Positions 1 to 64,000 of a stretch of DNA of 64,000 nucleotides are shown piece after piece. This DNA comes from Marinobacter persicus (lineage in GTDB: Bacteria; Pseudomonadota; Gammaproteobacteria; Pseudomonadales; Oleiphilaceae), in contig NZ_PTIV01000005.1 of NCBI RefSeq assembly GCF_002934325.1, forward strand, positions 1 through 64,000. Reading direction: 5' to 3'. Both the position numbers and the translations under genes were made by a program. Below the pieces are notes generated by a model that did not search any database, was not told the DNA's origin, and was given only the letters and a program-made list of their open reading frames with translations. Numbering within the stretch: the stretch's first letter is position 1; each line of letters opens with the position of its first letter.

Positions 1-63
1 GGATGTGTAAGCGCTGCGAGGCGTTGAGCTAACCAGTACTAATTGCTCGTGCGGCTTGACTAT
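1..63 (+). rRNA. rrl: 23S ribosomal RNA, 3' end (partial)
   Basis: The first bases match the conserved 3' tail of bacterial 23S rRNA, including the GTTGAGCTAACC-GTACTAAT block and the closing GGCTTGAC-TAT that pairs with the 5' end of the molecule. The gene enters from the left edge, so only its last 60 or so bases are present. The exact end (about base 63) is set by analogy with E. coli. The 90-base spacer to the 5S gene holds no tRNA. Confidence 0.93.
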
Positions 64-155
64 ATAACACCCAAGACAATTGCGGATAACGCAACGAGCC
101 AAAAGCTCGGAAATCAACATCACGTTCTTTCTCGCCTCCCAGTGATCAACGTTTT

Positions 156-271
156 TGCCTGACGACCATAGCGGTCTGGAACCACCTGATCCCATCCCGA
201 ACTCAGAAGTGAAACAGACCTGCGCCGATGGTAGTGTGGTTCGCCCATGTGAGAGTAGGTCATCGTCAGGC
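156..271 (+). rRNA. rrf: 5S ribosomal RNA
   Basis: This is a 116-base gene. Its ends pair with each other (TGCCTGACGACC with GGTCATCGTCAGGC), and inside are the universal loops CCTGATCCCATCCCGAACTCAG and GAAAC. It follows the 23S end by about 90 bases and is followed by an intrinsic terminator, so it is the last gene of this rRNA operon. Confidence 0.96.
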
Positions 272-285
272 TCTTAATACCAAAA

Positions 286-316
286 CCCCCGCCGGTTCGC
301 CGTCGGGGGTTTTTTA
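286..316 (+). terminator. rrn operon intrinsic terminator
   Basis: Bases 286-295 and 300-309 form a 10-bp GC-rich stem with one mismatch, closed by a TTCG tetraloop (296-299). A run of seven or more T follows. It ends the rRNA operon 15 bases after the 5S gene and separates it from leuA. Confidence 0.93.
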
Positions 317-346
317 TTGCCTGGAAAAACGTCTCGAGCCCGGAAG

Positions 347-355
347 TGATATACT
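347..355 (+). promoter_or_regulatory. Candidate leuA promoter (extended -10)
   Basis: TG-A-TATACT is an extended -10 element between the rrn terminator and leuA, 44 bases upstream of the leuA start. No convincing -35 hexamer lies 16-18 bases before it, which is common for extended -10 promoters. No leucine-rich leader peptide is visible in the short leader. Confidence 0.45.
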
Positions 356-398
356 CTCGCCCATAACGACATCAATAATTTTCAAGGGAGTCCCTGCA

Positions 399-1949
399 AT
401 GGCCGCAACCGATCATTTGGTCATTTTCGATACCACCCTGCGTGACGGCGAACAAAGCCCCGGCGCAACCATGAACAAGGCGGAAAAACTCCGCATTGCC
501 AAAGCGCTGGAAAAGCTGCGTGTGGACGTTATCGAAGCAGGCTTTGCCATCGCCAGCCAGGGCGACTTTGAGGCCATCAAGGGCATCGCCGAATCGGTGA
601 AGGATTCCACAATCTGCAGCCTGGCGCGCGCACTGGACAAGGACATTGATCGGGCCGCGGAAGCCGTCCGCCCTGCTGAACGGGGCAGGATTCATACCTT
701 TATTGCCACCTCGCCCATCCACATGCAGCACAAGCTACAGATGCAGCCGGAGCAAGTCGTTGAGCAGGCGGTGAAAGCGGTCAAACGCGCGCGTAACCAT
801 GTTGATGACGTGGAGTTTTCCTGCGAAGACGCCGGCCGTTCGGAACTGGACTTCCTGTGTCGAATCATTGAAGCGGCCATTGATGCGGGCGCCCGTACCA
901 TCAACATTCCGGATACCGTTGGCTACGCGATCCCGGAGCAGTTCGGTGAGACCATCCGGCAGCTAATGAAACGCATACCCAATGCGGACAAGGCTATTTT
1001 CTCCGTCCATTGCCATAATGACCTGGGCCTTGCTGTCGCCAACTCTGTTGCGGCGGTTACCAACGGTGCGCGGCAGGTGGAATGTACCATCAACGGACTG
1101 GGCGAGCGTGCGGGCAATGCCTCGCTGGAAGAGATTGTTATGGCGGTTCGCACCCGCCAGGACCTCTTTAATATCGATACCCGTATCGATACCCAGCACA
1201 TTGTGCCGGCTTCCCGGCTGGTATCCACCATTACCGGATTCCCCGTACAGCCGAATAAAGCCATCGTTGGTGCCAACGCCTTTGCCCACGAATCCGGCAT
1301 TCACCAGGATGGGGTGCTCAAGCATCGGGAAACCTATGAAATCATGCGCGCACAGGATGTCGGCTGGCATACCAACAGCCTGGTGCTGGGCAAGCACTCC
1401 GGTCGCAATGCCTTCCGGACCCGTTTGCTGGAATTGGGCATCAAGTTTGAGACCGAAACCGAGCTGAACGAGGCGTTCACGCGCTTTAAAGCACTGGCTG
1501 ACCTTAAGCACGAAATCTTTGACGAAGATCTGCAGGCCATCGCCAGCGATACCCGCCAGAAAGAGGAAGTCGGCCCTTACGATCTGGTATGCATGCAGGT
1601 GTGTTCGGAAACCGGCGTGATTCCCAAGGCCATCCTGACCATGACTATCGAAGACAAGGAGCACACCGTTGAAGCCGAAGGCAGTGGCCCGGTGGATGCC
1701 ACCTTCAAGGCCATTGAATCCCTGGTGGATTCCGGGTGCAATCTGCAGTTGTACTCGGTTAATGCCATTACCAGTGGTACCGATGCCCAGGGTGAGGTGA
1801 CTGTGCGTCTGGAGCGTGGTGGACGGATTGTGAATGGTGTCGGCGCAGACACCGATATCATCATTGCCTCGGCAAAGGCCTACATCGAGGCCCTCAACCT
1901 GATCACCCGTGGGGCAGTTCGTCAGCATCCACAAAGTGCGGACGTCTGA
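399..1949 (+). CDS. leuA: 2-isopropylmalate synthase
   Basis: LeuA condenses 2-oxoisovalerate with acetyl-CoA to 2-isopropylmalate, the first committed step of leucine synthesis, in the cytoplasm. The 516 residues match the usual length. The HMGL-like TIM barrel begins with [10 protein letters not shown] (residues 10-19, with catalytic Arg15 and metal ligand Asp16) and has the HCH metal motif at 204-206. The last 140 or so residues form the regulatory domain typical of leucine-inhibited enzymes. ATG 399 is chosen because AAGGGAG lies 8 bases upstream and the family N-terminus starts here. The longer upstream frame would run into the 5S gene. It stands alone after the rRNA operon, without leuB, leuC or leuD nearby. 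Confidence 0.96.
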
Positions 1950-1980
1950 GCAGGACCGTTTGGGAAGAGTTGGAGTGAAT

Positions 1981-2751
1981 GTGATCGGGACGGAAGCGCA
2001 AAGGCAGTTCTATCTGGCCGCTGCTGGCATTCGGATGTGGTATGCCCGTGAGGCTCTGCCCGGCGCTGCCCCAAGCCCCGCTTACGACTTCGCGGAAGGG
2101 GAGGCGGAGCCGGTTTCCGTGCCTGAGCCGGGGCCGGCTCCAGTCCGGCCAGCACAGGAGCCTGGAAAGGGCCGTGATCATATTGCGCGGCTGCAGTCCC
2201 TGATGGATGGGGAGTCGGCACCCCAGGAACGGTCCGTTGCCCGTGTGGCGTCCGACCAGGTCGAACCCACCGAAAGGGAAGCCGAAGGTCCTGTCGAAGA
2301 AGCTGCTGTGGTGACCGCCGGGAATCGCGCGGATACGCCTGGCATACCAAACCTGACACTCCAGGTGTGGGCAGGCAGGCACCACCTTCTACTGGCAACA
2401 CTCTCTGAACAGACCAGCATGGCGCTGCAGCAGTCCCTGGCAGGCAATATACTGGGCGCCTTGAACGAGACAAGCCCCGAAGCACTGGGAACACTCCGTT
2501 GGCCACTGTTCAATAATCTGAGTGTTGGCCTCAATAACCCCTCCCACCTGACGGACATTCTTGCAGACCGGTTGCAGGGCCATGCTGATAAGACGGTGAT
2601 TGTCCTGGGGACCGGCGGTGACTGGCTGACTGAGGCCCTGGGACGGGAGCCGGAGGTCCAGCTTTCAGCCAGCCTTGCGGCCCTGGCTGGCGATCCCGGA
2701 CTCAAACGGGAATTGTGGGCTCTGATAAAGCCCTGTCGTCGGCCCTCATGA
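1981..2751 (+). CDS. holD: Probable DNA polymerase III psi subunit (divergent HolD)
   Basis: This encodes 256 residues with no domain obvious at first sight. The N-terminus has AAGIRMWYARE, which lines up with the E. coli psi segment QQLGITQWSLRR. The C-terminus has GDPGLKRELWALI, which lines up with ANPTARAALWQQI. The middle (about residues 35-120) is Pro/Glu-rich, low in complexity and absent from the 137-residue E. coli protein. Its position directly before rimI is the same as holD-rimI in E. coli, and a cryptic psi has been described in Pseudomonas. Psi links the clamp loader (DnaX) to chi. GTG 1981 is preferred, with GGAG 5 bases upstream; GTG 1975 is possible. It overlaps rimI by 4 bases (ATGA). 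The assignment is inference from short motifs and synteny. Confidence 0.62.
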   Translation: MIGTEAQRQFYLAAAGIRMWYAREALPGAAPSPAYDFAEGEAEPVSVPEPGPAPVRPAQEPGKGRDHIARLQSLMDGESAPQERSVARVASDQVEPTEREAEGPVEEAAVVTAGNRADTPGIPNLTLQVWAGRHHLLLATLSEQTSMALQQSLAGNILGALNETSPEALGTLRWPLFNNLSVGLNNPSHLTDILADRLQGHADKTVIVLGTGGDWLTEALGREPEVQLSASLAALAGDPGLKRELWALIKPCRRPS

Positions 2752-3230
2752 TTGCCCCGGATTCCTTGCGAGAGCTGCCGCTGCAGGGAGTGGCGATCAG
2801 GCCGTTGTTACCCGGGGACTTGGTCCGGGTGCAGGAAATCGAACGGCTCAGCCATTCCCATCCCTGGTCGGAGTCTGTATTCCTGGATTGTTTTCAGGAT
2901 AATTACCGGCTATGGGCCCTGGCTCGGGAAGAGCAGGTGCTGGGCTATGCAATTGTTAATTACATGGTCGATGAGGCGCATTTGCTGAATATCTGCATTC
3001 ACCCGGATATCCGTGGCTGTGGCGCCGGTCGTTATCTATTGCGTCATGCGCTGGCCGAGGCCGCCCATGACGGAATGGCGATGATGATCCTTGAGGTCCG
3101 GGAAAGTAACCAAGGGGCAGCAGCACTGTATCTGAGTGAGGGCTTTGAAGAAATTGGCCGCAGGCCAGGTTATTACCCCAATGGCGCCACGCGCGAAACG
3201 GCAAGGGTGATGTCCCTGAGGTTCACCTGA
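2748..3230 (+). CDS. rimI: Ribosomal protein S18-alanine N-acetyltransferase
   Basis: A 160-residue GNAT acetyltransferase of the RimI family, which acetylates the N-terminal alanine of ribosomal protein S18. The acetyl-CoA-binding motif A is visible as HPDIRGCGAGRYLL. It is followed by LEVRESNQGAAALYLSEGF, typical of RimI. ATG 2748 overlaps the stop of the preceding gene as ATGA. An upstream ATG at 2715 would add 11 residues but lies deep in the previous gene. E. coli RimI has 148 residues. Synteny with holD upstream and prfC downstream supports the name. Confidence 0.9.
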   Translation: MIAPDSLRELPLQGVAIRPLLPGDLVRVQEIERLSHSHPWSESVFLDCFQDNYRLWALAREEQVLGYAIVNYMVDEAHLLNICIHPDIRGCGAGRYLLRHALAEAAHDGMAMMILEVRESNQGAAALYLSEGFEEIGRRPGYYPNGATRETARVMSLRFT

Positions 3231-3251
3231 GCCCGCCCTAGGCCGTATAAT
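3222..3251 (+). promoter_or_regulatory. Candidate prfC promoter
   Basis: A perfect TATAAT (3246-3251) lies 18 bases after TTCACC (3222-3227), which overlaps the end of rimI. The start of prfC is 38 bases further on. The -35 is a partial match, so this is a moderate-confidence sigma-70 site. Confidence 0.45.
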
Positions 3252-3289
3252 TACCGCTTTTCATCCATACCATTCAGGTTACCGTTTTT

Positions 3290-4870
3290 ATGTCTAACCT
3301 TTCCCAGGAAGTGGCCAAGCGCCGCACCTTTGCCATCATCTCGCACCCGGATGCCGGTAAAACCACCATCACCGAAAAGGTGCTGCTGTTTGGCCAGGCC
3401 ATCCAGAAAGCGGGCACGGTCAAAGGCAAGAAATCCGGCCAGCATGCCAAATCGGACTGGATGGAAATGGAGAAAGAGCGGGGTATCTCGGTCACTACCT
3501 CCGTCATGCAGTTTCCCTATGGCGGAAAACTGGTCAACCTGCTGGATACCCCGGGACACGAAGACTTTTCCGAAGACACCTATCGCACATTAACCGCCGT
3601 CGATTCCTGCCTCATGGTTATCGACAGCGCCAAGGGCGTTGAGGACCGGACCATCAAGCTGATGGAAGTTACCCGGCTGCGGGATACCCCGATTCTTACT
3701 TTCATGAACAAACTGGACCGGGATACCCGGGATCCGATCGAACTCATGGATGAAGTGGAGGAGGTGCTCAAGATTGCCTGTGCGCCAATCACCTGGCCCA
3801 TCGGCATGGGTAAAAGCTTCAAGGGCGTCTATCATCTGCTAAGAGACGAGGTGATTCTGTACCACTCCGGCCATGGGCATACTATCCAGGAGAAGCGGAT
3901 CGTCAAGGGGCTGGACAACCCGGATCTGGACGAAGCCATTGGCAGCTATGCGGACGACCTGCGGGATGAGATTGAACTGGTAAAAGGTGCGTCCCATGAG
4001 TTCGATCATGAGGCGTTCCTGAAAGGGGAACTGACGCCTGTGTTCTTCGGTACCGCACTGGGTAACTTCGGTGTTGACCATATGCTGGACGGGCTGGTGG
4101 AGTGGGCGCCATCGCCCCAGGGTCGTGAGACCGACGCCCGCAAGGTCGAGCCGGCGGAAGAGGGCTTCTCCGGGTTTGTCTTTAAGATACAGGCGAACAT
4201 GGACCCGCAGCATCGTGATCGCGTGGCGTTTCTGCGGATCGTTTCCGGCCGCTACCAGCAGGGCATGAAGGCGCGTCATGTCCGTATTGGCAAGGATGTC
4301 CGCTTCTCGGACGCGCTGACTTTCATGGCCGGTGACCGTGAGCACGCCGATGAGGCCTTTGCCGGCGACATTATTGGCCTGCATAACCACGGCACCATCC
4401 AGTTGGGCGATACGTTCACTGCGGGCGAGAACATGAAGTTCACGGGCATTCCGAACTTTGCCCCGGAGCTGTTCCGCCGTATTCGTCTGAAAGACCCGCT
4501 CAAGGCCAAGCAGCTACAGAAAGGCCTGATCCAGCTGTCGGAAGAGGGCGCGGTCCAAGTCTTCCGTCCGCTCCAGAACAATGATCTGATTGTGGGCGCA
4601 GTTGGGGTGCTCCAGTTTGACGTGGTGGTCAGTCGCCTCAAGAGTGAGTACAAGGTGGAAGCGATCTACGAACCCATCAACGTGGCTACCGCTCGCTGGG
4701 TCGCCTGCGACGACGAACGCAAACTCGATGAGTTCCAGCGTCGGAATCAGGACAACCTGGCCCTCGACGGCAGTGATCGCCTGGCCTACATCGCCCCGAC
4801 CATGGTAAATCTGAACCTGGCCCAGGAGCGTTATCCGGAGATCCGGTTCCAGAAGACACGGGAGCACTGA
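3290..4870 (+). CDS. prfC: Peptide chain release factor 3
   Basis: RF3 is a GTPase that removes RF1 or RF2 from the ribosome after termination. Its 526 residues are close to the 529 of E. coli. GTPase motifs are G1 (HPDAGKTT, residues 19-26), G3 (DTPGHED from residue 86) and G4 (NKLD from residue 140). The elongation-factor-like domains II and III follow. The Shine-Dalgarno is weak (CAGGT region). It is transcribed with the surrounding genes, but a TATAAT upstream suggests its own promoter. In E. coli it lies close to holD and rimI, as here. Confidence 0.97.
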
Positions 4871-4885
4871 CCCCGGGAGGTAATG

Positions 4886-5686
4886 ATGTCGACGCCCATA
4901 TTGTTTGACAGCCATTGCCACTTTGATTTTCCCCGCTTTGACGGGGTAAGAGATGATGAATGGGCGAGGGCCTACCAGCAGGGCCTTAGGGGACTGGTGA
5001 TCCCCGGCGTGCGCCGGCCGGATTGGCCCCGGATAGCATCGCTGGTTCGGCCGAAGTCCGGTATCTGGTATTGCCTGGGAATTCATCCGTGGTTCGTTGA
5101 CGAGCATGACGAATCGGACCTCGAGCGGCTGGAGGCGCTGCTGAATTCAAAACCTGAAGGTTGTCTGGCGGTTGGAGAGTGTGGTCTTGATGCGCTGCAT
5201 GGCGATCTGGACGTTCAGGAGCCCTGGTTCCGTTCGCAAATTGACATCGCCGCCGCCCATGAGCTGCCGCTGGTCGTGCATTCGGTGAAAACTCACGATC
5301 AGGTGCACGGTATCCTGCGCGAAAAGCACTGGCAGGGCCGGGCGCTTATCCATGGTTTTTCAGGCAGCTATCAGCAGGCGAAGAAGCTTGTCGACCTGGG
5401 CTGTTTTATCGGTGTTGGTGGTGTTATTACCTTCGAGCGGGCCAAAAAGACCCGCGACGCCATTGACCGGCTGCCGGCTTCCGCCCTGGTGCTGGAGACC
5501 GATGCGCCGGACATGGCGCCGGCCGGGGTGGACAAAGGACAGAATTCCCCGGCCGTTCTGCCGGGCATTTTTCGGGCCCTGGTTGCTCTGAAAGGTGAAG
5601 GTGAACAGGCGCTTGCTGACCAGTTGCTGGCCAATGCCGCAGAACTGTATGGCACCGATTCCCGGTTGCTGGCTCCAGAAACATAG
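4886..5686 (+). CDS. TatD-family metal-dependent hydrolase (YjjV-like)
   Basis: A 266-residue TatD-family amidohydrolase-fold enzyme, probably a metal-dependent DNase. It shows the first metal motif SHCH (residues 9-12), the conserved AVGECGLD, HSVKTH, and ETDAPDMAP near the C-terminus. The last segment is closer to E. coli YjjV, which also lies near prfC, than to TatD itself. GGGAGG fits ATG 4886 with 5 bases of spacing better than ATG 4883. The biological substrate cannot be read from the sequence. Confidence 0.88.
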   Translation: MSTPILFDSHCHFDFPRFDGVRDDEWARAYQQGLRGLVIPGVRRPDWPRIASLVRPKSGIWYCLGIHPWFVDEHDESDLERLEALLNSKPEGCLAVGECGLDALHGDLDVQEPWFRSQIDIAAAHELPLVVHSVKTHDQVHGILREKHWQGRALIHGFSGSYQQAKKLVDLGCFIGVGGVITFERAKKTRDAIDRLPASALVLETDAPDMAPAGVDKGQNSPAVLPGIFRALVALKGEGEQALADQLLANAAELYGTDSRLLAPET

Positions 5687-5714
5687 GGGATTAGCGAAAG
5701 CAACGAGGGTGGGG

Positions 5715-5743
5715 TTGGCTTTACGTTGACCATCGAGTATACT
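5715..5743 (+). promoter_or_regulatory. rplM-rpsI promoter
   Basis: TTGGCT (5715-5720), a 17-base spacer and TATACT (5738-5743) make a good sigma-70 promoter in the 204-base gap before rplM. The predicted start near 5750 gives a leader of about 140 bases, long enough for regulatory structure. Confidence 0.72.
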
Positions 5744-5767
5744 TCGCGCCCTGGCTTTTCAAGGCGA

Positions 5768-5796
5768 TGTCACTATCTCAGCCCCGAATAGTGTCA
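5768..5796 (+). promoter_or_regulatory. Hairpin in the rplM leader
   Basis: CACTAT (5771-5776) and ATAGTG (5788-5793) pair around an 11-base loop. Two more pairs form beyond a T-T mismatch. The hairpin lies about 20 bases into the predicted rplM transcript. L13 is known to repress its own mRNA in E. coli. Whether this hairpin is the L13 target here is inference. Confidence 0.4.
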
Positions 5797-5890
5797 CTGC
5801 CAACATAACAGGTATGAACCTCCTCCGGATGCCTTGCATTTACCGGTGGTGGTTTTCAACGTTTCTTTTATAGCGTTCAAGGCGGAATCA

Positions 5891-6319
5891 ATGAAGACTC
5901 TGAGTGCGAAACCAGAAACAGTAAAACGTGACTGGTACGTTGTAGACGCAGCCGGCAAGACGCTCGGTCGTCTGTCAACCGAAATCGCCCGTCGTCTGCG
6001 GGGCAAGCATAAGCCTGAGTATACTCCTCACGTGGACACTGGCGACTACATCGTTGTTATCAATGCCAGCCAGGTGCAGGTTACCGGCAAAAAGGCATCT
6101 GCAAAGATGTACTACAGCCACACCGGCTTTCCGGGTGGAATCAAATCCATCAACTTCGAGAAGCTGGTAGACAAGGCTCCCGAGCAAATCATTCAGAAGT
6201 CTGTCAAAGGCATGCTTCCGAAAGGCCCGCTCGGCCGCGCCATGTTTAAGAAGCTGAAAGTCTACGCCGGCACTGAGCATCCTCATGCAGCTCAGCAGCC
6301 CAAAGAACTCGACATTTAA
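5891..6319 (+). CDS. rplM: 50S ribosomal protein L13
   Basis: The 142 residues equal the E. coli L13 length. The N-terminus [20 protein letters not shown] and the block [14 protein letters not shown] are nearly identical to E. coli. L13 is an early assembly protein that binds 23S rRNA. An upstream ATG at 5834 is rejected because the family always starts at MKT. rpsI follows 12 bases later in the usual two-gene operon, which has its own promoter at 5715-5743. Confidence 0.98.
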
Positions 6320-6331
6320 CGGAAGGCGGAT

Positions 6332-6724
6332 ATGTCTGTAGCACAAAATTACGGTACTGGTCGCCGCAAATCATCCACGGCTCGGGTTTTCATCAAGCCG
6401 GGAAGCGGCAACATTTCCATCAACGGTCGCAGCATTGAGCAGTTTTTCGGTCGTCCGACTCTGCGCATGATTGTTCGCCAGCCGCTGGTGGTTGCTGAAT
6501 CAACTGACCGTTTTGATATCAACATTACGGTTTCTGGTGGTGGCACCAGTGGTCAGGCGGGCGCGATCCGTCACGGTCTGACCCGTGCCCTGATGGACTA
6601 TGACGAAACTCTGCGTCCGGCTCTGCGCGCGGCGGGTTATGTAACCCGTGACGCTCGTAAGGTTGAGCGTAAAAAGGTTGGTCTGCGCAAGGCGCGTAAG
6701 CGTCCGCAGTTTTCCAAGCGTTAA
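6332..6724 (+). CDS. rpsI: 30S ribosomal protein S9
   Basis: The 130 residues equal the E. coli length. It has the [18 protein letters not shown] start, the [15 protein letters not shown] block and the C-terminal KRPQFSKR. The final Ser-Lys-Arg tail reaches the P-site tRNA anticodon stem in known ribosomes. GGAAGG lies 5 bases before the ATG. It is co-transcribed with rplM and followed at once by an intrinsic terminator. Confidence 0.98.
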
Positions 6725-6744
6725 TCGACATTTTCTGTCGTTGG

Positions 6745-6772
6745 AAAACCCGGCTTTTGGCCGGGTTTTTTT
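6745..6772 (+). terminator. rplM-rpsI terminator
   Basis: AAAACCCGGC and GCCGGGTTTT form a 10-bp stem around a five-base loop, followed by a T run. The stem begins 20 bases after the rpsI stop. The 186 bases from here to petA hold the petA leader. TACAAT at 6876-6881 is a weak possible -10, without a good -35. Confidence 0.93.
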
Positions 6773-6958
6773 ATGTCTGGACACTCTGAAAAATTTTGAT
6801 CTGGCGCAGTCCTGGCAGGTCTGTAAGCCTTTCCGGCTTGTAAGCTTGGGGCAATTTCATTACCATTTCAGCGCTTACAATTTTGGGTTGTGAAGTCCTT
6901 TGAGATGCGCAGTGACGGTTTGCCCCGTCTGCGCCTCGCCTGATGGGAGAAAACCATA

Positions 6959-7555
6959 ATGAGTAATGGCGACGTGAGCCAAGGCCGGCGCCGGTTTCTG
7001 ATCGGTGCCACGTCTGTGGTAGGTGGTGTCGGCGTCGTCGGTGCGGCCGTTCCTTTCGTGCAGTCCTGGAACCCCAGTGCAAAAGCGAAAGCAGCCGGTG
7101 CACCGGTAACAGTCAATGTCGACAAAATTGAACCGGGTCAGCAGATCACCGTTAACTGGCGAGGCAAGCCAGTTTGGATTGTCCGCCGGACACCGGAAAT
7201 GATTGAAAACGTCAAGGCAATGGCGCCTCGGCTCAGAGATCCTGAGTCCAAGGAAGCGAGTCAGCAGCCAGAGTATATCAATGGCCCTCTGCGCTCCCTG
7301 AAGCCGGAATTTGCCGTGCTGGTGGGCATCTGTACCCACTTGGGCTGTGTTCCGACTTATCGTCCGGAAGTGGCTCCGGCGGACCTTGGAGAAAACTGGC
7401 TGGGCGGCTTCTTCTGCCCGTGTCACGGTTCCAAGTTCGACCTCGCGGGTCGCGTTTTTGAAGGGGTGCCGGCTCCTCTGAACCTTGAGGTGCCGCCGTA
7501 CCGGTTTGATGACGAATCGACCCTGACCGTTGGTCTTGATCCGGAGGCAGCGTGA
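6959..7555 (+). CDS. petA: Ubiquinol-cytochrome c reductase Rieske iron-sulfur subunit
   Basis: A 198-residue Rieske protein of the cytochrome bc1 complex, which carries electrons from ubiquinol to cytochrome c1. The N-terminus has a twin-arginine signal-anchor (GRRRFLIGA, residues 9-17) followed by a hydrophobic helix. The 2Fe-2S ligands are in CTHLGC (125-130) and CPCHG (153-157). ATG 6959 follows GGGAGA. The gene overlaps petB at its stop codon, so the three subunits are translationally coupled. Confidence 0.97.
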
Positions 7556-8787
7556 TGCAGAAACTGATTAATTGGGTGGACGACCGTCTGCCAATTGTTG
7601 ATGCCTGGAACAAACACCTGGCGAAGTACTACGCTCCGAAAAACTTCAACATGTGGTACTTCTTTGGCTCCCTGGCCATGCTTGTTCTGGTTAACCAGCT
7701 GCTGACCGGTATCTGGCTTACCATGAGCTACAACCCTTCAGCCGAAGGTGCGTTTGCCTCCGTTGAGTACATCATGCGTGATGTTGAGTGGGGCTGGTTG
7801 CTGCGGTACCTGCACTCCACTGGCGCTTCTGCCTTCTTCATTGTGGTTTACCTGCATATGTTCCGCGGGCTCATGTACGGCTCCTACCAGAAGCCGCGTG
7901 AGCTGATCTGGATCTTCGGCATGCTGATCTACCTGGTTCTTATGGCGGAAGCCTTCATGGGCTACCTGCTGCCTTGGGGTCAGATGTCCTACTGGGGCGC
8001 CCAGGTTATCGTGAACCTGTTTGGTGCGATCCCGGTCATCGGTGAAGACCTTTCCCTGTGGATCCGTGGTGACTACCTGATTTCCGGCATCACCCTGAAC
8101 CGCTTCTTTGCCCTGCACGTGGTCGCGTTGCCGATCGTCCTGCTGGGGCTGGTGGTGCTGCACATCCTGGCACTGCACGAAGTGGGTTCCAACAACCCCG
8201 ATGGTATCGATATCAAGAAGAACAAGGATGAGAATGGCATCCCGAAAGACGGTATTCCGTTCCACCCTTACTACAGCGTTCACGATCTCGTGGGTGTTGC
8301 AGTCTTCTTCTTCATCTTCTTCATCGTGGTGTTTTTCTTCCCGGAAATGGGTGGCCTGTTCCTCGAGAAGCCTAATTTCCAGCCGGCGAATCCGCTTCAG
8401 ACGCCTGCGCACATTGCGCCCGTCTGGTACTTCACGCCCTTCTACGCAATGCTGCGCGCAGTGACCGTGGACCTGTTTGGTCTGCCCGCGAAGTTCTGGG
8501 GTGTCGTGGTCATGGGTGGTGCCATCGCTATCCTGTTCGTTCTCCCCTGGCTGGATCGCAGTCCGGTTCGTTCCATCCGGTACAAGGGTTGGTTGAGCAA
8601 GATTGCCCTGGCCATCTTTGCGGTCAGCTTTGTGATCCTGGGTTACCTTGGTCTGGTTCCGGCTACGCCAGGTCGTACCACTGTGGCCCAGATCCTGACT
8701 GCACTGTACTTCCTGTACTTTATTCTTATGCCGTTCTACACGCGCATGGAGAAAACCAAGCCAGTTCCAGAGAGGGTGACAGGATAA
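7555..8787 (+). CDS. petB: Cytochrome b of the bc1 complex
   Basis: A 410-residue membrane protein with eight or more hydrophobic helices. It binds two b hemes and forms the quinol sites. Heme ligands are His87/His101 in helix B and His188/His203 in helix D. The second pair has 14 intervening residues rather than 13. The LPWGQMSYWGAQV block of the Qo site is present. ATG 7555 overlaps the petA stop (TGATG), with GGAGG 8 bases upstream. A GTG at 7552 would add one residue. It overlaps petC by one base (TAATG). Confidence 0.97.
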   Translation: MQKLINWVDDRLPIVDAWNKHLAKYYAPKNFNMWYFFGSLAMLVLVNQLLTGIWLTMSYNPSAEGAFASVEYIMRDVEWGWLLRYLHSTGASAFFIVVYLHMFRGLMYGSYQKPRELIWIFGMLIYLVLMAEAFMGYLLPWGQMSYWGAQVIVNLFGAIPVIGEDLSLWIRGDYLISGITLNRFFALHVVALPIVLLGLVVLHILALHEVGSNNPDGIDIKKNKDENGIPKDGIPFHPYYSVHDLVGVAVFFFIFFIVVFFFPEMGGLFLEKPNFQPANPLQTPAHIAPVWYFTPFYAMLRAVTVDLFGLPAKFWGVVVMGGAIAILFVLPWLDRSPVRSIRYKGWLSKIALAIFAVSFVILGYLGLVPATPGRTTVAQILTALYFLYFILMPFYTRMEKTKPVPERVTG

Positions 8788-9542
8788 TGAGAAAGCTGAT
8801 TTTTGGTCTCGTTTTCGCCATGCTGCCGGCCATCGGCCTGGCAGCCGGTGGCGCGGTTCCTCTCGATCACATGGAGCCGGATCATACCAACAAGGAATCC
8901 CTGCAGCGCGGTGCCGCAATGTTCACCAACTACTGCATGGGCTGTCACTCCATGAAATACGCTCGTTATAAGCGAGTGGCTCAGGACCTTGGGATTCCCG
9001 AAGATCTGTATGAAGAAAACCTGATTTTCACTAGCGCCAAGATCGGCGAGCTGATGAAAATCTCCATGAATAAGGACATGGCTGCAGGCTGGTTCGGTGC
9101 ACCGCCACCCGACCTGACTCTGGAAGCCCGTCTGCGTGGTGAGTCCTGGGTATATTCCTACCTGCGTGGCTTCTACAAGGATGAGTCCCGTCCGCTGGGC
9201 GTGAACAATGTGGTGTTCCCCAAGGTTGGTATGCCTCACGTGCTGGTAGGTCTGCAAGGCCTGTGTGCCGTGGAGCCGAACATTGGTGTGCATGCGAGCG
9301 TTGAGCCTCTCAGCGGTAACGTCAATAACGCCGACGTTTGCCCAGAGTACGCGCTGGAAGGCTCCATGGACGGTCAGGAGTTTGACCAGGCTATGTGGGA
9401 CCTGACCAACTTCCTGTCTTACATGGCAGATCCGGTCAAGGTTGAGCGCGAACGTCTGGGTATTTTCGTGCTGATCTTTGTGGCCATTTTCTTTGTCGTC
9501 GCCTACTTGCTCAACCGCGAGTACTGGAAAGACGTACACTGA
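8787..9542 (+). CDS. petC: Cytochrome c1 of the bc1 complex
   Basis: A 251-residue c-type cytochrome. A cleavable signal peptide (residues 1 to about 20, ending near LAAGG) is followed by the heme site CMGCH (50-54). A C-terminal membrane helix (VLIFVAIFFVVAYLL) and a short cytoplasmic tail complete it. It accepts electrons from the Rieske protein in the periplasm. It starts at ATG 8787, inside the petB stop codon. A hairpin terminator follows 30 bases later. Confidence 0.96.
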   Translation: MRKLIFGLVFAMLPAIGLAAGGAVPLDHMEPDHTNKESLQRGAAMFTNYCMGCHSMKYARYKRVAQDLGIPEDLYEENLIFTSAKIGELMKISMNKDMAAGWFGAPPPDLTLEARLRGESWVYSYLRGFYKDESRPLGVNNVVFPKVGMPHVLVGLQGLCAVEPNIGVHASVEPLSGNVNNADVCPEYALEGSMDGQEFDQAMWDLTNFLSYMADPVKVERERLGIFVLIFVAIFFVVAYLLNREYWKDVH

Positions 9543-9570
9543 AAATTAGGGTATAATCTCCCGCGCTGAT

Positions 9571-9605
9571 ACCCAGCGGGCCCGTTTCGGGTCCGCTGGT
9601 TTTTG
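9571..9605 (+). terminator. petABC terminator
   Basis: ACCCAGCGGGCCCG and its near-perfect complement CGGGTCCGCTGGT form a long stem with a TTT-C loop, followed by TTTTT. It ends the petABC operon 45 bases before sspA. A TATAAT at 9552-9557 just upstream, without a clear -35, is noted separately. Confidence 0.85.
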
Positions 9606-9649
9606 CGTTTCAGGAATATTTTCGGTTTTTAGAATCGTGAGGTAACTAT

Positions 9650-10279
9650 ATGGGCGTTGTGACCAAACGGTCATCAATGACATTTTTCTCGGATCCCACC
9701 AGCCATTACAGCCACCGTGTCCGTATTGTTCTGGCCGAGAAGGGTGTTACGGTGGACATTGTGGATGTGGATCCAGACAATCCGCCGGCCGAACTGGCTG
9801 ACCTGAACCCGTACAACGCCTTGCCGACCCTGGTGGATCGGGACTTGGCTCTGTACGAGCCAAACATCATGATGGAATATCTGGATGAGCGCTTTCCTCA
9901 TCCTCCCCTGCTGCCTGTCTACCCGGTTGCTAGGGCAAATAGCCGGCTCATGATTCACCGCATCCAGAAGGATTGGTGTGGTCTGGTGGACACTATCCTG
10001 GCCCAGCCTAATAGCAAAGCTGCCGAGGCCGCGCGCAAGGAGTTGAAAGAAAGCCTGCTGGCGACCGCACCGCTGTTCGGTGAGATGCCGTACTTCCTGT
10101 CGGAAGAGTTCACCATTGTGGATTGCTGCATCGCGCCCATCCTTTGGCGGCTGCCCGCAATGGGCATTGAGCTGAACGAAAAGCAGGCCAAGCCTCTACT
10201 CAAATATATGGATAGCATCTTCGCGCGGGAAGGGTTCAAGGCAAGCCTTTCCGACCTGGAAGAAGACATCCGAAGCTGA
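9650..10279 (+). CDS. sspA: Stringent starvation protein A
   Basis: A 209-residue protein with a glutathione S-transferase fold that binds RNA polymerase and redirects transcription during starvation in known systems. It has the same N-terminal shape as E. coli SspA ([21 protein letters not shown]) and the conserved [15 protein letters not shown] block. GAGGTAAC lies before ATG 9650. sspB follows after 37 bases, the usual operon. It also follows the bc1 genes, an order seen in several gamma- and betaproteobacteria. Confidence 0.95.
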
Positions 10280-10316
10280 ATTTCGACCTCCGATCACAGC
10301 GGCAGGAGTGGAAACC

Positions 10317-10742
10317 GTGTCAGACATGAGCTTTAGCATGAATTCAAGCCGGCCCTATCTGGTTCGCGCCCTGAATGAATGGATCCTGGATAACGACTGC
10401 ACGCCGTACATTGTGGTTGATGCGGGCGTTCAGGGCGTTCAGGTCCCGACCGAGCATGTGGCGAACGGTCAGATTGTGCTGAATATCAGCCCAGGCGCGG
10501 TACGCGGACTGGTGGTTGGCAACGGTGCGCTTGAGTTCAGCGCACGGTTTGGCGGCGTCCCGATGCAGGTGTTCATTCCGCTGCAGGCTGTGGTTGCCAT
10601 CTATGCCAAGGAAAATGGCGAGGGTATGGTGTTCGGCAGTGAGCCGGGCTCACCGGATCCTGATGGTACGGATGATCACGGTACGCCTCCGCAGCAGGAA
10701 GAGCGGCCGAATGGCAAGCCCACATTGAAAGTGGTCAAATAA
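10317..10742 (+). CDS. sspB: ClpXP specificity-enhancing factor SspB
   Basis: A 141-residue adaptor that delivers ssrA-tagged peptides to ClpXP. The substrate-binding domain (residues about 8-112) has RPYLVRALNEWILDN, GQIVLNISPGAV and ARFGGVPMQVFIPL, as in E. coli. An acidic, Pro-rich linker leads to the C-terminal KPTLKVVK, the ClpX-binding tail. GTG 10317 is chosen because GGAG lies 8 bases upstream. ATG 10326 would lack a site at usable distance. A terminator lies directly after the stop. Confidence 0.93.
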   Translation: MSDMSFSMNSSRPYLVRALNEWILDNDCTPYIVVDAGVQGVQVPTEHVANGQIVLNISPGAVRGLVVGNGALEFSARFGGVPMQVFIPLQAVVAIYAKENGEGMVFGSEPGSPDPDGTDDHGTPPQQEERPNGKPTLKVVK

Positions 10743-10744
10743 CA

Positions 10745-10771
10745 AAAGAGCCGGTTAATCCGGCTTTTTTA
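10745..10771. terminator. Bidirectional terminator between sspB and diaA
   Basis: AGCCGG (10749-10754), loop TTAAT, CCGGCT (10760-10765), with A-rich sequence before and TTTTTT after. It can work on both strands, as expected between the convergent sspB and diaA, whose stop codons lie directly beside it. Confidence 0.88.
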
Positions 10772-11362
10772 TTACCCGCCGAAAAGTTTCTGGTCAATCT
10801 GGTCGCAGATGGCGTTGATGATAACCATCAGCAATGGCGTGGCTTCATGGGGTGGGAGGTCATTCAGGGTCAATTCGTGGTCTTCCGGGTGCATAAGCGA
10901 GGTGATGTCGGACTTCTCCCGGGCACTAAGGACGACGACCTGCATTTCCCGGTCGTGAGCGGCCTGGATGGCTTGAATCAGGTTGGCTTTGTGGCCGTCA
11001 TCGACAACCACAAAGAGTAAGTCTCCGGGCTTTCCAACCGCCTGAACCTGCCGGGAGAAGGTGTCGTTAAAGCGGTTCTCGCGGCAGATTGCAGAGTAGG
11101 TTGTGGCATCCGCGCCGAGATTGATGGCTGGTAGAGCTGGTCGCTCCTGCTCCAGTCTTGAAAGCATCGCGGTACAGAAATACTGCGTCAGCACATTGGC
11201 GTTGCCATTGGCGCAAGCAATGATTTTGCCATCCTGCAGAAGGCTGCTGACACAGGCATCCGCCACACTTTCAATCAAAGGGGCTACGGTGCTGGCCGCC
11301 TGGGCTGTCTGCTCCATGTGAGTGGCAAACCACTGATGAATCTTGTGTTCGGTGTCGCTCAT
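10772..11362 (-). CDS. diaA: DnaA initiator-associating protein DiaA
   Basis: A 196-residue SIS-domain protein. DiaA tetramers bind DnaA and help it assemble on oriC. It has the GmhA-like fold (KIIACANGNANVLTQYF, GDLLFVVVDDGHKANLIQAI) but belongs to a lpoA-yraN-diaA block, the E. coli order. That context favours DiaA over phosphoheptose isomerase. The start at 11362 is a standard ATG. yraN ends 9 bases upstream, so the two are co-transcribed. Confidence 0.85.
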   Translation of the reverse strand: MSDTEHKIHQWFATHMEQTAQAASTVAPLIESVADACVSSLLQDGKIIACANGNANVLTQYFCTAMLSRLEQERPALPAINLGADATTYSAICRENRFNDTFSRQVQAVGKPGDLLFVVVDDGHKANLIQAIQAAHDREMQVVVLSAREKSDITSLMHPEDHELTLNDLPPHEATPLLMVIINAICDQIDQKLFGG

Positions 11363-11371
11363 GATGCTGAA

Positions 11372-11737
11372 TTAACTCGCCTGAATCGCATTTTTGATCC
11401 ATTGTACCCGGTACCGGCTGGTTTGACCGGGCGTGATGCCAATGACATCAATTCTGGTTGGTGCATCCCATTGTCCGTTGCGATGAAGGTAAAAAGCTGC
11501 GGCTCGCAACAGGCGTTGCTGCTTATGCCTGGTGATTGAGCTTGCGGGATCCACCAGGCCATCGGCTTTGCGAAATCGCACTTCAAAAAAGACCAGCACG
11601 CCGCCGTCCCAGCCGATCAGGTCAATTTCCCCACCCCGGCTGTATACGTTGCGCTCAATAATGCTTACGCCTTTGCTCTGCAAGTAACGTGCGGCCACAC
11701 CTTCGTAACGGGTGCCCCGGTCTCTGGCGCCTTCCAT
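11372..11737 (-). CDS. yraN: YraN family (UPF0102) nuclease-like protein
   Basis: A 121-residue UPF0102 protein with a Holliday-junction-resolvase-like endonuclease fold. The conserved pieces are G-RYEGVAARYLQSKG at the start, the GGEIDLIGWDGGVLVFFEVRFR active-site-like block, where the usual EVK is EVR, and TRIDVIGI. The cellular role is not established. It lies between lpoA and diaA in one minus-strand operon, 19 bases after the lpoA stop. Confidence 0.9.
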   Translation of the reverse strand: MEGARDRGTRYEGVAARYLQSKGVSIIERNVYSRGGEIDLIGWDGGVLVFFEVRFRKADGLVDPASSITRHKQQRLLRAAAFYLHRNGQWDAPTRIDVIGITPGQTSRYRVQWIKNAIQAS

Positions 11738-11756
11738 GGCGATATCTCACTTTGAA

Positions 11757-13607
11757 TCAGGGGGCGGTGTTGCCTTCCTTTTCCTCTGTTGTGTCTGGCG
11801 TTTCCGTCAACACGGCCTTGCCATTGCGGAAGCGGGCCCAAAGCTGGTGGCGATGAATGCTGCCGTCCGGTTCCATGGTCAGTGTGCCTGTCAGGCCATC
11901 AATGCTGGCGTCTTCGATCTGACGTAACAGGGGGAGGCGCTTGCTGATCTGCCAGGCATCTGCGCCCATGGCAAAGAGCCGGCCCAGTTGCCCTTGGGTG
12001 TTGCTGAAGTGCTTTGAAGTTTCGCTTCTGAGTGCCAATTCCGGCTCAAGTACCCAGGGGATGTCGGTAAAGTTCACCTGGTTCAGGTCCCTGTCGCGAG
12101 AGGCATTTGGCGTGCCCTCGTAGACGATTGAAGGCGAATAGACAGGCAGGTCTCCGCCATAATAAAACGCAAACAGAGGGTTGAGCTGCCGTGCGATGGT
12201 GGGGGATGCGACCATGACAATGCCTTCTGCGTCCTGTCGCCGCCGGGGCTCGAACTCCACGTCCAGGCCAATGGTACGCTCAACCTCAATGGCGCGGTTA
12301 CGGGAGGTGGTGATGCCCAGCAGGTCGGCAGTGACCGAGCGCAGGTTTTCATCGGGCATGAAACGGACAATGTCCAGTGCGTCTACGTCGAGCTTCGCCA
12401 TACGGTCGAGCAGTGCGGCTTCCACCCGATCACCCCAGTCTCCGTGGGGAATCAGAACCAGCACATGCTGGATCTGTTGATTGGCCAACCGTTCGGCAAT
12501 CTGGCGCGCTTCGTCTTCCGCAGACAGGCCGAATTGGTGGAGTCCATCCGGAATGCGGCTTTTTTCAGGCAAATAATTCAGGCCTAGAACCGGTATGGGC
12601 AGGGTGTTCATCCGGGAGAGCTCGCCCAGGGCCTGTTTGTCCAGCGGGCCTATCACCAGGTCAGCCTGGGAGTTGCTCAGTTCCTGATAAAGTTCCGAAA
12701 AAGACCGACCGCTGGTATCGAGAATGCGGATATCGGTTTTGTCCCGATCTGCGGTGTCGTCGGTATAGTAGGCTGCCAGGAAGCCATCTCGAATTGCCTG
12801 ACCGGCGCTGGCCAGGCGGCCCTCAAACGGCAGGGCCAGTACAATGTTTTCAGGCCGGGTTAAGGCCAGTTCTGCCAGCAGGCGCAGCTCGGTAGGTGGG
12901 ACCTGTGCCGCGGGGTGGCTCGGCCAGTTGTTTTGCCATTGCCGGACCTTGCGGCCCTGAACATCCAGGCTAGCGGCGCGGTCCTGAAGGGTTGTTGCCA
13001 ACTCCAGCCAGCCCTGAATTTCAAAGCCGGTTGCAGTTTTCGTCGCTGCCTGCAGTTCGGTGGTATCCAGATCCTTGAAGTATCCCCAGATCTGGTCGTG
13101 CAACGGTTGAGGCTGGATGCTGCTGTTGAGTTGGCCGAGGAGGATCAACGATTTCGCGGCATCCAGTGGCTGTCCGGCCAGCGCAAAAGTTTGAGACTGC
13201 AGCCGGGCAGCTCGGGCCATGAGTTCATCTGGATAGGCCAGGAAACCCTCCGGTTCAAGCTGTTTGGCAAGATCTGTTGCCCAGCGCTTGTCTTCAAGCG
13301 CGACGGCGCTGGCCATGGCCAGAAGTTGCCACTGCTTTTTCAATTCGGGGGACAGGCTTACCAGTTGGTTGTCACGAAGCAGGGTCCGGGCGTTGGCGTG
13401 ATTTCCCTGGTCCTGGAACCGGTTGGCGGTGCGCAGCAGATAGCTCTGAGCCAAAGTCCGGTTCTCTTCATCCGCTGCCAGCGACAGCGCCTGAGCTGGC
13501 GAGTTGGCCTGGTGGCTTCCCAGGTCGGTCGTTGCACAGCCGCTCAGCACCAGCGATAGCAGGAGCAGCATGGCCGGAATAGTAGGGGGGCAGCTTGGCT
13601 TTTTCAT
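11757..13607 (-). CDS. lpoA: Penicillin-binding protein activator LpoA
   Basis: A 616-residue outer-membrane lipoprotein that activates the peptidoglycan synthase PBP1A from outside. A lipoprotein signal ends in LVLSGC, where the Cys is lipidated. The N-terminal half looks helical and TPR-like. From about residue 250 the chain resembles a periplasmic binding fold (IVLALPFEGRLASAGQAIRDGF, DLVIGPLDKQAL). The start is placed at 13607 (MKKPSC) because it gives the signal peptide directly. The in-frame ATG 99 bases upstream would add a non-signal extension. It is divergent from rsmI. Confidence 0.9.
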   Translation of the reverse strand: MKKPSCPPTIPAMLLLLSLVLSGCATTDLGSHQANSPAQALSLAADEENRTLAQSYLLRTANRFQDQGNHANARTLLRDNQLVSLSPELKKQWQLLAMASAVALEDKRWATDLAKQLEPEGFLAYPDELMARAARLQSQTFALAGQPLDAAKSLILLGQLNSSIQPQPLHDQIWGYFKDLDTTELQAATKTATGFEIQGWLELATTLQDRAASLDVQGRKVRQWQNNWPSHPAAQVPPTELRLLAELALTRPENIVLALPFEGRLASAGQAIRDGFLAAYYTDDTADRDKTDIRILDTSGRSFSELYQELSNSQADLVIGPLDKQALGELSRMNTLPIPVLGLNYLPEKSRIPDGLHQFGLSAEDEARQIAERLANQQIQHVLVLIPHGDWGDRVEAALLDRMAKLDVDALDIVRFMPDENLRSVTADLLGITTSRNRAIEVERTIGLDVEFEPRRRQDAEGIVMVASPTIARQLNPLFAFYYGGDLPVYSPSIVYEGTPNASRDRDLNQVNFTDIPWVLEPELALRSETSKHFSNTQGQLGRLFAMGADAWQISKRLPLLRQIEDASIDGLTGTLTMEPDGSIHRHQLWARFRNGKAVLTETPDTTEEKEGNTAP

Positions 13608-13753
13608 GGCAGGCTCGGTTGTCTCCGGATGAATGGGCTTGTGATGCCGCGAGTTCGGTGGCAAGTTTACCAGCTCCCGGCACGATTCACATGGCGTTGA
13701 GGTCATGAATTGGCTTTGTCGGGATTGCTTTTATCACACCCGGAGCTTGTTCT

Positions 13754-14626
13754 ATGCCCAGCCCAGAGTCTCACAGTGAACGTCCAGGCGGCGTTCTATA
13801 CGTGGTCGCAACACCGATTGGTAATCTACAGGATCTTTCCGAGCGGGCTCAGCTGGTCCTGTCGCGGGTGGGCCTGGTGGCTGCTGAAGATACGCGCCAT
13901 AGCGGTCGGTTATTGCAGCACCTGGGGCTCAGCAAGCCCATGTTGGCGCTGCATGATCATAATGAGCGTGACCGGGTGGTACGAATTCTCGAGGCGCTTA
14001 AAGCCGGGCAGGATATTGCCCTGATCTCGGACGCGGGCACGCCGTTGATCTCCGATCCCGGGTACGTGGTGGTTCGGGAGGTCCGCGAAGCCGGCTTTCG
14101 AGTTTCGCCAGTGCCGGGGCCGTGCGCATTAGTGGCGGGGTTGTCGGCCGCAGGCCTGCCGACCGATCGTTTTCTGTTTGCGGGTTTTTTGCCGGCAAAG
14201 CGGAGCGGCAGAAGGGCAGCATTGGAAGAGTTGCGGGAGCAGCCGGCCACGCTGGTGTTTTACGAATCTCCGCATCGGATCCTGGCCTTGATGGAAGATC
14301 TGGTTGAGGTGATGGGCGGGGAGCGTGAATGTGTCCTGGGTCGGGAACTGACCAAAACGTTCGAGACATTCTACGGCGGGACGGCCCAGTCCGTCCGAGA
14401 GAGCCTCGAGGCGGACCCCAACGGTGCGCGCGGTGAGTTTGTGGTGATGGTGCACGGGGCACCGCCCGCCGGGTCCCAAGAAGCCGGCGTCTTGGATGCG
14501 GACAGGCTGTTGTCGCTGCTGGTGGCTGAATTGCCGGTCAAGAAAGCGGCGCGTATTGTGGCAGACGTTTCTGGTCTCAGTAAGAACGAACTCTATCAGC
14601 GCGCATTGGCCCTTAAAGATCAGTAA
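13754..14626 (+). CDS. rsmI: 16S rRNA (cytidine1402-2'-O)-methyltransferase
   Basis: A 290-residue tetrapyrrole-methylase-fold enzyme that 2'-O-methylates C1402 in the decoding centre of 16S rRNA. Key features are LYVVATPIGNLQDLSERA at the N-terminus, AAEDTRHSGRLL, and DAGTPLISDPG, the SAM-site loop. The start ATG 13754 gives the usual short leader before VLYVVATP. It is divergent from lpoA, as in E. coli, and the RNase P RNA gene follows 40 bases after its stop. Confidence 0.95.
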   Translation: MPSPESHSERPGGVLYVVATPIGNLQDLSERAQLVLSRVGLVAAEDTRHSGRLLQHLGLSKPMLALHDHNERDRVVRILEALKAGQDIALISDAGTPLISDPGYVVVREVREAGFRVSPVPGPCALVAGLSAAGLPTDRFLFAGFLPAKRSGRRAALEELREQPATLVFYESPHRILALMEDLVEVMGGERECVLGRELTKTFETFYGGTAQSVRESLEADPNGARGEFVVMVHGAPPAGSQEAGVLDADRLLSLLVAELPVKKAARIVADVSGLSKNELYQRALALKDQ

Positions 14627-14666
14627 TGTCTTGCAAGGGCGTGGCGCCGCGGGTATTGTCAGCCCC

Positions 14667-15014
14667 GAGCTCGCCAGACAGTCGCCGCCGGTTATGCCGG
14701 GGGAGGAAAGTCCGGGCTCCACAGGGCAAGGTGCCAGGTAACGCCTGGGCGGCGCGAGCCGACGGAAAGTGCAACAGAAAGTATACCGCCTAAGCGCCTT
14801 CGGGCGCCGGTAAGGTTGAAATGGTGCGGTAAGAGCGCACCGCGTGGCTGGCAACAGTCCACGGCGATGGTAAACCCCACCTGGAGCAAGACCAAATAGG
14901 AGTCCAATGGCGTGGCCCGCGCTGGACTCGGGTAGGTTGCTTGAGGTCTGTGGTGACGCAGACCCTAGATGAATGACTGTCCAAGACAGAACCCGGCTTA
15001 TCGGCGAGCTCACT
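14667..15014 (+). ncRNA. rnpB: RNase P RNA (type A)
   Basis: About 348 bases with the universal RNase P RNA elements: CCAGACAGTCGCCGC near the start, GGGGGAGGAAAGTCCGGGCTCCA, GTGCCAGGTAACGCCTGG, the GTGCAACAGAAAG core, GGTAAGAGCGCACCG, and the 3' block GATGAATGACTGTCCA-GACAGAACCCGGCTTATCGG. The terminal GAGCTCGCC (14667) and GGCGAGCTC (15003-15011) form helix P1. It is the catalytic RNA that matures tRNA 5' ends. Ends are accurate to a few bases. The rest of the gap up to mraZ (15015-15185) shows only AT-rich sequence. Confidence 0.97.
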
Positions 15015-15185
15015 TTTCTTTTTATACCCAAAAAATCTTAGACCTTAGAATTACTCTTCAGAGTCTATTGCAGGTAATTGTTTTTCCTCTCTTTCTCTTC
15101 CCGTCTTCAGGTTTATCCTAAATTACCCTTCCGTAAGTTGCTGTCCTGAAAGGAACTTTTGACTACACACCGAAGCTCACTGAGC

Positions 15186-15214
15186 TTGCATTGTCTATTG
15201 CGGGTTTCTATAGT
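15186..15214 (+). promoter_or_regulatory. mraZ (dcw cluster) promoter
   Basis: TTGCAT (15186-15191), a 17-base spacer and TATAGT (15209-15214) form a good sigma-70 promoter 68 bases before mraZ. The predicted start, near 15221, falls at the first of the GTGG boxes, so a bound regulator would block it. Confidence 0.75.
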
Positions 15215-15220
15215 GTGCAG

Positions 15221-15257
15221 AAGTGGGAAAAAGTGGTTTTTAGTGGTTATTTGTGGA
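15221..15257 (+). promoter_or_regulatory. MraZ operator: four GTGG boxes at 10-bp spacing
   Basis: AAGTGGG (15221), AAGTGGT (15231), TAGTGGT (15241) and TTGTGGA (15251) repeat at exactly 10 bases, one helical turn, with A/T-rich spacers. Known MraZ operators are direct TGGGN or GTGG(G/T) repeats before mraZ itself. A weaker TAGTGTG at 15211 may be a fifth unit. Position and pattern together make autoregulation of the dcw cluster very likely. Confidence 0.82.
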
Positions 15258-15282
15258 TCTCAGCAGCCCGGACTCGGCATAA

Positions 15283-15735
15283 ATGGACAACTTCCTTGGC
15301 AGCCATGCCATCAATATGGACGCAAAGGGTCGCCTCGCGATCCCGGCAAAGGTGCGCGAAAAGCTCGTGCAACTTTGCGGTGGCCGTATTGTGCTGACCG
15401 CCAATGCTGATGAAGACCGTTGCCTGTTGCTGTACCCGGAGCCGGAATGGGAGCTTTTGCTACCAAAAATTAAGGCGTTGCCGAACATGAACAAGGCAGT
15501 CCAGCGGCTCCATCGTCTGATTCTCGGGCATGCAGCCGAAATGGAGTTGGACTCCAATGGTCGGATTCTGGTGCCGCCGACTCTGAGAAATCACGCCGGC
15601 CTGGAAAAGAAACTGATGCTGGTTGGTCTGGGCAATAAGCTGGAGCTCTGGAGTGAAGAGCGCTGGTTCGCCTGTGTGGATGAATCACCCGGTGATGACG
15701 AAATGCCACCGGAAATGAAGGCGCTATCGCTATGA
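15283..15735 (+). CDS. mraZ: Transcriptional regulator MraZ
   Basis: A 150-residue protein with two SpoVT/AbrB-like domains, each with its Asp-x-x-Gly-Arg signature: [15 protein letters not shown] near residues 11-25 and [15 protein letters not shown] in the second half. MraZ forms a ring that binds direct repeats before its own gene and represses the dcw operon. The Shine-Dalgarno is weak. The stop overlaps the rsmH start (ATGA). Confidence 0.96.
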
Positions 15736-16691
15736 CGGCGGAAACAGGATCAAAGGACGGTGAGGATTACCAGCATCGGTCGGTACTGCTGGATGCTGCG
15801 GTGGACTACCTCGTCAATGATGAAGCTGGTCGTTATGTCGATGCCACCTTTGGGCGCGGTGGTCATAGCCGCCTGATTCTCGGCCGGCTGGCCGGCGAAG
15901 GTCGGTTACTGGGCATCGACAAGGACCCCCAGGCCATTGAGGTGGCGCGGGCGTTGTCGGATGTGGACTCTCGTTTCTCCTGGTACCACGGTTCCTTTGC
16001 CGAGCTGTCGCAGGCTCTCGATAGTCAGAACTGGCCGCAGGTTAACGGCGTGTTGATGGACCTTGGAGTGTCGTCCCCCCAGTTGGACGACGCCAGTCGA
16101 GGTTTTTCCTTTATGCGCGAGGGGCCGTTGGATATGCGCATGAACCCCCTGCAGGCTCCCAGTGCCGCAGAGTGGTTGGCTCATGCCGACGAAAAAGACA
16201 TTGCCAATGTCATCTTCCGTTACGGCGAGGAAAGATTTTCCCGCCGTATTGCGCGTCTTGTGGTGGAGCGTCGCCAGGAGATGCCCATTGAAACCACGCG
16301 TCAGCTGGCGGAGCTGGTTTCCGAAGCGGTGCCCAAGAAAGAAAAACACAAGCACCCGGCTACTCGGACCTTTCAGGCAATCCGGATTTTTATAAACCGG
16401 GAGCTGGAAGACCTGGAAGTAGGGCTGAAAGCGGCGGTCGATCGCCTGGCACCCGGAGGGCGGTTGGTGGTGATCAGCTTCCACTCCCTGGAAGACAGGG
16501 TGGTCAAACGTTTCATGAGGGACCTCGCTCGGGGGCCGAAAATTCCCAAGGGGGTTCCGGTAACAGCGGATCAAGAGGCCTCTGGCTATCGGTTGATTGG
16601 TAAAGCCAGCAAGGCGAACCAGCAGGAAATTGACGAAAACGTTCGCGCCCGAAGTGCTGTCATGCGGGTGCTTGAGCGGAAAGCGGATTAA
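15732..16691 (+). CDS. rsmH: 16S rRNA (cytosine1402-N4)-methyltransferase
   Basis: A 319-residue SAM-dependent enzyme that makes N4-methyl-C1402 in 16S rRNA, the same base that RsmI methylates on its ribose. Visible blocks are [27 protein letters not shown] (SAM loop), [25 protein letters not shown], and [14 protein letters not shown] near the end. It overlaps mraZ by four bases. ftsL follows after 26 bases. Confidence 0.97.
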
Positions 16692-16717
16692 AAGCAGATT
16701 CAGGGGAGCGCGACGCC

Positions 16718-17122
16718 ATGGGTGCGGTAGCGATTGAACAACCAACGAAAACCAGTCGGATTAGCCGGCAAAAGGTGCGCGAGGGCTTTGCCACGGCCGT
16801 GCGGGTGTCTCGGCAGGTCTTTCAGGCAACCGGCGAAACCCGTGTCTTGATTACCCTGGCCCTGGTCGCTGTGATGACGGCATCGGCGATTGGGGTGGTG
16901 GTCAGCGCCTACGAAAGCCGCAAGCTTTTCAATGCACTTTCTGGTTTGCAGGAACAGCGTGACGCTTATCAGCGGGAATGGAGTCAGTTGCTGCTGGAGC
17001 AAAGTGCCTTGAGCGCGCACGGCCGAGTCGAAAAGCTGGCTGCCGCGCGTTTCGATATGGTGGTGCCAGGGCGTGAAGACATTGTCCTGGTGCCTTTGAT
17101 GTCACCGGTAGCAACCCGATAA
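16718..17122 (+). CDS. ftsL: Cell division protein FtsL
   Basis: A 134-residue bitopic membrane protein of the FtsQLB complex. A basic cytoplasmic tail (residues 1 to about 42) is followed by one membrane helix (VLITLALVAVMTASAIGVVV). A periplasmic coiled coil follows, with heptad-like Leu positions, ending in ARFDMVVPGREDIVLV. The sequence is poorly conserved, so the name rests on topology and its place between rsmH and ftsI. GGGGAG lies before ATG 16718. Confidence 0.92.
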   Translation: MGAVAIEQPTKTSRISRQKVREGFATAVRVSRQVFQATGETRVLITLALVAVMTASAIGVVVSAYESRKLFNALSGLQEQRDAYQREWSQLLLEQSALSAHGRVEKLAAARFDMVVPGREDIVLVPLMSPVATR

Positions 17123-17149
17123 CAACGACACAACGGGGTTAGGTGATCA

Positions 17150-18892
17150 ATGGCTGGTCAAGGAAACCAAAGCACAGGCTGGAAGCTGAAGCTGGCGTCA
17201 GGGTTGAAGGCCTGGCGTTTCGGCACGGTGCTGGGCGTGTTCCTGCTGGTCATGGCCGGTATTGGTTGGCGCCTGGTCGATTTACAGTTGCTTGATACAG
17301 AGTTCCTGCGTCAACAGGGTGACGTCCGGTCCATTCGGGTGGAATCCATTGATGCCCATCGGGGCGTCATTACCGATCGTTATGGCGAACCGTTGGCGGT
17401 GAGTACGCCGGTTCAGACCGTTTGGGCCAATCCATCACAAGTGGATCCCGATGACCCTGGTCTGACCAAACTCGCCTCCGTGCTTGATCTGTCAAGGGCA
17501 AGTTTGCGTCAGCGTCTCGAAAACTACGCCGGACGTGAATTCATGTTCCTGCGCCGCAAAATCCAGCCGTCCCTGGCCCAAGAGGCGCTGGAGCTTGGCG
17601 TCCCCGGTGTCCATGCCCGCCGGGAATACCGCCGTTATTATCCGGCCGGCGAAGTGACTGCCCATGTTGTGGGGTTTACCGATATTGATGAGCAGGGCCA
17701 GGAAGGCATTGAGCTGGCCTACAACCGCTGGCTGGTTGGCGAGCCAGGGCGCAAGAGGGTTCTCAAAGACAATCATGGGCGAGTCATCAAGGATCTGATG
17801 TTGATTAAAGATGCGCGCCCAGGAAAAGACCTTCACCTGAGCATTGATCTGCGTCTGCAGTATCTGGCCTACCGTGAACTCAAGGCGGTGGTGGAAGCCC
17901 ATAATGCCCGTGGCGGCACGCTGGTGATGCTGGATGTTAGTACCGGCGAGGTGCTGGCCATGGTCAATCAGGGGTCTTACAACCCCAATGACCGTTCACA
18001 GCTGGCGCCGGCCAACCTTCGCAATAAGGCCATTACGGATCTGTTTGAGCCGGGTTCCACAATGAAGCCGTTTACCATTGCCGCCGCACTGGAATCGGGT
18101 AAATACAAGCCGGATACGATTGTTGACACCTCCCCCGGTTATCGTCGCTTTGGCCGCTTTACTATCCGTGACCATCGCAACTACGGAGCGATGGATCTCG
18201 GCGAGATTATTGTCAAATCCAGTAACGTGGGCGCGAGTAAAATCGCCAACGACCTGGGTGGCGATGAATTGCGCACCTTCTATGCCCGGCTGGGTATTGG
18301 CCAGGGCACCGGCATTGGTTTCCCGGGGGAGGCGGTGGGCGTTCTGCCGGCGCGCTCCCAGTGGCAGCCGGTCGAGGAGGCAACCCTGTCTTACGGTTAC
18401 GGGCTGAGTGTTAACGCCCTTCAACTGGCCCAAGCCTATATGGTGCTGGCCAATGGCGGTATTCGTTACCCTGTCAGCCTGATCCGTCAGGATGAAAAGC
18501 CCGAGGGTGTCCGGGTGGTGTCAGAAAAAGTAAGCATGGCCGTCCGCGAGATGCTGAAGGAAGCCGTGGCTCGCGGTACCGGCGGGCGGGCCCAGCCAAA
18601 CCTCTATACCGCCGGCGGCAAGACCGGCACGGTGCATCTGGTGGGCGCAAGTGGCTACGAGAAAGATCAGTACAAGGCCATTTTTGCGGGCATGGCGCCG
18701 ATGGATAATCCCCGGATTGTCACCGTTGTAGCGGTGGATGCGCCACAGGCTGGCGAATATTACGGGGGTGAAGTGGCAGCGCCCGTTTTTGCCCGTGTCA
18801 TGGGGGACGCCCTGCGACTGCTGAACGTGAAGCCTGAGCTGGAAGTCAGCGGGACCAGTCGCCCGCAAGCGGCTGCCGGGGAGAGGGGGTAA
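17150..18892 (+). CDS. ftsI: Peptidoglycan transpeptidase FtsI (PBP3)
   Basis: A 580-residue class B penicillin-binding protein for septal cross-linking. There is a short cytoplasmic tail, one membrane helix near residues 25-45, a dimerisation domain starting with the RGVITDRYGEPLAVS block, and then the transpeptidase. Active-site motifs are STMK (303-306), SSN (357-359) and KTGT (491-494). The family length in gammaproteobacteria is 570-590. It partners with FtsW, encoded downstream. Confidence 0.97.
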   Translation: MAGQGNQSTGWKLKLASGLKAWRFGTVLGVFLLVMAGIGWRLVDLQLLDTEFLRQQGDVRSIRVESIDAHRGVITDRYGEPLAVSTPVQTVWANPSQVDPDDPGLTKLASVLDLSRASLRQRLENYAGREFMFLRRKIQPSLAQEALELGVPGVHARREYRRYYPAGEVTAHVVGFTDIDEQGQEGIELAYNRWLVGEPGRKRVLKDNHGRVIKDLMLIKDARPGKDLHLSIDLRLQYLAYRELKAVVEAHNARGGTLVMLDVSTGEVLAMVNQGSYNPNDRSQLAPANLRNKAITDLFEPGSTMKPFTIAAALESGKYKPDTIVDTSPGYRRFGRFTIRDHRNYGAMDLGEIIVKSSNVGASKIANDLGGDELRTFYARLGIGQGTGIGFPGEAVGVLPARSQWQPVEEATLSYGYGLSVNALQLAQAYMVLANGGIRYPVSLIRQDEKPEGVRVVSEKVSMAVREMLKEAVARGTGGRAQPNLYTAGGKTGTVHLVGASGYEKDQYKAIFAGMAPMDNPRIVTVVAVDAPQAGEYYGGEVAAPVFARVMGDALRLLNVKPELEVSGTSRPQAAAGERG

Positions 18893-18896
18893 AGCT

Positions 18897-20381
18897 ATGT
18901 GCATCACCTCCATCAGCACCTTGCTCCAGGGAATCGTGGTGGTTCCGTCGGTCTTTGATGTGACCGTTCATGGCCTGCAGACAGATAGCCGAAAGGTTCG
19001 TCCCGGCGATGCGTTCATCGCCCTGGCTGGCGCCCGGTCCGCGCCTGAACAGTACGTAGGGGAGGCGATTGCCGCAGGAGCGACAGCGGTGCTGCTGGAA
19101 ACGGATCAGCCTGCCGAATGCCATGAGCATCGGGAGGCCCTCATCGTTCCCGTGCCGGAATTGCGCAGCCAGCTGGGACGTATCGCCACCCGTTTTTTTG
19201 ATCACCCATCGCGGCATCTTCGGGTGATTGGTGTCACGGGCACCAATGGCAAAACCTCCGTGAGCCATTACATTGCCCTTTTGCTGCAGGCGGCCGGCAC
19301 ACCCTGCGGGCTCTTGGGCACACTGGGATATGGTATGCCCGGGCATTTGCGACCGGCGACCCACACCACGCCAGACGTGGTGCAGGTAAATCGTGAACTC
19401 AGCCGGATTCTGGCCGATGGTGGCCGGGCGGCGGTCATGGAAGTCTCGTCCCATGCCCTGGACCAGGGGCGGGTCGACAAGCTGGCCATGACCGGGGCGG
19501 TATTCACCAATCTCACCCGGGATCACCTGGACTATCACGGCAGTATGGAAGCCTACGGCCAGGCGAAAGCCAGCCTTTTCCTGCGTGAAGAGTTGCACTT
19601 TGCCGTGATCAATTTTGATGACCCGTTCGGGCGCCAGCTCTATGGTCAGCTTGAAGGGCAATGTGACCGCGTGCGTTACAGCCTGCACGAAGCCCAGACC
19701 GAGCTTTGGCTCAAACGGTTCACGCCGACAGCCACAGGTTTCCAGGCCCTGGTGGATGGTCAATGGGGTGAGTTTGAGCTGGAAGCACCTTTGTTGGGAA
19801 GTTTTAACGCCGGCAATCTGTTGGCTGCGTTAGCAACTGTATTGATGTTGCGAGTACCGCAGGATGCCGCCGTCAAGGCCTGTGCCAGCCTGGTTCCTCC
19901 GCCGGGAAGGCTGGAACGTTTTGCCGGAGCCGATGGCCGCCAGGCGGTAGTGGACTACGCCCACACGCCGGATGCCCTGGCCAACGCGTTGGCCGCCTTG
20001 CGCCCGCATACCCGGGGTCGTTTGATCTGCGTGTTTGGATGTGGTGGCGACCGGGACCGGGGCAAGCGAGCCGAGATGGCCCGCGAGGCCGAAAAGGGCG
20101 CCGACCTGGTGATTGTGACCGATGACAACCCACGCAGCGAAGCACCGAAAGCTATTGCCAATGACATTATTCAGGGTTTTTCGGGAAGCGCACATCACGA
20201 AGTGCTACATGGCCGGGCAGAAGCCATTGCCCACGCGATTGGAATGGCCGGACCGGACGACGTGGTCCTGATCGCTGGCAAGGGCCACGAGGACTATCAG
20301 GAGATTCAGGGCGAGAAGTTGCGGTTCAGTGACGCCGAGCAGGTCCATGAGTGCTTGCACCAGAGTGGGGGTGTGGCATGA
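18897..20381 (+). CDS. murE: UDP-MurNAc-tripeptide synthetase (meso-DAP adding)
   Basis: A 494-residue Mur ligase that adds the third amino acid of the stem peptide. The ATP loop is GTNGKT with Lys119. The DNPR motif (TDDNPRSEAP) marks meso-diaminopimelate rather than lysine as substrate. The carbamylated-Lys region (EVSSHALDQGRVD) is present. It starts 5 bases after the ftsI stop, behind a purine-rich GGGAGAGGGGG. It ends overlapping murF (ATGATG). Confidence 0.97.
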   Translation: MCITSISTLLQGIVVVPSVFDVTVHGLQTDSRKVRPGDAFIALAGARSAPEQYVGEAIAAGATAVLLETDQPAECHEHREALIVPVPELRSQLGRIATRFFDHPSRHLRVIGVTGTNGKTSVSHYIALLLQAAGTPCGLLGTLGYGMPGHLRPATHTTPDVVQVNRELSRILADGGRAAVMEVSSHALDQGRVDKLAMTGAVFTNLTRDHLDYHGSMEAYGQAKASLFLREELHFAVINFDDPFGRQLYGQLEGQCDRVRYSLHEAQTELWLKRFTPTATGFQALVDGQWGEFELEAPLLGSFNAGNLLAALATVLMLRVPQDAAVKACASLVPPPGRLERFAGADGRQAVVDYAHTPDALANALAALRPHTRGRLICVFGCGGDRDRGKRAEMAREAEKGADLVIVTDDNPRSEAPKAIANDIIQGFSGSAHHEVLHGRAEAIAHAIGMAGPDDVVLIAGKGHEDYQEIQGEKLRFSDAEQVHECLHQSGGVA

Positions 20382-21775
20382 TGCGCGACTTTTTGTTGTC
20401 ACAGGCCTGTCAGTGGTTGGAAGCGCGGCCTGCTGGTGCCGATGCTGACCTGGATTCCCTGCGGTTTAGTGGCGTGTCCACGGACACCCGAACCGTGAGC
20501 GCCGGGCAACTGTTTGTCGCCCTGCGTGGTGATCGATTCGATGGCCACCAGTTCCTGGAGCAGGCTCGGAGCCAGGGAGCGGTGGCAGCCGTGGTGGATG
20601 CAGCGGATAGCTCGGTGGCACTGCCTCAACTGGTGGTGCCGGATACATTGACGGCCCTGGCGGCTCTGGCATCGGGAAACCGGAACGAGAGTGCTGCCCG
20701 GCTGATTGCCATTACCGGCAGCAGCGGCAAGACCACCGTGCGCCAGATGACCGCGTCGATTCTCGAGCGCATGGGGTCTGCGCTGGCGACCGAGGGCAAC
20801 CTGAACAACCACATTGGCGTGCCCCTGACCCTGTTCCGGCTGGAGCCAGGGCATGCCTATGGCGCCATCGAACTGGGTGCCAGTGGGCTGGGCGAGATTG
20901 CCTGGACCGTGGCCCTGGTGCGCCCGGAAGTGGCGATCCTGACCAACGCGGGTCAGGCCCATCTGGAGGGCTTTGGAAGCTACCAGAATATCGTGAGCGC
21001 GAAAGGCGAGATTATTGATGGGGTCCCGGAAAACGGGACTGTGGTGCTGAATCGGGACGATCCGGCCTTTGAGCAGTGGCTGAAGCGGGCCGATGGCCGC
21101 CGGGTACGCAGCGTATCGCTGGCTGGTTACCCGGACGCCGACTACCGCGCCGATAACCGGCAGGTGAGTGAGCAGGGCGTGTCTGCCGATGTGTATGGGC
21201 CGGAGGGGTGGCAATTCCGGCTGGAGCTGCCGCTGGCGGGAGAGCACAACCTGATGAACGCCATGCTGGCCATCGCCGCCTGCCGCGAACTTGGGGCCTC
21301 GGACCAGCAACTGGCAGAAGGGCTGTCCGTCCTGACCCCGGTCAAAGGCCGGTTGCAGATCATCAAGGTATCGGAACAACTGACGCTGATTGACGACAGT
21401 TACAACGCCAACCCGACCTCCATGAAAGCGGCGCTGGATGTGTTGGCCGGTTTTTCGGGCACCCGGGTGGCGGTATTCGGCGCCATGGCCGAGTTGGGAC
21501 AAGACTCGGAGGCGTTGCACAGGGAAGTGGGAGAGCATGCCCGTATCAGAGGCATTGAACGTTTGCTGGCTGTGGGGCCGGGAGGTGAGGCCTATGCCGA
21601 GGGATTCGGGGCAAAATCAGAAGTTATGCAGAACCATGACCAGGCCGTTCAGGCGATCGGGGATACAGCCCCCGGTCCAATGACTGTACTGGTGAAGGGT
21701 TCTCGCAGTTCCGCCATGGATCGTGTGGTGGAAGGCATTCAGAACAAGGTGACAAATTCATGCTGCTCTGGCTGA
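20378..21775 (+). CDS. murF: UDP-MurNAc-pentapeptide synthetase
   Basis: A 465-residue Mur ligase that adds D-Ala-D-Ala. It has a MurE-like N-terminal domain ([27 protein letters not shown]), the ATP loop GSSGKTT, and the ligase C-terminal domain with [15 protein letters not shown]. Either ATG 20378 or 20381 may be used; the first overlaps the murE stop. It overlaps mraY by 16 bases. Confidence 0.97.
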
Positions 21776-22845
21776 CAGAGATACTCTCACAATATTTCAC
21801 GGCGCTGACGGTGTTTCAGTACCTGACCCTGCGCGCCATTCTGGGCGTGTTGACGGCGCTGTTGATCTCGCTGCTGATTGGGCCGTTCATGATCCGCAAG
21901 CTCAGTCAGTACCAGATTGGCCAGGCGGTAAGAGACGACGGACCCCAGACACATCTGAGCAAGGCCGGCACGCCCACCATGGGCGGTGCGCTGATCCTGG
22001 TGGCTATTGCCGTTTCCACATTGCTTTGGGCGGATCTGGGTAACCGCTACGTCTGGGTGGTGCTGCTCGTTACCATGCTATTCGGTGTGATTGGCTGGAT
22101 TGATGACTACCGGAAGGTGGTTGAGCGCAATCCGCGCGGCCTGCCGGGGCGCTGGAAATACTTCTGGCAGTCGGTGATCGGTGCTGCTGCGGCCATTGTG
22201 TTGTATTTCAGTTCTTCACTGCCTCAGGAGACCTCCTTGTATTTGCCGTTCCTGAAAAACGTGTCGATCACCATGGGGCCGGTTCTGTTCATCCTGCTCT
22301 CATATTTCGTGATCGTCGGTAGCAGTAATGCGGTCAATCTCACCGATGGCCTGGATGGCCTGGCGATCATGCCCACTGTCATGGTGGCGGGTGCCCTGGC
22401 TATTTTTGCCTACGTCACCGGGCACGCGCAGTTTGCCGAATACCTGCTGATTCCCCACTTGCCGGGGGTGGGCGAGTTGATCGTGTTCTGTTGCGCGCTG
22501 GTGGGCGCCGGGCTGGGCTTTCTCTGGTTCAACACCTATCCGGCCCAGGTCTTTATGGGCGATGTGGGTGCCCTTGCGCTGGGCGCTGCCCTGGGCGTGG
22601 TGGCGGTTATTGTTCGTCAGGAAATTGTACTGTTCATTATGGGTGGCGTTTTTGTGATGGAAACCATCTCGGTGATCCTGCAAGTGGCGTCGTTCAAGCT
22701 GACCGGGCGCCGGATCTTCCGGATGGCGCCGCTTCATCATCATTTTGAATTGAAGGGCTGGCCCGAGCCGCGCGTTATCGTGCGGTTCTGGGTCATTACC
22801 GTGGTTCTCGTATTGATTGGCCTGGCCAGTCTGAAAATCCGATAG
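21760..22845 (+). CDS. mraY: Phospho-MurNAc-pentapeptide translocase MraY
   Basis: A 361-residue integral membrane enzyme (E. coli 360) that transfers phospho-MurNAc-pentapeptide to undecaprenyl phosphate, making lipid I. About ten hydrophobic helices can be seen. Conserved cytoplasmic motifs include [41 protein letters not shown] and the HHHFELKGW block. It starts inside murF. Confidence 0.98.
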
Positions 22846-22860
22846 GAAGCTGTTACGACT

Positions 22861-24201
22861 ATGAGTCTCATTGTTTCGGATCGTCGCACATTGATCGTAG
22901 GGCTCGGTAAAACCGGGCTTTCCTGCGTGCGCTATCTGTCCGAACAGGGCCGTGAGATCGCCGTGGTCGACAGCCGGCAGAATCCGCCGGGCCTGGATGA
23001 ACTGAAGGCTGGTTGGCCGGATGTACCGGTGCACCTGGGCGCGTTTGATGCCGAGTATTTTGCCAACTTCAACGAACTGGTGGTTAGCCCGGGGATCAAT
23101 ATCGCCGAGCCCGCGATTGCCGGTGCGGCTGAAAAAGGGGCCTTGATCCGGGGTGACATTGACCTGTTCGCCGAGGCCGCCGATGCCCCGATCATTGCCA
23201 TCACCGGGTCAAACGGTAAAACCACCGTCACCACCCTGCTGGGGAAGATGGCAAAGGCCGCCGGTCGCAACGTCCAGGTGGGTGGCAACATCGGTACCCC
23301 GGCCCTGGACCTGCTGGGCCAGGGCGCGGACCTGTACATTCTGGAAGTCTCCAGTTTTCAGCTGGAAACCACTCACGAGCTGGGGGCGTTGGCAGCAACG
23401 GTATTAAACGTCAGCGACGACCACATGGATCGTTACCCGGACAAGATGGCGTATTTCCAGGCCAAGCAGCGGATCTACAACGGTTGCCAGAATGCCATCG
23501 TCAACCTGGACGATGCCCTCAGCACGCCCATGGCTAGGGACACCCTGCGCTTCCTCTGCTTTGGCTTTAATCGGGTGAACCCGGAGACCTTCAGTACCCG
23601 GGATGACGAGCAAGGCACCTGGATCACCTTCGGCTTTGACAACCTGTTGCTCGACAGCGAATTGAAACTGATGGGCCGACACAACATCAGTAACGTGATG
23701 GCGTCCCTAGCGCTGGGACATGCGGCGGGCCTGCCGATGGACACCATGTTGGAGGTGGCTCGGAGCTTCCGGGGGTTGCCACACCGGTGCGAATTTATCC
23801 GCAGCCTGGCTGGTGTGGAATACATCAACGACTCCAAAGGCACCAACGTCGGCGCCACGGTGGCGGCGATTGAGAGCCTGGCTCCGGTCCAGGGGAAAAT
23901 CGTCCTGATCGCCGGCGGTGATGGCAAAGGCGCTGATTTTGGCCCGTTGGCCGAGCCCGTGGCGCATCATTGCCGCGCGCTGGTACTGATTGGGCAGGAC
24001 GCAGATGCCATTGCCACAGCGGTGGGCTCACCCGTGCCGGTGATTCGCGCCCAAACTCTTGCCGAGGCGGTAACGAGGGCGGGTGCCCTGGCAGAGGCGG
24101 GTGACCGGGTGCTGTTGTCCCCGGCCTGCGCCAGCTTTGACATGTTCGACAGCTACAACGACCGCGGTGACCAGTTCCGCGCACTGGTGGAGGGGCTGTG
24201 A
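22861..24201 (+). CDS. murD: UDP-MurNAc-L-alanine:D-glutamate ligase
   Basis: A 446-residue Mur ligase that adds D-glutamate. It has an N-terminal Rossmann-like UDP domain (LIVGLGKTGLSCVRYL), the ATP loop GSNGKTT, LEVSSFQLE and NDSKGTNVGAT. The start is 15 bases after mraY. Its stop codon overlaps the ftsW start. Confidence 0.97.
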   Translation: MSLIVSDRRTLIVGLGKTGLSCVRYLSEQGREIAVVDSRQNPPGLDELKAGWPDVPVHLGAFDAEYFANFNELVVSPGINIAEPAIAGAAEKGALIRGDIDLFAEAADAPIIAITGSNGKTTVTTLLGKMAKAAGRNVQVGGNIGTPALDLLGQGADLYILEVSSFQLETTHELGALAATVLNVSDDHMDRYPDKMAYFQAKQRIYNGCQNAIVNLDDALSTPMARDTLRFLCFGFNRVNPETFSTRDDEQGTWITFGFDNLLLDSELKLMGRHNISNVMASLALGHAAGLPMDTMLEVARSFRGLPHRCEFIRSLAGVEYINDSKGTNVGATVAAIESLAPVQGKIVLIAGGDGKGADFGPLAEPVAHHCRALVLIGQDADAIATAVGSPVPVIRAQTLAEAVTRAGALAEAGDRVLLSPACASFDMFDSYNDRGDQFRALVEGL

Positions 24202-25397
24202 TGCAGGCGACCGACACGATGCCAGTGAACTCAACGCCAAAGTTTGAGCTCCAGCCACTGACGGTGCTGGTGGTGAGTGCCTTTGCATTGCTGGTTATCG
24301 GTGTGGTCATGATCTCATCGGCTTCCATGGATGTGGCAGCCGCCACCATGGGTAATGCCTATCACTATGTGGTGCGCCAGGTGATTTTTGCCCTGATGGG
24401 CTGCGCAGCGGCGCTGGTGGCCGTCAATGTGCCGATTTCCTGGTGGGAGCGAAGCGGCTGGTTGTTGCTGGCGATTGGCATGGTTTCATTGGCACTGATG
24501 ATGACCCCCCTGGCGCTGACGGTGAATGGCTCTACCCGTTGGCTGCCACTCGGGCTGTTCAACGTGCAGGTATCCGAGATTGCCAAGCTGTGCCTGATCG
24601 CCTATCTCGCCGGTTACGTCGTCCGTCGCCGGGAGGAATTGATCAATACCTGGCCCGGGTTCCTGAAGCCGATCCTGGTGCTGATTGTTGCGACGTTGTT
24701 GCTGCTCATGCAGCCGGACTTCGGCGCGACGGTGGTTCTGGTAACGGCGTCGGCCGCCATGATTTTTCTCAGTGGCGTGCGTCTGAACCGGTTTGTGCCG
24801 CTGATTGTGCTGCTGGCGGCCAGTGGCGTTGGACTGGTGGTCAGCGAACCCTACCGTTTGAAGCGGGTGGTGAGCTATCTGGACCCGTGGCAGGACCAGT
24901 TCAACACGGGATATCAGCTGACCCAATCCCTGATTGCTTTTGGTCGGGGTGAATGGACCGGGGTGGGGCTGGGTAACTCCATCCAGAAACTGTTCTTTCT
25001 GCCGGAGGCGCATACCGATTTCATCTTCGCCATCATCTCCGAAGAATTCGGCCTGTTGGGTGCCCTGTTTGTGCTGTTCCTGTTTGTCGCACTCGTGGTC
25101 AGTGGCTTTGTTATCGCCCGGCGGGCGGAGAAGGCGAGCATGCCGTTTGCCGCCTGTTTCAGTTACGGCATTTCCATGCTGATTGGGTTGCAGGCCGGCA
25201 TCAACATGGCGGTCAGCACGGGGTTGCTGCCCACCAAGGGACTGACCCTGCCTTTGGTCAGTTATGGCGGTTCGAGCCTGATGGTGACCTGTGCCTGTCT
25301 GGGTATTCTGGCGCGGGTGGAGATGGAACGACTGGACAAGCAGCGCATGGCTTCGGAGCAGGCGGGTAACCCGCGGGGAGGAGCCGCCTATGACTAA
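24201..25397 (+). CDS. ftsW: Septal peptidoglycan glycosyltransferase FtsW
   Basis: A 398-residue SEDS-family polymerase that works with FtsI at the septum. About ten membrane helices are visible, with GSTRWLPLG, QPDFGATVV, GYQLTQSLIAFGRG and the C-terminal GLTLPLVSYGGSSL motif. ATG 24201 follows GGAGGGG by 5 bases; GTG 24198 would add one residue. It overlaps murG by 8 bases. Confidence 0.97.
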   Translation: MQATDTMPVNSTPKFELQPLTVLVVSAFALLVIGVVMISSASMDVAAATMGNAYHYVVRQVIFALMGCAAALVAVNVPISWWERSGWLLLAIGMVSLALMMTPLALTVNGSTRWLPLGLFNVQVSEIAKLCLIAYLAGYVVRRREELINTWPGFLKPILVLIVATLLLLMQPDFGATVVLVTASAAMIFLSGVRLNRFVPLIVLLAASGVGLVVSEPYRLKRVVSYLDPWQDQFNTGYQLTQSLIAFGRGEWTGVGLGNSIQKLFFLPEAHTDFIFAIISEEFGLLGALFVLFLFVALVVSGFVIARRAEKASMPFAACFSYGISMLIGLQAGINMAVSTGLLPTKGLTLPLVSYGGSSLMVTCACLGILARVEMERLDKQRMASEQAGNPRGGAAYD

Positions 25398-26467
25398 TCA
25401 GCGTCGTTTCCTGATGATGGCCGGTGGCACCGGTGGTCACGTTTTCCCCGCCCTGGCTACGGCCCGGGCGCTGCAGGAGCAGGGGCACCAGGTTTACTGG
25501 CTGGGAGCCTCCGGCGGTATGGAAGAGCGATTGATTGGCGAAACCGACATCCCTCTTTCGCTGATCCATATTTCCGGTTTGCGAGGTAAGGGCAAGTTGG
25601 CCTTGCTGACGGCACCGTTCCGCCTGATGCGGGCGTTGGGCGAGGCCTGGACGGTATTGCGCCAGATTCGGCCGGATTGCGTGGTTGGCATGGGCGGTTT
25701 TGTCACCGGGCCCGGTGGTGTGGCCGCGTGGCTGCAAAGGCGGCCGCTGGTCATCCATGAGCAGAATGCGGTGGCGGGCATGACCAACCGCTGGCTGACA
25801 CGGTTTGCCCACACCGTGCTGGAGGCCTTTCCGGACAGCTTTGGCGCCCAGGTGGTAACCCGCTGCACTGGTAACCCGGTCCGAAAGGACCTGGCCAACC
25901 TGCCGACGCCGGAACGGCGGCTCGAAGGACGCTCAGGGCCTCTGCGGGTGCTGGTGATAGGCGGCAGCCTGGGTGCCCGGGTATTTAACGAACAGGTGCC
26001 CCAGGCGCTCGCGTTGTTGCCCGAAGAAGACCGTCCGCAGGTCCGTCACCAGTGTGGTGAACGCAACCATGAAGACGCGGAACAGGCCTATGAAAAGGCC
26101 GGCGTCGCAGCCTCGGTGGAGCCGTTCATTCGAGACATGGCCGAGGCCTATGCCTGGGCGGATGTGGTGATCTGCCGTGCCGGCGCGCTGACGATCTCCG
26201 AACTGTGCGCCGCAGGTATTGGTGCGGTATTGGTGCCATTCCCGCATGCGGTGGATGATCATCAGACCCGAAATGCCGAACACATGTTGAAGGCGGGTGG
26301 CGCTTACCTGGTGCCGCAGCCCCAACTGACGCCCGAAGTGCTGGCAGACACCCTGAAAGGGCTGGCCGGTGATCGAAACAAAGTGATGAACATGGCGATG
26401 GCCGCCCGCTCGCTGGCCCGCCCGGATGCAACGGAGAGAGTCGTGAATTACTGTCTGGAGGCCGCCA

Positions 26468-26475
<8 letters not shown>
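25390..26475 (+). CDS. murG: Lipid II synthase MurG
   Basis: A 361-residue GT28 glycosyltransferase that adds GlcNAc to lipid I on the inner face of the membrane. It has the N-terminal [12 protein letters not shown] loop, the [12 protein letters not shown] block and the UDP-sugar site [18 protein letters not shown] 25390 gives the family N-terminus and overlaps ftsW. A frame open upstream to 25291 is discounted because it lies in ftsW. Confidence 0.97.
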
Positions 26476-28880
<2,405 letters not shown>

Positions 28881-28881
28881 C

Positions 28882-29721
28882 ATGTTGACAACGCTGCTGG
28901 TGAGAACGCGGGCCGTGCCGCCCGATCCTCCCAGGCGCCGGGGAGCGACAACCCTGGGCCCGGAGCCGGACCGGTTTGGTCTGGTCAAGGCAGTGTTGGC
29001 GGCGGTGCCCTGGTTGAAAGTGGGTATTGGCGCAACCGTGGTTCTACTGGCGGCCATGCTGCCCTGGGCCATGGACCGGGCCTTGACGGCCATGGACCAG
29101 CAGATCGTGGCGGTGGACGTTCACGGTGACTTTATCGGAGAAAGCCGGGTAGCCATCGAGCGGGCTGCCGGTGAATGGGTGGGCAAGAGTTACTTTGCCA
29201 CTGATCTGGAAGCCATCAAGTCGGAGCTTGAACAGCGTCCCTGGGTGGCCTCTGCCGCAGTCAAACGGGTTTGGCCTGGACGGCTGGAAATCGATATCCG
29301 GGAAAAGAAACCGTTGGCCTACTGGACCGATGGCCGCCTGGTCAGCCGTTCGGGCGAGCTGTTTACGCCGCCCAATCCTGAGGTGGCCGGACGTTTGCCG
29401 CGATTGGCTGGGCCGGACGAGCGGGTGCGCGAAGTGATTACCATGGCCCGGACCATGAGTGAGCGGCTGGTTGGGCACGGACTTGGCTTTGCGGGGTTGT
29501 CGCTGGAAACCCGAGGGGCCTGGACATTGACGCTTAACAGTGGCGTTGAGGTGGTATTGGGTCGCGACCAGGTGTCGCGGCGCTTTGAACGATTCATAAC
29601 AGTGTACGAAAACCGGCTGGCATCGAGATTGAACGAAGTCAGTCGGGTTGATGCCCGCTACTCCAACGGTGTGGCGGTGCAGTGGAAGGCGGATGTGGCC
29701 ATGGCCACTCCGAAATCCTGA
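28882..29721 (+). CDS. ftsQ: Cell division protein FtsQ
   Basis: A 279-residue bitopic protein. A basic Pro-rich cytoplasmic tail leads to one membrane helix (about residues 45-65, VGIGATVVLLAAMLPWAM). A POTRA domain (about 70-140, ending KRVWPGRLEIDIREKKPLAYW) and the FtsQ beta domain follow. It starts right after the ddl stop and is followed by ftsA, the standard order. Confidence 0.95.
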   Translation: MLTTLLVRTRAVPPDPPRRRGATTLGPEPDRFGLVKAVLAAVPWLKVGIGATVVLLAAMLPWAMDRALTAMDQQIVAVDVHGDFIGESRVAIERAAGEWVGKSYFATDLEAIKSELEQRPWVASAAVKRVWPGRLEIDIREKKPLAYWTDGRLVSRSGELFTPPNPEVAGRLPRLAGPDERVREVITMARTMSERLVGHGLGFAGLSLETRGAWTLTLNSGVEVVLGRDQVSRRFERFITVYENRLASRLNEVSRVDARYSNGVAVQWKADVAMATPKS

Positions 29722-29757
29722 TAACGATTATTACGAACCTGGGGTTTGGTGAAACAC

Positions 29758-30993
29758 ATGTCATCGGTTGAAACGGAAAACATGATTGTCGGCCTGGACA
29801 TCGGTACCTCGAAAGTGGTGGCCATTGTCGGCAAACGCAAGATGGATGGCACCATCGAAGTGGTGGGTATCGGTTCGCATCCCTCCCGGGGCCTCAAGCG
29901 TGGCGTTGTGGTGAACATCGAAACCACCGTGCAGGCCATCCAGAGAGCGGTGGAAGAGGCCGAGCTGATGGCGGGTTGTCGCATTCACTCGGTGTATGCG
30001 GGTATTGCGGGCAGCCATATCAAGAGCCTGAACTCGCACGGCATTGTCGCCATCCGAGACCGGGAGGTGACACAGGCGGATGTGGATCGGGTGATCGACG
30101 CCGCCCAGGCGGTTGCGATTCCGGCGGACCAGAAAATTCTGCACATCCTGCCGCAGGAGTTTGTCATTGATAACCAGGAAGGCATCAAGGAGCCCATGGG
30201 GATGTCCGGCGTGCGCCTGGAGGCGAAGGTGCATCTGGTGACCTGTGCCGTGAACGCCGCTCAGAACATCGAAAAGTGCGTGAAGCGCTGCGGTCTTGAG
30301 GTGGATGACATCATTCTGGAACAGCTGGCTTCCAGCCACGCCATCCTGACCGAGGACGAGAAAGAACTGGGCGTGTGCGTGGTCGATATCGGCGGTGGTA
30401 CCACCGACATCGCGGTGTTTACCGGTGGCGCCATTCGCCATACCGCCGTGATTCCCATCGCCGGGGATCAGGTCACCAATGATATTGCCATGGCGCTGCG
30501 CACACCCACGCAGAACGCCGAGGAAATCAAGATCAAGTACGCCTGTGCGTTGACGCAACTGGCCGGGGCCGATGAGACCATCAAGGTACCCAGTGTTGGC
30601 GACCGGGCGCCACGGGATCTGTCACGCCAGGCGCTGGCGGAAGTGGTGGAGCCCCGCTACGAAGAACTGTTCACCCTGGTGCAGTCGGAACTGCGCCGTT
30701 CAGGGTTCGAGGATATGGTGCCGGCAGGCATCGTGATTACCGGTGGTTCCTCCACCATGGAAGGTGTGGTGGAGCTGGCGGAGGAAATCTTCCACATGCC
30801 CGTGAGACTGGCTTGTCCGCAAGCGGTCTCCGGCATGACCGAAGTAGTCAACAACCCGATTTACGCCACCGGCGTTGGGTTGTTGATTCATGGCTTCCGG
30901 CAAATGGACTTGGGCCAGGAGCCACCGCTCAAGGGTGAGGATGCACCCTCGCTGGTCGAGCGGATGAAAGCGTGGTTTACCGGTCATTTCTGA
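29758..30993 (+). CDS. ftsA: Cell division protein FtsA
   Basis: A 411-residue actin-like ATPase that tethers FtsZ to the membrane. It has IVGLDIGTSKVVAIVG (phosphate 1 loop), the 1C domain, VVDIGGGTTDIAVF (phosphate 2), VITGGSSTMEG, and a C-terminal amphipathic tail (LVERMKAWFTGHF) for membrane binding. ATG 29758 follows a GGTGA at 5 bases. TTG 29746 and GTG 29749 in frame are possible but less likely. Confidence 0.97.
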   Translation: MSSVETENMIVGLDIGTSKVVAIVGKRKMDGTIEVVGIGSHPSRGLKRGVVVNIETTVQAIQRAVEEAELMAGCRIHSVYAGIAGSHIKSLNSHGIVAIRDREVTQADVDRVIDAAQAVAIPADQKILHILPQEFVIDNQEGIKEPMGMSGVRLEAKVHLVTCAVNAAQNIEKCVKRCGLEVDDIILEQLASSHAILTEDEKELGVCVVDIGGGTTDIAVFTGGAIRHTAVIPIAGDQVTNDIAMALRTPTQNAEEIKIKYACALTQLAGADETIKVPSVGDRAPRDLSRQALAEVVEPRYEELFTLVQSELRRSGFEDMVPAGIVITGGSSTMEGVVELAEEIFHMPVRLACPQAVSGMTEVVNNPIYATGVGLLIHGFRQMDLGQEPPLKGEDAPSLVERMKAWFTGHF

Positions 30994-31092
30994 TCGCGGG
31001 CCGCGTGCAGTACACGAAGGTATCTCGAAAAAACCATAACGATTGCAAAACCGGTCTGGAAAGACCGGCAACAGCACGAAGGAGTAGGGGAC

Positions 31093-32250
31093 ATGTTTGA
31101 ACTCGTTGATAATGCCCAACAAAACGCAGTTATCAAAGTCGTCGGTGTTGGCGGTGGTGGCGGTAACGCCGTGCGCCATATGCTTAACAGCGACGTGGAA
31201 GGTGTGGAATTTATCTGCGCCAACACCGATGCCCAGGCACTGAAAGACCTGGACGCCCGCCAGATCATCCAGCTTGGTGGCAACATCACCAAAGGTTTGG
31301 GTGCTGGCGCCAACCCTGAAATTGGCCGTCAGTCGGCCCTGGAAGACCGGGACCGCATCGCCGAAGCCCTGAGCGGTTCGGACATGGTGTTCATCACCGC
31401 CGGCATGGGTGGTGGTACCGGCACCGGTGCCGCGCCGATTGTCGCCGAAGTGGCCCGCGAATTGGGTATCCTGACCGTGGCCGTAGTGACCAAGCCGTTC
31501 CAGTTCGAAGGCGGCAAGCGCATGAGTGTGGCCGAGACCGGCCTGAAAGAGCTGGAAGAAAACGTGGATTCCCTGATCACCATCCCCAACGAAAAGCTGC
31601 TGGCGGTGATGGGCAAGAAAACCAGCCTGCTGGATGCCTTTGCCTCCGCCAACGATGTGTTGCTGGGCGCGGTCCAGGGTATTGCCGACCTGATCACCCG
31701 CAACGGCATGATCAACGTCGACTTTGCCGACGTGAAAACCGTGATGTCCGAGATGGGCATGGCGATGATGGGTACCGGCCACGCCACCGGCGAAAACCGT
31801 GCACGCGAGGCGGCGGAAGCGGCTGTTCGCAGCCCGCTGCTGGAAGATATCAACCTGCAGGGCGCCAAGGGCATCCTGGTCAACATCACCGCTGGCATCG
31901 ACCTTAATCTGGGCGAATTCTCGGAAGTTGGCGACATTGTGCGTGAGTTTGCCTCAGACTCCGCAACCGTGGTTGTCGGCACCGTGATCGACCAGGAAAT
32001 GACCGACGAGCTGAAGGTGACCGTTGTGGCCACGGGCCTGGGCGGCGAGCGTGACAAGCCCACCAAGGTGGTGGACAACTCCCGCACCCTGGATGGCACA
32101 ACGGATTACAACCAGCTGGACCGTCCGGCGGTGTTGCGCCGTCGTGCTTCTGCCCAGGGTAATGTGGCGCTGGACCAGAGCAAGGACAACGAAGAGCAGG
32201 GCGTGGACTATCTCGATATTCCCGCATTCCTTCGTCGTCAGGCAGACTGA
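31093..32250 (+). CDS. ftsZ: Cell division GTPase FtsZ
   Basis: A 385-residue tubulin-like protein that forms the Z ring. It has the N-terminal VVGVGGGGGNAVRHM, the tubulin signature GMGGGTGTGAAPI, a variable linker, and the conserved C-terminal peptide LDIPAFLRR that binds FtsA and ZipA. AAGGAG precedes the ATG. The 99-base gap after ftsA shows no clear promoter of its own. Confidence 0.98.
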   Translation: MFELVDNAQQNAVIKVVGVGGGGGNAVRHMLNSDVEGVEFICANTDAQALKDLDARQIIQLGGNITKGLGAGANPEIGRQSALEDRDRIAEALSGSDMVFITAGMGGGTGTGAAPIVAEVARELGILTVAVVTKPFQFEGGKRMSVAETGLKELEENVDSLITIPNEKLLAVMGKKTSLLDAFASANDVLLGAVQGIADLITRNGMINVDFADVKTVMSEMGMAMMGTGHATGENRAREAAEAAVRSPLLEDINLQGAKGILVNITAGIDLNLGEFSEVGDIVREFASDSATVVVGTVIDQEMTDELKVTVVATGLGGERDKPTKVVDNSRTLDGTTDYNQLDRPAVLRRRASAQGNVALDQSKDNEEQGVDYLDIPAFLRRQAD

Positions 32251-32260
32251 TAGCCTTCTA

Positions 32261-32284
32261 CCTTTGGCGTAACCAAGGGTTTGG
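32261..32284 (+). terminator. Weak hairpin after ftsZ
   Basis: CCTTTGG and CCAAGGG pair with one G-T wobble around a CGTAA loop, followed by only three T. It may attenuate transcription between ftsZ and lpxC, but it is too weak to call a firm terminator. Confidence 0.3.
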
Positions 32285-32357
32285 CTGGCCATAGCTGGAA
32301 GCTATTTCACAATTACGTGAAAGTCATTCTGGCTAAATGGTACTCAGTCTTGAATTC

Positions 32358-32366
32358 TGATATTCT
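32358..32366 (+). promoter_or_regulatory. Candidate lpxC promoter (extended -10)
   Basis: TG-A-TATTCT is an extended -10 element 55 bases upstream of lpxC, in the 171-base gap after ftsZ. There is no good -35. A separate promoter before lpxC is usual in related bacteria. Confidence 0.35.
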
Positions 32367-32421
32367 CGCGCCAGTTTTGTGCGACCAGAATATCGACTTT
32401 TTGTGACGGAATGATGAACCG

Positions 32422-33339
32422 ATGATCAGACAACGGACACTCAAAAACACCATCCGCGCCACGGGTGTTGGCTTGCATTCAGGGGAAAAGGTGTACCTGA
32501 CCCTGAAGCCGGCACCGGTTGATGCGGGCATCGTGTTCCGCCGGACCGATCTCGACCCTGTGGTTGAGATCAAGGCCTGCGCGGAAAGTGTGGGTGAGAC
32601 CATGATGTCCACGACACTGGTGAAAGACGGTGTCCGTGTCGGGACCGTGGAGCACCTGCTCTCGGCCATGGCTGGTCTGGGCATCGACAACTGCATTGTC
32701 GAACTGAGCGCGCCGGAAGTGCCGATTATGGATGGCTCCGCAGGACCGTTTGTGTTCCTGCTGCAATCCGCCGGTATTGCCGAGCAGGATGCCGCCAAGC
32801 GCTTTATCCGCATCAAGCGGGAAGTGACCATCGAAGAAGATGGCAAGGTGGCGACGTTCCTGCCGTTTGAAGGTTTCAAGGTGAGCTTTGGCATTGATTT
32901 CGACCATCCGGTGTTCAAGGGCCGCGCCCAGACCGCGACGGTTGATTTCTCCAGCACCTCCTTTGTAAAGGAAGTGTCCCGCGCCCGGACCTTTGGCTTC
33001 ATGCGCGACATCGAGAAGCTGCGTTCCATGAACCTGGCTCTCGGCGGCAGCGTTGACAACGCAGTTGTGGTGGATGATTACAAGATCCTCAACGAGGACG
33101 GCCTTCGTTACGACGATGAATTCGTCAAGCACAAGGTGCTGGATGCGATCGGTGATCTCTACCTGCTGGGTAACAGCCTGATCGGTGAATTCCGTGGCCT
33201 GAAATCCGGCCATGATCTGAACAACAAGCTTTTGCGGAAGCTACGGGCGGAAGAAGATGCCTGGGAAGTGGTTACCTTCGATGATGAGGCAACCGCCCCG
33301 ATCTCTTACATGAAGCCCGTTTTGGCCGCGTCGGTCTAA
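32422..33339 (+). CDS. lpxC: UDP-3-O-acyl-GlcNAc deacetylase LpxC
   Basis: A 305-residue zinc deacetylase for the committed step of lipid A synthesis (E. coli 305). The zinc sites are in VEHLLSAM (first His) and [15 protein letters not shown] (second His and Asp); [10 protein letters not shown] carries the general base region. It ends the dcw cluster, as in most gammaproteobacteria, and is convergent with dciA only 11 bases away. Confidence 0.98.
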
Positions 33340-33350
33340 GGCGGGATGCC

Positions 33351-33803
33351 TTAGTCCCGGACATGGCTTGCGAGTTTTTCGAGAACCTCGCGTAACGCTG
33401 TATCCTTCGTGTGCCCGGCCTCCTCGTGGAGGAGCCGGGCATTTTCTTTACTGAGGGGTGTCTTTTCCGCTTGCGGTCGTGACTGGAAACGGGGTGGGCT
33501 GACCTTGATGCGCACCTTCCAGACGTATCGGAAGAGTTCGTTCTCCCGGATCTTCTCCATAATTTCGTGTTGCCGGAATCTCAGGCGTGTCGCCTTGCTG
33601 GCATTGTCTGTTGACAGCACCAACTCTCCGTCCTGACAGCTGACGAAACGCGTACCAACCTCCAGGCCCTCCGGCAGTGCCGCGATGACCTGTCGCTCTG
33701 CTTCCTGGTGCAGTTCGGCCTTTGTCATCAATTGCTGAAGCGTTGACGAGTGATTGGCGTTGTTATCGCCAAAGACCGGTTTCTGGTCAGAATGCTTGGA
33801 CAT
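33351..33803 (-). CDS. dciA: DnaB helicase loader DciA (DUF721)
   Basis: A 150-residue DUF721 protein. DciA loads the replicative helicase in bacteria that lack DnaC. The DUF721 core includes GTRFVSCQDGELVLSTDNASKATRLRFRQHEIMEKI, and a charged C-terminal tail follows. The start at 33803 (MSKHSDQK) is chosen because the core then begins at a normal distance. The frame stays open further upstream without similarity. The place between lpxC and an M23 peptidase-secA pair is the same as in Pseudomonas aeruginosa. Confidence 0.85.
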   Translation of the reverse strand: MSKHSDQKPVFGDNNANHSSTLQQLMTKAELHQEAERQVIAALPEGLEVGTRFVSCQDGELVLSTDNASKATRLRFRQHEIMEKIRENELFRYVWKVRIKVSPPRFQSRPQAEKTPLSKENARLLHEEAGHTKDTALREVLEKLASHVRD

Positions 33804-33929
33804 AGTCGATGTTTCTCGACGAACGGTTGGTGTGTTGGTTAATATTTGGCATCTTTCTTCAAGCATAACAGACCTGCCCGTCAGATGGGTGATCCAGAAT
33901 GTCCCTGCCGGCAAGGTTGCGAGTCCACT

Positions 33930-34826
33930 ATGAATACAGAGAACATCCGATTCTACGCGCGCATTGCTGCATTTGCGGTAGCCCTGGCCCTGCTGGCGGC
34001 ACTGGGGGGATATGGTTTTGCCATCCACCAAGTTGCGCAGGAGCGGGCTGCGGAGGCAGAACAACTGGCGGGTTGGCAGCAAACGCTGGAACGTGAGCGC
34101 TCGGAAGTGGCACAACTGAAGCAGACTGTGCAGCAGCGAATTGACACACTGACGATGCGGGTGGGTCAACTGCAGGGGCGAATGCTTCGACTGGATGCCC
34201 TTGGGCAACACTTCATTGACTCCGGGCTCGTGGCTGGCAGCGAGTTCAATTTTGAACAGCCTGCCGCTGTCGGCGGGCCCGCCTCCACCCGGCACGCAGA
34301 TGATTCCTTCAGCACCGGCGAATTGAGCGCTATGATCACGCAGATGGAGCGTCAGCTCGAAGACCGGGCCAGGCAGCTCCGGATCCTGGACAAGCTGGTG
34401 TCACGCCAGCAGCTGGAAGACCAGCAATACGTCGAGGGCAGGCCGGTGACCTGGGGCTGGGTCTCCTCCAAGTATGGCTATCGTTCTGATCCTTTTAATG
34501 GCAGGCGCGCATGGCATGCGGGTATTGACGTCGCGGGCCGTGATGGCGGCGACGTCATTTCCGTCGCCGGTGGTGTGGTCAGTTTTGCCGGGGACCGCCA
34601 CGGCTATGGCAATCTGGTGGAAATCAACCATGGGGACGGCCTGGTCACCCGTTACGGTCACGCCAAGTCGCTGGCGGTCAAAGTTGGCGATGTGGTTGAA
34701 AAAGGACAGTTAATTGCCCAGATGGGAAGCACCGGGCGCTCCACTGGTCCGCATGTCCATTTTGAGGTCATCCGCAATGGCCGCACGGAAGATCCGGAAA
34801 AATACATGCACCGCGCAAGCCGCTGA
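33930..34826 (+). CDS. M23-family peptidase with coiled coil
   Basis: A 298-residue inner-membrane protein. One membrane helix (residues about 10-30) is followed by a long helical, coiled-coil region (about 35-170, rich in Glu, Gln and Leu). A LytM/M23 domain then has HAGIDVAGRDG, VTRYGHAKSL and HVHFEVIRNG, so the zinc ligands are complete. It is either an active DD-endopeptidase or a regulator of one. The start is uncertain because no strong ribosome site is seen. Homologues before secA are common in Pseudomonas relatives. Confidence 0.87.
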   Translation: MNTENIRFYARIAAFAVALALLAALGGYGFAIHQVAQERAAEAEQLAGWQQTLERERSEVAQLKQTVQQRIDTLTMRVGQLQGRMLRLDALGQHFIDSGLVAGSEFNFEQPAAVGGPASTRHADDSFSTGELSAMITQMERQLEDRARQLRILDKLVSRQQLEDQQYVEGRPVTWGWVSSKYGYRSDPFNGRRAWHAGIDVAGRDGGDVISVAGGVVSFAGDRHGYGNLVEINHGDGLVTRYGHAKSLAVKVGDVVEKGQLIAQMGSTGRSTGPHVHFEVIRNGRTEDPEKYMHRASR

Positions 34827-34914
34827 TTCCGCCGTTTAATACCTACCTTTTTTCCTGTCGCCAAATAAGGTTAGAATGCCTGCTTCCCTCGTTTAACTGA
34901 AGAAGCAGTGGTCT

Positions 34915-37656
34915 ATGTTCTCAAAACTTGCAACCAAGATGTTCGGCAGTAAGAACGCTCGTGAAATCAAGCGGATGCGTAAAGTTGTCTCGCGCATCAA
35001 CGATCTTGAAGAAACCTTTGGCGCGTTGTCGGACAGCGAGTTGCAGGGTAAGACGGAAGAGTTTCGCCAACGGCTGGAAAAAGGTGAATCGCTGGATGCG
35101 ATACTGGCCGAGGTCTTTGCTACCGTGCGGGAGGCCAGCCGCCGGGTGATGGGCATGCGCCATTATGACGTACAGCTGGTCGGTGGTATGACCCTGCACG
35201 AAGGCCGGATTGCCGAGATGAAAACCGGTGAAGGTAAAACCCTGGTGGCCACTGCTGCGGTGTACCTGAACGCGTTGTCCGGCAAAGGCGTCCACGTGGT
35301 GACCGTCAACGATTACCTGGCCCGTCGTGATGCCGAGTGGATGGGTAAACTCTACCGTTTCCTGGGTATGCAGGTAGGCGTCGTGGCGGCCGGCCAGCCC
35401 CAGGAAGAAAAGCGCGCCGCCTATCAGGCTGACATTACCTACGGCACCAACAACGAGTTCGGCTTTGACTACCTGCGCGATAACATGGCGTTCAGTATTC
35501 AGGACAAGGTCCAGCGTGGGCTGAACTTCGCCATTGTCGACGAAGTGGACTCCATCCTGATCGACGAAGCCCGGACGCCGCTGGTTATTTCCGGTGCCGC
35601 CGAAGATTCCTCCAAGCTGTACCAGGCCATCAACCAACTGATCCCAAGCCTGGAAAAGGGCGAAGTCAGCGAAGAAGGTGAGGCCACGGGTGACTTCACC
35701 ATTGATGAGAAATCCCGTCAGGTGGAGCTGACCGAGGCCGGCCACGAAAAAGTCGAGGACCTGCTGCTCAACGAGGGCCTGCTGCGTGAAGGCGAGAGCC
35801 TGTATTCGGCCGCCAACCTGAGCCTGCTGCACCACGTGCATTCCGGTCTGCGTGCGCATCACCTGTTCCACAAAGATGTGGACTACATCGTTCAGGGTGG
35901 TCAGGTGGTCATCGTTGACGAGCACACCGGTCGCACCATGCCGGGACGGCGCTGGAGCGAGGGCCTGCACCAGGCCATCGAGGCGAAAGAAGGGCTCAAG
36001 ATCCAGGCCGAAAGCCAGACCCTGGCCTCCACCACCTTCCAGAACTATTTCCGCCTGTACGACAAGCTGGCCGGCATGACCGGTACTGCCGACACCGAGG
36101 CGTTTGAATTCCGCCAGATTTATGGCCTGGATGTGGTGGTGATTCCGCCCAACAAGCCGATTCAACGGGTCGACTATAACGACCTGGTGTACATGACCCA
36201 GGAAGAAAAGTTCCACGCCATTATCGACGAGATCAAGTACGTCACCGGCGAAGGTCGTCCGGTACTGGTGGGTACCGCATCCGTGGATGCTTCCGAAGTG
36301 CTGTCAGCACTGCTGAAAAAGGTGCGTATTGATCACAAGATCCTGAACGCCAAGCAGCACGAATCCGAAGCCCACATCATTGCCCAGGCGGGTCGCCCTG
36401 GGGCGGTCACCATTGCTACCAACATGGCCGGTCGTGGTACCGACATCGTGCTTGGGGGTAACTGGGAGCACGAAGCCGCGCTCATGGACAACCCGTCCGA
36501 CGAGCAGATCAACCAGCTCAAGCAGGAATGGGAAGAGCGTCACCAACAGGTACTGGAAGCCGGTGGCCTGCACATCATCGGTACCGAACGCCACGAATCC
36601 CGCCGTATCGACAACCAGTTGCGCGGGCGTGCCGGTCGTCAGGGGGACCCAGGTTCCTCCCGTTTCTTCCTGTCGCTGGAAGATAACCTGATGCGGATTT
36701 TTGCTCCGGAGCGGGTGAAGAACCTGATGCAGGCCATGGGTATGAAAAATGGTGAGGCCATCGAGCACCGGATGGTGACCAACGCCATTGAAAAGTCCCA
36801 GCGCAAGGTGGAAGGCCGCAACTTCGACATGCGTAAAACGTTGTTGGAATACGACGACGTGGCCAACGACCAGCGGACGGTGATTTACAACCAGCGCAAT
36901 GAGGTGATGGCATCGGAAGACATTTCCGAAATGATCGACACCATCCGCGCGGATGTCGTGGATAACGCGATCAGTGACTTTATCCCGCCCCAGAGCATGC
37001 CGGAGCAATGGGATATAGAGGGCCTGGAAGCGCATCTGCAATCGGAAATGGCGATTGAGCTGCCGATCCAGCAGTGGTTGGAAGAGGACAACAAACTCTA
37101 CGAAGAGAGCCTGCGCGAGCGCATCCTCGAAGCCGTTGTGGCCGAGTACAAGGCCAAGGAAGAGATTGCCGGCTCCGAGGCCATGCGCAAGTTCGAGAAG
37201 CAGGTGTTCCTGCAGGTGCTCGATACCCTGTGGAAAGAACACCTCTCCAACATGGACCACCTGCGCCGGGGTATTCACCTGCGCGGTTATGCCCAGAAGA
37301 ACCCCAAGCAGGAATACAAGCGCGAGGCGTTCAACCTGTTTGAAACCATGCTCGATACCATGAAGCAGGATGTCACCCGGGTACTGTGCCATGTGCGGGT
37401 ACAGAGCCAGGAAGAGATGGAAGAAATCGAACGCCGGCGCAAGGAAGAGTTGGAGCAGGAAATGGCCCGTGCCAAACTGCGCCACGACCAGGCCAGCGCG
37501 ACGGATCAGGCAGAAGGCGAGGGCGGTGGAGGCCAGCAAGGCCAGTCAGCCACGCCGGAGACCTTCGTTCGCCAGGAGCGCAAGGTCGGTCGAAACGAGC
37601 CATGCCCCTGCGGGTCCGGCAAGAAATACAAACAGTGTTGCGGCAAGGTGGCCTGA
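34915..37656 (+). CDS. secA: Preprotein translocase ATPase SecA
   Basis: A 913-residue motor that pushes unfolded proteins through SecYEG. Walker A is KTGEGKT (103-109). The DEAD-like [14 protein letters not shown], the preprotein cross-linking domain and [12 protein letters not shown] are all present. The C-terminal zinc motif uses Cys897, Cys899, Cys908 and Cys909 ([13 protein letters not shown]), used for SecB binding. TAGAAT at 34872-34877 is a weak possible -10. No SecM-like arrest gene precedes it; the M23 gene does instead. Confidence 0.98.
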
Positions 37657-37684
37657 CACCGGCGTTTCACTGACTTGAGAACGG

Positions 37685-37724
37685 AACCCGCAAACGGCCA
37701 GCACCGCTGGCAGCTTGCGGGTTT
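37685..37724 (+). terminator. Hairpin after secA
   Basis: AACCCGCAA and TTGCGGGTT form a stem of about 9 bp around a 20-base loop that itself can pair (GGCCAGC with GCTGGC). The T tract is broken (TTTCGTCGTTTC), so termination may be partial. argJ starts 37 bases later. Confidence 0.6.
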
Positions 37725-37761
37725 CGTCGTTTCTAGATTTGCATAATTCGAGGAGACAGTC

Positions 37762-38979
37762 ATGGCGGTAGGTCCAGGAACCTTGCCCGAATTTTTCCCA
37801 GTGCCCGGCGTGCGCATCGGTATTGCCAGTGCCGGTATCAAAAAGCCCGGACGCAAGGATGTGGTGATTTTTGAGCTGGCCGCGAGCGCGCGGGTCGCCG
37901 GCATCTTCACCCAGAACCAGTTCTGTGCCGCCCCGGTGGTGATCAGCCGTCGCCATCTGGCCGAGACAGCCCCCCGATACCTGCTGATCAATACAGGTAA
38001 CGCCAACGCCGGTACCGGCAAGCAAGGCATGGCCGACGCCGAGCGCTGCTGCCAGGCCCTGGCCGAGCAGGCCGGCGCCGACCCCTCCCAGGTCTTGCCA
38101 TTCTCAACCGGCGTGATTGGCGAGCCCCTGCCGGTCGACAAGATCGTCACTGCCATGCCCGAAGCCCTGGTCGATGTTCGTGAGGATCGCTGGGCCGAGG
38201 CCGCCAGCGGGATCATGACGACCGATACCCGGCCGAAGGGCGCCTCCTGCCAGGTGGACCTGGATGGCCATACGGTCACCATCTCCGGTATCAGCAAGGG
38301 CGCGGGAATGATTCGCCCCAACATGGCCACCATGCTCGGGTTTATCGCGACCGATGCGGCTATTGAACCGGGTCTGCTTCAGACCCTGGCCTCGGAGTTG
38401 GGGGAGAAGTCGTTTAACCGGATTACCATCGACAGCGACACCTCCACGAACGATGCCTGCATGCTGATGGCCAGCGGCCAGTACGGTGGCCCTGAAATTA
38501 CCGCCGACAGCCCGCAGTTGCCCAAACTGCGTGAGGCCTTGCGGCAGGTATACCTGGATTTGGCCCACGCCATCGTGCGAGATGGTGAAGGTGCCACCAA
38601 ATTCGTCACCATCGACGTGTCCGGGGCCGGAACCCAGCAGGAGGCGCTGGACGTTGCCTACACCGTGGCGCACTCGCCGCTGGTGAAAACCGCGCTGTTT
38701 GCCTCGGATCCCAACTGGGGGCGCATCCTGGCGGCGGTTGGCCGGGCTGGCGTGCCCGACCTGGACTTGGAGGCCATTGAGATCTACCTGGGGGACGTCT
38801 GCCTGGTGCGCAACGGCGGCCGGGCCGAGGACTACTCGGAAGAGCGCGGGCAGGCGGTGATGGATCAGGAAGAAATTACCATCGCCATCGACCTCCAGCG
38901 TGGTGACCTCCGTGAAACCGTCTGGACCTGCGATTTCTCCCATGAGTACGTCACCATCAACGCCGAGTATCGCACCTGA
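37762..38979 (+). CDS. argJ: Glutamate N-acetyltransferase / amino-acid acetyltransferase ArgJ
   Basis: A 405-residue Ntn-type enzyme of the arginine acetyl cycle, moving acetyl from N-acetylornithine to glutamate. The autocleavage site is in NMATMLGF, giving a new N-terminal Thr190 as nucleophile. SKGAGMI and FVTIDVSGAG blocks are present. GAGGAGAC precedes the ATG. The secA-argJ-mutT order is Pseudomonas-like. Confidence 0.96.
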   Translation: MAVGPGTLPEFFPVPGVRIGIASAGIKKPGRKDVVIFELAASARVAGIFTQNQFCAAPVVISRRHLAETAPRYLLINTGNANAGTGKQGMADAERCCQALAEQAGADPSQVLPFSTGVIGEPLPVDKIVTAMPEALVDVREDRWAEAASGIMTTDTRPKGASCQVDLDGHTVTISGISKGAGMIRPNMATMLGFIATDAAIEPGLLQTLASELGEKSFNRITIDSDTSTNDACMLMASGQYGGPEITADSPQLPKLREALRQVYLDLAHAIVRDGEGATKFVTIDVSGAGTQQEALDVAYTVAHSPLVKTALFASDPNWGRILAAVGRAGVPDLDLEAIEIYLGDVCLVRNGGRAEDYSEERGQAVMDQEEITIAIDLQRGDLRETVWTCDFSHEYVTINAEYRT

Positions 38980-38981
38980 CC

Positions 38982-39941
38982 ATGGCAGAGCCGACGGTAA
39001 AAGAGGTTCATGTTGCGGTAGCCGTGATTATCCGGAATGGCAGGGTACTGATTGCCCGCCGCCCGGACCACGTTCACCAGGGGGGACTGCTGGAATTTCC
39101 GGGCGGCAAGGTGGAGCCGGAGGAAACCGTGCAGCAGGCGCTGGTGCGAGAGATTGCTGAGGAAACGGGCCTCAGGGTGCCGCCTGAAAGCCTTTGGCCG
39201 GTCATCGGCATCCGTCACGATTACGGCGACAAGCGAGTGTTCCTGGATGTTTGGGAGACGGACCGCGCCGAGGGTGAGCCGGAGGGGCGGGAAGGCCAGC
39301 CCATTGAATGGCGGAGCCCATCGGAACTCTCAGACCGTGACTTTCCCGCTGCCAACCGCCCTGTCATTCGTGCGTTGCGCCTGCCTCACCGTTTGGCCCT
39401 GACCGGCCCGGTAATGGATGCGGAGAGTGGGTTGAGCGAACTGAAAGCGGCATTGGCTCGTAGGAGTCCCGAGCTGATGATCCTGCGGGCACCGGACCTC
39501 GATGCCGAGGCTTATCTCGGCTTCGCCCATCAAGCGATGACAGTGTGTGGCGGTAAAGCCACGGATCTGCTGCTTCACGGTGCGCCGGAGTTGTTGCGGT
39601 CGATACCCGGAGCCAGGGGGGTGCACTTGCCCTGGCGGGAGGCTGAGAGGCTCTCAGAGCGTCCTGTGCCAGCTGATGCCTGGTTGGGGGTGTCCTGCCA
39701 TAACGCAGAGCAATTGCGTCATGCAGAGCGACTGGGAGCCGATTACGTTTTACTGGGAGCGGTTCAGCCCACCGAGAGTCATCCCGGACGTCCGGCCCTG
39801 GGTTGGCAGGCTTTTGCCGAGCTGGTGACCCAGGCAACGGTGCCGGTCTATGGCCTTGGGGGGCTGGGCCTGGAAGACGAGGAAAAGGCTCGGTCGCTGG
39901 GCGCCCAGGGCATTGCGGGCATCGGCTTCTGGTGGCGGTAA
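38982..39941 (+). CDS. mutT: Nudix hydrolase (MutT-like) fused to a ThiE-like domain
   Basis: A 319-residue two-domain protein. The N-terminal Nudix domain has a full box from Gly42 to Leu64 (GKVEPEETVQQALVREIAEETGL region), as expected for 8-oxo-dGTP hydrolysis. The C-terminal half (about 135-319) resembles thiamine phosphate synthase/TenI (GVHLPWREA, LGVSCHNAEQLRHAERLGADYVLLGAV). The second domain's role in this fusion is unknown. The start lies two bases after the argJ stop. Confidence 0.88.
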   Translation: MAEPTVKEVHVAVAVIIRNGRVLIARRPDHVHQGGLLEFPGGKVEPEETVQQALVREIAEETGLRVPPESLWPVIGIRHDYGDKRVFLDVWETDRAEGEPEGREGQPIEWRSPSELSDRDFPAANRPVIRALRLPHRLALTGPVMDAESGLSELKAALARRSPELMILRAPDLDAEAYLGFAHQAMTVCGGKATDLLLHGAPELLRSIPGARGVHLPWREAERLSERPVPADAWLGVSCHNAEQLRHAERLGADYVLLGAVQPTESHPGRPALGWQAFAELVTQATVPVYGLGGLGLEDEEKARSLGAQGIAGIGFWWR

Positions 39942-40042
39942 TCCTGCGGATCATCCCCATGCCGGGTTAGCCCATGGTAGAATGCCTGGTCCCATTTGTT
40001 AGGGAGCCACCGATCAACTCCCTGGAACCACGAGGAAACACA

Positions 40043-40654
40043 GTGGCCGTTCGTTACATTGAAACCTGCCGTTTGCCCACCCCTTTCGGAGTCTTTGATA
40101 TGCACGGCTTCGAGGAGCCGGAGACCGGCAAGGAGCACGTGGCACTGACGCTGGGTGATATCAGCTCCGGCGAGCCTGTGTTGGCGCGAACCCATTCCGA
40201 ATGCCTGACCGGCGACGCGCTCTACAGCATGCGCTGTGACTGTGGTTATCAGTTGGAGGAGGCTCTGCGCAGCATTGCCCGGGAAGGACGGGGGATTTTG
40301 ATGTACCTGCGCCAGGAAGGTCGTGGTATTGGTCTGTTGAACAAGATCCGCGCCTATCACCTGCAGGACCAGGGCGCCGATACGGTGGAGGCCAACGAGC
40401 GTCTGGGGTTTGCCGCTGACCTGCGCGACTACAGCATGTGCAAGGACATGCTTGACCACCTTGGGGTATCAGCACTGCGTTTGATGACCAACAATCCCAG
40501 GAAAGTCAAAGCGCTGGAATCGTATGGTATTCGCATTGCCGAGCGCATGCCCCTGCATGTGGGGCGCAATCCCCACAATGAAAGCTATCTCAATACCAAG
40601 CAGAGCAAGCTGGGGCACTGGCTGGAGACCCACCAGGACGATGATCCGTTTTAA
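40043..40654 (+). CDS. ribA: GTP cyclohydrolase II
   Basis: A 203-residue enzyme that opens GTP for riboflavin synthesis. It matches E. coli RibA through [16 protein letters not shown], the zinc site [32 protein letters not shown] and [13 protein letters not shown] 40043 is chosen because AGGAA lies just before it and the family N-terminus starts here. No DHBP synthase domain is attached. Confidence 0.95.
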
Positions 40655-40688
40655 ACTCTGACCGGAGGGCACCCTGTGGTCAATGATC

Positions 40689-40794
40689 GCCAGCGGGGGA
40701 GGCCTTTCCGGGAATTTCGAAGGCCAGGGATGGCCTGAGAGAAGCGCACATGGATGTGCTTGTAGCGGTTCCCGGAAAGGCCTCCCCCGCTGGC
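40689..40794. repeat. Nested palindromic element (26-bp perfect inverted repeat with two inner hairpins)
   Basis: The arms 40689-40714 and 40769-40794 are perfect 26-bp inverted copies of one another. The 54 bases between them hold AGGCCA-GGGA-TGGCCT (40721-40736) and GCACA-TGGA-TGTGC (40746-40759), plus a TTCGAA. The whole can fold as a three-way junction in DNA or RNA. It fills the gap between the convergent ribA and dxs, so it may also end both transcripts. I saw no second copy in the window. A dispersed REP-like or MITE-like repeat is an inference. Confidence 0.9.
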
Positions 40795-40807
40795 AGTCCT
40801 CCGCTGT

Positions 40808-42712
40808 CTACAGGCTAGCCAGCCGATCCACAATTGCCTGACCGATACCCTCGGCGTCCAGCCCGCACTCACTGAGCAGTTCCCCGTGCTTGCCGTGATC
40901 GACAAACCGGTCCGGTAACCCAAGCTGGAGCACTGGCACCGTGAGCTGGTTGGCGTTCAGGTATTCGCACACGGCGCTGCCCGCGCCGCCGGCGATGGCG
41001 TTCTCTTCCAGGGTCACCAGCAGATCGTGCTGCTCGGCCAGTTCCCGCACCAGCGCTTCATCCAGGGGTTTTACGAACCGCATGTCCGCCACGGTGGCGT
41101 TCAGGCCGTCGGCCGCTTCCAGGGCAGAATGCAGCAGGGTGCCGAAGTTCAGGATAGCCACCTGTTTGCCGTCGCGGACCCGGCGCCCCTTACCCAACGG
41201 CAGAGCCGTCAGTTCCTGCTGGATTTCCGTGCCCGGGCCGGTGCCTCGCGGATAGCGAACGGCCGCCGGTCCCTGATGATGCAGGCCGGTGTGCAGCAAC
41301 TGACGGGTTTCGTTTTCATCTGACGGGGTCATGACCACCATGCCGGGGATGCAGCGCAGGTAGCTGATGTCGAACGCGCCGGCGTGGGTGGGGCCGTCTT
41401 CGCCCACCAGGCCCGCCCGGTCAATGGCAAACAGTACGTCCAGATCCTGAATGGCCACGTCGTGAATCAGCTGGTCATAGGCGCGCTGCAGGAAGGTGGA
41501 GTAGATCGCCACTACCGGCTTGGCGCCATCGCAGGCGAGACCGGCGGCCAAGGTGACGGCGTGCTGCTCGGCAATGGCCACGTCAAAGTAGCGGTCCGGG
41601 AAGCGTTTAGAGAAGGCCACCAGGTCCGAGCCCTCGCACATGGCCGGGGTGATGCCCACCACCCGGGCATCCTGCTCAGCCGCATCACACAGCCATTGCC
41701 CGAACACGTTGGCGTACTTGGGCCCGGGGCTGGACGGTTTGGCCGGTTCGGACTTGTTGGCCGGCACCGGTTCTATCTTGTTAATGGCATGGTAGCCCAC
41801 CGGGTCTGCCTCGGCCGGCGCAAAGCCCTTGCCCTTGGTGGTGACGACATGCAGGAACTGCGGGCCCTCTAGCTCGCGCAGGTTTTCCAGGGTTTCCACC
41901 AGCAACGGCAGGTCATGGCCATCGATGGGGCCGATGTAGTTGAAGCCCAGTTCCTCGAACAGGGTGCCGGGGGCAATCATGCCCTTGAAGTGTTCTTCGG
42001 TCTTCTTCGCCAGTTGCATCAGCGGTGGCGCGGCTTTCAGCACCTTCTTGCTGCTGTTGCGCATGTGGTTGTAGGTGCGGCTGGCCAGTAGTTTGGCAAA
42101 GTAATTGGACAGCCCGCCCACGTTCTGGGAGATCGACATGTCGTTGTCGTTCAGGATCACCAGCATGTCAGCGTGCAGGTGCCCGGCGTGATTCAGCGCT
42201 TCGAAGGCCATGCCGGCGGTCATGGCGCCATCGCCAATCACCGCAATGCTCTTGCGCCCGGATTTCTGCAGGCGGGCGGCGATGGACATGCCCAGTGCGG
42301 CGCTGATGGAGGTGCTGGAGTGGCCCACGCCGAAGGTATCGTATTCGCTCTCGGCCCGTTTCGGGAAACCAGCCAGTCCGCCCTTGCGACGGATGCTGCC
42401 CATCCGGTCCCGGCGCCCGGTCAGGATCTTGTGGGGATAGGCCTGGTGGCCGACATCCCACAGCAGGCGGTCAAAGGGCGTGTTGAACACATAGTGCAGG
42501 GCCACGGTAAGCTCGAGCACGCCAAGGCCGGCACCAAAATGCCCGCCGGTCTGGCCCACGGACCACAACAGGAAGGCCCGCAGTTCACGGGCAAGGCGCG
42601 GCAGGTCTTCTGCCGGAAGCTCGCGGAGTTGGGCCGGAAGCTCAATCCGGTCCAGCAGCGGAGTGTTGGGCCGCTGTGACGGGATTTCTTTGAATGTGTA
42701 AATGTCCTGCAT
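40808..42712 (-). CDS. dxs: 1-deoxy-D-xylulose-5-phosphate synthase
   Basis: A 634-residue thiamine-diphosphate enzyme that makes DXP from pyruvate and glyceraldehyde 3-phosphate, the first step of the MEP isoprenoid route. It has [12 protein letters not shown], the ThDP motif [15 protein letters not shown], the [16 protein letters not shown] transketolase block and a C-terminal domain. It follows ispA after 76 bases in the xseB-ispA-dxs operon. Confidence 0.97.
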
Positions 42713-42788
42713 CTGCTCGGGTCTTATGGGCTATCCGGTGATTGTATAGTCGGTTACGACCAAGTGTGCGCTTTTGGCTCGGGGTGGT

Positions 42789-43685
42789 TCAATGGCTGCG
42801 CGCGACCACGTAATCTGCCATCGTTCGCAACGGATCGGCTTCGGGGCCAAAGTCCGCCAGGCTGTCCTGGGCCAGGGCAAGTAGTTTGTGCAAGTGTTCC
42901 CTGGCGCCTTCGATGCCCAGCAGGGACGGGTAGGTTGGCTTTTCCCGGGCCATATCGGAGCCCTGGGGTTTGCCGATTACCTCGGTGCTGCCTTCGATAT
43001 CCAGCAGGTCATCCTGCACCTGAAAGGCCAGACCCAGGGCCCGGGCATAGGTGGTCAGTGCCTCGAGCCGGTCTGCATCGGGTTCCGGGCTGCACAGAGC
43101 GCCCATGCGGACACTGGCTTCAATCAGGGCGCCGGTCTTGTGACGATGCATGTTCTCCAGCTCGTGGAGGGTCAGTGCTTTGCCAACCGATTCCAGGTCG
43201 ATGGCCTGGCCTCCCACCATGCCCTTGTGGCCAGCGGCATGGGCGAGTTCCCGGACCATGGCCAGGCGCGCTTTGCTGGTCCGGTCATGGTCATTGGCCA
43301 GCAGGTCGAACGCCAGTGCCTGCAGGGCGTCTCCCGCCAGGATGGCGGAGGCTTCGTCAAAGGCGATGTGGGTGGTCGGCCGGCCCCGGCGCAGGTTGTC
43401 GTCGTCCATGGCAGGCAGATCGTCGTGGATCAGGGAGTAGGCATGCACCAGCTCCAGCGCACAGGCCGGGGCCAGTGCGGCTTCCAGAGCGACATCCATG
43501 GCCCGGGCTGCGGCCAGGCATAATGCCGGGCGAATGCGCTTTCCACCGCCAAGGACACTGTAACGCATGGCCGCCTGCAGACGCTCCGAGGCGCCGTCCT
43601 GCTCAATGCAGCGGTCCAGTTCGGTATCCACCAGCTCACGGCAGGTATTGAGGAATTCCATTGCTGCCAGGTTCTGTTCGGTCAT
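42789..43685 (-). CDS. ispA: (2E,6E)-farnesyl diphosphate synthase
   Basis: A 298-residue short-chain prenyltransferase. It has both Asp-rich motifs: DDLPAMDDD (first) and DDLLD (second), and GGGKRIRPAL at the substrate end. It makes the farnesyl chain used for undecaprenyl phosphate and quinones. The start at 43685 overlaps the xseB stop (TAATG). An upstream in-frame ATG would lie inside xseB. Confidence 0.96.
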   Translation of the reverse strand: MTEQNLAAMEFLNTCRELVDTELDRCIEQDGASERLQAAMRYSVLGGGKRIRPALCLAAARAMDVALEAALAPACALELVHAYSLIHDDLPAMDDDNLRRGRPTTHIAFDEASAILAGDALQALAFDLLANDHDRTSKARLAMVRELAHAAGHKGMVGGQAIDLESVGKALTLHELENMHRHKTGALIEASVRMGALCSPEPDADRLEALTTYARALGLAFQVQDDLLDIEGSTEVIGKPQGSDMAREKPTYPSLLGIEGAREHLHKLLALAQDSLADFGPEADPLRTMADYVVARSH

Positions 43686-43939
43686 TAGCTGGCATCGTCC
43701 GGTGAGAATGGTCGTGTTTCCAGGCTGCCATCGCCGGTCTGCACCAGTTGCTCCACCCGTTGTTCGGCACTTTTCAGTGCCTGCTGGCATTCGCGGGTAA
43801 GCTTGACGCCCCGTTCAAAGGCGCTCAGCGATTGCTCCAGCGATAATTCGCCCTGCTCAAGGTTGCGTACGAGCTGTTCCAGCTCATCCAGGGACTTTTC
43901 GAAGTCGGCTATGGAGGTTGTCTTATTGTCACCGGCCAT
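43685..43939 (-). CDS. xseB: Exodeoxyribonuclease VII small subunit
   Basis: An 84-residue helical protein with the family pattern [32 protein letters not shown]. It binds XseA, encoded elsewhere, to form exonuclease VII. The xseB-ispA-dxs order is widespread in gammaproteobacteria. An extended -10 lies 35 bases before the start. Confidence 0.95.
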
Positions 43940-43973
43940 CGGGCCCTCCGGTCGGGTGGCAGAATTTTCGGGG

Positions 43974-43982
43974 ATTATATCA
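43974..43982 (-). promoter_or_regulatory. Promoter for xseB-ispA-dxs (extended -10)
   Basis: On the minus strand, TG-A-TATAAT gives a perfect extended -10 element 35 bases upstream of xseB and just beyond the stop of the NRDE gene. No -35 is obvious. It probably starts the isoprenoid operon independently. Confidence 0.55.
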
Positions 43983-43993
43983 GAGCCCGAGGG

Positions 43994-44767
43994 CTATCGC
44001 TGCCAGCCAAATTGCCGACATTCAGCTTTTTCTGCCATGGGTCCCCAGCTTTGCTCGGTTACCCGAATCTGTCCTTCGGCGCTGATGGTGAAGACAGTGG
44101 TGGCGCGGGTGCCATAATGCTCACCGGTAATGAACGGCGATGACAGCAGGCGCTCGGTATCCAGGCCCACACCTGTATCCGGCAACAGGTGGTCGGGCGC
44201 CGGTGTCGGGTCCTGCAACAGTTCTATCAGCTCCCGATGCAGCTTTTCGGCATTGTTGTCGGCTGTGGTTACTGTTCTGGTCAGGGCCTGGCGCAGGCGC
44301 AGCAACTTGGGCCAGGGGGTCTCGAGCAGATGATTGCTAAGCCCAAAAGCGCCCTGGTAGATGCTGCGGCCAGGGTGTGCGTCCCGGTTGCTATAATACC
44401 AACCACTTTCTGCGTTCAGTTGAATCAGGTTGAAGCCGGCGTATTGGCTGGCGTGGTTGTTCAGGCTCTGGAACAGTTGGTGCCTGGGTTCGATCAGGGC
44501 GCGCAGGGGTAATTCGCCCCGCGAGCGTTCCGCGGTATCGGTCATGCCTTCGCGGACGTTGGTCACGGCGCTGATGCGGCCATCTTCGGTAATCGCCAGC
44601 CAGGTGCCATTGGAGCGCAGGTCCTTGCCGGCAAGAATCCGGGTGCCGTCGTCTGTCCGCCACCAGTCCATGGCTCGGGTTGGGCGATTAAAGACTTCGT
44701 CCCGATTGGCGGCGAGCACGAGCGGGAAGTGTGGGTTCTGACCAAGAGTGAAGGCAATCAGGCACAT
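43994..44767 (-). CDS. NRDE family protein (TANGO2-like)
   Basis: A 257-residue member of the NRDE (Ser-rich, TANGO2-like) family. It begins MCLIAFTLGQNPHFPLVLAANRDE-FNRPTR, with Cys2 and the NRDE motif. The family has an Ntn-hydrolase-like appearance, and TANGO2 relatives have been linked to heme handling, but the bacterial role is not settled. It is divergent from the TauE-type permease gene. Confidence 0.85.
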   Translation of the reverse strand: MCLIAFTLGQNPHFPLVLAANRDEVFNRPTRAMDWWRTDDGTRILAGKDLRSNGTWLAITEDGRISAVTNVREGMTDTAERSRGELPLRALIEPRHQLFQSLNNHASQYAGFNLIQLNAESGWYYSNRDAHPGRSIYQGAFGLSNHLLETPWPKLLRLRQALTRTVTTADNNAEKLHRELIELLQDPTPAPDHLLPDTGVGLDTERLLSSPFITGEHYGTRATTVFTISAEGQIRVTEQSWGPMAEKAECRQFGWQR

Positions 44768-44869
44768 AAATCATTCGGGCGCTGGTTTTGAGAAACGGCA
44801 ACGGTGAAGTGAAGTCGCCGCATGCGATGTGTATCATACCAGCCCTGACTCAGGCGGGTGTGGACACTT

Positions 44870-45667
44870 ATGGATTTGTTAGCGGTATTTGCAGGTTACC
44901 TGGGACTGGGCGCTCTGGCTGGTGTGATGGCCGGGCTGTTTGGTATCGGTGGCGGCCTGGTGATTGTCCCGGCGCTCATTTTCAGTTTCGAGCTTCAGGG
45001 CATCAGTGAGGAGGTCAGCGCTCACCTGGCCGTCGGCACCTCACTGGCCACCATTGTGTTCACGTCCCTCTCCTCCATCCGGCAGCATAATAAACACCGG
45101 TCCGTTCGCTGGGATCTCTTTCGTCCGATGACAGTGGGCATTGTTGGTGGCGCCATTCTCGGTGCCTGGACCGTCGCCTTCATGAGCGGCGACCTGCTGC
45201 AGATGGTCATCGGCATCTTTGCCATCTCAGTGGGGCTGAAAATGTTGGTCATGGTTAACCCCAAGCCCGGACGTGATGTGCCAGGGAGCGTGGGTCTGGG
45301 CGTCGCTGGTAGCGGTATCGGCTGGGCGTCGGCCATTTTTGGGATCGGCGGCGGCACACTGACCGTCCCGTACCTGAGCTGGTGTAATGTGCGCATGCAG
45401 CAGGCCGTGGGCACGTCGTCTGCCTGTGGTTTGCCCATTGCCCTGGCGGGTGCCGCCGGCAATATGTGGACGGGCTGGTCACACCCGCACCTGCCGGATT
45501 ACAGCTTGGGGTATGTCTATCTGCCCGCCCTGTTTGGCGTTATCCTGACCAGCGTGTTTTTTGCCAGGGTAGGTGCCAACCTCGCACACCGGCTGGACGC
45601 CAAACTACTCAAACGCATCTTCGCTATTGTGCTCCTGGTTGTGGGGCTTCGTTTTATTCTGAGCTGA
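44870..45667 (+). CDS. TauE/SafE family permease
   Basis: A 265-residue membrane protein with about eight hydrophobic helices and the duplicated glycine-rich motif of the family ([16 protein letters not shown] and [14 protein letters not shown]). Such proteins export sulfite, sulfoacetate or other organic anions; the substrate here is unknown. ATG 44870 is preferred to GTG 44858. lgt follows after 10 bases. Confidence 0.88.
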
Positions 45668-45677
45668 GAGGTTATTG

Positions 45678-46463
45678 ATGCTTCAGCATCCACAATTTGA
45701 CCCCGTGGCGATTGCCCTGGGGCCGGTGCAGATTCACTGGTATGGCCTGACCTACCTCTTTGGTTTTCTGGCCGGGTGGCTGTTGGGGCGCATGAGAAGC
45801 CACAAGCCCTGGTCGCCGCTTGATGAGCAACAGGTGGGCGATCTGCTGTTTTACCTGGCGCTGGGTGTGATTCTCGGGGGGCGCTTTGGTTATGTGATTT
45901 TCTATAATTTTGATGCCTTCCTGGCCGACCCGCTCTGGTTGCTGAGGGTTTGGGAAGGTGGCATGTCCTTCCACGGTGGCTTGTTGGGTGTGATGCTGGC
46001 TATGTGGTGGTATGGGCGCAAGACCGATGCCGGCTTCTGGCGCATCGCTGATTTTGTAGCACCCCTGGTGCCCATCGGATTGGGTGCCGGACGTATTGGC
46101 AACTTTATTAACGGCGAGCTCTGGGGCAAACCCACGGACGTGCCCTGGGGCATGGTGTTTCCGATGGCGCCCGACAGTTTGGCGCGTCATCCCTCCCAGC
46201 TTTACCAGTTCGCCCTCGAAGGCGTGGCGCTATTTGTGATCCTGTGGTGGTTTTCGTCGAAGCCTCGCCCGAAAATGGCCGTCTCTGGTCTGTTCCTGAT
46301 CGGTTATGGGGTGTTCCGTTTCCTGGTGGAATTCGTTCGCCAGCCGGACCCGCAGTTGGGTTACCTTGCCTTTGGCTGGCTGACCATGGGGCAGGTGCTT
46401 TCCCTGCCCATGATCCTGGCCGGTGCCGTGCTTATGTTTATTGCTTATCGGAGAAACGCCTGA
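45678..46463 (+). CDS. lgt: Prolipoprotein diacylglyceryl transferase
   Basis: A 261-residue membrane enzyme that attaches diacylglycerol to the lipobox Cys of lipoproteins such as LpoA above. It has [18 protein letters not shown], the signature [13 protein letters not shown], and [15 protein letters not shown] 45678 has GAGAGG 6 bases upstream. The stop overlaps the thyA start (TGATG). Confidence 0.95.
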
Positions 46464-47302
46464 TGAAAGCCTACCTCGACCTGATGCAAGACGTCGTCGA
46501 CAACGGAATTGACAAGGGGGATCGCACCGGCGTGGGCACCCGTTCGGTGTTCGGGCGTCAGCTGCGTTTCGACCTGAATGAAGGCTTTCCCCTGGTGACC
46601 ACGAAGAAAGTGCACCTGCGCAGCATCATTTACGAACTGCTTTGGTTTCTTCAGGGTTCGACCGACAACAACTGGCTGAAAGAGCGCAAGGTGTCCATCT
46701 GGAACGAGTGGGCTCTGGAAAACGGTGACCTTGGTCCGATCTACGGCAAACAGTGGCGCAGCTGGCAGTGCCCGGATGGCAGCACGGTGGACCAGATCAG
46801 CGAGGTGATTGAGCAGATCCGCACCAAGCCCAACTCCCGTCGGCTAATCGTCTCCGCCTGGAACCCGGCCGAGCTCCCGGATGAAACCATTGGGCCCCAG
46901 GACAACGTCCGCGAAGGCCGCATGGCCCTGGCGCCGTGCCACTGCCTGTTCCAGTTCTACGTGGCCGACGGCAAGCTCTCCTGCCAGCTGTACCAGCGCA
47001 GCGCGGACCTGTTCCTTGGTGTGCCGTTCAACATCGCCAGCTATGCGCTGTTGACCCACATGATTGCCCAGCAGTGTGATCTGGACGTCGGTGAGTTCGT
47101 TCATACCTTTGGAGACTGCCACCTGTACCAGAATCACCTGACCGATGACATTGTTTTTGAGCAACTGACGCGGGAGCCCCGGGCCTTGCCGAAACTGGTC
47201 ATCAAGCGCAAGCCGGACTCCATTTTTGACTATGAACTTGAGGACTTCGAGTTCGAGGGTTATGAGCCATACCCGGTCATTAAAGCGCCGATTGCCATCT
47301 GA
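46463..47302 (+). CDS. thyA: Thymidylate synthase
   Basis: A 279-residue enzyme that methylates dUMP with methylene-THF. The catalytic Cys159 is in [30 protein letters not shown] and the C-terminal VIKAPIAI are typical. It is about 15 residues longer than the E. coli protein, mainly from an insertion ([12 protein letters not shown]) just before the active site. The lgt-thyA-folA order is common. Confidence 0.97.
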
Positions 47303-47325
47303 GCCAAAAAACAGGATTCGAACCA

Positions 47326-47841
47326 ATGAGAAAGGCACTGATCGTGGCCATGGCCCAGAACCGGGTTATCGGCCGGAATAACAAGCTGCCCTGGTACCTG
47401 CCGGGCGATCTGAAGTACTTCAAGCAGGCCACCATGGGCAAGCCCATCGTCATGGGCCGGAAAACCTGGGACTCCATTGGCCGACCTCTGCCTGGGCGCA
47501 TGAACGTGGTGATTTCCCGTAATCCGGAATGGCAGGCGCCGACCGGTACAACACCGGCGGACTCACTGGACGCCGCCTTGGTCAAAGCCGAAGCCCAGGC
47601 CACACTCGATGGCAGTGACGAAGTCATGATCATCGGCGGTGGGCAGATCTACGCCGAAGCGTTGCCCCAGGTGGATCGCATGTACGTGACTCTGGTGCAT
47701 GCCGATGTGGACGGCGATGCCTGGTTTCCGGAAGTGAACTGGGACGAGTGGGAAGAAATCGGGCGGGAAGATTTCGAGGCGTCTGACAACAACCCCTATG
47801 ACTACAGTTTCGTGGTGTACCAACGCCGCCAGTCAGCCTGA
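47326..47841 (+). CDS. folA: Dihydrofolate reductase
   Basis: A 171-residue DHFR that regenerates tetrahydrofolate for ThyA, encoded just before it. It has the VAMAQNRVIGRNNKLPWYLPGDLKYFK start, MGRKTWDSIGRPLPGR, and the GGGQIYAEALPQVDR NADPH block. It is convergent with the DEAD helicase; only 25 bases lie between the stops. Confidence 0.97.
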   Translation: MRKALIVAMAQNRVIGRNNKLPWYLPGDLKYFKQATMGKPIVMGRKTWDSIGRPLPGRMNVVISRNPEWQAPTGTTPADSLDAALVKAEAQATLDGSDEVMIIGGGQIYAEALPQVDRMYVTLVHADVDGDAWFPEVNWDEWEEIGREDFEASDNNPYDYSFVVYQRRQSA

Positions 47842-47866
47842 CCGACGGCGTTGAACAGGCGCGGTG

Positions 47867-49375
47867 TTAGCCGCGCTTGGGGCCTTTTCCTGAGGGTTTG
47901 CCGTTGGGCTTGCCCTTGCCACCTTTCGAGAAACCTCCGGGCTTGCCGCCCTTGCGGAAGTTCTTGCCCGGGGGGCCTTTACGGAAGTTTTTCTTGCCCC
48001 GTGGCGGTCCGTTGCGGTCCCGACGCGGTGCCGTGGAAATCTCCGGCAAGGCTTCGGGCTGCTTCAGTGGCAGCGAATCCGGCTGGGAGGCTTCCATCCA
48101 GCAGGCCAGGGCGCCGGCGACGGCAGCCATGTCCATGTCGTTGCGCTCGGCAATTTCGTCCAGCAGGGCGATGGCCTTGGCGGATCTCGGATCGTCGGTG
48201 AAGCTCAGCAGTTGCTGTTCGAACTGTTCCACCCGCATCTTCTGCAGCGCGTCCGGCGATGGCAGCTGGTACGGTTCCATGGGCGAGTTGGTGGCTCGCT
48301 CCAGGGTGCGCAGCCAGCTACGCTCGCGGGGCGTCACCAGCAGGATTGCCTTGCCCTTGCGTCCCGCACGACCGGTTCGGCCCACGCGGTGAATGTAAGC
48401 CTCGGTGTCGTAGGGCACATCGTAGTTGATCACGTGGGTGATCCGGGGCACGTCGAGGCCACGGGCGGCCACGTCGGTGGCCACGATGATGTCTTTCTTG
48501 CCACGCTTGAGATCTTCAACCGTCATTTCACGCTGACGCTGGTTCAGATCACCATTAAGCGGCGCGACCGCATGGCCCCGGGCCGACAGTTTTTCGGCCA
48601 GCAGCGTGGTTTCGGCCTTGGTGCGCACGAAGATAATGGAGGCGTCGAACGGTTCCACTTCCAGAATACGGGTCAGGGCGTCAAGCTTGCGCTCCGCGTA
48701 CACCGGCAGCACGAACTGTGAGATGCGCTCAACCGTGCGGGTTTCGCTCTCAATCTTTACTTCTGTCGCATTCTTCAGGTAGGTCTGGGCGACCTTCTTG
48801 ATCTGCGGCGGCATGGTGGCGGAGAACAGTGCACGTTGGCAGTTGTCCGGGGTCTTGGCCAGAATCGCTTCCACGTCGTCAATGAAACCCATGCGCAGCA
48901 TTTCGTCGGCTTCATCCAGCACCAGGGCTTTCAGGCTGCCCAGTTTCAGTGTGCCCTTGCGCAAGTGGTCCAGCATCCGGCCCGGCGTGCCCACGATCAC
49001 CTGGGCGCCACGCTTCAGGCCGCGAATCTGGGGCGAGAAATCCTGGCCACCGTAAATCGGCAGAACGTGAAAGTTGCTGAACTTGCTGGCGTAGGTGGTG
49101 AACGCCTCGGCCACCTGAATGGCGAGTTCCCGGGTAGGCGCGAGCACCAGAATCTGTGGTTCCGCGACCGACGCATCAATGCGGCTCAACAGCGGCAGCG
49201 CGAACGCGGCGGTTTTGCCGGTGCCGGTCTGGGCGACGCCCAACAGGTGGTTGCCGGCGATCAGTGCCGGGATGGATTGCGCCTGGATGGGCGAGGGTGT
49301 TTCATAGCCAACGGCGGAGACGGCTTCCAGTACAGCTGGATCCAGCCCCAGTTCGGCAAAAGACAATTCTGACAT
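47867..49375 (-). CDS. DEAD-box RNA helicase (DeaD/CsdA-like)
   Basis: A 502-residue RNA helicase. Motifs in order: Q motif (YETPSPIQAQSIP), I (AQTGTGKT), Ia, II (DEAD), III (SAT), V (ATDVAARGLDVP), VI (HRVGRTGRAG). A short helical region follows, then a C-terminal tail from about residue 450 made of Lys, Gly, Pro, Phe and Arg with repeats of KNFRKG. It is nearer to DeaD than to RhlB, but it lacks the full DbpA-like RNA-binding domain of the 629-residue E. coli DeaD. Such helicases work in cold ribosome assembly and RNA decay. Confidence 0.9.
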   Translation of the reverse strand: MSELSFAELGLDPAVLEAVSAVGYETPSPIQAQSIPALIAGNHLLGVAQTGTGKTAAFALPLLSRIDASVAEPQILVLAPTRELAIQVAEAFTTYASKFSNFHVLPIYGGQDFSPQIRGLKRGAQVIVGTPGRMLDHLRKGTLKLGSLKALVLDEADEMLRMGFIDDVEAILAKTPDNCQRALFSATMPPQIKKVAQTYLKNATEVKIESETRTVERISQFVLPVYAERKLDALTRILEVEPFDASIIFVRTKAETTLLAEKLSARGHAVAPLNGDLNQRQREMTVEDLKRGKKDIIVATDVAARGLDVPRITHVINYDVPYDTEAYIHRVGRTGRAGRKGKAILLVTPRERSWLRTLERATNSPMEPYQLPSPDALQKMRVEQFEQQLLSFTDDPRSAKAIALLDEIAERNDMDMAAVAGALACWMEASQPDSLPLKQPEALPEISTAPRRDRNGPPRGKKNFRKGPPGKNFRKGGKPGGFSKGGKGKPNGKPSGKGPKRG

Positions 49376-49432
49376 GAATGTACTCGGTATTCGAAGGGTA
49401 TGGCATTGCGGGACAATGCATGGTTTCAGCGC

Positions 49433-49438
49433 ATTATA
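49433..49438 (-). promoter_or_regulatory. -10 element before the DEAD-box helicase
   Basis: TATAAT on the minus strand, 58 bases upstream of the helicase start. The -35 region (TGTTAA at 17 bases) is a weak match. Cold-shock helicases often have long leaders, but this one would be only about 50 bases. Confidence 0.4.
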
Positions 49439-49505
49439 GTCACTTTAGCGCGGCTTTAACACGTTTAATGCGGTGGGCTGGATAGGTAATTGCCGGGGAA
49501 CGCGG

Positions 49506-49527
49506 TGCCTGCTGCACTCAGCAGGCA
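49506..49527. repeat. Perfect hairpin across the stop codon of the Cys-rich gene
   Basis: TGCCTGCTG, loop CACT, CAGCAGGCA: a perfect 9-bp stem with a four-base loop. The TGA stop of the minus-strand Cys-rich gene lies at the loop edge. No T run follows on either side, so it is not a standard terminator. It may protect the 3' end of a short mRNA. Confidence 0.6.
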
Positions 49528-49766
49528 ATGTCGAAGGAACGTTCGGGGTTGTCGATGTGGGCCAGCGCGTCGTCGCAGCAGTTGACGGCACCGCAGTCGT
49601 CGGCGGAGCACAGTGCCAGGACACTGCAATCAAAGTCCTGCTCGTTTTCACCCTGGTTCCGGAAAATCCGGGCACGGGACAGGATGGAATGGCAATGGCC
49701 GCAAAGCAAAGTCGGTACGGCGCTACGTTCTGCAAGAAGGGCCGTATAGTAATTGTTGTCTGTCAT
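49518..49766 (-). CDS. Small Cys-rich protein of unknown function
   Basis: I do not recognise this 82-residue protein. It has eight Cys and three His, including CGHCH (22-26) and C-x5-C-x4-C-x4-CC (47-64), and ends in Cys82. This suggests a small zinc-binding or redox protein. The start is strongly supported by AAGGAGG at 7 bases on the minus strand. It has no signal peptide and is acidic overall. An 8-bp inverted repeat lies in its leader and a hairpin covers its stop, so it looks like a self-contained unit. Confidence 0.72.
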   Translation of the reverse strand: MTDNNYYTALLAERSAVPTLLCGHCHSILSRARIFRNQGENEQDFDCSVLALCSADDCGAVNCCDDALAHIDNPERSFDIAC

Positions 49767-49787
49767 GATAATCCTCCTTAGCTAACA

Positions 49788-49831
49788 GTACGGGCGAATT
49801 GTGACACTTCAAAGTCAGTATCAGCCCGTAC
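49788..49831. repeat. 8-bp inverted repeat upstream of the Cys-rich gene
   Basis: GTACGGGC (49788-49795) and GCCCGTAC (49824-49831) flank 28 bases. On the minus strand the second arm ends just before TGTTAGCTAAGGAGG. It could be a repressor operator or a leader hairpin that covers the ribosome site. The 28-base interior is AT-rich. Confidence 0.55.
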
Positions 49832-49860
49832 GCGTGTGTTTTTCCTTTCAACACTACGTA

Positions 49861-50208
49861 TCAGTCGTCCGAACCGACCACTGGCCGTCGATTGGAGCGT
49901 TTGTCTTCCCAGTCTAGCTCATCCGGGTCATACCAGCCGATGGCATCAAGAACCTGTTGGCGGGTATGGCCGGACAGCGTTGGCCACAGCGCCTCGAATG
50001 CTTCCAGCCCCAGCTCTCTCTGGCGTTGCTGCTTGCTGTTCAGACGGCGAGTGATGGTCGGTAGCTTCAGAGCTTCGCCCAGTTGTCCCGGCACTTCCAC
50101 TTCCTGGCCCATCACCTTGCGGCGATGAGTGCGGGCGGCCAGTATTTTTTGCAACTCGGCAGCCGCTTCCAAAGCGGTTTCGACGGTAAAATTCTCCAAT
50201 AGTTCCAA
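49861..50208 (-). CDS. Hypothetical protein, 115 residues
   Basis: I do not recognise this protein. It is mostly charged and helical, with no membrane segment or signal. Conserved-looking pieces are TITRRLNSKQQRQRELGLEAFEALWPTLSG and DAIGWYDPDELDWEDKR. The only start in frame before the first Met (residue 33) is TTG 50208 or a later TTG; an in-frame TAA lies four codons upstream. The ribosome site is weak. The coding direction agrees with the neighbouring minus-strand genes. Confidence 0.5.
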   Translation of the reverse strand: MELLENFTVETALEAAAELQKILAARTHRRKVMGQEVEVPGQLGEALKLPTITRRLNSKQQRQRELGLEAFEALWPTLSGHTRQQVLDAIGWYDPDELDWEDKRSNRRPVVGSDD

Positions 50209-50343
50209 CCTGGCTGGTTAATTGGTGCACAATCAGCCATCTACTATAACCCGAAGTTGGCTACACCGGGCAAGCACCGTGGTAGGCTTGTGGCCAATCG
50301 GGTATTTGCCTTACGCCCATTCTCAAACAGGATGCTCTGGAAT

Positions 50344-51447
50344 ATGTACGCGAAACTTGAGACACGGACCTTCCTTGCCATGTTGCTTGGAGTCTCCCTG
50401 GCCTTCGTGTTGCTGATGAAGCCGTTTTTCGGCCCGATTTTCTGGGCGGTGGCCATGGCGGTGATCTTTCACCCGGTGGAGCGGTTGCTGGAGAGGCGGT
50501 TGGGTGATCGGCCCAACCTGAATGCCCTGATTACCCTGGCGATCGGTATTGTTATTGTGGTGATCCCTGTGCTGGGCCTTGGAGCCGCGCTGATCGCCGA
50601 GGGGATGGGGGTCTACCAGCAGATACAGGAAGGCGAAATTCGCCCGGGGGAATACATCGACCAGATCAACGAGTCCTTCCCCGCCATACAGGCCTTTCTC
50701 GCCCAGTTTGACGTCAACTTCGGTGAGTTGAGGGATCGCGCGGTAAGCGCGTTTCTGGGGGGGAGTCAGTTCCTGGCCAAGCAGGCCCTGGGCATTGGCC
50801 AGAATACCTTCCAGTTTTTCCTGGCGCTGGCGTTGATGGTGTACCTGACGTTTTTCCTGATCCGCGACGGCCAGAAACTGATTGAGCTGTTGATCCGGGC
50901 ATTGCCGTTGGGCGACGAACGGGAGCGTCTACTGTTTGCCAAATTTGCCGAAGTAACCCGGGCCACGGTCAAGGGTAACTTGTTGATTGCCGTGATTCAG
51001 GGGGCGCTGGGTGGTCTGATTTTCTGGGTGCTGGGCATTACCGGCGCCTTGTTGTGGGGCGTGGTGATGGCGGTGGTGTCGCTGTTGCCGGCTGTCGGGG
51101 CAGCTATTGTGTGGGTGCCCGTTGCGCTTTACCTGGCGGCGATAGGGGAGGCAATTCCAGCCCTCGTGCTAACGGGTTACGGCGTGGTGGTTATCGGCCT
51201 GGCGGACAACCTGCTGCGCCCCATTTTCGTCGGGCGGGATACCAAGATGCCGGATTATCTGGTGTTGCTTTCCACGCTGGGGGGCATCGTTGTCTTTGGC
51301 ATCAACGGGTTTGTGATGGGGCCGTTGGTCGCGGCCCTGTTCATGGCGTTCTGGGGTATCTTCATTCGGGAGTTCGGCCATGAGGCCCATCTGGCGGCTC
51401 AGACCGATGTTTCGGCCCGGGAGGATGCGTCGACGAGGGAAAGTTGA
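50344..51447 (+). CDS. AI-2E family (PerM-like) permease
   Basis: A 367-residue membrane protein with about eight helices and the family layout: helix pairs at each end and a long soluble loop (IQEGEIRPGEYIDQINESFPAIQAFL). It has LLPAVGAAIVWVPVALYLAA and DNLLRPIFVG near the end. Members range from putative AI-2 exporters to Na+/H+ antiporters; the substrate here is unknown. ATG 50344 or 50332 may be the start. Confidence 0.87.
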   Translation: MYAKLETRTFLAMLLGVSLAFVLLMKPFFGPIFWAVAMAVIFHPVERLLERRLGDRPNLNALITLAIGIVIVVIPVLGLGAALIAEGMGVYQQIQEGEIRPGEYIDQINESFPAIQAFLAQFDVNFGELRDRAVSAFLGGSQFLAKQALGIGQNTFQFFLALALMVYLTFFLIRDGQKLIELLIRALPLGDERERLLFAKFAEVTRATVKGNLLIAVIQGALGGLIFWVLGITGALLWGVVMAVVSLLPAVGAAIVWVPVALYLAAIGEAIPALVLTGYGVVVIGLADNLLRPIFVGRDTKMPDYLVLLSTLGGIVVFGINGFVMGPLVAALFMAFWGIFIREFGHEAHLAAQTDVSAREDASTRES

Positions 51448-51495
51448 GCCGCAGTTACCTCGGGCGTCAGGGGCAGGGCCTGTTCCACTCGCCCA

Positions 51496-51535
51496 CAAAA
51501 AAGCCCGCCAGGGAAATCCCGGGCGGGCTTTTTTA
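51496..51535. terminator. Bidirectional terminator between the permease and ilvD
   Basis: AAAAAAGCCCGCC and GGCGGGCTTTTTT form a long stem around a loop that holds a smaller GGGA-TCCC pairing. A run before and T run after make it active on both strands, as needed for these convergent genes. Confidence 0.95.
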
Positions 51536-51547
51536 TCGGGGCTGCAA

Positions 51548-53383
51548 TCAGTCCAGTTTGGCAAGATCGCGAACCGCGCCCTTGTCGGCGCTGGTGGCCA
51601 GCAGGGCGTAGGCCTTCAGCGCCCCAGATACCTTGCGGTCCCGTGGCAGTTCTGGCTTCCAGCCTTTGGCATCCCGTGCCTCACGGCGTTTTTGCAGCTC
51701 TTCGTTAGTGAGCTTGACGTCGATGCTGCGGTTCGGGATGTCGATCAGGATGGTGTCGCCGGTCTCGATCAGGCCAATGGCTCCGCCGGCCGCTGCTTCT
51801 GGCGAGGCGTGGCCGATGGACAGTCCTGAAGTGCCGCCGGAGAAGCGGCCGTCGGTCAGCAGGGCGCATTCCTTGCCCAGCCCCTTGGATTTCAGGTAGC
51901 TGGTGGGGTAGAGCATTTCCTGCATGCCCGGCCCGCCTTTCGGGCCTTCGTAGCGGATGATAACCACCTCGCCGGATTTCACTTCGTCGTCCAGGATGCC
52001 TTTTACCGCCGCGTCCTGGCTTTCGAAGACCCGGGCTTTGCCTTCAAACACGTAGATGCTTTCATCCACGCCGGCGGTTTTCACCACGCAGCCGTCCAGG
52101 GCGATGTTGCCGTAGAGCACGGCCAGGCCGCCTTCGGAAGAGTAGGCGTTGGCCACGGAGCGGATGCAGCCATTTTCCCGGTCACCGTCCAGGCTCGGCC
52201 AGCGGGTGCTCTGGCTGAAGGCGGTTTGGGTGGGAATGCCTGCCGGGCCAGCTTTATAGAACTCCACCACTTCCGGTGACGGGGAGCGCATGATGTCCCA
52301 GATTTCCAGCGCTTCTTTCATGGTCTTGCTGTGCACAGTGGGCAGATCGGTATTGATCAGCCCCCCGCGTTCCAGCTCACCCAGGATGCCCATGATGCCA
52401 CCGGCCCGGTGTACATCTTCCATGTGGTACAGCGGCGAGTTGGGGGCCACCTTGCACAGCTGCGGTACCTGGCGGGAGAGTTTGTCGATGTGGGCCATGG
52501 TGAAGTCCACGCCACCTTCCTGGGCCGCAGCCAGCAGATGCAGGATGGTGTTGGTGGAACCGCCCATGGCGATGTCCATGATCATGGCGTTCTCGAAGGC
52601 CTCGAAGGAGGCAATGCTGCGGGGCAGTACGCTGGCATCATTCTGCTCATAGTAGCGCTTGGCGTTCTCGACGATCTGACGCCCGGCGTTCAGGAACAAT
52701 TGTTCCCGGTCGGCGTGGGTGGCCAGCAGGGAGCCATTGCCCGGCAGCGACAGGCCGATGGCTTCGGTCAGGCAGTTCATGGAGTTGGCGGTGAACATGC
52801 CGGAGCAGGAGCCGCAGGTGGGGCAGGCGCTGCGCTCGTATTCTTCCACCTGCTCATCGGAGACGGACGGGTCGGCGGCGATGACCATGGCATCCACCAG
52901 GTCCAGCTTGTGCTCGGAGAGCTTGGTCTTGCCGGCTTCCATGGGGCCGCCGGAGACGAAAATCACCGGAATGTTGAGGCGCATGGCAGCCATGAGCATG
53001 CCCGGGGTGATCTTGTCGCAGTTGGAGATACACACCAGCGCGTCGGCACAATGGGCGTTGACCATGTATTCCACGGAATCGGCGATGATTTCCCGGGACG
53101 GCAGGGAATAGAGCATGCCATCGTGGCCCATGGCGATGCCATCGTCGACGGCAATGGTATTGAATTCCTTGGCCACACCGCCGGCCTCTTCAATTTCCCG
53201 ACACACCAGCTGGCCCAGGTCTTTCAGGTGTACGTGGCCGGGCACAAACTGGGTGAAGGAGTTGGCGACGGCAATGATCGGCTTGCCGAAATCGTCATTC
53301 TTCATGCCAGTGGCACGCCAGAGTGCACGGGCGCCGGCCATGTTACGACCGCCGGTGGAGGTGTAGGAACGATACTGAGGCAT
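51548..53383 (-). CDS. ilvD: Dihydroxy-acid dehydratase
   Basis: A 611-residue Fe-S enzyme of branched-chain amino acid synthesis (E. coli 616). Cluster-binding Cys are in [10 protein letters not shown] and [45 protein letters not shown] and the C-terminal [18 protein letters not shown] are typical. The start at 53383 (MPQYRSYTS) fits the family; the frame is open further upstream without similarity. Confidence 0.97.
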
Positions 53384-53530
53384 GGTGTGCGGTTCTCTCT
53401 TGCTGTGCGGTGAGTCAAAAAAACACAGGATACCAGATTCGGCGCAGGTCGCATGGCTGTTTTGGTGGCATGCGCTTACACTGAGTAACAGTTGGGTCGT
53501 GAGTTTTAACCAATTTTCGGAGAATAATCT

Positions 53531-54784
53531 ATGGCAGACCGGCAAAGCCTCTCGCTGCGTCGCCTGAAGCAGTTCCAGCCCCTGAATCGCCTGACGGATG
53601 ACCAATTGGTCTTGCTGGCGCATCGGGCAGAGCGCCGAACCCATAATGTGGGTGAACGGGTTATGGAGCGCGGAGTCCGGGATGGGCTGGAGTATTTTCT
53701 GATCACGGGGGCGGTGGAGCTGGAGTCACCGGACGGCCGCCAGTTGACCATCGATGCCGGCACAGACAAGGCCCTTAACCCTATCGCCCGCCTGCAGCCA
53801 CGAATGTATGACGTGACTGCCGTGGAATACTGCGAGTTTCTGGTGGTGGAGCAGGAAGTGCTCGGCCAGATGCTGCGCTCGGCCCCGGCGCTGCAATCCG
53901 AGATGCAGTCCAGTGATGCCGTGGATGATGAGACCGAGGAAAATCATCTGCTGATGGAGTTCTACGCCGAGCTACGGTCCAACCAGGTGCGCTTGCCCAG
54001 CGTACCGGATGTGGCCTGGAAGGTGCGCCGGATCGTTGACCGGGAGGACACATCGGCCGGGGACGTCGCCACGGCGATCTCCGCTGACCCGGCCATTGCG
54101 GTAAAGCTGGTGCGGGCCTGTAACAGTCCGCTCTACCGGGGCCTTGGCGAAGTACACAATGTTCGCGATGCAGTGATTCGTCTGGGCATGCAGACCACCC
54201 GTCAGCTGGTCACGGTTTTCGCCATGCAAGAGGTGTTCAAGACACGGCGTGCCTCCCTGCAGGCTCACATGGAGCAGCTCTGGCGGCATTCCCGCGAGGT
54301 GGCGGCATTGTCCCGCGTGCTGGCAGAGCATGCCACGCGCATCGACCCGGAGCAGGCCATGCTGGCGGGGCTGCTGCATGACATCGGCGTAGTGCCGATT
54401 CTGGTCCAGGCCGAGCACCACCCCAAGCTGTTTGCCGATGAAAAGAACCTGCGGCATGCTGTGGCCGATCTGCGTGCCGATATTGGTTGTGCGGTGCTGG
54501 AGAACTGGGCTTTCCCGAAAGCGTTTGTCGATGTGGCCCGCTACGCCGAGGACTGGCATCACGAATGCCCGGAACCCGAACCTCAGCTGGCGGACGTGGT
54601 GATTGTGGCCCAGCTGCACTCGATGATCGGCAGTGGCCAGAATGATCAGTTGCCGCCTTTTGAGCAGGTGCCCGCCTGGCAACGGCTGGGCGAGCTGGAC
54701 CTGAATGCTTCCCGGAGCCTGCAGCTGCTCAGCGAAGCCCGTGAAAAAGTGGACGAAGTGCACAAGCTTCTGTCGATACGATAA
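53531..54784 (+). CDS. Cyclic-nucleotide-binding-like / HDOD domain protein
   Basis: A 417-residue signalling protein. The N-terminal part (about 15-125) has the shape of a cNMP-binding domain ([36 protein letters not shown]) but lacks a clear phosphate-binding cassette. An HDOD domain follows (about 150-350: [40 protein letters not shown] with His283). HDOD proteins regulate signalling, motility and DNA uptake without enzymatic activity. GGAG lies 8 bases before ATG 53531. Confidence 0.85.
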
Positions 54785-54806
54785 CGCTGCCGGAGCCTGT
54801 CGAGTT

Positions 54807-55400
54807 GTGAACCATGTGATCAAGGATATTCCGCTGTTCCCCCTGAATTCGGTAATTCTGCCAGGGGGGCGTATTCCCATGCAGTTGTTCGAGCCCCGTT
54901 ATCTCGACATGCTGACTCGTTGCCTCAAAGAGGATCGCGGTTTTGTGGTGGTCCTGCTACGTGAAGGCACGGAGGTGTCACTCAGGACCGACTTCTATGA
55001 CATTGGCACCTATGTGCGGATCGTGGATTTTCAGCAACTGGATAATGGCCTGCTGGGCATTACAGTGGAAGGCGACCGGAAGGTCCGGGTTCTGAAAAAC
55101 GCCCAGCAGAGCGATGGCCTCAACCTGGGGGACGTGGAGCAACTGCCGCCTGAAGAAATCGCGGAGGTGCCAGAGCACCTGTACGAGCTCTCATCCGTGC
55201 TCAAGGCATTGGGCCGGCACCCCGCCATCCGGGAGCTGGATATGGACGTGGATTACCACGATGCACGTCACGTGGGCTGGCGCCTGAGCGAGCTTCTGCC
55301 TTTGGAGAGCCATCAGAAGCAGCACCTGCTGGAGTTGCAGAGTCCGTTGGAGCGACTGGAGCGTCTGCAGGCGTTCCTGGAAAACCTGAAAGGCTCCTGA
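54807..55400 (+). CDS. Lon N-terminal-domain-like (LON substrate-binding) protein
   Basis: A 197-residue protein that consists only of a Lon N-terminal-type substrate-binding domain (IPLFPLNSVILPGGRIPMQLFEPRYLDMLTRCL) with a helical tail. There is no ATPase or protease part. Such stand-alone proteins are common in Pseudomonas relatives; their role is unknown. The start GTG 54807 has GGAG 11 bases upstream. It follows the HDOD gene after 22 bases and is convergent with the DedA-PAP2 gene. Confidence 0.85.
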   Translation: MNHVIKDIPLFPLNSVILPGGRIPMQLFEPRYLDMLTRCLKEDRGFVVVLLREGTEVSLRTDFYDIGTYVRIVDFQQLDNGLLGITVEGDRKVRVLKNAQQSDGLNLGDVEQLPPEEIAEVPEHLYELSSVLKALGRHPAIRELDMDVDYHDARHVGWRLSELLPLESHQKQHLLELQSPLERLERLQAFLENLKGS

Positions 55401-55413
55401 GGCCGATGGGCGA

Positions 55414-56868
55414 CTAACCCGGCCAGGGGCGATAAGCGGCAATGGCGCTTTGCCAGTGGCTGGTGAAGTACAGGGCAATAAAGCCCAGCCATAACGCCAG
55501 TGCGACCCAGGTAAACACGTCCCCTTTCAGGGCAACCCGGTCATAACGGCTGTAGCTGGCCCGGGTGGCGCCGGTAATGGCCAGCCCCAGCAGCAATCCG
55601 CCCAGTACGTCCGTGAACCAGTGGACTCCCAGATACAGCCGGCTGAGCGCCACGGGTATCAGGGGCAATGACATCAGCAGGTAGGTTTGCCAGCGCTGCT
55701 TTTTGCGACCCTCGGCGGCAACGAAGCTGGCGGCCAGAGTGAAGAATACAGTGGCGCCGGCGGTGTGGCCGCTGGGAAAACCTCCGGACTGGGGCGGCTC
55801 AGCCACCAGATTGGGGCGCGGAATGCCAATGCCGCTCTTCAGAGCCATTACCGTGACCGTTGTAACCACGGCTGCGGCTGCAACATGGCCAGCAGCAGCG
55901 TAATAGCCCCGAAAGCCCAGGGTCAGAACCGTCAGCAGTGCCGCTGCCAGCAGGATGGGCGGGTCTCCCAGCATGGTAACGGCCACCATCGGAAGATCCA
56001 GAGCTGGTTGGCGCAGCAGAGTGAACCATTCCAGCACCTGGGTATTGATCTTGGCCAGTGTCGGGCTATGGGATACCAGCGCGGCTAAAATCGCGAACAA
56101 TGCAGCGCCCGCCGCCGCCATGACCAGTGAAGGCAGCGGAAACTCGCCCCGGCGGCTCGGCCGTTCGTTGGTGTAAAGCCGCCAGAAACGATGGGTGGCG
56201 TCGTAGCTGACCATGCGCTGCTCGAGCCAGCGATAGATCCGGCTGCCTTCTCCCAGGCCCAGTCCCAGCCTCAGGGCGACAACGTAGGTGATTAACAGGG
56301 TTGCCCCGGCAACCCCCAGAACCGGATAGAAATGCGGCGGGGGTTGAATCTCGCTGGCGACGGCCGTGCCCAGGGCATATCCCGGCATCACATAGACGAT
56401 GGCCCAGCCAGCGGCGGACAGCACGTTGAAGGCGACAAACCTGGCCCACGACATATGGAAGGCGCCGGCGATCAGTGGCATCACCGGGCGTATGGGACCG
56501 ACAAAGCGCCCAATGATCACGCTTTTACCGCCATGGATCTGGAAAAAATGCTCCCCCCGGTCGACAACCCGTGGGTATCGGCTGAATGGCCAGACTGAAT
56601 GCAGGCGGCCTTGCAGGAGCCGTCCCAGCGCAAAGCTCAGTGTGTCGCCGACGACCGCGCCAGTCCCCGCCCAGAAGAGAATCTCGGGAAGCGCCACGCC
56701 GCCATTGCCGGCCAGTATGGATAGCGCAAACAGCAGGGCGACGCCGGGCACCAGAATGCCGGCGATGGCCAGCGACTCGATGCAAGCGGTGGCGAAGAGT
56801 GCGAAAGTCAGCCAGCCGGGGTGGGCGCTTACCCAGGCTGTTATGTTGGCCAGCCAGTCTCCGGTCAT
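55414..56868 (-). CDS. DedA-PAP2 fusion: membrane protein with lipid phosphatase domain
   Basis: A 484-residue membrane protein made of two parts. Residues 1 to about 200 are a DedA/SNARE-associated domain (GDTLSFALGRLLQG, IIGRFVGPIRPVMPLIAGAFHMSW). Residues about 240-450 are a PAP2 phosphatase with its whole active site: KSGIGIPRP (344-352), PSGH (365-368) and SR-x5-H-x3-D (409-420). DedA proteins act as lipid flippases and PAP2 enzymes remove phosphate from lipid pyrophosphates, so recycling of undecaprenyl pyrophosphate is a fair inference. It overlaps the upstream GGDEF-like gene by four bases. Confidence 0.88.
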   Translation of the reverse strand: MTGDWLANITAWVSAHPGWLTFALFATACIESLAIAGILVPGVALLFALSILAGNGGVALPEILFWAGTGAVVGDTLSFALGRLLQGRLHSVWPFSRYPRVVDRGEHFFQIHGGKSVIIGRFVGPIRPVMPLIAGAFHMSWARFVAFNVLSAAGWAIVYVMPGYALGTAVASEIQPPPHFYPVLGVAGATLLITYVVALRLGLGLGEGSRIYRWLEQRMVSYDATHRFWRLYTNERPSRRGEFPLPSLVMAAAGAALFAILAALVSHSPTLAKINTQVLEWFTLLRQPALDLPMVAVTMLGDPPILLAAALLTVLTLGFRGYYAAAGHVAAAAVVTTVTVMALKSGIGIPRPNLVAEPPQSGGFPSGHTAGATVFFTLAASFVAAEGRKKQRWQTYLLMSLPLIPVALSRLYLGVHWFTDVLGGLLLGLAITGATRASYSRYDRVALKGDVFTWVALALWLGFIALYFTSHWQSAIAAYRPWPG

Positions 56869-57863
56869 GCCTGCGCCGGTTCTCCGGGAATAAACCAGGC
56901 CGTATCCGCCCCTCGTTGACGAGCTTCGGCCATGGCCTGCAGGGCCCGGGCCTTGAGGGTTTCTGCCTGGGTGTCATCGCTGCTGCGGGTGGTACAACCC
57001 AGGCTGATGGCCACCGGCCCCACCTCCGGCCATTCCTGCTCACTGATGCTGCGGCGGATTCGCTCAGCAATCACCCGGACCCCTTCTTCCGGGGTGAAGG
57101 GCAGCACCAGAAAGAACATGGCGTCATCACCGCTGTAGAGTGAGTCGCCGGCCCGAATGATGTCGAACAGCTGGCGGGTAATGTTGCGTAAAAGCGTTTG
57201 CAGTCCCCGAGTGCCATGCAGGGAACGGATTTCTTCGGCGTGGTCCAGGTCCAGGGCAATCATCGACAGGGGATGACCGGTGGCAATGGCCCGGCTGATT
57301 TCCTTTTGCAGGGTTTCATCCAGGAAACGGGGGTTCTGCGCACCGGTAACCGGGTCGGTCAGGGCTAGGTCTTTGGCGGACTCTGCCATATGGTCGTAAC
57401 GCCAGGCATACCAGGCAGTGATGGCCAGCAGGAGCAGAAGGCCGCCGGTTAGGTTCAGTGCAGCTACCAAGGGGCTGGTGAACCAGGACACCAGAAGCAC
57501 GGGGACCAACAGTGCCGCTGACAGAAGGAGGCCGCGTCGCAGGGGCAGGATCAACAGGTTGAGTACTACCAGCGGCGCGGCCCAGTGGCCAATGCCGGGG
57601 GCGTCAAGGGTTACCACGGTCGCCGCCAGACCGGCATTGATGAGTGTCAGAAGGATGGCGTGGCCCGGAGCTGACAGTTGGTGGCGGCGGCAGATGACGG
57701 TATAGGCCAGTCCAACCAGTAGAACAGCCGCCATTGCCAGGCCGAGATAAAACAGGTTGTAGAAACCGTAGCGCAGGTTCTGTAACGCCAGGATGGCAAT
57801 AAACCCGGCGGCCAGGGTGTAGCCACCGGCGTGTGTCCAGGTTCGGAGTCGGGTTTCCGTCAT
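56865..57863 (-). CDS. Membrane protein with degenerate GGDEF domain (second of pair)
   Basis: A 332-residue protein with about six N-terminal membrane helices (residues 15-155) and a GGDEF-type domain (about 165-325: LTDPVTGAQNPRFLDETL, IALDLDHAEEIRSLHG). The active-site loop reads SGDDA (244-248) instead of GGDEF, losing the first Gly, the Glu and the Phe. Diguanylate cyclase activity is therefore doubtful. It overlaps genes on both sides by ATGA, so the three are translated together. Confidence 0.85.
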   Translation of the reverse strand: MTETRLRTWTHAGGYTLAAGFIAILALQNLRYGFYNLFYLGLAMAAVLLVGLAYTVICRRHQLSAPGHAILLTLINAGLAATVVTLDAPGIGHWAAPLVVLNLLILPLRRGLLLSAALLVPVLLVSWFTSPLVAALNLTGGLLLLLAITAWYAWRYDHMAESAKDLALTDPVTGAQNPRFLDETLQKEISRAIATGHPLSMIALDLDHAEEIRSLHGTRGLQTLLRNITRQLFDIIRAGDSLYSGDDAMFFLVLPFTPEEGVRVIAERIRRSISEQEWPEVGPVAISLGCTTRSSDDTQAETLKARALQAMAEARQRGADTAWFIPGEPAQA

Positions 57864-58711
57864 GGTCTGGCTCCCGTGCTGCCATTATCCGGGTGTGCGT
57901 CGTGGCTAAGGGCCTGGGACCGGTCAGCGCTTTTTTGCTGAGCCCGGCGCAGGGCTTTGACCGCGTTTTGCTGAAGGCTTTCGGCGTCGTCACCAATATT
58001 CAGGCCGGCAACGCCGCTACTGGATGTCATGTTCAAGCCTTGGTTTGTCATCAGCTGGTCCAGGCCCGGGCGAAGGGCGCTGATGGTTTGTGTGGCTTCG
58101 GCGGTGTTCATGCCGGGCAGGATGATCAGAAATTCAAGGTTTCCGGTTCGGTAGTAGGTGTCGAAATCCCGCAGTTTCCCGTGCAGGTAGTGACCAATCC
58201 GGGGCAGGATCGCGAGAATGTCTTCTTCCGGGACAGCCTCACCTGGCGCGCCGTCCAGACCCAGGATGGCCACGGACAGGTTACTGCCTTCCCGTTCGCT
58301 GCGCTGGATTTCCTTGTGCAGGTCAGCGGAGAGAAATTCCCGGCTGGCGGCCTGGGTCAGCTCATCGGTGCGTCTTAGTGGCAGGAGCTGACGGGATTTG
58401 TACTCGCGCATGAACACCAGGATCATGGCAAGAAGTGTGGCCAGGCTCAGGGCGGCCAGCATTTGGTGGCGATCGGGCAGGAGGACATGCCACTGGGTAA
58501 TGATCACGGCCGCCGGCAGTATGATAGCCAGCAGGCCGGCGGCAATAGCCCCGGGGAAAATGGCGAAGGCGACGAGGGGCAGGGCATACAGCCAGTAGCT
58601 GAAGGACCAGAGCCCGAGCCAGAGAGCCGCCAGTACCAGCGGTGTCAGCGCCAGATAGACAATTTGATAAAGTCTGCCGGGCAGCGGTGGTTTAGTGACC
58701 GACTGGAGCAT
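57860..58711 (-). CDS. Membrane protein with degenerate GGDEF domain (first of pair)
   Basis: A 283-residue protein with four or five membrane helices (15-100) and a GGDEF-like domain (about 113-270: RRTDELTQAASREFLSADL, YYRTGNLEFLIILPG). The signature reads GNLEF (190-194); the catalytic Asp is Leu and the second Gly is Asn. It is therefore unlikely to make cyclic di-GMP. AGGGA precedes the start at 58711; the longer open frame upstream lacks similarity. It is the first gene of the three-gene operon. Confidence 0.82.
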   Translation of the reverse strand: MLQSVTKPPLPGRLYQIVYLALTPLVLAALWLGLWSFSYWLYALPLVAFAIFPGAIAAGLLAIILPAAVIITQWHVLLPDRHQMLAALSLATLLAMILVFMREYKSRQLLPLRRTDELTQAASREFLSADLHKEIQRSEREGSNLSVAILGLDGAPGEAVPEEDILAILPRIGHYLHGKLRDFDTYYRTGNLEFLIILPGMNTAEATQTISALRPGLDQLMTNQGLNMTSSSGVAGLNIGDDAESLQQNAVKALRRAQQKSADRSQALSHDAHPDNGSTGARP

Positions 58712-58762
58712 GGTGATGGTCCCTTGCTGGCGTATCCATTGAATATCGAAACCCGTGCAGCA

Positions 58763-58770
58763 ATTATAAT
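58763..58770. promoter_or_regulatory. Symmetric ATTATAAT in the divergent proA promoter region
   Basis: ATTATAAT is its own reverse complement and can give a TATAAT -10 on both strands, toward proA and toward the GGDEF-like operon. The -35 matches (TTGAAT and TTCAAG) are 20 bases away on each side, longer than ideal. One shared bidirectional promoter is possible. Confidence 0.4.
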
Positions 58771-58855
58771 AGGCCTTTGGGGTGCGGACTTGAAACGCGA
58801 AAGGTAAAGTAACGGACCGAAATTGCAAACCGCAGAGATAATGAAGGGTACACCA

Positions 58856-60112
58856 ATGGATGTTGCAGCCTATATGGCAGAGCTGGGTCAACAGGCCCGA
58901 GCCGCCGCACGAGAAGTCGCCCGTTCCGCCACCGCTGTGCGCAATCAGGCCCTGCTGGCCACCGCGCGAGCGCTGGACGCGGCTCGGGAAGAACTGGCCC
59001 AGGCCAATGCCAAAGACCTGGAGGCCGGTCGTGCCAATGGCCTGGATGCGGCGATGCTGGATCGCCTGGAGCTGACGCCGGCGCGCATCGACACCATGAT
59101 TGAAGGCTTGCGCCAGGTGGCCACCTTACCCGACCCGGTGGGTGAAATCAGCGATATGACCTATCGCCCCTCGGGCATCCAGGTGGGCAAAATGCGTGTG
59201 CCCCTGGGGGTCATCGGCATTATTTATGAGTCCCGTCCGAACGTGACGGTGGAGGCCGCAAGCCTCTGCCTGAAGTCCGGCAATGCCACCATCCTGCGCG
59301 GGGGCTCTGAAGCCATTAACTCCAATCAGGCGATCGCCCAGTGCCTGATGCGGGGCCTGACGGAAGCCGGCCTGCCGGAAACGGCGGTTCAGGTGGTTAA
59401 AACCACGGACCGGGCGGCCGTGGGTGAACTGATCACCATGCCCCAGTACGTGGACGTCATTGTGCCGCGCGGTGGCAAGGGCCTGATCGAGCGCATCAGT
59501 CGTGACGCCCGTGTACCGGTGATCAAGCACCTGGATGGCGTCTGCCATGTCTACATCGACAGCCATGCGGATCCGGAGAAGGCCCTGAGGGTGGCGGTGA
59601 ACTCCAAGACCCAGCGCTACGGCACCTGTAACACCATGGAAACCCTGTTGGTGGACGGTGAAATTGCCGACGACATCCTGCCATTACTGGCCGAACAGTT
59701 CGCTGCCAAAGGGGTGGAGTTGCGCGGCTGCGAGCGGACCCGCGCGGTGTTGGATACCATCACCGAGGCCACCGAAGAGGACTGGCACGAAGAATACCTG
59801 GCGCCAATCCTGGCGATCCGGGTCGTCGATGGTCTGGATGCGGCGATTGATCATATCAACCGCTACAGCTCCCAGCATACCGACAGCATCATTACCGAGA
59901 ACTACACTCGGGCGCGCCGGTTCCTGATGGAAGTGGACTCCAGTTCGGTCATGGTTAACGCTTCCACCCGTTTTGCCGATGGCTTTGAGTATGGCCTGGG
60001 TGCCGAAATCGGCATTTCCACCGACAAAATCCATGCCCGGGGACCGGTCGGGCTTGAGGGCCTGACGTCCCAGAAATACCTGATCTTTGGCGACGGCCAC
60101 ATCCGGACCTGA
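58856..60112 (+). CDS. proA: Gamma-glutamyl phosphate reductase
   Basis: A 418-residue enzyme (E. coli 417) that reduces glutamyl phosphate to the semialdehyde for proline. The catalytic Cys is in [34 protein letters not shown] and the C-terminal [15 protein letters not shown] are typical. ATG 58856 is supported by AAGGG 7 bases upstream. proB is not adjacent; nadD follows instead. Confidence 0.97.
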
Positions 60113-60116
60113 TTGC

Positions 60117-60767
60117 ATGCACGTTATCTACGGCGGAACGTTTGATCCGATCCATCATGGTCACCTGCGCCTGGCGCTGGAAGTCTGCGATGCCCTGTCT
60201 GTGGCAACGATTGACCTGGTGCCATGCCATATTCCACCGCATCGCGGGGATACCGGTGCGGACTCACAACAGCGCCTGGATCTGTTGCAGTTGGCCATCG
60301 CTGGCGAACCGGCCCTGCGGGTGGATGACCGGGAGTTGCGCCGTGCCGGCGCTTCCTATACCGCCGACACCCTGCGCCAGCTCCGTGAAGAGCTGGGGCC
60401 GGATGAACCCCTGGCCATGGTGGTGGGCACCGATGCCTTCGCGGCGTTTGACCGCTGGCGGGAATGGCAGGCCATTCCCGAGCTGGCTCACATTGTGGTG
60501 GTTCGTCGATCAGGAGCGGACCTGCCGTCCGGCAGCGAAGCGCAGAAACTGGTGAAAAGCCGGCGGGCCGACGATCATCAGGCCTTGCACGAACAACCCT
60601 GTGGCCTGGTGCTGGAACTGGACCCGCCGCTGCTCGACATATCGGCCACCGGTATTCGCCAGCGTATCGCCGATGGTCGTTCACCACGGTATCTCACCCC
60701 CGATTCGGTCTGGCACTCGATTCGCGCACAAGGGCTGTACGGTGTCTGCACCCGCAGCAAGGTTTAG
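60117..60767 (+). CDS. nadD: Nicotinate-nucleotide adenylyltransferase
   Basis: A 216-residue nucleotidyltransferase that makes NaAD from NaMN. The N-terminal YGGTFDPIHHGHLRLA holds the HxGH motif, and ISATGIRQRIADGRSPRYLTP is the ISSTxIR motif. It begins 4 bases after the proA stop. Its ribosome site is weak, so it may depend on translation of proA. Confidence 0.96.
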   Translation: MHVIYGGTFDPIHHGHLRLALEVCDALSVATIDLVPCHIPPHRGDTGADSQQRLDLLQLAIAGEPALRVDDRELRRAGASYTADTLRQLREELGPDEPLAMVVGTDAFAAFDRWREWQAIPELAHIVVVRRSGADLPSGSEAQKLVKSRRADDHQALHEQPCGLVLELDPPLLDISATGIRQRIADGRSPRYLTPDSVWHSIRAQGLYGVCTRSKV

Positions 60768-60776
60768 TGATACAAT
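60768..60776 (+). promoter_or_regulatory. Candidate rsfS promoter (extended -10)
   Basis: TG-A-TACAAT directly after the nadD stop, 60 bases upstream of rsfS. There is no -35 match. It would allow rsfS-rlmH-mrdA-rodA to be transcribed apart from proA-nadD. Confidence 0.38.
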
Positions 60777-60836
60777 TGCGCCGAATCTAATAGATCGGGC
60801 GGCCATCCTGGCCAGCGCCCGCACGACAGGGTAATT

Positions 60837-61184
60837 ATGCAGGCAGAACAGTTGAAAGATCTGGTGGTCAATGCGCTTGAAGACATCAAGGCGCAGGACG
60901 TCAGTGTTGTTGATGTTCGGGACCGCACCAGCGTCACCGATTTCATGGTTATTGCATCGGGTACTTCCAGTCAGCATGTCAGGGCTCTTGCCGATTCCGT
61001 GGTGACAGACGCCCGGGAAGAAGGCGTGAAAGCCAGCAATGTGGAAGGTGGCGGCAGCGACTGGATTCTTGTGGACCTTGGTGATGTGGTGGTCCATGTC
61101 ATGATGCCTGCCACCCGGGAGTTCTACGACCTCGAACGCTTCTGGCGTGATGCCCCCCATGTGGGTGCCGCCGGCAGCGAATAA
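60837..61184 (+). CDS. rsfS: Ribosome silencing factor
   Basis: A 115-residue protein that binds L14 and keeps 50S subunits from joining 30S when nutrients are short. It has the family blocks [38 protein letters not shown], and [29 protein letters not shown]. It is two bases upstream of rlmH, which it usually accompanies. Confidence 0.96.
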
Positions 61185-61186
61185 TT

Positions 61187-61657
61187 ATGCGCCTGCGTCT
61201 GATCTGTGTCGGGCAGAAAATGCCTGATTGGGTCACCAGGGGATACAATGATTACGCGCGTCGGATGCCGCCGGAATTGTCCCTGGAGTTGACCGAAATC
61301 CCCATGGCTCATCGCGGCAAGAACCCGGATATTCCCCGGCTGATGCAGCGAGAGAGCGACGCGATCCTGGCCGCCGTTGGCCAGCGTGATCGCGTGGTTG
61401 CCCTGGAAGTGGGAGGGCGCCCATGGTCCACGGAAAAACTGGCCAGCCAATTGGAGAACTGGCAACTGGACGGGCAGGATGTCAGCTTTCTGGTTGGTGG
61501 GCCGGACGGACTGGCAGAGGCCTGTCGGCAGAGAGCGGATCAGCAGTGGTCTCTGTCGCCCCTGACACTTCCCCATCCCCTCGTGCGCATCCTGCTCGCT
61601 GAGCAGCTTTACCGCGCCTGGTCCATCACCCGCAATCACCCTTACCACCGGGCCTAG
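61187..61657 (+). CDS. rlmH: 23S rRNA (pseudouridine1915-N3)-methyltransferase
   Basis: A 156-residue SPOUT methyltransferase of 70S ribosomes. It matches E. coli RlmH through [10 protein letters not shown]-like sequence at residues 21-28, the knot [17 protein letters not shown] and the C-terminal [24 protein letters not shown]. It lies between rsfS and mrdA, as in E. coli. Confidence 0.97.
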
Positions 61658-61665
61658 GAGCGTTT

Positions 61666-63555
61666 ATGGCGTGGGGTGAGTTCAAGGACACGGCGGGCGA
61701 GCGTCGGCTGTTCCAGCGTCGGGCGCTGGTGATGCTGGTCTTGGTGCTGCTGGTGCTTGGCGGCTTGCTGGGCCGCATGTACCAGCTGCAGGTGGTCGAG
61801 CATGATGTCTACGCCACGCTTTCAGACAAGAACCGGATTCAGGTGCAATCCGTACCGCCGCCCCGGGGGCTAATCTACGACCGCAATAACGTACTGCTGG
61901 CCGAGAACCGACCGGTGTTCAGCATCACCGTTGTGCCTGAACGGGTGGACGACATGGAGGCCACGCTGGCAGGTCTGCAGGACATGGTGACCATTTCCGA
62001 GGATGATCTGAAGCGTTTCCGACGCCGCCTGGGAGAATATCGGCGCCCCTACGAGGCTATTCCCCTGCGTTACAACCTGAGCGAGGAAGAGATTGCCAAG
62101 GTCTCTGTGCGCCGACATGAATTCCCCGGTGTGGAAGTGGAAGCCGAACTGGTTCGACACTATCCCTACAGTGAGTTGACCGCCCATGTCCTGGGCTATG
62201 TCGGGCGCATCAACCGGGAAGAGCTGCAGCGCATTGATTCGGTCAACTACGCGGGCACCAACTACATCGGAAAATCGGGCATCGAGCGTTTTTACGAAGA
62301 TGTCCTGCACGGCAAGGTGGGTTACCAGCACGTTGAGACGAACGCCCGTGGCCGAATCCTGCGGGTGCTGGAACGGGAAAATCCGGCACCAGGTGAAGAT
62401 CTCCAGTTGCATCTTGACCTGCGGCTTCAGCGCAAAGCTCATGAGTTGCTCAAAGGGCAGCGGGGCACGATCATTGCCATTGAACCGTCGACTGGCGGCA
62501 TCCTTGCACTGGCCAGCGTACCCTCGTTCGACGCCAACCAGTTTGTCACCGGGATTGACGCCAAAGCTTATCGTGAGCTCAGTACCAGTATCGACAAGCC
62601 GCTGTTTAACCGGGCCTTGCGTGGCCAATACCCGCCGGGCTCAACGATCAAGCCGATGATGGCTGTGGCAGCGCTGGACAGCGGTGCGACCACTCGGGAC
62701 AGGAAAATCTATGACCCTGGCTATTATCAGCTCAATGATAACGGTCGTCGTTGGCGGGACTGGAAGCGCACTGGTCACGGCTGGGTCGACCTGGTCGAGG
62801 CGGTGGCCGAGTCCTGCGACGTCTACTTTTATGAGATGGGGGTGGATATGGGCATCGACACCATGCATCACTATCTGTCGGCGTTCGGTTTTGGCGAAGA
62901 CGCCACTCTGGATGTGGCTGGCGCACTCGAGGGGATTCTGCCGTCACGGGAATGGAAGCGCGCCCACCGGGACCAGCCCTGGTACCCGGGGGACTCGGTC
63001 AACATGAGTATTGGTCAGGGCTTTTTCCTGGCGACGCCGCTTCAGCTAGCCACTGCGACGGCGCTCATTGCCAATCGAGGAGAATGGGTGGAGCCACGGT
63101 TGCTTAAGGACATCCCGGGGGACCGCCCGGTTGAGGAGTTTCTTCCCGAACGCACCCACAAGCCGCTTGAGCTGAAGAACCCGGATGACTGGGAGTACGT
63201 GGTTGATGCCATGGAAGAGGTGATGCATGGTCGTCGTGGTACAGCGCGTCGCGCCAGTGTCGGGGCCGATTACCGGATGGCGGGTAAAACGGGTACCGCC
63301 CAGGTGTTCAGTCTCGAAGGGGCGGAGTATGAGGCTGAAGATGTCCGCGAGCGTTTGCGCGACCACGCCCTCTTTGTGGGATTTGCCCCGGCTACGGATC
63401 CCAAGATTGCTGTCGCGGTGATTGTGGAGAATGGCGGTGGCGGCAGCGCCGTAGCAGCGCCAGTCGCCAGGGAGCTGTTTGATGCCTGGCTGGAAGAGCT
63501 CCCGGCGGAGGATCGGGCGGCAGCTGAAGCGGCCGATGCCGGGGAGGAGCGTTGA
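61666..63555 (+). CDS. mrdA: Penicillin-binding protein 2 (peptidoglycan transpeptidase)
   Basis: A 629-residue class B PBP for cell elongation. One N-terminal membrane helix (about 22-42) leads to a dimerisation domain (PPRGLIYDRNNVLLAENRP) and the transpeptidase with STIK (326-329), SCD (ESCDVYFYEMG) and KTGT (541-544). SxD is normal for PBP2. It ends overlapping rodA. Confidence 0.97.
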   Translation: MAWGEFKDTAGERRLFQRRALVMLVLVLLVLGGLLGRMYQLQVVEHDVYATLSDKNRIQVQSVPPPRGLIYDRNNVLLAENRPVFSITVVPERVDDMEATLAGLQDMVTISEDDLKRFRRRLGEYRRPYEAIPLRYNLSEEEIAKVSVRRHEFPGVEVEAELVRHYPYSELTAHVLGYVGRINREELQRIDSVNYAGTNYIGKSGIERFYEDVLHGKVGYQHVETNARGRILRVLERENPAPGEDLQLHLDLRLQRKAHELLKGQRGTIIAIEPSTGGILALASVPSFDANQFVTGIDAKAYRELSTSIDKPLFNRALRGQYPPGSTIKPMMAVAALDSGATTRDRKIYDPGYYQLNDNGRRWRDWKRTGHGWVDLVEAVAESCDVYFYEMGVDMGIDTMHHYLSAFGFGEDATLDVAGALEGILPSREWKRAHRDQPWYPGDSVNMSIGQGFFLATPLQLATATALIANRGEWVEPRLLKDIPGDRPVEEFLPERTHKPLELKNPDDWEYVVDAMEEVMHGRRGTARRASVGADYRMAGKTGTAQVFSLEGAEYEAEDVRERLRDHALFVGFAPATDPKIAVAVIVENGGGGSAVAAPVARELFDAWLEELPAEDRAAAEAADAGEER

Positions 63556-64000
63556 TGCTGGGAGTCAAAGAAGGCGGTGAAGACCTGATCCGCAAACGCA
63601 GCATCTGGACCATGCTGCACATCGATCCTTTGTTGTTCCTGCTGTTGATAGTGCTGATGGCCGGTGGGCTGTTCATTCTCTATAGCGGCGCGGACCGTAA
63701 CCTGATGGTGGTGAAGGCCCAGGCCATCCGGTTTGGCATTGGCCTTGGGGTGATGCTTTTCCTGGCGCAGCTTGATCCTGCGGTGTTCCGCCGCTGGGCA
63801 CCCTGGTTGTACCTGGCTGGCCTGGCTGGCCTGGTGGCGGTCCTGCTGGTGGGGATTGGCGCCAAGGGGGCCCAGCGCTGGCTGTCCCTTCCCGGCCTAC
63901 CCCGGTTTCAGCCCTCCGAGGGCATGAAGATGGTCGTGCCCATGGCCACGGCCTGGTACCTTTCCCGTTACTATCTGCCGCCGACCTTCTCCAGGGTTAT
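63555..64000 (+). CDS. rodA: Rod shape-determining protein RodA (partial, 5' end)
   Basis: The first 148 codons of a SEDS-family glycosyltransferase that works with PBP2. The reading frame begins at ATG 63555 inside the mrdA stop and runs off the right edge. It includes two or three membrane helices, LYSGADRNLMVVKAQAIRF and RWLSLPGLPRFQPSE. After QPSE the residue is Gly where many homologues have a hydrophobic residue. Confidence 0.92.
   Translation, partial: MLGVKEGGEDLIRKRSIWTMLHIDPLLFLLLIVLMAGGLFILYSGADRNLMVVKAQAIRFGIGLGVMLFLAQLDPAVFRRWAPWLYLAGLAGLVAVLLVGIGAKGAQRWLSLPGLPRFQPSEGMKMVVPMATAWYLSRYYLPPTFSRV

Follow-up and report, generated by a model that had tools for sequence, protein, structure and literature searches.

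A palindromic element between ribA and dxs

The window, which is the whole stretch of 64,000 nucleotides that we analyzed, hosts a palindromic element in the gap between two convergent genes, a ribA-like and a dxs-like ORF (Table 1). The initial annotation had described this element as a perfect 26-bp inverted repeat around two smaller hairpins, and both parts of the description were confirmed: 26 of the 26 arm positions pair, and the two inner hairpins (AGGCCA-GGGA-TGGCCT and GCACA-TGGA-TGTGC, loops between hyphens) are present in the core. RNA folding of the plus strand returns the three-way junction that had been anticipated, at -85.7 kcal/mol (z = -8.4); the minus strand folds at -78.5 kcal/mol (z = -8.6), and none of 200 shuffles folds as stably on either strand. 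As noted before, no T run adjoins the arms, and the element therefore lacks the GC stem followed by a T run of an intrinsic terminator.

Table 1. Coordinates of the element and its neighbors in the window
Feature	Coordinates	Strand	Remarks
ribA-like ORF, upstream neighbor	39974..40654	+	Name from the initial annotation and from annotated plasmid-collection records
Segment occupying the gap where M. persicus G049 has 4 nt (CTTG)	~40657..40797	+	About 30 nt of it are 5' flank
Left arm of the outer stem, 26 bp	40689..40714	+	Fully complementary to the right arm
Core, 54 nt, conserved (subfamily TTTCGAAGGCC...GTAGCGG)	40715..40768	+	Alignments of 28 and of 132 copies
Hairpin 1, stem AGGCC/GGCCT, loop AGGGAT at 40726-40731 (ANGGA at 40726-40730)	40721..40736	+	Folding and alignment
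Hairpin 2, stem GCAC/GTGC, loop ATGGAT at 40750-40755 (ANGGA at 40750-40754)	40746..40759	+	Folding and alignment
Right arm of the outer stem	40769..40794	+	Pairs with the left arm
dxs-like ORF, convergent downstream neighbor	40808..42712	-	Name from the initial annotation and from annotated plasmid-collection records

The GGGA loop of the first hairpin had been read as a GNRA-type loop. The hairpin itself stands, but the GNRA label is incidental, the conserved rule being ANGGA. Because N varies and A-GGA hardly does, both loops are better read as hexaloops ANGGAY on a C-G closing pair. In this copy the second ANGGA motif lies 19 nt after the first. The convergent position, which had suggested a boundary between ribA and dxs, is real as a location and says nothing special about the repeat family described below. 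The same gap has a T-run terminator in six of nine relatives (L042-L045, L047 and L050; 15 gaps were extracted and the nine on the right strand used, with L048 and L052-L056 excluded), and is without one in both the window genome and M. persicus G049.

The element belongs to a dispersed repeat family

A BLAST search of the window's own genome with the element returned 43 rows, including the query itself and its two arm echoes. For the genome searches we used a covariance model (R2) built from 28 aligned copies. At E <= 0.001 it gave 81 rows in the window's own genome, corresponding to at least 68 distinct places after removal of opposite-strand echoes (a few of these are partial or weak, and 150 of 1462 first-look candidates were scored). 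The same model identified at least 108 places in M. persicus IBRC-M 10445 (G049), the nearest relative found as judged by the ribA-dxs region (150 of 1304 first-look candidates scored). Across the genus, up to 38 candidates were scored in each of 100 genomes, and 98 of these contain a match at E <= 1e-6; the other two, G055 and G078, have no match at this threshold. Within the order, 65 of the 194 genomes and 38 of the 96 genera sampled match, and the names outside Marinobacter among the matches listed include Haliea, Parahaliea, Pseudohaliea, Microbulbifer, and MAGs labelled Halomonas and Sedimenticola. Plasmid and phage records gave no match to a single query, this element, and viral contigs gave none to the one pattern with which they were searched. 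Rfam 15 has no gathering-level match on 40600-40900; at a lax threshold there are 12 matches, all below the gathering score and several to long-hairpin families such as microRNAs.

The element almost certainly belongs to a family of non-coding palindromic repeats that are dispersed in Marinobacter and its relatives. The many intergenic copies and their covarying stems support the options raised by the initial annotation, a mobile palindromic repeat (REP/MITE-like) or a structured RNA, and dispose of the single genomic copy that it had named as the mark of a chance local duplication. We found no description of such a repeat family among open-licence PubMed Central papers.

The outer stem varies in sequence and keeps its pairing

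The arms, about 29 bp long, differ between copies while their pairing persists. Among the 28 aligned copies, 96.4% of the 1114 pair cells are standard pairs and both sides have changed in 32 of the 40 stem pairs; none of 500 shuffles reached any of the five stem measures, and pairing with slid partners did not exceed 52.1%. The outermost 11 bp or so of each arm are weakly conserved, G-rich on the left side and still paired, and the inner 11 bp or so are partly conserved.

Inverted repeats were sought with spacers of up to about 150 nt. A larger set of 132 copies was obtained from 179 inverted repeats in stretches of the window's own genome and of M. persicus G049, after leaving out 47 that were truncated, module-bearing, unrelated or not orientable by the rule used. 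Among these 47 are three family members missed by the simple finder (C9:14548, L201:10315 and L234:9009), which also missed C4:110975. The inner 22 bp of the arms in the 132 copies comprise 2843 Watson-Crick, 38 GU and 14 mismatched pairs, as counted with a detector that favors Watson-Crick arms.

We also compared the arms at 14 orthologous sites with conserved cores, out of 28 sites occupied in both species. Double substitutions predominate among the changes: in 31 pairs both bases have been replaced to give a different Watson-Crick pair, 14 pairs have changed on one side to GU or Watson-Crick and 6 to a mismatch, 322 are unchanged, 4 are gapped and 1 shows another double change. The scored arms at C2:72328 and C1:80282 are short (13 bp) and reveal little about arm change.

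In passages of PMC8794818, loop inversions and multiple compensatory changes are attributed to template switching; in a table of that paper neither single compensatory changes nor a compensatory change combined with a loop inversion rise above the control. The repeat resembles the hairpins treated there in its multi-base compensatory changes and its loop inversion. Those passages, however, concern RNA genes (rRNA and microRNAs), whereas ours is a dispersed bacterial repeat with arms of about 29 bp. Template switching may be the cause of arm pairing here, and compensatory selection may contribute.

Presence, absence and core inversion between species

For the comparison with M. persicus G049, which draws on one genome per species, 64 own copies were used. 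A single alignment spans the element in both species for 28 of them, and for another 15 both flanks could be placed; the remaining ones lie outside the stretches compared or are unaligned. At 10 of the 15 flank-placed sites M. persicus G049 has no intact element (two of these, C1:83291 and C12:56729, retain an arm remnant); each of the remaining five holds at least one element, and the one at C4:162734 has an inverted core. The core is inverted within its arms at 5 of the 28 occupied sites, where it aligns better as the reverse complement (0.79-0.98 identity). Further occupied sites have, between species, a core of apparently another subfamily or a different loop module. A copy appears to be nested in M. 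persicus (L220, ~12560-12670, orthologous to own C5:90712), with one element inside the hairpin-1 region of another.

In the ribA-dxs gap M. persicus G049 reads TTTAAAC-CTTG-CCTCCGCTG, and the window has 141 nt between TTTAAAC and CCTCCGCTG. Absence from this gap in a close relative had been put forward as a further mark of chance duplication. The absence is true, but the conclusion is not borne out: it points to a lineage-specific insertion, or to a loss in M. persicus, rather than to a chance duplication. No target duplication is seen at this empty site, the flanks being about 85% identical to those of M. persicus and the limits of the insert varying between sites. We rejected the idea that the arms were copied from the target at ribA-dxs, as the empty site of M. 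persicus G049 contains neither arm.

Both loops carry a conserved ANGGA motif

The motif ANGGA is found in hairpin 1 of 129 and in hairpin 2 of all 132 copies, with a spacing of 17-20 nt. There are three exceptions: one own copy and one copy of M. persicus G049 have lost the loop-1 GGA, and a third copy has lost only the leading A. N is T, G, A or C in 72, 39, 16 and 2 copies in loop 1, and in 47, 69, 12 and 4 copies in loop 2. These counts are partly circular, as the BLAST query and the model used contain GGA loops; the comparison of orthologs is less so. The 30 loops of 15 orthologous cores show no change at any of the 120 A and GGA positions, against 16 changes among the 30 N positions; the last loop base differs in 5 of 30 loops, and elsewhere in the core 22 of 635 positions have changed. 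This set is made of 15 of the 28 occupied sites, filtered for conserved cores, with flanks 40-99% identical. Gene conversion among copies could add to core conservation.

The motif extends to other genera: of 23 oriented copies, all have GGA in hairpin 1 and 22 have it in hairpin 2, and the full ANGGA is present in hairpin 1 of 18 copies and in hairpin 2 of 22. Seven further inverted repeats from these genera were not orientable; at least three of them resemble family members, one with ATGAAT as second loop.

The CsrA SELEX consensus reported in PMC7652899 is RUACARGGAUGU; of 55 ligands, 51 carry GGA within a hairpin loop, and most loops have six nt. A single CsrA dimer can bridge sites 10 to 63 nt apart (PMC4066749). 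A fixed A-GGA with a free N is the recognition rule of CsrA/RsmA, and the loops are predicted sites: at the level of sequence, the repeat has two or more loop ANGGA motifs within 10-63 nt and keeps A-GGA with N free. The string ACANGGAYGT is present in 98 of the 132 copies and the full 12-nt SELEX consensus in 4. In 1.2 Mb of M. persicus G049, in stretches chosen around copies, 64 of the 76 ACANGGAYGT sites fall within such inverted repeats, which account for 1% of the bases. All 28 genomes examined, copy-rich and copy-poor alike, have the CsrA family, so that the presence of CsrA does not explain copy number.

Genomic context and orientation

According to simple ORF calls, 30 of the 132 copies overlap a called ORF and 4 are without a flank, which leaves 98. 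Convergent gaps hold 36 of these 98 (both genomes), compared to 84 of the 431 gaps that measure 60 bp or more in the M. persicus G049 stretches (P = 4.5e-4, uncorrected for shared loci and pairs; copies that are paired or orthologous do not count as independent). Between co-directional genes, copies show no preference for the sense strand (22 versus 18, P = 0.64). A bias in the own-genome tally with cruder gene calls (18 sense versus 7 antisense) vanished in the larger set and was discarded. With no sense bias and with cores that flip at a site, a particular orientation does not seem to be required at any locus.

Close pairs of copies are mostly divergent, that is, with their 5' ends facing (28 of 32; 11 of 12 in the window's own genome and 17 of 20 in M. 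persicus G049, some loci being shared). Given the flipping cores, this arrangement is either created as the pairs form or kept by selection. Flank motifs are weak (AACTCC upstream; GCACC and then CAGGCTA downstream) and the upstream flanks are weakly conserved. Promoter-type strings and GacA-type half-boxes are absent or rare in the 132 upstream flanks (TTGACA in 0, TATAAT in 2, TGTAAG in 0).

Comparison with known repeats and RNAs

The repeat looks like a REP/MITE-type repeat and also like a CsrA-binding RNA, but fails tested features of REPs, MITEs and CsrB/RsmZ. It shares with REPs, BIMEs and REPINs the character of dispersed intergenic palindromes that often form inverted pairs, as the divergent close pairs do here. 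It differs from them in its length of about 112 bp with a three-way junction and in its outer arms, whose sequence is not conserved. REPs are mobilized by Y1 transposases. Among genomes of which many are draft assemblies, we found no Y1 transposase match in 5 of 16 copy-rich ones and matches in 10 of 12 copy-poor ones. A Y1 transposase as mobilizer is thus unsupported, and no mobilizing enzyme was identified; unlike the conserved palindromes of REPs and REPINs, the outer arms are weakly conserved here, and a genomic Y1 transposase does not accompany the repeat in all copy-rich genomes searched. Integron attC sites have conserved ends and a variable middle, the reverse of the pattern seen here, and were set aside on these general features.

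Bacterial MITE-like repeats, as covered in PMC2229807, include Correia/NEMIS, ERIC/IRU and YPAL. The likeness to our family lies in their size (about 100-200 bp), their mostly intergenic location and their transcripts with long stem-loops; in addition, the longer form of Correia has an internal sequence of 50 bp that is similar to the loop modules described below. Most families listed there have terminal inverted repeats, TA ends and target duplications, whereas the arms of our repeat vary but pair, and are not conserved terminal inverted repeats. With the sponge RNAs CsrB, RsmY and RsmZ the repeat has in common GGA motifs in loops, several sites and a spacing that a dimer can bridge. It departs from them in being dispersed, with two sites per copy, no promoter found and no gathering-level Rfam match.

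Proposed role and alternative explanations

Our best reading is a mobile-type palindromic repeat that carries twin putative CsrA sites, a reading that we hold with about even confidence, as we do the CsrA mechanism of the family. Template switching between the arms during replication would copy one arm onto the other, largely accounting for their pairing, and would occasionally invert the core. A copy would probably be transcribed within the RNA of a neighboring gene, and its outer stem would hold out the two hairpins as a twin CsrA/RsmA site bridged by one dimer. Together, the copies would then work in trans, forming a sponge or docking reservoir for CsrA that is distributed over the genome. 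Such a joint role would explain why A-GGA is kept in resident copies whichever way the core faces. Indifference to orientation argues against a locus-by-locus role in cis, and fits a role in trans as well as a selfish element; we favor the functional reading because copies staying in place keep A-GGA while N drifts. More tentatively, the repeat may have been recruited across Marinobacter and related genera as a CsrA/RsmA sponge spread over the genome. It would comprise some 70 to 110 copies in the two genomes that were counted, every copy being a twin ANGGA platform on a stem that template switching would keep paired and allow to flip, and the number of copies and their transcription would set how much CsrA is free. 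If so, a class of dispersed repeats would be a regulatory reservoir, which would be one answer to the purpose of intergenic palindromes, and repeat copy number would be tied to a global regulator.

It is possible, but in our view rather unlikely, that the family is a purely selfish palindromic repeat of the REP/MITE kind, whose hairpins, as single-stranded DNA or RNA, are recognized by a copying enzyme and resemble CsrA sites by coincidence. Dispersed copies that are present or absent between species, close pairs that diverge like REP doublets, the nested copy, the loop modules and the lack of sense bias would all be expected of it. The orthologs that stay in place speak against it, since unchanged A-GGA beside a changing N indicates selection with the degeneracy of CsrA recognition. 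So do the five of 16 copy-rich genomes, mostly drafts, in which Y1 transposases were not found, and the plasmid and phage records in which one query had no match.

The repeat might instead be an RNA element of mRNA 3' ends, its stem protecting or processing them as an RNase III site, an exonuclease block or an attenuator, and its hairpins being structural. The enrichment in convergent gaps and the very stable fold of both strands agree with such a role. We regard it as improbable, since a purely structural loop would not fix A-GGA with N free, and the copy between ribA and dxs has no T run.

Even less credible is a family of CsrB/RsmZ-like small RNA genes, in which every copy would have a promoter of its own and divergent pairs would share a promoter region. 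The GGA hairpins and the facing 5' ends of close pairs suit this idea, as does the RsmZ model RF00166, which exceeds its cut-off in none of 12 Marinobacter genomes (G060 has a weaker match, and no control genome is above the cut-off either); the weakly conserved upstream flanks with their paucity of promoter-type strings, and the cores that flip at a site, leave very little room for it. A chance local duplication at ribA-dxs, to which the empty gap of the nearest relative had lent some color, is refuted by the number of genomic places and by the covariation.

Whatever its relation to CsrA, the family offers a natural record of the way in which long stems remain paired. It makes the template-switch model testable, as each genome has many copies, sites are orthologous between species, some cores are inverted and mismatched pairs are few.

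Loop modules and other observations

Several copies carry additional sequence in hairpin 2. A hairpin module of about 80 nt takes the place of part of the hairpin-2 loop in copies whose arms and cores differ (L091, L099, L102 and L109 in the window's own genome; L212, L230 and L233 in M. persicus G049), and removes the hairpin-2 GGA in the four own copies. Another module, of about 50 nt, lies in hairpin 2 and gives rise to a third GGA hairpin (L068 and L083 in the own genome; L212, L232 and L238 in M. persicus G049). At the orthologous site C19:12205 the two species have different modules.

A mobile-element-like end (TGAACACCTCTTGTTG...) is located at the same hairpin-2 loop base in all five exact occurrences among 124 genus genomes (L380-L384: C3:196136, C6:53-84 and C38:43-74 in G000; C5:5107 and C24:214127 in G020). 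The host elements have different arms, and all occurrences end soon after, apparently at contig ends. This mobile-element-like end may target the repeat. Finally, we observed a second, unrelated dispersed inverted repeat that is built on CCACGGAATCCACGG-like sequence and is found at L064 ~255-405 (own C3:71754-71904), L223 12889-13103 and L225 16359-16530.
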